A DNA stretch of 23,283 nt from a virus, in the IMG/VR virus record IMGVR_UViG_3300035698_004316, positions 1 to 23,283 of that record; one strand, 5' to 3'. The notes beneath the pieces were generated by a model that did not search any database, was not told the origin of the DNA, and saw only the letters and a program-made list of their open reading frames with translations. This document shows, piece after piece, positions 1-23,283 of this stretch. The position numbers and the translations under genes were made by a program. The first letter of the stretch is position 1. The number at the start of each line of letters is the position of its first letter.

Positions 1-84
1 GTTATACTGGGCAGTTATACCGTGCAGGCCTTAGGTAACGTACGAGGTGTAAGCTCCTTACTTCCTTAGACGTGTAGTACATTT

Positions 85-154
85 GGGGGTGAACAGTACA
101 GAGGTGCCCCCAGAGGGAAGGTCGAGGGGGTGGGGGGGTAAACTTTTTTTTTTT
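85..154 (+). other. G-tract region with mutually exclusive hairpins and T11 run
   Basis: GGGGG (85-89) can pair with CCCCC (107-111). The same CCCCC can instead pair with GGGGG (126-130) or GGGGGGG (132-138), which lie just before TAAAC and a run of 11 T (144-154). The second pairing followed by a T run resembles a weak intrinsic terminator, and the first would prevent it, as in an attenuator. The G runs could also form a G-quadruplex. Homopolymers of this length are prone to sequencing error, so exact lengths are uncertain. No function is established. Confidence 0.3.
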
Positions 155-158
155 CATT

Positions 159-197
159 AAAAAGCGCACCCTCATATCCATATTGCGGGGCTTTTTT
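159..197. terminator. Bidirectional intrinsic terminator-like hairpin
   Basis: AAAAAGC (159-165) pairs with GCTTTTT (190-196). CCC (169-171) pairs with GGG (187-189), leaving a three-base bulge and a loop of about 15 bases. Read on the + strand the stem ends in a T6 run (192-197). Read on the - strand it ends in T5 (163-159). Both orientations therefore have the stem-plus-U-tract form of a Rho-independent terminator. The GC part of the stem is short, so efficiency may be moderate. It lies directly in the path of the leftward promoter at 430-401. Confidence 0.5.
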
Positions 198-394
198 CCC
201 ACTATTGCGTGCTAGTACACTAGATGATACCGCTCGTTCCGCGGCCTACTGAGAAGTTACCGGCCAGTTACTAGGAGGTATATGTGTAGTCACACTAGAA
301 GGTCCACAGCCAAACCTTACGGCTACAGCTGCCACCTTAAGATACTGTCAAGTAGACTAGATTTACTCTTTACCCATCTTGACGGCTTGGCCTC
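159..394 (-). ncRNA. Candidate leftward non-coding RNA (about 235 nt)
   Basis: This is an inference from flanking signals. A near-consensus promoter at 430-401 predicts a start near 394 on the - strand, and the terminator-like hairpin at 191-159 predicts the end. Inside the interval the - strand has no convincing coding frame. It has several short stems, for example AAGGT/ACCTT around 299-318 and the inverted repeat CTAGT-AC-ACTAG at 212-223. It matches no RNA family I can recognise. It could instead be the untranslated start of a longer leftward transcript reading through the hairpin. Confidence 0.3.
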
Positions 395-400
395 CCAGTA

Positions 401-430
401 AGTATAACACACGGTTTCCCTATTTGTCAA
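401..430 (-). promoter_or_regulatory. Leftward sigma70-type promoter
   Basis: On the - strand the sequence reads TTGACA (430-425), an 18-base spacer, then TATACT (406-401). The -35 box is a perfect consensus match and the -10 box matches at five of six positions. A TG lies one base before the -10 box, giving an extended -10 element. Predicted transcription starts near 394 and runs away from the structural genes. It is back to back with the rightward promoter at 473-501. Confidence 0.65.
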
Positions 431-472
431 GCCTTCAGCTAAAAATAATTGAAATAAATTCCCAAAAAACCC

Positions 473-501
473 TTGACAACCCTTTAGGTATATGTTAAAC
501 T
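473..501 (+). promoter_or_regulatory. Rightward sigma70-type promoter for the late operon
   Basis: TTGACA (473-478, perfect consensus), a 17-base spacer and TAAACT (496-501, four of six matches) preceded by TG one base upstream (extended -10). The predicted start is near 508, giving a leader of about 120 bases before the terminase small subunit at 629. No other strong promoter was seen in the gene-dense stretch to its right, so it may drive much of the structural operon using host RNA polymerase. Confidence 0.65.
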
Positions 502-563
502 ATACCGGTAGCGATGACATACACAGTCTAGCTGGGAAGCAGTACCCTCACGGAGCTGCAGCA

Positions 564-587
564 TTTGATTCAGGCGGGGGAATCGAA
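564..587 (+). other. Leader hairpin with G-rich loop
   Basis: TTTGATTC (564-571) pairs with GAATCGAA (580-587), eight pairs with one G-T wobble, closing the loop AGGCGGGG (572-579). It lies in the leader between the rightward promoter and the terminase small-subunit start. The purine-rich loop could bind a protein or RNA, or the hairpin could stabilise the transcript. It has no T run and is not a terminator. Confidence 0.3.
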
Positions 588-628
588 TATCTATCAAAGA
601 ACACACACACTTAAGAGATACATTGCCC

Positions 629-1135
629 ATGGCTAGAGGCCGACCTTCCAAATATAAACCTAAATACTGCGCATTACTAGTAGACATGATGAAACAAGGC
701 AAGTCATACCAGCAAGTAGCCGCAGAGATAGGCGTTTCCAAAGTCACCATGTGGCGCTGGAGAGATAAACACCCAGACTTTGACGAGGCTTGCCAATTAG
801 GTTCTGTTCAAAGCTGTGCCTGGTGGGAAAACGAGGCAATGTCAGGTTTACACGATAAAGATAAGCCCAAGCATTGGGCTACTATGATGATGTATACCAT
901 GAAGTGTCGCTTCAAAGACTTCGGCTACCACGATAAGACCGAACAGACCATTGAAGTAACTAATAAAGTAGAAGAGATGTCTAACTCCGATCTTGATAAG
1001 GCCCTAGAAGCATTGACAAGAGAGGAGTCAAAGACCCCTAAACCTACACCTCTAATAAAGACATCAAAAACTGCACCCCCAACAGCAGAAACTACCAAGA
1101 CTACCTCTGAAGACTCTAACAAGGATCTCCACTAA
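629..1135 (+). CDS. terS: Terminase small subunit
   Basis: 168 residues if translation starts at ATG 629. A TTG six bases upstream (623) would add only two residues and is less likely. The protein would recognise the packaging site on viral DNA and hand it to the large terminase subunit. Residues about 25-47 form a helix-turn-helix with the typical phage pattern YQQVAAEIGVSKVTMWRW. The middle region is mixed helical. The last 40 or so residues are a Lys/Thr/Pro-rich, probably disordered tail. It sits first in the operon, three bases before the large subunit, which strongly supports the assignment. The sequence does not show which subfamily it belongs to, or whether packaging is headful or cos-type. 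Confidence 0.85.
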   Translation: MARGRPSKYKPKYCALLVDMMKQGKSYQQVAAEIGVSKVTMWRWRDKHPDFDEACQLGSVQSCAWWENEAMSGLHDKDKPKHWATMMMYTMKCRFKDFGYHDKTEQTIEVTNKVEEMSNSDLDKALEALTREESKTPKPTPLIKTSKTAPPTAETTKTTSEDSNKDLH

Positions 1136-1138
1136 ACA

Positions 1139-2593
1139 ATGGAAAAATTGACTAAAAAGGATAAAATTCAATTAGTTAAGCTTCTCGAAGAGAAGAACAA
1201 AAGAGAAAAAGAGAATTACATAGATACCTTATTCCCTAAAGAAGGACCTCTATCCAGGGATAAGTACGCGAAACATCTTAAATTTTTCGAAGCAGGCAAC
1301 GTATATTCACAAAGAGCCATGATCGCAGCTAACCAAGTAGGCAAATCCCTTACTGTAGGCTACGAGCTAGTTCTTCACGCCACAGGAGAGTATCCTGACT
1401 GGTGGGTAGGCAAACGCTTCCACGGACCCATCGACGCATGGGCTGCAGGGTACAAATCTAACCTAAAAGAAGCTATTCAGGACTACCTTATAGGTAATAT
1501 TAATATGCCAGGTACTGGTTTAATACGTAAGTCCTTGATAGAAAAAGGAAGAATTACACGTAAGCCGGGTGTTACCGATATGGCACAAGACATATACGTA
1601 CCTCACATAAGTGGAGGCCTAAGCAGAATAACACTTAAGTCCTACGATGAGGAAGCAAAAGCTTTCCAAGGTGCACGATTAGACTTCATCTGGTTAGATG
1701 AGGAACCTAAGAACTTTAACATATATACTGAGTGCCTAACACGATTAATCTCCAAAGAAGGTTCAATGGCATGTTCCTTCACACCTTTGAGTGGTCTATC
1801 AGACGTAGTATTAAGCTTTTTAGACTCAGGCAGAGTCCCAGACGGCGGTTTTGGTGAATGCAACAAGAAGTTCACCGTAAACATCCTCTGGGAAGATGTA
1901 CCTCATCTATCAGAGCAACGCAAGGCAGAGCTCATAGCCTCCTTCCCTGTCCACGAGAGAGACGCACGTTCAAAAGGTATACCAGCCTTAGGTTCAGGAG
2001 CGATCTATCCTCTGAGCGAAGATGACTACGTTGTAGACCCCTTCGGCATACCAGAACACTGGCCTAAGGTCTTCGGGATGGATGTAGGTTGGAACAGAAC
2101 AGCTGTCGTATGGGCAGCTATAGATTTAGACACAGATACAGTATACCTGTATTCAGAGCATTACAGAGGTAACGCAGAGCCTGTTATACACACTGAGGCA
2201 GTAAAAAGCCGAGGCCCTTGGATAAGAGGCGTAATAGACCCGGCAGCACACGGTAGAAACCAAGCTGACGGTAAATGCCTATTCGAGATATACGAAGGCT
2301 ACGGCTTAGAGATATCACCTGCAGATAACGCAGTAGAGTCTGGTATATACAACGTTTGGCAGCGTTTGAGCTCAGGTAGACTTAAAGTCTTCTCAAGCCT
2401 ATCTAACTGGTTATCTGAGAGCAGAGTATACAGAAGAGACGGAAGAGGCAAAGTGGTTAAGAAACATGACCATTTAATGGACGCCACCAGATACCTAATA
2501 CAATCAGGCTTACCAGAAGCTACTACACAGTCTCCTCATGAAGATGGCGATAGACAAGAATATTTCGAAACGAACGATATCACAGGATACTAG
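1139..2593 (+). CDS. terL: Terminase large subunit (ATPase and nuclease)
   Basis: 484 residues, a normal length for a large terminase. This is the motor that pumps DNA into the prohead and cuts it. The N-terminal ATPase has the Walker A-type loop AANQVGKS (63-70), Walker B IWLDEE (184-189) with the catalytic Glu after the Asp, and a coupling motif SFTPLSG (213-219). The C-terminal RNase H-fold nuclease has acidic residues at GMDVGW (D315), VIDPA (D367) and HDHLMDATRY (D444/D448). AAGGA at 1121-1125 lies 13 bases before the ATG, a rather long spacing. All key residues are present, so the gene looks intact. It is followed after eight bases by the portal gene. Confidence 0.95.
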   Translation: MEKLTKKDKIQLVKLLEEKNKREKENYIDTLFPKEGPLSRDKYAKHLKFFEAGNVYSQRAMIAANQVGKSLTVGYELVLHATGEYPDWWVGKRFHGPIDAWAAGYKSNLKEAIQDYLIGNINMPGTGLIRKSLIEKGRITRKPGVTDMAQDIYVPHISGGLSRITLKSYDEEAKAFQGARLDFIWLDEEPKNFNIYTECLTRLISKEGSMACSFTPLSGLSDVVLSFLDSGRVPDGGFGECNKKFTVNILWEDVPHLSEQRKAELIASFPVHERDARSKGIPALGSGAIYPLSEDDYVVDPFGIPEHWPKVFGMDVGWNRTAVVWAAIDLDTDTVYLYSEHYRGNAEPVIHTEAVKSRGPWIRGVIDPAAHGRNQADGKCLFEIYEGYGLEISPADNAVESGIYNVWQRLSSGRLKVFSSLSNWLSESRVYRRDGRGKVVKKHDHLMDATRYLIQSGLPEATTQSPHEDGDRQEYFETNDITGY

Positions 2594-2601
2594 TTTTAAA
2601 G

Positions 2602-4596
2602 ATGAAGAAAATAGACAATTTAGAAATGCTCCTTGGTAGGCCCAATATAGCAGAAGACTTAGAAGAATCTCACTTAGCTGAGATTTCCTCACAAGTAATA
2701 TCCGAACTTCAAGACGACCAAGAGAGTCGTATGGAATGGGAAGTACGGGTAGATAAAGCCATGGACTTAGCTAAGCTCAAGCCTGAAAAGAAAAGCTACC
2801 CTTGGCCCAACGCAGCTAGCATCAAATATCCAATTATAACTAATGCATCTATTCAGTTTGCATCTAGAACGTATCCTGAAGTAGTCAGGAATGGTCAAGT
2901 AGTTAAAGTACGTACCTTCGGATCAGATCCAGAAGAAGCTAAGATTCAAAGAGCTAAGCGCGTAGGTAAACATATGTCGTACCAACTTCTCTTCGAAGAC
3001 GACAAATGGGAAAAGGATCTCGATAAGCTACTGCACCTATACTCAGTTATAGGGACAGCCTTTAAGAAGACTTGGTTTGACCCAGTCAGAGGCAAGAACA
3101 GAAGTGAACTTCTTCTCCATGATGAACTAGTTGTTAACGACAACATCAGATCATTAGGCGAAGCAAGAAGAGTAACACACTTAATCACAACACACACTAA
3201 CTACATACTAGAGAACATGCGTTCAGGTTTATTTAATGAGATGGAACTCTCTGAATTAAGGTCTAGCGAAGGGCATAACCAGGAAGCAGGCGAACACACT
3301 TTAATAGAGCAACACAGATACTTAGACTTAGACGACGACGGCTACGAAGAGCCTTATATCGTCACAGTACACGAGGCCAGCTGCAAAGTACTACGAATCG
3401 TTCCTAGGTTCTCAAGAGAAGACATAGAGTACAATAATAAAGGCGAAGTCATTCGTATAGAACCTCAACAGTTCTTTACAGATTTCCATTTTCTACCTTC
3501 ACCAGACGGCAAGTACCACAGTATAGGTTACGGCCTATTAATGCTTCCTTTGAATGAAACTATTAATACTATTTTAAACCAACTTATCGATGCAGGAACA
3601 TTAGCTAACTTACAAGGCGGGTTTCTAGGTAAAGGACTAAGAATTAAAGGCGGCGAGATGAAAATGCGCCCAGGCCAATGGAAGAAGCTCGATTCAGCGT
3701 CAGGTACAGACATCTCTAAGAACATTGTACCGCTATCCTACAAAGAACCCTCTCAAGTACTGTTTCAGCTCTTAGGGGTCCTTATAGAGGCCTCTAGAGA
3801 GCTTTCATCTAACACAGAAGCACTAGCAGGTACAGCAGAAGGTCAAAACACACCTGCTACAACCATGCTAGCCTTAGTTGAGCAAGGTTTAAAGGTAGCA
3901 TCAGCTATTCAGAGAAGATTACATCTATCACTGAGAAGCGAATATCAAAAGCTATATAAACTAAACCAATTATTTCTAGATCCAGCAGAATACCTCAAAG
4001 TATTAGACGATCCTACCTTAGAAGGATTAATAGAAGTAGACGCAGCAGGGAACACTATAATCCTAGATTACGAGGGAGATTCAGCAGACATTATACCTGT
4101 TTCAGATCCTAACATGTCATCAGACACTCAAAGAATAATTAAATCACAAGCTCTGATGCAAATCATGCAGCATCCTGCAATAGACGACAGAGAAGTGCTA
4201 AGACAGCATTTAGATGCGTTACAAGCAGACGGAGTAGAAAGATTACTACCGCCACCACAACCTTCACCACCGGATCCAAAGATGATAGAGCTACAATCTC
4301 AATTAAACATGAGAGGAGCAGATCTAGAACTGAGAGAAAGAGAATTAGACATAAAACAAGCTGAAGCAGAAGCTAAGATTATAAAAAGTAGAGCAGATGC
4401 TACTAAATCTATAGCAATCGCAGAAGCAGTAGAACCAGGCCAACAATTAGAGCAATACAAAGCCCAAGTATCAGCTCTAGAGAGTTCAATAAAATTAGAA
4501 GCAGAAAACAAGAAAGAGGCAAATAGAAATGAAGAAGCAAGAGCTAAAGGATTGGAACAAATCGCGAGTGACCCAGGAACTGTTCAAGGAACTTAA
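2602..4596 (+). CDS. Portal protein (podovirus/P22-type)
   Basis: 664 residues, close to the 725 of P22 gp1 and larger than typical siphovirus portals. It would form the dodecameric ring at one capsid vertex through which DNA enters and leaves. The segment YPWPNAASIKYPIITNASIQ (about 66-85), with 'SRTYPEVV' after it, matches a portal pattern common in podoviruses. The C-terminal 100 or so residues, from about 560, begin with a proline run and continue as a long charged coiled coil. In P22 the C-terminus forms a helical barrel, and something similar is plausible here. The 3' end overlaps the next gene by 68 bases in another frame. Position after the terminase supports the call. Confidence 0.9.
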   Translation: MKKIDNLEMLLGRPNIAEDLEESHLAEISSQVISELQDDQESRMEWEVRVDKAMDLAKLKPEKKSYPWPNAASIKYPIITNASIQFASRTYPEVVRNGQVVKVRTFGSDPEEAKIQRAKRVGKHMSYQLLFEDDKWEKDLDKLLHLYSVIGTAFKKTWFDPVRGKNRSELLLHDELVVNDNIRSLGEARRVTHLITTHTNYILENMRSGLFNEMELSELRSSEGHNQEAGEHTLIEQHRYLDLDDDGYEEPYIVTVHEASCKVLRIVPRFSREDIEYNNKGEVIRIEPQQFFTDFHFLPSPDGKYHSIGYGLLMLPLNETINTILNQLIDAGTLANLQGGFLGKGLRIKGGEMKMRPGQWKKLDSASGTDISKNIVPLSYKEPSQVLFQLLGVLIEASRELSSNTEALAGTAEGQNTPATTMLALVEQGLKVASAIQRRLHLSLRSEYQKLYKLNQLFLDPAEYLKVLDDPTLEGLIEVDAAGNTIILDYEGDSADIIPVSDPNMSSDTQRIIKSQALMQIMQHPAIDDREVLRQHLDALQADGVERLLPPPQPSPPDPKMIELQSQLNMRGADLELRERELDIKQAEAEAKIIKSRADATKSIAIAEAVEPGQQLEQYKAQVSALESSIKLEAENKKEANRNEEARAKGLEQIASDPGTVQGT

Positions 4597-4768
4597 GGCA
4601 CGGCGAGAAGAAGCCAAAGAGTACGTAATCCAAGGAGGAATACTAGGAGAAGACGATATAATCGGATCTCTACACAAGATCACAGGGTGTGTTGAAATAA
4701 TAGACGACATTTTAACTAACGAGATTTTTGAAGAGTGTTTATCGAAAGAGGAAGAAGATAATGGCTAG
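4529..4768 (+). CDS. Small conserved phage protein after the portal
   Basis: 79 residues. The start ATG lies inside the 3' end of the portal gene (68-base overlap, different frame) and is preceded by AGAGG at 4515-4519, nine bases away. This is one of the better ribosome-binding sites in the window and argues that the overlap is real. The protein is short, acidic and mostly helical, beginning MKKQELKDWNKSRVTQELFK and continuing with a glycine pair near the middle. Similar small proteins beginning with a 'DWNKS..T..F' pattern occur at this place, between portal and scaffold, in other podoviruses as I recall them. The function is unknown. It overlaps the co-chaperonin start by eight bases. Confidence 0.75.
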   Translation: MKKQELKDWNKSRVTQELFKELKARREEAKEYVIQGGILGEDDIIGSLHKITGCVEIIDDILTNEIFEECLSKEEEDNG

Positions 4769-5081
4769 ACCAGCAGGACATAGAGTAATGATAGAAGTTA
4801 AAGAGATAGAAAAGACGTCACAAGGCGGAATTATCTTAGCAGCTAAAACTATCTTAGACGAAAAAAGAGCAATTGAAAAAGGCAAAGTAGTAGCATTAGG
4901 CAACTCAGCCTATAAAGACTTCTCCGGAGACCCTTGGGTTAAAGTGGGAGACATAGTCTGGTTTAAAAAATACGCCGGACTAAAAATAGATGAAAATCTA
5001 ATTATCATTGAAGACGAAGACATCTACGCAATCGACGACAGTGAAGAAACTAAAGAAACCAAAGAGGTAAGCAGCAAATGA
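4761..5081 (+). CDS. GroES-like co-chaperonin (Cpn10)
   Basis: 106 residues from ATG 4761, preceded by AGAGGAAG. A TTG at 4728 opens the same frame but overlaps the neighbour more and has no good ribosome site. The protein has the Cpn10 layout. It opens with a strand like GroES (PAGHRVMIEVKE, 4-15), then the mobile loop with GGIIL (22-26), the part that docks on GroEL. VVALG follows, then WVKVGDIVWFKKYAGLKI and a closing EDEDIYAI strand, with an acidic tail after residue 93 that GroES lacks. It would cap host GroEL to help fold phage capsid proteins, as T4 gp31 does. It is encoded directly upstream of the scaffold, which fits that role. Confidence 0.85.
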   Translation: MARPAGHRVMIEVKEIEKTSQGGIILAAKTILDEKRAIEKGKVVALGNSAYKDFSGDPWVKVGDIVWFKKYAGLKIDENLIIIEDEDIYAIDDSEETKETKEVSSK

Positions 5082-5920
5082 GTGAAGAACAAGTAGTAGA
5101 TTTAGCGGTATCGGAAGAAGCGCAAGATCAAACATCAGAAGTATATGAAATTGAGCAAGAAGCCGCACCCGCAGAACCCTCAGTAGAGGATGTAGCTAAA
5201 AGCCAAGGGTGGCGACCAAAGGATGAATTCAGTGAGGGAGAATTTGTATCCGCAGAAGAATTTGTTCGAAGAGGAGAGTTATTCAGTAAGATCTCCAATC
5301 AGAACAAAGAGATAAAAGAATTAAAAGACACTTTTGCTCAATTAGGCGACCATATGAAAAAGCAAGAAATTGCTGCATATAAAAAAGCTGAAGTACAACT
5401 GAGAGCTGAGCTAGAACAAGCTGTTGAAGACGGTGATACCGAAAGATTCAGACAACTAGACACAGAGATCGATCAACTTAAAGTTAAAAAACAAGAAAGT
5501 GAGGCTTTACCTTTTAAACAAGAGAAGCTAGAGGACCTCCCAGAAGAGGTTATCTCCTTTCAAGGTAAACATTCGTGGTTCGGAGGACCTTCAACAGAAG
5601 AACGGATCATGACTCAAGCGGCTACCGAGCTAAGCAATGAAATTGCAGCTAAAAAACCAGGAATATCTCCAAAAGAAGAGATAAAATACGTAGAAGATGG
5701 AGTTATGCGGTTATTTCCACATAAGTTCAAGAATGTAAAAAGACAGGCCCCATCAGCGGTGGCCACATCATCAGCAGGGGCAACAAGAAAGAGCGCCCCG
5801 AAGGATTGGGAAAAGCTAAGCGATAGGCAACAGAAAATCGCTCAGAACTTTGCAAGACTCATACCCGAATACTCAGTAGAAGACTACATAAAAGATTTAA
5901 AATCTCAAGGAGACTTATAG
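5078..5920 (+). CDS. Scaffolding protein
   Basis: 280 residues, close to P22 gp8 (303). It would organise coat protein into the prohead and then leave. The N-terminus is very acidic and includes SQGWRPKDEF (43-52), a pattern frequent in phage scaffolds. Residues about 75-145 form a charged coiled coil. The C-terminal third turns basic (KFKNVKRQ, then SAPKDWEKLSDRQQKIAQNF), as expected for the coat-binding end of a scaffold. Its ATG overlaps the co-chaperonin stop (ATGA, 4 bases), so the two are probably translationally coupled. Sequence alone is weak in this family, so position and composition carry the call. Confidence 0.8.
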   Translation: MSEEQVVDLAVSEEAQDQTSEVYEIEQEAAPAEPSVEDVAKSQGWRPKDEFSEGEFVSAEEFVRRGELFSKISNQNKEIKELKDTFAQLGDHMKKQEIAAYKKAEVQLRAELEQAVEDGDTERFRQLDTEIDQLKVKKQESEALPFKQEKLEDLPEEVISFQGKHSWFGGPSTEERIMTQAATELSNEIAAKKPGISPKEEIKYVEDGVMRLFPHKFKNVKRQAPSAVATSSAGATRKSAPKDWEKLSDRQQKIAQNFARLIPEYSVEDYIKDLKSQGDL

Positions 5921-5921
5921 A

Positions 5922-6305
5922 ATGACAGACAGAAAACCAAATAGACCGAGACGTACAGGACTAATTCGTAGAGGACCACTCAAAACTAAACAAATCCCAG
6001 GATATGTTTTAAGATGGGTAAACGATACTAATTCACGTGTTGAAGATATGGGCGAACTGGGATACACTCCCGTCACCGATGAAGACATGTACGAGGGCGA
6101 CAAGGGTTTAACCCAAGGAACCGTCGAGAAGAGTTCTATAATCTCAAAACAAGTCGGAAGAGGAACCAAATCAATACTGATGAAGATCCCCAACGATATC
6201 CACGCCGAAATCCAAGAAGAAAAAGCGGAAGACGCGCGTGAAAAAGAACAGGCCATGCGACCAGATAAAGATCTAGGCAGCATGAGCACTAAAATTGAAA
6301 CATAA
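5922..6305 (+). CDS. Conserved small protein of the capsid module
   Basis: 127 residues, start preceded by AAGGAG (5907-5912) nine bases upstream. The N-terminus is strongly basic and proline-rich (KPNRPRRTGLIRRG). It is followed by YVLRWVNDTNSRVEDMGELG, then VGRGTKSILMKIP, and an acidic helical tail. The 'RWVND...R......GY' and 'VG.GTK..LM.IP' pattern recurs in phage proteins placed between scaffold and coat genes, as I recall. A capsid-assembly or minor-head role is therefore plausible but unproven. The basic start could bind DNA or the acidic scaffold. Confidence 0.7.
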   Translation: MTDRKPNRPRRTGLIRRGPLKTKQIPGYVLRWVNDTNSRVEDMGELGYTPVTDEDMYEGDKGLTQGTVEKSSIISKQVGRGTKSILMKIPNDIHAEIQEEKAEDAREKEQAMRPDKDLGSMSTKIET

Positions 6306-6327
6306 CTTTTTAAAGGAAATTTAAAAA

Positions 6328-6954
6328 ATGGCAAATCAAGATAAAGCATTCGGACTTCGTCCACTGCGCTATCAAGACGGTCGACCTTACAATGGGGCAG
6401 TAACAAAGTATGCAATTCCAGCAGGCTACGCTACAGCACTATTCGTAGGAGACCCCGTTCTCAAAGTTGCAACTGCTAATACAGCAGTCATCAGCGCAGA
6501 TAACGAAATTCACCAAATCGGTTCATTGATGGAAATCAATAAAGCTGCCGCAGGCGACGATAACCCTATTGTAGGCGTAATTGTAGGCTTCGGGGCAGAT
6601 CCAGATAACTTAGCAGCAGTACATAGTGCAGCAAGTACGGCTGGCGTAGCTTATGTAGCAGACAATCCAGACTTAGTGTTTGAGATTCAAGCAGACGGTG
6701 CAGTTCCTGCAGCTTCTGTAGGCTTAAACGCAGTTTGTATCTATACTAACGCAGGAAGTGCCTTTACAGGTCAGTCCGGTGCAGAATTAGACACAACCAG
6801 CGATGGACCTGCAGCAGACGCCTCCAATCAACTACTGATTGTAGGATTATCTAAGGATACTAATAATAATGACGGTGCAAGTGCTAATACGAATGTGGAA
6901 GTGATGATTTCTCGTCATCAACATCGCGCAATTGCTGGCATCTTAGGCGTATAG
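6328..6954 (+). CDS. Probable capsid decoration or structural protein
   Basis: 208 residues, start preceded by AAAGGA (6312-6317). It begins ANQDKAFGLRPLRYQDGRPY and continues as an Ala/Gly/Val-rich, beta-strand-rich protein ending HQHRAIAGILGV. This 'FG.RP.R..DG.PYNGA' opening is one I associate with a group of phage structural proteins encoded just before or after the coat gene. That placement is typical of a decoration or cement protein bound to the outside of the capsid. It could also be a second shell protein. A strong ribosome site and high Ala/Asp content suggest abundant expression. Confidence 0.65.
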   Translation: MANQDKAFGLRPLRYQDGRPYNGAVTKYAIPAGYATALFVGDPVLKVATANTAVISADNEIHQIGSLMEINKAAAGDDNPIVGVIVGFGADPDNLAAVHSAASTAGVAYVADNPDLVFEIQADGAVPAASVGLNAVCIYTNAGSAFTGQSGAELDTTSDGPAADASNQLLIVGLSKDTNNNDGASANTNVEVMISRHQHRAIAGILGV

Positions 6955-6967
6955 GAGTTAATATATA

Positions 6968-7879
6968 ATGGCTGGAGTAATCAGTACAGGATCGTTCGCA
7001 AAGGACCTTCTACCAGGTGTCAACAAGTGGTTCGGAGATGCATATTCTGAACACGGTGCGGCATATTCAAAAATCTTTGAGGAAATGAAGTCCGATAGAG
7101 CGTTCGAAGAAGACGTATTATCAAGCGGCTTAGGTCTCGCCCTTCAAAAGAATGAAGGCGCATCATTGAGTTACGATTCAATGTCACAAGGCTACCTCAA
7201 AAGGTATCAACATACCACATACGCTAACGGGTTTATTATTACTCGTGAAATGTTAGATGACGGTCAATCCGACGTTATCGCAAGAGCCAGATCTAAAGCT
7301 CTTAAGTGGTCTATGTTGCAAACCAAAGAAACTCAAGGCGCACTAGTATTAGATCGTGCTTTCAGCAGTGGTTTCGCAGGCGGGGATGGCAAAGAGCTTT
7401 GTGCTACCGACCATCCGACTAAATCATCAGACTTAGCAAACGAGCTATCCTCGGCAGCAGATTTATCTGAAGCCTCATTAGAGCAAGCTCTGATTGATAT
7501 CTCTAACTTCACAGATGATCGTGGTTTACGAATTGCTGCTACAGCAAAACGCCTAATCGTTCCCCGTGGGTTAGTGTTCGAAGCGGAAAGATTACTTGCA
7601 AGTGATCTCAGACCGTCTGTAGCCGACAACGATATCAATGCTCATAAAAACATGGGCTTAGTACCAGAAGGTTCTCATATGAATCCTTACTTATCTGATC
7701 AAGATGCATGGTTCTTAGTAACCGACGTCCCAGATGGTATGAAGTATATGAACCGTAGAGAAATGTCTGTATCTACCGATAATGACTTTGACACAGAGAA
7801 CGCCAAGTTCAAAGCTGTCATGAGATTCAGTTTCGGTTGGACAGATCCTCGCGGCATCTTCGGAAGCCCAGGAGCGTAG
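6968..7879 (+). CDS. Major capsid protein (HK97 fold, Mu gpT-like type)
   Basis: 303 residues, with AGGAG at 6953-6957. It forms the icosahedral shell. The segment YLKRYQHTTYANGFIITREM (about 78-97), the helix rich in Ala/Arg/Lys/Glu after it, and CATDHPTKSSD (about 145-155) match short HK97-fold coat proteins related to Mu gpT. 'RLIVPRGLVFEAERLL' and the closing 'SFGWTDPRGIFGSPGA' also fit. P22 gp5 has 430 residues and an inserted domain that is absent here, so this phage combines a P22-like tail with a different coat type. It is followed by a 157-base structured gap. Confidence 0.85.
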   Translation: MAGVISTGSFAKDLLPGVNKWFGDAYSEHGAAYSKIFEEMKSDRAFEEDVLSSGLGLALQKNEGASLSYDSMSQGYLKRYQHTTYANGFIITREMLDDGQSDVIARARSKALKWSMLQTKETQGALVLDRAFSSGFAGGDGKELCATDHPTKSSDLANELSSAADLSEASLEQALIDISNFTDDRGLRIAATAKRLIVPRGLVFEAERLLASDLRPSVADNDINAHKNMGLVPEGSHMNPYLSDQDAWFLVTDVPDGMKYMNRREMSVSTDNDFDTENAKFKAVMRFSFGWTDPRGIFGSPGA

Positions 7880-7895
7880 TCTAAAAAACAGGTCC

Positions 7896-7927
7896 ATAGA
7901 CCCACCTAGCCTAGCTAAAGGGTCTAT
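7896..7927 (+). terminator. Hairpin after the major capsid gene (weak terminator or processing site)
   Basis: ATAGACCC (7896-7903) is perfectly complementary to GGGTCTAT (7920-7927), with a 16-base loop that itself contains two CTAG sites. It starts 17 bases after the coat stop codon. There is no run of T directly after the stem, so it is not a clear intrinsic terminator. It may protect the coat mRNA 3' end or partly reduce downstream transcription, both of which would raise coat expression relative to the next genes. Confidence 0.4.
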
Positions 7928-7967
7928 ACACATTTAAAAGTGCCCAAGGAGTGGCGTACTAATACAC

Positions 7968-8017
7968 ATATCAGCAGACGAAAATCGACTACAAAGGAAT
8001 GTAGACTGGTCTGATAT
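7968..8017 (+). other. Imperfect stem-loop upstream of the next structural gene
   Basis: ATATCAG (7968-7974) pairs with CTGATAT (8011-8017). The adjacent AGAC and GTCT can extend the stem past a small bulge. An inner stem CTACA/TGTAG (around 7989-8002) caps it. It ends 20 bases before the next ATG and six bases before its AAGG ribosome site, close enough to affect ribosome loading. It is not a tRNA: there is no acceptor, T-arm or anticodon arrangement. Confidence 0.35.
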
Positions 8018-8036
8018 AACATTAAGGTAAATTAAA

Positions 8037-8543
8037 ATGGCAGTAACTCATTTTTCAAACAGCGTAGATATCAAGGACCATAACGGTTCAGCAGATGGCT
8101 TAAAACTTGGCGGAGTTCTTGTAACAGCGTCAGCAGCCGAACTCAACAGCTTAGACGATTCAGCATCCTCTGTAGCTATTTCATATGCGGCCAGCGGGAC
8201 CACTGACGGTATCGAAGCTACATTCACAGTACAAGATGCTGCAGGTGCAACTATCGACGCTGTACACAAACTAGAAGTGTTCATCACTGACGACGACATC
8301 GGAGGAGTGTTAACTTCTACATCAGCCTCAGGCGCTTTAACAGCAACCGCAGGCGCTATTTTATCTGTTAATACAGCTAAGAAGCACGTGAGCATGACTA
8401 CAGCGGCTTCAGGCATCGGTACACTACTTTTAGTAGACAGTTCCAACACAGCAGGCGAAAGATTCTGTGCGGTCAACCCAGTAAACGGTAAAGTAATTGT
8501 AGGACCCTCTGCAGTAGCTACTGATTACGAAGGCGGAGTGTAA
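8037..8543 (+). CDS. Small virion protein, possibly head fibre or decoration
   Basis: 168 residues, AAGG (8024-8027) nine bases before the ATG. The protein is rich in Ala, Ser, Thr, Val and Gly and poor in charged residues, the composition of an extracellular beta-structured virion protein. The N-terminal motif DGLKLGGVLVTASAAELNSL (about 20-39) is a module I associate with phage fibre-type proteins. The rest, from about residue 45, looks like a single beta-sandwich. Position between coat and fibres suggests a head fibre or a small surface protein. No enzyme motif is visible. Confidence 0.65.
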   Translation: MAVTHFSNSVDIKDHNGSADGLKLGGVLVTASAAELNSLDDSASSVAISYAASGTTDGIEATFTVQDAAGATIDAVHKLEVFITDDDIGGVLTSTSASGALTATAGAILSVNTAKKHVSMTTAASGIGTLLLVDSSNTAGERFCAVNPVNGKVIVGPSAVATDYEGGV

Positions 8544-8574
8544 CACAGTAAACACAAACCAACCCTAGAGCAAC

Positions 8575-8588
8575 GCCCGGAAACGGGC
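8575..8588 (+). terminator. GC-rich hairpin with GAAA tetraloop, possible terminator
   Basis: GCCCG (8575-8579), GAAA loop, CGGGC (8584-8588): a five-pair all-GC stem closed by a stable GNRA tetraloop. CCAAG then precedes TTCTTTTAATTTAAT. The T-rich stretch begins four or five bases after the stem rather than at once, so termination may be partial. It stands 31 bases after the stop of the 168-residue structural gene and before a second gene with its own leader. Confidence 0.45.
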
Positions 8589-8631
8589 CAAGTTCTTTTA
8601 ATTTAATCTCCAATATGTGGTAATTTTTAGC

Positions 8632-8647
8632 ATATACGGGAGTATAT
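8632..8647. repeat. AT-rich inverted repeat in the leader of the 129-residue gene
   Basis: ATATAC (8632-8637), GGGA, GTATAT (8642-8647). The perfect six-base arms lie 34 bases before the next start codon. It could be a small RNA hairpin or a protein-binding site. I see no clear promoter hexamers around it. It may be chance in AT-rich spacer DNA. Confidence 0.25.
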
Positions 8648-8680
8648 ATACAAATAAAAGCCTAAATGGAAACATAAAAA

Positions 8681-9070
8681 ATGACAAATACAGTGACTCA
8701 AAAGACGTTGTTCGGCGATGCCTCATCGAAGAAAGTAGTCCGTTCCGTACATATACAATCAGACGGCTCAGAAGAAGCCAACTTAATTATATTCAATAAC
8801 TCAGACTTCGCAGCAGACGTGTCCAAGGGACAACTCATGAGAGTGTGGGTAGCAGGTAGTTTTACAGGAACTATCGCACTATCGTGGGATCAAACCACAG
8901 ACGAAAACATCATGTCAATAGGACAAGGCGACGGATATCTAGATTTCAGATCGTTCGGAGGATTCGCTAACCCAGGCGCAGCAGGAGCTACAGGAGATCT
9001 ATTCCTGACAACTAGAGCTTTAGCAGCATTAGACGACGTAACATTAATCTTTGAACTAAAACAAGCTTAA
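8681..9070 (+). CDS. Conserved hypothetical structural protein
   Basis: 129 residues, ATG 8681 with only a weak upstream GGA (8668-8670). The sequence is beta-rich. It starts with polar residues (TQKTLFGDASSKKV), has a middle FNNSDFAADVSKGQLMRVWV, and ends in hydrophobic strands with LIFEL. I do not recognise a named family. Its place between the small virion protein and the long fibre gene, and a composition like its neighbours, suggest a virion or fibre-attachment protein. The stop is three bases before the long fibre gene, so the two are surely co-transcribed. Confidence 0.65.
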   Translation: MTNTVTQKTLFGDASSKKVVRSVHIQSDGSEEANLIIFNNSDFAADVSKGQLMRVWVAGSFTGTIALSWDQTTDENIMSIGQGDGYLDFRSFGGFANPGAAGATGDLFLTTRALAALDDVTLIFELKQA

Positions 9071-9073
9071 ACC

Positions 9074-12000
9074 ATGTCAGATATTACAGGTAAAACACCA
9101 GCAGCCACGTACAAGGATCTACTACAGGTCTCCAACTCCAATTCAGGAGTAGACGGGACGCTACGTGATATCGAAGACGGAGAGGGAACTGCAAGTGCCG
9201 TTAAGATATCTTCTGACGCACTACAAGTAGATAACATTAACATTAATACTAACACTATTAGTACAGTTAATGCTGACGGCAATATGGTATTGTCTCCTAA
9301 TGGAACTGGTGCAGTACTCATAGAAGGGTCGTCTACGTCATCAGCTGAGATAAGGCTCAGAGAAGATACAGACAACGGTGCTCACTATATGGGTATTAAA
9401 GCACCCGACGCCATCACCGCAGACGTAACTCTAACCCTTCCAGACGGCGACGGATCCGCGAACTACGTATTAGAGACCGATGGAGCAGGCACGTTATCTT
9501 GGACTGCTCAAACAGGTGGATCAGACACATTTGCTTCAATAGAAGTGGACGGGACAGGAGTGTCGGCAGCAGCACCCACTTTAGATTTCGATGGAACAGA
9601 CTTCACTTTAACAGAATCTCCCACAGATGATTTTGACATAACTATAAAAGCTGAACGAATTCAAGATCTTGCAGGAGCAATGTTCACAGGTAATACTGAA
9701 ACACTCATCACTGCAACGTACCAAGACGGTGACGGTACGATAGATTTAGTAGTAGACAACGACTTAGATAATTACAGTAACACTAACTCAGCCTTTATCA
9801 CAGCATCCTCGACAGAAACCTTAACCAATAAAACTATTGATGCGGATAATAACACTATCAGCAACTTAGCAATAGGTGCAGAGGTTACAGGAGCGTCAAC
9901 AGATTTAACAGACACTACAGCTCTTACATATAACGCAGACGCAAACGTATCAGGAAATACGTGGGTTATCGACGAAGATAACATGACCTCTGATTTAAAC
10001 ACTAAAGTACCTACGCAACAATCAGTTAAAGCTTACGTAGACGGAGCTGTAGTACCCGCCTTAACACAAGAAGAAGTAGAAGATTACGTAGGAGGAATGG
10101 TAACAGGTAATACCGAGACTTTAATTACTGTAACGTACCAAGACGGTGACGGAACATTAGACTTTACAGTAGATAACGACTTAGATAATTACAGTAACAC
10201 TAACTCAGCGTTCATTACAGCGTCTTCAACAGACGCCCTCTCTAATAAAACCATTGATACAGCTTCAAACACTATAACCGTAGCGGAAGCCGATATATCT
10301 GACTTAGGGTCATATATAACAGCATCTTCAACAGATTCTCTTACTAATAAAACCTTTGATGCTAACGGTACAGGTAACTCTCTTAGTAATGTAGACCTAT
10401 CCGCAGATGTTACAGGCGACTTACCTGTAACTAATTTAAACAGCGGAACATCGGCCTCTTCTAGCACATTCTGGAGAGGCGATGGGTCGTGGGCAACTCC
10501 CGCAGGTTCCGGAGATATGGTATTAGCAGGTGCGCAAAGCGTAACTGGAGCTAAAACATTTGACCCAGACACGTTACTTATAGACGGAGCCACAAGTGGT
10601 ACCACCACTGTAAACGCTTCTGCAGCAGCCGGTACAACTACAGTTACATTACCAGCAGCCACCGATACTTTAGTCGGTAAAGCTACAACTGATACATTTA
10701 CCAATAAAACTATAGACACAGCCTCTAATACGATAACTGTAGTAGAAGCAGATATATCAGATTTAGGGTCTTACATCACAGCATCCTCATCAGATACTTT
10801 AACGAATAAAACATTTGATGCCAACGGTACAGGCAATAGTTTAAGCAACGTCGATGTAGCAGACCTAGCCAACGGAACCGATGGCGAACTAATTACATGG
10901 GACGCATCAGCAGCCCCTACAACAGTTGCAGCAGGTACCGCAAACCAAGTATTAACGTCTAATGGCGCAGGTGCCGCCCCTACTTTTGAAGACGCCGCAG
11001 CAGCAGGCTTCTCTCAAGCAGAGATCGAAGACTTTGCAGGCGGTTTATGGACAGGAAACACTGAAACGGGCGCATCAGTTACATACCAAGCCGGAGATAA
11101 CACCTTAGACATAGTAGTTTCAGACACTACGGTGGCCGGTGATTCAGGATCAACAGGAATAACACCTGGTGACACCTTGACAATAGCAGGCGGAACTAAT
11201 ATAACCACCTCTATGTCAGGCGACACTTTAACTGTAAATAATGACTATACTGATGAGGTCATTCAAGATCTAGTAGGCGCGATGACCACAGGTAATACCG
11301 AGTCGCTAATAACAGTAGCGTACCAAGATGGTGACGGAACATTAGACTTTACAGTAGATAACGACCTAGATAATTACAGCAACACTAACTCAGCATTCAT
11401 AACAGCATCTTCAACTGATTCGTTAACTAACAAGACCTTTGACGCTAATGGTACTGGTAATTCAATATCTAACGTAGACCTATCTGCAGACGTAACAGGT
11501 GACTTACCTGTAACTAATTTAAACAGCGGAACATCTGCATCCTCTAGTACGTATTGGAGAGGAGACGGATCCTGGTCCACACCGGGAGGTTCCGGAGATA
11601 TGGTATTAGCATCTGCGCAAAGCGTAACTGGAGCTAAAACATTTGACCCAGACACGTTACTTATAGACGGAGCCACAAGTGGTACCACCACTATTAACGC
11701 CACAGCTACAGCAGGTACAACAACAGTCACATTACCGGCAGCTACCGATACTTTAGTCGGTAAAGCTACAACTGATACATTTACCAATAAAACCTTTGAT
11801 GCTAACGCCACAGGTAACGCCTTAAGCAATGTAGACGTAGCAGATTTAGCCAATGGGACTGATGGCGAACTAATAACATGGAGCGCAGCAGGTACTGCTA
11901 CGACAGTAGCGGTAGGGACTAGTGGTCAAGTACTAACCTCAGGAGGAGCAGGGGTGGCACCCACATTCCAAGCAGCTTCAGGAGGGTCGAGCGTGTCTAT

Positions 12001-12544
12001 AGGAGCGACGCCTCCAGGATCCCCCTCAGAAGGAGACCTATGGTGGGAATCTGATGAAGGTATATTGTATGTATATTATAACGACGGAGGGTCAAGTGAA
12101 TTCGTTCAAGCAGTCGTTAACAATACGCCAGATGTATCTTGGGACACAACCCCTCAATTAGGTGGGGATTTAGACTTAAATAGTAGTGGTTTTACAGTAG
12201 AATTAACTGCAAACGAGTCTTTAGTGGCAGGAAATTGGTGCTACCTTAACTCTAGTTCTAAAATGGCAAAAACTGACGCGGACGCAGCAGCAACATCAGC
12301 AGGATTTATAGGAATGTCTTTAGATACTACGGCAGCTGACGCAACAGGAACATTTCAGATAATGGGGAGTTGGACCACCACAGGGTTGACAGCAGGATCT
12401 ACATATTACTTATCTACAACAGCAGCGGGAATGACTGCAACAGCACCCTCAGCAACTGCTGACATAGTTAGAGTAGTAGGATATGCTTTAAGTACGACAG
12501 AATTATTCATTAAAATATCTGATACATATTTGGAGATTGCATAG
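9074..12544 (+). CDS. Long modular tail fibre or fibre-like adhesin
   Basis: 1156 residues, largest gene in the window, almost wholly Thr/Ser/Asp/Gly/Ala with few Lys or Arg, as in trimeric beta-rich fibres. Module A, '[17 protein letters not shown]', occurs at about 205-224, 344-363, 659-678 (degenerate) and 739-758. The tag [18 protein letters not shown] follows three of these. The tag 'LTNKT' or close variants occurs seven times (about 250, 390, 423, 542, 577, 784, 903). Module [11 protein letters not shown] with [12 protein letters not shown], occurs at about 600-638 and 926-965. An SPSEGDLWW module (983-991) precedes a separate C-terminal domain (about 1044-1156). The protein probably reaches from virion to receptor. 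The repeats suggest growth by internal duplication. Exact attachment point is unknown. Confidence 0.85.
10504..10710 (+). repeat. Internal DNA repeat, copy 1 (fibre gene)
   Basis: This 207-base segment is repeated 1083 bases downstream at 11587-11793. The first 106 bases differ at two positions only, and the last 50 bases (10661-10710) are identical. The middle has diverged. Most other protein-level repeats in the gene differ at many synonymous sites, so this pair looks recently copied or homogenised by recombination. Confidence 0.8.
11587..11793 (+). repeat. Internal DNA repeat, copy 2 (fibre gene)
   Basis: Second copy of the 207-base segment at 10504-10710, offset by exactly 1083 bases (361 codons), so the reading frame is kept. 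It encodes the [19 protein letters not shown] stretch and the following [20 protein letters not shown]. Recombination between the copies would delete or add 361 residues in frame. Confidence 0.8.
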
Positions 12545-14025
12545 TGTCAATAGGATCTATAGGACATTGGCAAGATTCATCAGGATCTCAAGTACCTACA
12601 ACATCTTTTGCAGGTTTTAACTTTGCAGCAGAAATAAAGCTAGAAGATTCAACATATTCTAAACCCAATGCGTCTACCATAGAAGTAGAAGAGGCAGGAG
12701 ACTATCTAATTATAGGAAGCTTAAGGTATAGAGACACGTCTAACGGCAGGTGTGTTGTACAAGGAAGATTAAACTTAACCACCGGATCAGGAAATTTATG
12801 GACATCTGCCTGCACGGGATTCTGCAGAGATACGTCTGAGGATGATGCGTTCGTAAAAATATTCGGAATTTATCGAAACGCTGCCGCTAACGATCAAATA
12901 CAGATACAGGTAAGAAGTGACTCAGACCTACTCACGGGAGGCTCCGTAATAGACGAGTCAGATATACAAATAGTGAGAATAGCCTCCACCAATATGGGAA
13001 TCTATACCGACAGTACTGGAGGAGTAGCCCACAGCGGTACGTCAGGGGTCACCGTAAATTTAGATAACACCGTATATGAATCAGACACGTCGGCAATAGA
13101 AAGAGTTAGCGACACAGTTACTATTAAGGGTAATAACAAAAGATATTTAATCCTGTATACGGTAGTAGGAGGTACAGGAGGAGATCGTACCCAACGTATA
13201 TCTCAATTGACGTACGCAGGAGCTGAAGATTTAGCGACTCGGTCATACGCATACCAACGCAACGCAGCTAATGAATATGCTGGAATGGGAGCCATGGATA
13301 TATACACCACCGCTACAACAGACGTAGCAGTTACCATAGAATGCTTTACAGGACCTGGCGTTGGAAACAACGACGGAGGTGCACAGGATGACGGGTCTTG
13401 GGTAACAACTGCCACAGGGTCTGGATTAGTTGTAATAGAACTTCCAGATAGTTTAGAAGTGTTTAGAAGTAGTGACGGAACAGGTTTACAGGATGTAACA
13501 GGGACATCTGCAACAGATATAAACTTAGTAAGAACCTTAGATGAAAACGACAGCGCATCCTTCACTAAATCAGCAAATACTGCTATAAACATAGAAAAAG
13601 ACATGGACCTATTCTGTTTTGCCAATATATGGACAGCGAGAGGCAGTGTAGCGGCAACGGCGAGGTTCACGGGAGTAAGTGCTACAACCATAAACGGCAC
13701 ACCCAACACCGTAGGTCTGCACGGCAACATAGTCCGAGGAGCCCAAGGCACCTCAGGAACTTTTGGAGGGTCATTTCACCCGGGAGGAATATATTCTGTT
13801 TCTTCTGGAGACGACATAGGTGCTGAAATAGTAAGACTGTCCGGAGGCGAAGCCGGAGGTGCAGACAGTACTCAAGCGGGAACAGTAGGCTTTATAGGGT
13901 TTAATTTAGATACTTGGGAAGCAGTAGCCTCAGGGTGGGCAGGCAAGATAAACGGAATCACGAACCCAGGTAAAATAGACGACATAGCTGTAACAGGCAT
14001 AGAAAAAGTGTCAGGGGTAGCATAG
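12544..14025 (+). CDS. Fibre or adhesin with three jelly-roll-like domains
   Basis: 493 residues. It starts with GTG at 12544, overlapping the previous stop by one base, with GGAG (12532-12535) eight bases before. The protein reads as three successive domains of about 130-150 residues (roughly 5-147, 150-305, 308-460). Each begins after a 'DSSG', 'DSTGG' or 'SSDGTG' turn, contains alternating hydrophobic strands, and ends in a similar strand (QIVRI, LVVIEL, VGFIGFNL). This spacing resembles C1q/TNF-type beta sandwiches, common in trimeric receptor-binding tips. Domain identity is inferred from pattern only. A short 'ITNPGKID' tail follows. Position among fibre genes supports a host-recognition role. 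Confidence 0.7.
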   Translation: MSIGSIGHWQDSSGSQVPTTSFAGFNFAAEIKLEDSTYSKPNASTIEVEEAGDYLIIGSLRYRDTSNGRCVVQGRLNLTTGSGNLWTSACTGFCRDTSEDDAFVKIFGIYRNAAANDQIQIQVRSDSDLLTGGSVIDESDIQIVRIASTNMGIYTDSTGGVAHSGTSGVTVNLDNTVYESDTSAIERVSDTVTIKGNNKRYLILYTVVGGTGGDRTQRISQLTYAGAEDLATRSYAYQRNAANEYAGMGAMDIYTTATTDVAVTIECFTGPGVGNNDGGAQDDGSWVTTATGSGLVVIELPDSLEVFRSSDGTGLQDVTGTSATDINLVRTLDENDSASFTKSANTAINIEKDMDLFCFANIWTARGSVAATARFTGVSATTINGTPNTVGLHGNIVRGAQGTSGTFGGSFHPGGIYSVSSGDDIGAEIVRLSGGEAGGADSTQAGTVGFIGFNLDTWEAVASGWAGKINGITNPGKIDDIAVTGIEKVSGVA

Positions 14026-14841
14026 ATGGCATTAACATTTCCAGATTCACCCACAAATCAAGACTTATATACTGCTGAGAACGGCATAGTATACATATAT
14101 AACGTAGATCATTGGGAACAGAACGCCATAACGACAACCACTAAGTTAAACATAACTAATTTAGCAGACGGAACTGATGGCGAACTAATAACATGGAACG
14201 CGTCAGCATCTCCTACAACAGTGGCCGCAGGAACGGCCTCACACATGTTAACGTCTAACGGAGCAGGCGCAGAGCCTACTTTCCAAGCTGCAGGGGCAGG
14301 CGGAGGCGGCACATGGACACACATATCGAGCTCCACAGCATCTGCGTCAGCAACTATAGACTTTACTAGTGGAATAACAAGCACTTACGACACATACGTA
14401 ATTCTAGGAAGGAATATTTCCCCTGCTACAGATCAAGGAACACTTTGGCTAAGAGTAGATTCGAACTCAGGAGCCTCTTTTGAAACGTCAGGATACGATT
14501 CAGCAAAAACTGCAATAGAAGAAACGGACACGTCACCAGTAACGGCATCAGGAACTTCCTCTGTAGTGATATCTGGAGCGCTAGCTAATTCTGAAGAGTG
14601 GGGGAGCGACACAGGCGAGGAAGGATGTATCGTATGCTACATATACAGCGCAGCCGCGTCAGGTAGTAAGACGAGCGCAGTGTGCTTTTCAACATACGAA
14701 AACTCAACAGGACTATTCGTGAACTCTATGGGAGGCGGACGTTTCGATACAGCTCAGACAGATGACGCTTTCAGATTAATGTTCTCAGCAGGTAACATTG
14801 CAGCAGGTGAATTTTCATTATTCGGCATAGATCACAGTTAA
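14026..14841 (+). CDS. Tail fibre tip protein, paralogue 1
   Basis: 271 residues, ATG directly after the previous stop. The N-terminus MALTFPDSPTNQD, with an ENG..Y.YNVDHW box (18-30), is a short folding or attachment module seen at the start of many phage fibres. Residues 46-88 are module C ([13 protein letters not shown] ... [12 protein letters not shown]), the same unit present twice in the 1156-residue fibre. A glycine-rich hinge (90-95) leads to a C-terminal beta domain ending FSLFGIDHS, a typical fibre-tip ending. It is closely related to the next gene. The distal domain is the probable receptor-binding part. Confidence 0.75.
   Translation: MALTFPDSPTNQDLYTAENGIVYIYNVDHWEQNAITTTTKLNITNLADGTDGELITWNASASPTTVAAGTASHMLTSNGAGAEPTFQAAGAGGGGTWTHISSSTASASATIDFTSGITSTYDTYVILGRNISPATDQGTLWLRVDSNSGASFETSGYDSAKTAIEETDTSPVTASGTSSVVISGALANSEEWGSDTGEEGCIVCYIYSAAASGSKTSAVCFSTYENSTGLFVNSMGGGRFDTAQTDDAFRLMFSAGNIAAGEFSLFGIDHS
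14355..14403 (+). repeat. 49-bp exact repeat shared by paralogous fibre genes, copy 1
   Basis: Identical base for base to 15181-15229 in the next gene. A second 41-base block with one mismatch follows in each (14458-14498, 15284-15324). The blocks encode the IDFTSGITSTYDTYVI and DSNSGASFETSGYD stretches at the start of the distal domain. Flanking sequence is much more diverged, which points to recent gene conversion or recombination at these blocks. Confidence 0.8.
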
Positions 14842-14857
14842 AAACAAGGCATAAAGA

Positions 14858-15667
14858 ATGGCATTAACATTTCCAGACTCACCTACAAATCAAGATACAT
14901 ACACAGCAGAGAACGGTACAGAGTACCTATATAATGTGGACCACTGGCAAGCTAACAGCCCCCCTACGGCAGGTTTAGCTGTATCAGGTCTATCAAACGG
15001 CACTGACGGAGAACTTATAACTTGGGACGCCGCAGGTGCACCGACTACAGTATCAGTGGGAACAAGCGGTCACGTGTTAACCTCGAACGGTACAGGAGCA
15101 GCACCAACATTTCAAGCGGCATCTGGAGGAGGGGGAGCTTGGACGTGGATAGCTAACGCAACAGCAACCGCATCGGCGTCTATAGACTTTACTAGTGGAA
15201 TAACAAGCACTTACGACACATACGTAATTGTAGGTAGAAACGTAGCACCTGCTACAGATGACGTACCTTTGTGGTTAAGAGTGGATTCGAACTCAGGGGC
15301 CTCTTTTGAAACGTCAGGATACGACGGAGGAGGTAGTACTTTACAGGAAGGCGACACCAGCCCTCAAACGGTAGGGACAACCACGAATATACCTATATCC
15401 TCCAACACAGACACGTTCGAAGGTTGGGGCGCTGCGACAGACGAAGAAGGTTGCGTGACGTGTTACATCTTCTCGGCAGCAGACTCGGGGAAAAAGACTC
15501 ACGTAGTGAGTATATCCAGCTTCGAGAGCGCGGAGGGAGGGTACACTAACTCCATATGCGGGGGCCGTTTCGATACAGCCCAAGCAGACGATGCGTTTCA
15601 GATACTATTCAGTTCCGGAAACATAGCTAAAGGTGTCTTTTCACTTTTCGGCATAGACCATAGTTAA
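14858..15667 (+). CDS. Tail fibre tip protein, paralogue 2
   Basis: 269 residues, 16 bases after paralogue 1, with the same first 13 residues (MALTFPDSPTNQD), the same ENG..YLYNVDHW box, module C at 44-87, a glycine hinge at 90-93 and the same FSLFGIDHS ending. The distal domain is alignable throughout but differs most at about residues 155-185 and 200-225, where exposed loops would be expected. Two such proteins could form hetero-oligomers, attach at different sites, or be alternative receptor binders. The pair clearly arose by tandem duplication. Confidence 0.75.
   Translation: MALTFPDSPTNQDTYTAENGTEYLYNVDHWQANSPPTAGLAVSGLSNGTDGELITWDAAGAPTTVSVGTSGHVLTSNGTGAAPTFQAASGGGGAWTWIANATATASASIDFTSGITSTYDTYVIVGRNVAPATDDVPLWLRVDSNSGASFETSGYDGGGSTLQEGDTSPQTVGTTTNIPISSNTDTFEGWGAATDEEGCVTCYIFSAADSGKKTHVVSISSFESAEGGYTNSICGGRFDTAQADDAFQILFSSGNIAKGVFSLFGIDHS
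15181..15229 (+). repeat. 49-bp exact repeat shared by paralogous fibre genes, copy 2
   Basis: Partner of 14355-14403 (offset 826 bases). Homologous recombination between the two copies would fuse the two fibre genes in frame into one hybrid, deleting one distal domain. Confidence 0.8.
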
Positions 15668-15681
15668 ACGAGAAATATAAA

Positions 15682-15987
15682 ATGGCAACAGAAGAATTAT
15701 TACATAAGATGGTCGACGGGAAGAAGGTTTACTTCTCTCAGGAAGAAAGTGACTCTATAAAAGCATCTTGGGCGGCCACCGAGACATCTAGAAACGCTGA
15801 GAAACAAGCCACAGAATACTCTAGGAACAGAGAGAAAGCATACCCTAGCGTAGGGGAACAATTAGGAGCTATCACAGATACCTTAAAGATGCTTAAAGAG
15901 TCAGGTAAGATAGCCACAACATTTAACCTAGACGAAATTCTCGCCGATATTCAAACAGTTAAAGACACTTACCCAAAACCGGTATAA
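15682..15987 (+). CDS. Small tail-fibre-associated protein
   Basis: 101 residues, starting 14 bases after the fibre pair. The N-terminal half is polar and helical, with an alternating Arg/Glu/Tyr helix (ATEYSRNREKAYPSVGEQLG, about 42-61). The end reads ADIQTVKDTYPKPV. The 'YPS.GEQL......' followed by a final 'I..VK..YPKP' pattern is shared, as I recall, by small proteins at the end of tail-fibre operons in many phages. A fibre-associated or fibre-assembly role is plausible. No catalytic motif is visible. Confidence 0.65.
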   Translation: MATEELLHKMVDGKKVYFSQEESDSIKASWAATETSRNAEKQATEYSRNREKAYPSVGEQLGAITDTLKMLKESGKIATTFNLDEILADIQTVKDTYPKPV

Positions 15988-15990
15988 CAA

Positions 15991-16236
15991 ATGAGTAAAT
16001 ACATAAAAGACGATAAGTACGTAAAAGGTGAACATAATGTCATCTGCGACGTATGCGGTTTCCAAATAAAAGCTGGGCAATCCAGAATGAGATGGGACAA
16101 CATGTTAGTATGCCCCGAAGACTGGGAAACTAAACACGAACAAATAGAGAGCCCGGTACCTGCTATAGGCGATGGCAAAGCGGTGCACCATCTTTTAGCG
16201 CCTGAGTCCGAAGATACGTTCAGGACAGATTCATGA
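15991..16236 (+). CDS. Zinc-ribbon protein, copy 1
   Basis: 81 residues. Cys19-x2-Cys22 and Cys41, with His49 (or Asp44) as a possible fourth ligand, form a probable single zinc ribbon in residues 10-50 (CDVCGFQIKAGQSRMRWDNM). The remainder is short, polar and probably unstructured. It overlaps the next gene by four bases (ATGA), and that gene encodes a second copy of the same ribbon. Similar small ribbon proteins with 'NVICD.CGF' and 'HPQDF' occur in phage structural operons, as I recall. Whether it is a virion part, an assembly factor or a nucleic-acid binder cannot be told from sequence. Confidence 0.7.
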   Translation: MSKYIKDDKYVKGEHNVICDVCGFQIKAGQSRMRWDNMLVCPEDWETKHEQIESPVPAIGDGKAVHHLLAPESEDTFRTDS

Positions 16237-16559
16237 CAGACGAACCTAATAGAGATGTTTACATTGACGGAGAGCACAACGTAATATGCGCTGTCTGTCA
16301 ATTTAAAATGAAATCAAAGGATGCGAGACTTAGATGGGACGGATTAGTAGTTTGTGAAAGAGACTACGAAGTTAGACATCCTCAAGACTTTCCTCCCCCA
16401 CCAGCTTATGGTGGATACCCAGTTAAAAACCCTAGACCTGACGTAACAATGGCTAATATAGTATTCCACAGTACTGCTAACGTTCCTTGGGAAGAGTTGA
16501 CAGTTAATAACTGGGAAGACGAGACAGATATAACTTGGGAAAATTGGACTACAGGATAA
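16233..16559 (+). CDS. Zinc-ribbon protein, copy 2, with Trp-rich tail
   Basis: 108 residues, aligned without gaps to copy 1 over the first 49 positions: Cys19, Cys22, Cys41 and His49 fall at the same places and 'GEHNVIC' and 'RWD' are shared. After HPQDFPPPPAYGG it has a distinct C-terminus with repeated 'W-E' units (VPWEELTVNNWEDETDITWE), which could be a small interaction segment. The start ATG overlaps copy 1's stop (ATGA), so translation is likely coupled. The pair is a tandem duplication. Function is unknown; a structural or fibre-attachment role is suggested only by the position between fibres and the gp4-like adaptor. Confidence 0.7.
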   Translation: MTDEPNRDVYIDGEHNVICAVCQFKMKSKDARLRWDGLVVCERDYEVRHPQDFPPPPAYGGYPVKNPRPDVTMANIVFHSTANVPWEELTVNNWEDETDITWENWTTG

Positions 16560-16565
16560 CAAATA

Positions 16566-17519
16566 ATGGCAACATCAGGATCAACAGACTTTAATCAAAC
16601 TAAAAGTGACATCATAAAGGACGCATTCATACTATGCGGTATATATGGTGAACAGGAATCAATATCAGGAGGAGATTCACAATTAGCCTCTAGATTGCTA
16701 AACGGGATGATAAAAGCGTGGCAAGGTAAAGGGGCCAACTTATGGACCCAAACAGAAGGTACAATATTCTTCGTAGAAGGTCAAGCTAAATATGACCTAA
16801 ACGCCACTACAGGCGACCAAGGAGCTCAAGAAAGTGAGATTGTAGAGACTACTACCTCAGCAGCAGCAGCGGCGGCCGCCAGTACAGTAACATGTACTAC
16901 AGTAACCGGAATGACTGCAGGCGACGTTATAGGTGTAGTATTAGATGACGGCACTATAGACTGGGACACAATCGACTCAATCGACACAGGTACTCTAATC
17001 GTAACACTAACAGGAACATTAACTAGTGCAGCAGCTTCAGGTAATAACGTATATAACTATACAAATCAAATAGATAGACCTCAAGAGATCACTGACGCCA
17101 GATTAAGATGTGGAGTAAGTACCAACGCTTCAGATAGATTAATGACTAGAATATCTAGAGAGGAGTACTTCAGACTACCTGATAAGACTCTTCGAGGCAA
17201 GCCTATCATGTACTACTACGATAGACAACACACTACAGGTCAAGTATATGTATGGCCTACGCCAGACACTGTAGACGAAAGATTAAAGATTACATACACG
17301 AGAACTGTAGAAGACTTCGACGCATCCTCAGATAACCCGGATTTCTCTCCAGAATGGATAGAAGCCATAAAATACCAGTTAGCAGTCCGGATAGCACCAG
17401 CTTTCGGGAAAGACGCTAAATTACAATCACTTCTGCCATTAGCCTCTATTATGCTAGAAAACATATTAGATTGGGATAATGAGCACGTATCGCTTGACAT
17501 TGGCCCGGATTTCAGGTAG
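16566..17519 (+). CDS. P22 gp4-like head-tail adaptor (head completion protein)
   Basis: 317 residues, about twice P22 gp4 (166). It would bind below the portal after packaging, hold the DNA in and join the tail. The N-terminal helices DIIKDAFILCGIYGEQESIS and the 'LNGMIKAWQGKGANLWTQ' block (about 48-65) match the gp4 pattern. It ends with a segment of Tyr/Trp-rich strands and helices ('ISREEYFRLPDKTLRGKP', 'WPEAIK'-like helix). An Ala/Thr/Asp-rich insertion at about 95-175, including a run of seven alanines, adds a probable beta domain absent from P22 gp4. The next gene is gp10-like, giving the P22 order 4-10. Confidence 0.8.
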   Translation: MATSGSTDFNQTKSDIIKDAFILCGIYGEQESISGGDSQLASRLLNGMIKAWQGKGANLWTQTEGTIFFVEGQAKYDLNATTGDQGAQESEIVETTTSAAAAAAASTVTCTTVTGMTAGDVIGVVLDDGTIDWDTIDSIDTGTLIVTLTGTLTSAAASGNNVYNYTNQIDRPQEITDARLRCGVSTNASDRLMTRISREEYFRLPDKTLRGKPIMYYYDRQHTTGQVYVWPTPDTVDERLKITYTRTVEDFDASSDNPDFSPEWIEAIKYQLAVRIAPAFGKDAKLQSLLPLASIMLENILDWDNEHVSLDIGPDFR

Positions 17520-17552
17520 AATGTTAGGTAGTTTAAACGGAACGCAACCATA

Positions 17553-19016
17553 ATGCCTGTATTACCTCTAAATGGAGGCTTCTATACCACCCGATCAGAA
17601 TCTCAGTCAAAACAAGAGACTATCAACTGGTATCCAGAAGAAGACCCTTCAGACGTAGAAAGAAACCTCATATTATTACCTACCCCAGGGTTAACACTCT
17701 TTTCCACTCCAGATGGCTCTGGGAGTACCTGCAGAGGTATGTTAGAGCATAAAGGAGTCGGTTACGTAGTAGTTGATGCCGGTGTATATACAATCACTAC
17801 AGCTGGTACTGCAGCGTCTATAGCAACCTTAACAACCTCAACAGGGACAGTTAATTGGGCCGCTACTAATGACGAATTGGTACTTGTAGATGGAACCAAG
17901 AAATACAGCTATAAAGTGTCTACTACAACCTGGTCAGAGATCACTGACGCAGACTCTCCTGCAGCCCCTACTCAAGTAGTAGCCCAAGACGGCTACACAT
18001 TAATGCCCACCCCTAACTCAAGACAATTCCAGTTCTCATCCATTAACGACGCAACGAGCTGGAGAGCTACTGATCTAGCCTCAGCTGAATACGCTGAAGA
18101 TAACATCGTAACGATGTATTCCAGTTTCGATCAGATGTGGATATTCTGCGATAAGACTACCGAAGTATGGTACAACTCAGGGGCTATATTTCCTTGGACA
18201 CCAGTACCTAACGGAGTCTTAGAGATGGGCTGTGCAGCAGCTGAATCAGTAGCCGAAGCAGATAATGCTTTATTCTGGTTAGGGCAAGACAGGTACGGAG
18301 ACGGCGTAATATGCCAATCTGAAGGCTTTAACTACAAGATAGTATCTAATAGAGGTATTAATAACCAAATTAGAACGTACGACTCCATAAGTGACGCTTT
18401 CGCATACGCCTACAGACAAGAAGGTCACACCTTCTACGTCATAACTTTCCCTAATACTGAAACCATTGACGGTATCGTCAAAGGGGTAACCTGGGTATAC
18501 GATACAACTACAGGACAATGGCATGAAAGACAATCTACAGACACTACAAGGATCGTTCAACCTGCATATACTAGACACAGAAGCCAATTCTACATGTTAT
18601 TAGGCGGAAAAGGCATCGTAGGAGACTTCCAATCAGGAAAGCTATACGAACTTGACTTAGAAAAGTACACAGATAACGGTGAGCCCATTAAAAGAAAAAG
18701 AGTTACTGAGACGTATAACCAAGAAGGTAGGCTGTTCAGTACATATAACTTAGAGATACAAATGGACACAGGCATCGGCTTAGTGTCAGGACAAGGAAGT
18801 GACCCACTGTTCGGTATTCGTTACTCCAAAGATGCAGGTCGAACTTGGAGTGAACAGAAATTCTTATCTCCAGGTAAACTAGGTGAATATGATAAGAGGC
18901 CTTTATTGACTAGACTCGGCTCGGGTCGTAACCTCACTATTGAGGTTGAGGCTACAGACCCTGTGCCGTGGGTACTTTTGGGAGCCCGTGCGGATATCGA
19001 AGGGTCGGCTGATTAA
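17553..19016 (+). CDS. P22 gp10-like tail hub (packaged DNA stabilisation protein)
   Basis: 487 residues, close to P22 gp10 (472). It forms the hub under the gp4 ring and helps keep packaged DNA inside. Strong family signals are the start PVLPLNGGFYTTRSESQSKQ followed by ETINWYPE, the block NALFWLGQDRYGDGVI, then DAFAYAYRQEGHTFYVITFP, and VTWVYDTTTGQWHERQS. The repeated strand pattern fits the beta-propeller-like hub fold. Its stop overlaps the next ATG (TAATG). Together with the upstream gp4-like gene this is the clearest evidence that the tail is P22-like. Confidence 0.9.
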   Translation: MPVLPLNGGFYTTRSESQSKQETINWYPEEDPSDVERNLILLPTPGLTLFSTPDGSGSTCRGMLEHKGVGYVVVDAGVYTITTAGTAASIATLTTSTGTVNWAATNDELVLVDGTKKYSYKVSTTTWSEITDADSPAAPTQVVAQDGYTLMPTPNSRQFQFSSINDATSWRATDLASAEYAEDNIVTMYSSFDQMWIFCDKTTEVWYNSGAIFPWTPVPNGVLEMGCAAAESVAEADNALFWLGQDRYGDGVICQSEGFNYKIVSNRGINNQIRTYDSISDAFAYAYRQEGHTFYVITFPNTETIDGIVKGVTWVYDTTTGQWHERQSTDTTRIVQPAYTRHRSQFYMLLGGKGIVGDFQSGKLYELDLEKYTDNGEPIKRKRVTETYNQEGRLFSTYNLEIQMDTGIGLVSGQGSDPLFGIRYSKDAGRTWSEQKFLSPGKLGEYDKRPLLTRLGSGRNLTIEVEATDPVPWVLLGARADIEGSAD

Positions 19017-19435
19017 TGAGTAGGATTAGTATACCACCAGCACCTAATAAGGTGAAAATACTTTTAGACGAAGTATCCATGAAGGTAAGCGTACCTTGGT
19101 TACAGTGGTTTGAAGGTGTCAGAGAAGAAGCTAACCCTAGTACTCAAGATATAACAGCTGCCGAAGCAGTAGATCCTAATACAGAATATACATCTTTATC
19201 AGTAGCATCAGGTACTTACGCAGTCACCCTAGCAGTCCCTGAAGTAGAAGGTAGAACTAAGATCATTGAAATGATAGACGCCTCAGGAACATCCGTTACA
19301 TTAGCTTTAACTAACGTTATAGGTGGTTCAGCAGGAACTACGGCCACATTTAATGCAGTAAATGAAACTCTGGTGTTAGTAAGCGTAAGCGACAAATGGG
19401 TAGTCATCAATGAAACAGGGGTAACATTATCTTAA
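19016..19435 (+). CDS. Unrecognised protein at the tail-needle (gp26) position
   Basis: 139 residues, one-base overlap with the hub gene. In P22 this place is held by gp26, a 233-residue coiled-coil needle plugging the tail. Here the N-terminal 40 residues (ISIPPAPNKVKILLDEVSMK followed by VSVPWLQWF) form a short helix-strand segment. The rest, from about residue 60, is a beta domain (RTKIIEMIDASGTSVTLAL, then TLVLVSVSDKWVVI). There is no long heptad coiled coil, so it is not an ordinary needle. It could be a short plug or tail-tip protein, or a fibre-anchor. Similar 'PWLQWF' proteins occur in phage tail regions as I recall. Function is inferred from position only. Confidence 0.6.
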   Translation: MSRISIPPAPNKVKILLDEVSMKVSVPWLQWFEGVREEANPSTQDITAAEAVDPNTEYTSLSVASGTYAVTLAVPEVEGRTKIIEMIDASGTSVTLALTNVIGGSAGTTATFNAVNETLVLVSVSDKWVVINETGVTLS

Positions 19436-19436
19436 T

Positions 19437-19907
19437 ATGAATATGTATCACAAACTCGTAACAGATAAAGAAGAGCTACTAAAAGTGTACGGAAACCCTG
19501 AAGCACATGAATCTGCTTACGGAGAAGAACTCACTTGGGTAGACGGATCTGAAGACGGGTATCAACACATGGTTTTCTATACTAAAGAAGACGATAACAT
19601 AATAGGGGCAATCCCCTTTAAAGAATTAAGCCGTTTAATGGCTGAAGTACACATTCACTTCTTACCTGAGTTTTGGGGAACAGGAGCTAGCATGAAAGCT
19701 GGCCTAATGTTCGTTAATTGGGTTAAGAAGAATAAAACGTACTTAAAACTAATAACGTGGACCAGTGAGAATCATTGGGTTACACATAAATACTTAGCAA
19801 AACTAGATTGCACTAAAATGGAAACTATTCCTAACTCTAACCTCTACAGAGGGGAAGTATGCGGAACAGTCATATATTACAAAGACTTATATAAAACACA
19901 CCAGTAG
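19437..19907 (+). CDS. P22 gp14-like protein (GNAT-type fold, DUF2824-like)
   Basis: 156 residues from ATG 19437; a second ATG in frame lies at 19443. The central part, MAEVHIHFLPEFWGTGASMK (about 63-82), with ITWTSENHWVTHKYLAKLDC after it, matches the GNAT acetyltransferase layout: a central strand, a pyrophosphate-loop-like WGTGA, then helix and strand. P22 gene 14 lies in the same place (after 26, before 7) and is of this type. Whether it acetylates anything is unknown, and the loop is not a full consensus. It may be a structural or assembly protein that has kept the fold. Confidence 0.7.
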   Translation: MNMYHKLVTDKEELLKVYGNPEAHESAYGEELTWVDGSEDGYQHMVFYTKEDDNIIGAIPFKELSRLMAEVHIHFLPEFWGTGASMKAGLMFVNWVKKNKTYLKLITWTSENHWVTHKYLAKLDCTKMETIPNSNLYRGEVCGTVIYYKDLYKTHQ

Positions 19908-19919
19908 GAGACGGCATTA

Positions 19920-20687
19920 ATGTCTAAGCCAAAGAAACCCGAACGGGACGGACTATCGCCCGCAGATGCGGTCGTAGCAGCAGCTGAAATTCAAGCTAAC
20001 GCGGCACAACAAGCTGCAGATACTCAGGAGAGGGTAGCTAAAGAAGGCTTGTCCTTCTTAGAAGGTCAATACGACATCTCCAGAGAGACTTTACAGCCTT
20101 TTGTAGATGCAGGACTCAGAGGTACTGAGGCCCTAGAGGGATTAACAGGTCTGAGAGGCCCTGAGGCGCAGCAGGAGCAACTTTCCTTCATTACTGAAGG
20201 GCCACAGTTCCAAACGGCACTAGACCTCGGTAGAGAGCAACTAGAGAAGTCTGCAGCGGCTGGAGGCACGCTACAGTCAGGCAAGTTTGCAGGGGATCTT
20301 CAAAGGTTCACTACTCAAACATTACTAGGGGGAGTAGGTCAACAACAACAAGCTTTAGGCCAACTAGCATCTCTAGGGGCAGCAGGAGCAGGCCAACAAG
20401 CTCAAGGCAGCAACCAACTAGGGGTAGCAGGGAATCAAATATTCCAAAACATTGGGGAGACTCGAGCAGGTTCTCAGTTGGCTATCGGCCAAGTTAGATC
20501 TCAAGGTCTATTAGCTCAAACACAGATTCAAGAAGCAGAATACCAAGAGAAGTTAGCTACGTACAATGAGGGGGGCCTTTTTAGCGGTCTCTTAGGAGGT
20601 CTGACGTCAGGTATCGCATCTGTAGGTTTAGGTCTATTAACAGAAGGCGCCGTACCTGGCGCAGGTTTAGCGGGAGCAGCACTATAA
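19920..20687 (+). CDS. P22 gp7-like DNA ejection (internal virion) protein
   Basis: 255 residues, close to P22 gp7 (229). gp7-type proteins are packaged and ejected to help carry DNA across the host envelope. After a basic start, residues about 15-50 are Ala/Gln-rich helix (EIQANAAQQAADTQERVAKE). Then come YDISRETLQPFVDAGLRGTE, FITEGPQFQTALDLGREQLE, SAAAGGTLQSGKFAGDLQRF and a Gln/Gly/Leu-rich run with NQLGVAGNQ. This order of motifs is typical of the family. The final 25 residues are Gly/Leu/Ala-rich and hydrophobic (GLTSGIASVGLGLLTEG), possibly membrane-inserting. It overlaps the next gene by one base (TAATG). Confidence 0.85.
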   Translation: MSKPKKPERDGLSPADAVVAAAEIQANAAQQAADTQERVAKEGLSFLEGQYDISRETLQPFVDAGLRGTEALEGLTGLRGPEAQQEQLSFITEGPQFQTALDLGREQLEKSAAAGGTLQSGKFAGDLQRFTTQTLLGGVGQQQQALGQLASLGAAGAGQQAQGSNQLGVAGNQIFQNIGETRAGSQLAIGQVRSQGLLAQTQIQEAEYQEKLATYNEGGLFSGLLGGLTSGIASVGLGLLTEGAVPGAGLAGAAL

Positions 20688-21670
20688 TGCCAATTAATTT
20701 CGGACAACTAGAAGGGGTCACCCCTGAACAAGTCATGTTATTCCTAAGAAGTAAAGAAAGACAGGAAGACAGACAGGAAAGACAAGGTGCCAGGAACCAA
20801 CAATCTAGAGATAGGGCACTAGACAGAGGAGCAGTAGCTAGCCAAAGCCAACTAGAAAGACAAGGCCGTCTCCAAGAACAGGGCTTAAAAGGGGCACAGT
20901 CAACAGAAAATTCAATACTAAAGAATGCTTTAAGCAGAAGTGTTAACTTAGAGTTAGAGCAAGAGAGACAAGCAGGCAGACTAAGCCTAGAAGACTTTAA
21001 ACAACAAGGCAAAGCTACGGCAGCAGAAAAGTCAGCCGGAGTACTATCAGAATTCCAGAGGAGATCTTTAGACCTCGAAGAGGATAAGTTAGACCTTAGG
21101 AGAGATAAGCAAGAAACTGACGCCAATCTAGACAGGGAACAGTTCGAAGCTAAAAAGGATTTAGATCTATTTAATAGAAGTGTCGACGTAGAAAAACTAA
21201 ATATAGATAAGCAAAGACTACAACAAAATCTGCAAATGCATGCTCAAGATCTATCAGATAAACAGTTTGAGCAAAGTGTGGATAAAGCTAAGTCTTTATT
21301 TCAAATAGTAACAGACATTAAAGGTGAACCTACTCTACAAGGTAGAAGAGACAAGTACGCCGAACACTTAGGGGCCATCAAAAGGATAGACCCAGGTGCT
21401 CCTGAAACGTTAGACTCAAGCTGGTTAGGTGCAAACTTCTCCATTGTAGCAGACCTACCTAGCTTCTTTAGAGGAAATCCAGAAGCAGCTGTGCAGGCCT
21501 TTAAAGTGGGTTCAGGGAGCGGGGCCGTCGAAACGAGGGACGTACCAGTATCCCGGAAGCGGGCAGCAAAAGCTTCCACCTCAAACCTCAAAGAAGGTGA
21601 TATTATCGTAAACCCTAAAACTGGCGAGAGACTGAGAATTAGAAACGGCAAAGCCGAGAGGATAGAATAA
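20687..21670 (+). CDS. Coiled-coil ejection/internal virion protein (gp20 position)
   Basis: 327 residues, shorter than P22 gp20 (471) and not clearly alike in sequence. Residues about 20-215 are highly charged Gln/Arg/Glu/Lys helix with repeats such as RQEDRQERQG and LDLEEDKLDLRRDKQE, a long coiled coil. A compact region follows (about 215-270), then a small C-terminal motif EGDIIVNPKTGERLRIRNGK (about 302-321). As I recall, this ending occurs in other phage internal or tail proteins. Its position between gp7- and gp16-like genes, with TAATG overlaps on both sides, suggests an ejected protein. The coiled coil could contribute to a transenvelope channel. Confidence 0.65.
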   Translation: MPINFGQLEGVTPEQVMLFLRSKERQEDRQERQGARNQQSRDRALDRGAVASQSQLERQGRLQEQGLKGAQSTENSILKNALSRSVNLELEQERQAGRLSLEDFKQQGKATAAEKSAGVLSEFQRRSLDLEEDKLDLRRDKQETDANLDREQFEAKKDLDLFNRSVDVEKLNIDKQRLQQNLQMHAQDLSDKQFEQSVDKAKSLFQIVTDIKGEPTLQGRRDKYAEHLGAIKRIDPGAPETLDSSWLGANFSIVADLPSFFRGNPEAAVQAFKVGSGSGAVETRDVPVSRKRAAKASTSNLKEGDIIVNPKTGERLRIRNGKAERIE

Positions 21671-22365
21671 TGGCAGGATTCCAAATGCCCCCAGGCTTCG
21701 AACTAGAGTCCGAAGAGGTAGCATCAGCACCAGAAGGAAGCCCTTTAGCTAGACAGACAGGTGGACGTGAACCTGAAGTAGGTCAATATTCTAGAGAGCA
21801 AGCCCCTGAATTTGAACCTATTAAACTAACTAAGACGAACCAGAACAGGTTGCAAGACGATGTTGTTGATCTGCAAGACAGAAAGGCAAGGTTAGAAAAT
21901 ATACGAGATGCGTTTGAAGACGACTTCGTAACACTACAAGGTAGAGTAGAGACTGCACTAGCAGAAGGCTTTGATTATGTAGGACTAGCTTCTGAAGACC
22001 AAAAGGCTCGAATAAATTCTGCCACTAAATTTTTAAGTATGGTAGAGCAAACCTTTTTGAAAGATAAAAAAGAAGCTACTGGCGCTCAAGCAGCCGTACA
22101 AGAAATTGAACAGCTTAGAAAAGCAATTTTAAACAGAAATGCAGGGCCTGAAACAATTAGGGCACAATTAGATTTACTTTTAAAAAAGACAGACAGACAA
22201 CTGGAACATAGGTTTAAAGCTTTGAGTGAGGGTTTATCTCCAAGTATTAAAGAAGTAGGTGATGTAAAATCATTGCGAAAAGAAGCTCAAGAGGCTATTA
22301 AACAAGGTGCGCCCAGAGCAGACGTTGAAGACGACTTCTATGAAATGACAGGGAGGGATTTATAA
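21670..22365 (+). CDS. Additional ejection-module protein
   Basis: 231 residues, overlapping both neighbours by one base (TAATG). It starts with a 'MPPGFELE' segment and a disordered Glu/Pro region. From about residue 65 it is helical: DLQDRKARLENIRDAF, DDFVTLQGRVETALAEGFDY, SATKFLSMVEQTFLKDKKEA, TGAQAAVQEIEQLRKAI, RAQLDLLLKKTDRQ. The order '..LQGR......L....F......F..EATGA......E...LRKA......P......L' resembles a group of phage internal virion proteins. P22 has no separate gene here, so either this is an extra ejection component or the gp20/gp16 functions are divided differently. No transmembrane segment is visible. Confidence 0.65.
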   Translation: MAGFQMPPGFELESEEVASAPEGSPLARQTGGREPEVGQYSREQAPEFEPIKLTKTNQNRLQDDVVDLQDRKARLENIRDAFEDDFVTLQGRVETALAEGFDYVGLASEDQKARINSATKFLSMVEQTFLKDKKEATGAQAAVQEIEQLRKAILNRNAGPETIRAQLDLLLKKTDRQLEHRFKALSEGLSPSIKEVGDVKSLRKEAQEAIKQGAPRADVEDDFYEMTGRDL

Positions 22366-23283
22366 TGGCTGAAAATCGCTTTAGTAAGCATATCCCGGGA
22401 AAGAAGAAAGAGAATAGGTTTGGTAATCGCACACCTAAAGACGTACCAGTTTCTGCTGAAAAACCTAACGAAGAAAAAGAATTCTCGTCAGCGAAAGCCT
22501 TCGCAGCCGGAGTATATGACGGACTATTAACTGCGTCTGAGGGTATTATACAGACCTTCGAACAAATAAAACTAAATGATGAAGAAGAACTGGCTCAAAC
22601 TAGGGAGTTCGAAGCAGCTCAATCTAGAAGAGAAAAGTCTCTACAGCACAGGTTCCCAGACTCCAAAGCTGCTAAAGTAGGCAGTGTAGTAGGTCAAGTG
22701 GCACCATTCTTAACGCCTTCAGGTATTGGTAGATCTGCCGCAGGGTTACTAGGAAAAGGGGCAGCAACACTAGCAGGGAAGGTAGGATTAGGGGCATCAG
22801 GAGGAGCAGCCGTTGCAGGCGCCCAATTCACACCAGAAGGGGGCTCTAAGCTCGCTCAAGCCGCTACAGGGACAGTTCTAGGCGGAGCAATACCTGCAAT
22901 AGGGGCAGGAATCGGTAAAGCTCTACCTATCAATAAGGGCGTTTTAGCGTCAGCTCAAAAAGCTGGTATAGAGCCTACTCTAGGTCAGGTTACAGGTAAT
23001 GTAGCCGTTCAGGCTATAGAGAAACAACTAGCTAATGTTCCAGTAGTAGGGTTGAGAGGCCATTTCCGTAAACAAGCAGCTAAAGTTCAAAAGCTCGTTG
23101 ACGCTATTGTAACTAAAGCAGAAAAAGCCGCACCAGGGGCCTCAAATGCAGGCGAGGATATATTAAATAGATTAAATGCATCTAGAGACGCAGTCAAAGA
23201 CACTGCAAATACTTTGTATAAAGCAGCCGAAAGTGAAATTAAAAAGATAGGTAACATATCTGTACGTCCAGACAATGCTAGGA
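22365..23283 (+). CDS. P22 gp16-like ejection protein (5' part, cut by window end)
   Basis: At least 306 residues, open to the window edge, so the end is missing. It starts at ATG 22365 in a TAATG overlap. P22 gp16 (609 residues) is ejected and is needed for DNA entry. After a polar start, residues about 110-190 are long stretches of Gly/Ala/Val/Ile with few charges (VGSVVGQVAPFLTPSGIG, AATLAGKVGLGASGGAAVAG, TVLGGAIPAIGAGIG), suited to inserting into membrane. Then LASAQKAGIEPTLGQVTGNV and AIEKQLANVPVVGLRG match a pattern common in phage ejection or lytic internal proteins. The rest is charged helix. The reading frame shows no defect. Confidence 0.75.
   Translation, partial: MAENRFSKHIPGKKKENRFGNRTPKDVPVSAEKPNEEKEFSSAKAFAAGVYDGLLTASEGIIQTFEQIKLNDEEELAQTREFEAAQSRREKSLQHRFPDSKAAKVGSVVGQVAPFLTPSGIGRSAAGLLGKGAATLAGKVGLGASGGAAVAGAQFTPEGGSKLAQAATGTVLGGAIPAIGAGIGKALPINKGVLASAQKAGIEPTLGQVTGNVAVQAIEKQLANVPVVGLRGHFRKQAAKVQKLVDAIVTKAEKAAPGASNAGEDILNRLNASRDAVKDTANTLYKAAESEIKKIGNISVRPDNAR

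Follow-up and report, generated by a model that had tools for sequence, protein, structure and literature searches.

The window examined here, meaning the whole stretch of DNA that was analysed, is a complete IMG/VR virus record of 23,283 bp that stops at position 1. Positions 1-622 are non-coding, after which all genes run rightward, beginning with the terminase small subunit (TerS), TerL and the portal and continuing with capsid and tail genes. The source is an unclassified tailed phage with podovirus-like gene content. The features of the left end were as follows.

1-26, plus strand: tandem GTTATACTGGGCA / GTTATACCGTGCA at the edge of the record, weakly resembling (A)CTATACT(A)GGGGGG of loci L087 and L124
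1-394, minus strand: visible part of a putative leftward untranslated RNA, which would run off the record at position 1
126-145, plus strand: G-tract element GGGGGTGGGGGGGTAAACTT, counterpart of the single-copy GGGGGTGGGGGGAAAACTT of a related clade
145-155, plus strand: T homopolymer directly 3' of the G-tract element
159-197, no strand assigned: weak imperfect stem with T-runs on both strands
401-430, minus strand: sigma-70-type promoter, TTGACA-N18-TATACT, with a TG extended -10 and a predicted start near 394
431-472, no strand assigned: A+T-rich spacer separating the two -35 boxes, with possible UP elements for both promoters
473-501, plus strand: sigma-70-type promoter, TTGACA-N17-TAAACT, with TG before the -10, serving the TerS/TerL/portal operon
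623-1135, plus strand: TerS (ATG at 629), first gene of the rightward operon
1139-2593, plus strand: TerL, rightward operon
2602-4596, plus strand: portal, rightward operon

Weight-matrix scoring identified the two sigma-70-type promoters as the two best in the window. The leftward promoter, with TTGACA at 430-425, an 18-nt spacer and TATACT at 406-401, had been described in the original prediction as the best in the window, with an extended -10; the boxes are exactly as described, and the score of 14.86 was the highest on either strand. It exceeded the maxima of all 60 random windows drawn from a second-order Markov model (median 11.75, largest 14.35) and was attained in none of 400 simulated 622-nt stretches. 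The proposed divergence from the late operon was borne out as well, since the promoter stands back to back, with 42 bp between, with the rightward promoter of the TerS operon (score 14.24). The third-best promoter-like site in the window, TTGACA-N17-TAGAAT at 17494-17522 on the plus strand, lies at the end of an ORF (16566-17519) and just ahead of another (17553-19016). Judged from its sequence, the leftward promoter is very likely active. As part of the overall reading developed below, the region is tentatively regarded as a divergent control region, with the late (rightward) arm on one side and a leftward arm, past the contig edge, on the other.

Host RNA polymerase would initiate leftward near 394, from where only 394 nt separate the start from the edge of the record. 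The sole leftward ORF in this interval (2-202, 66 aa) was rejected as a leader peptide or gene, its first start having no ribosome-binding site and its product no PHROG match. The promoter thus has no gene in front of it within the window, as had been claimed, which holds for these 394 nt only; the missing leftward gene is a truncation effect, because the record ends 394 nt past the start site. The leftward RNA had further been proposed to end after about 235 nt at a bidirectional terminator. A stem with T-runs on both strands does exist at 159-197, but it is weak (-5.6 kcal/mol leftward and -6.4 kcal/mol rightward), folded no better than shuffled sequences in the leftward direction (z -0.03; rightward, z -1.36) and was absent from the output of a terminator scan. 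It occupies the place of a CGTAA...TACG block conserved in relatives, to which its sequence is dissimilar, and its T-runs are not conserved there.

The predicted RNA of 240 nt folded no better than shuffles (z -0.54), and a structured leftward RNA was rejected on this overall comparison; a local hairpin at approximately 281-340 on the minus strand reached z -3.1 as the best among about 100 sub-windows tested. Covariance models gave no match of the RNA to any Rfam family, phi29 pRNA included. The packaging-type RNA suggested earlier shares with phi29 pRNA the position of a small non-coding RNA gene beside packaging genes, but differs in that TerS and TerL are canonical here, and with no pRNA match a phi29-type pRNA was rejected. 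A discrete regulatory or antisense RNA of about 200-240 nt, starting at 394 and ending at the stem, would account for a very strong promoter without a gene in front, for the recurrence of such promoters in relatives and for the local hairpin; we consider it unlikely, given the weak, unconserved terminator, the unremarkable overall fold, the lack of an Rfam match or of any sequence relative of the RNA, and the lack of a consensus RNA fold in the block that relatives conserve (see below).

Searches with positions 1-640 found no DNA-level relatives among phages, among TerL-related loci or by promoter pattern, and loci were therefore collected by protein and alignment searches: through TerL, through a portal alignment against virus and genome contigs, and through a protein search in named phages. 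As single-protein queries, neither TerS nor portal returned any loci, and a TerS alignment had no conserved stretch, whereas the portal alignment worked as a query. In the resulting phage family, strong sigma-70-type promoters occurred at 0.103 per kb upstream of TerL versus 0.013 per kb downstream. When all strong sites were surveyed, a back-to-back pair was seen to recur, with the rightward promoter followed by a gene and the leftward one gene-less for at least 400 nt. This gene-less leftward layout was found in the window (394 nt visible), in L054, L121, L126, L137, L144 and L151, at further G-tract loci and in Alcaligenes phage QDWS535. Of the signals on which the original prediction was built, the gene-less leftward promoter therefore recurs in relatives, in keeping with an untranslated leftward RNA, whereas the T-runs of the stem do not.

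Eight relatives had sufficient sequence to the left; in seven of them the first leftward gene (counting genes of at least 100 aa) begins 822-1145 nt past the -35, and the interval usually contains no leftward promoter of equal strength. In QDWS535 (OK172329), a consensus leftward promoter, TTGACA-N17-TATAAT, occupies 48,604-48,576; the G-tract lies at 48,251, and the first gene of the left arm at 47,598-46,885. The first left-arm proteins of four relatives matched no PHROG family. The transcript of the relatives would thus reach leftward genes after 0.8-1.1 kb, which, together with the weak terminator and unremarkable fold, argues against the finished RNA of about 235 nt originally proposed. 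Weak terminator-like hairpins inside the leader of some relatives count against this reading; L126 and L146 have none. On the sequence features of window and relatives, we lean towards the leftward RNA being a leader and not a discrete small RNA. It would be the beginning of a long untranslated left-arm leader that crosses the G-tract at 126-145. In a portal tree the window falls outside the clade that carries the G-tract, near L085 and L107, and in its relative L087 the left-arm promoter lies on the opposite side of the G-tracts and has a leader of 28 nt.

Several other features were observed at the collected loci. L101 carries four strong tandem leftward promoters within 578-1381 on the minus strand, 71-104 nt apart (-35 at 1132, 1206, 1310 and 1381), and another at 578. 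In L054, a TerS/portal relative, a 154-aa ORF resembling a small sigma factor (498-962, plus strand) has its own consensus promoter at 310-338, and the gene-less leftward promoter at 1154-1126 is antisense to this ORF. The contig end of L054 (1-62) is a perfect 62-nt inverted repeat with a CTTGACA box on both strands, either an assembly snap-back or a terminal hairpin. The late-operon leaders of some relatives contain a covarying CUC/AGA hairpin of two helices round a 3x3 internal loop (plus strand; L040 3343-3410, L044 3458-3535, L124 2587-2866 and L136 472-555). A strict search retrieved five loci only (L040, L044, L046, L124 and L136), Rfam gave no match in L040, L044, L124 and L136, and the hairpin was absent from the window; it is a candidate new structured leader RNA.

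In L121, L126, L144 and L151 the leftward RNAs enter C-tracts (AAGTTTTCCCCCCACCCCC), and that of the window would enter AAGTTTACCCCCCCACCCCC. On the plus strand this is the G-tract element, common to the window and a distant clade that includes QDWS535, and expected by chance 0.01 times per window. Scanning IMG/VR for GGGGGNGGGGGGNAAACTT, with promoters disregarded, returned 20 loci, 14 of which had the phage layout (a few being near-copies of each other). Eleven of these 14 had a leftward promoter scoring at least 12 at 276-527 nt from the G-tract, against an expectation of 0.01 per interval, and the element was single-copy in each of the seven genomes in which the pattern found it. The window shows the layout of the QDWS535-like clade, with GGGGGTGGGGGG plus AAACTT in single copy and the divergent promoter pair approximately 300-630 nt to the right; its spacings (leftward -35 at +305, rightward at +348 from the G-tract) fall within the span seen in relatives. 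Literature searches retrieved no paper about QDWS535 or about a G-tract element of this kind. A separate motif, AGATACTATACT(A)GGGGGG, is shared between genes in the L087 clade (L087 ~2950-2974, L124 ~2077-2094 and L136 ~116-140, the last as AGATACTATACATAGGGGGGG), and the first bases of the window, GTTATACTGGG, resemble it.

To the right of the G-tract the relatives share a block of approximately 75 bp (CGTAA..CA...CTAC..TTTT.ATAATTTTT) with a mean pairwise identity of 50%. Because it has no consensus RNA fold on either strand at this identity, the block looks like a DNA site. The CGTAA-N-CTACG-TTTTT block is missing from the window, where a profile match covers 124-148 only (E 0.24), and this absence counts against extending a leader and origin role to the window. 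A sequence-specific conserved block adjoining TerS and TerL could also be a cos/pac site, recognised or cut by terminase immediately upstream of the terminase genes, with incidental promoters and a contig end that is the genome end. Contig ends do cluster strongly immediately to the left of the G-tract: 8 of about 20 element-bearing contigs, the window included, stop 34-125 nt to its left. These distances vary and all are shorter than one typical read, and therefore sequencing drop-out at the G-tract fits better than a fixed genome end. Moreover, contigs L126, L207, L208, L213 and L216 run straight through, and a cos/pac site would leave the A+T-rich leader and the promoter unexplained. We regard a cos/pac site as improbable; the contig edge as a physical genome end is disfavoured, and the left edge of the window is probably an assembly edge.

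Composition at the leader was origin-like in the related clade. The minimum of cumulative GC skew lay 0.13-1.8 kb from the G-tract in all seven genomes, each complete or long, which would place the leader at the skew minimum. This signature is suggestive and not proof, because skew can reflect the direction of the genes, which also diverge here, instead of replication; the window offers one arm only. The AT-richest 100 nt of the genome lay between the G-tract and the promoters in five of the seven, ranking second in G016 and fourth in G019. Over its first 80 nt, the leftward RNA was 71-100% A+T in 16 relatives versus 53% in the window, which thus has no A+T-rich unwinding element directly downstream of its promoter. 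By its sequence signals, the window does have a strong promoter predicted to give a non-coding intergenic transcript, as at transcription-activated phage origins.

Alternatively, the region could hold an ordinary left-arm promoter whose long leader plays no part in an origin, the C-rich RNA over the G-tract serving Rho-dependent attenuation or antitermination of the left arm. This would suit the first left-arm genes, which lie about 1 kb downstream and have no further strong promoter, and an RNA that reads AAGUUUUCCCCCCACCCCC over the G-tract. It is a doubtful explanation, as it does not account for the coincidence of the genome's AT-richest site and GC-skew minimum with the leader, and the conserved block is a fixed sequence, unlike a loose C-rich rut-like stretch. 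In the reading that we prefer, transcription in the related clade through the first ~80 nt, A+T-rich and usually extremely so, and the G-tract probably opens a replication origin and may also prime it.

In mitochondria, the LSP-CSB II region has divergent promoters, one of which fires at a GGGGGNGGGGGG-type G-tract close to the start of replication. The phage arrangement differs in strand, the RNA of the window being C-rich over the tract; for this reason a CSB II-type RNA-DNA G-quadruplex is not expected here. The C-rich sense also counts against an opened origin, as R-loops are most favoured by G-rich RNA. In bacteriophage T4, oriF and oriG each consist of a promoter and an A+T-rich unwinding element at which R-loops form (PMC3016281). 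The related clade resembles oriF in that the genome's most A+T-rich stretch begins immediately after the promoter, but the promoter matches the sigma-70 consensus whereas that of T4 is a MotA middle promoter, the G-tract lies ~350 nt further on, and the window itself has no A+T-rich element. In the lactococcal Ceduovirus c2, the origin separates divergently oriented early and late blocks and gives rise to the non-coding transcript PE1-T (PMC7150918). The present arrangement resembles it in having an intergenic non-coding region separating such blocks, a strong promoter that would give an RNA without an ORF or ribosome-binding site, and putative origin variants that differ in sequence between groups. 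There is no sequence relationship to c2, the present element being a G-tract joined by an A+T-rich leader in the relatives of the window; replication activity is only putative here, and a second downstream early promoter is weak or absent in the relatives. By analogy, oriF/oriG and the c2 origin serve as working precedents for a transcript-opened origin.

Taken as a whole, a divergent control region with a long leftward leader that opens an origin in the related clade is a plausible explanation that we put forward tentatively. On sequence grounds, the leader region probably acts as an origin in the related clade. That it does so in the window is possible and considerably less certain: the origin step is weakest there because the A+T-rich block is missing, and the transfer of function rests on the shared G-tract, the divergent promoter pair and their spacing, since the portal tree sets the window outside the clade.

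A family of unclassified aquatic tailed phages might use a previously undescribed kind of origin, in which back-to-back sigma-70 promoters send a leftward non-coding leader through an A+T-rich stretch into a single-copy GGGGGTGGGGGGAAAACTT and a 75-bp block, the window being a stripped-down version. QDWS535 is a cultured carrier of the G-tract element, and the idea is therefore directly testable. An isolated promoter thereby becomes a testable prediction: a single-copy G-tract together with a gene-less strong promoter may mark the start of replication in a wide group of uncultured aquatic phages.
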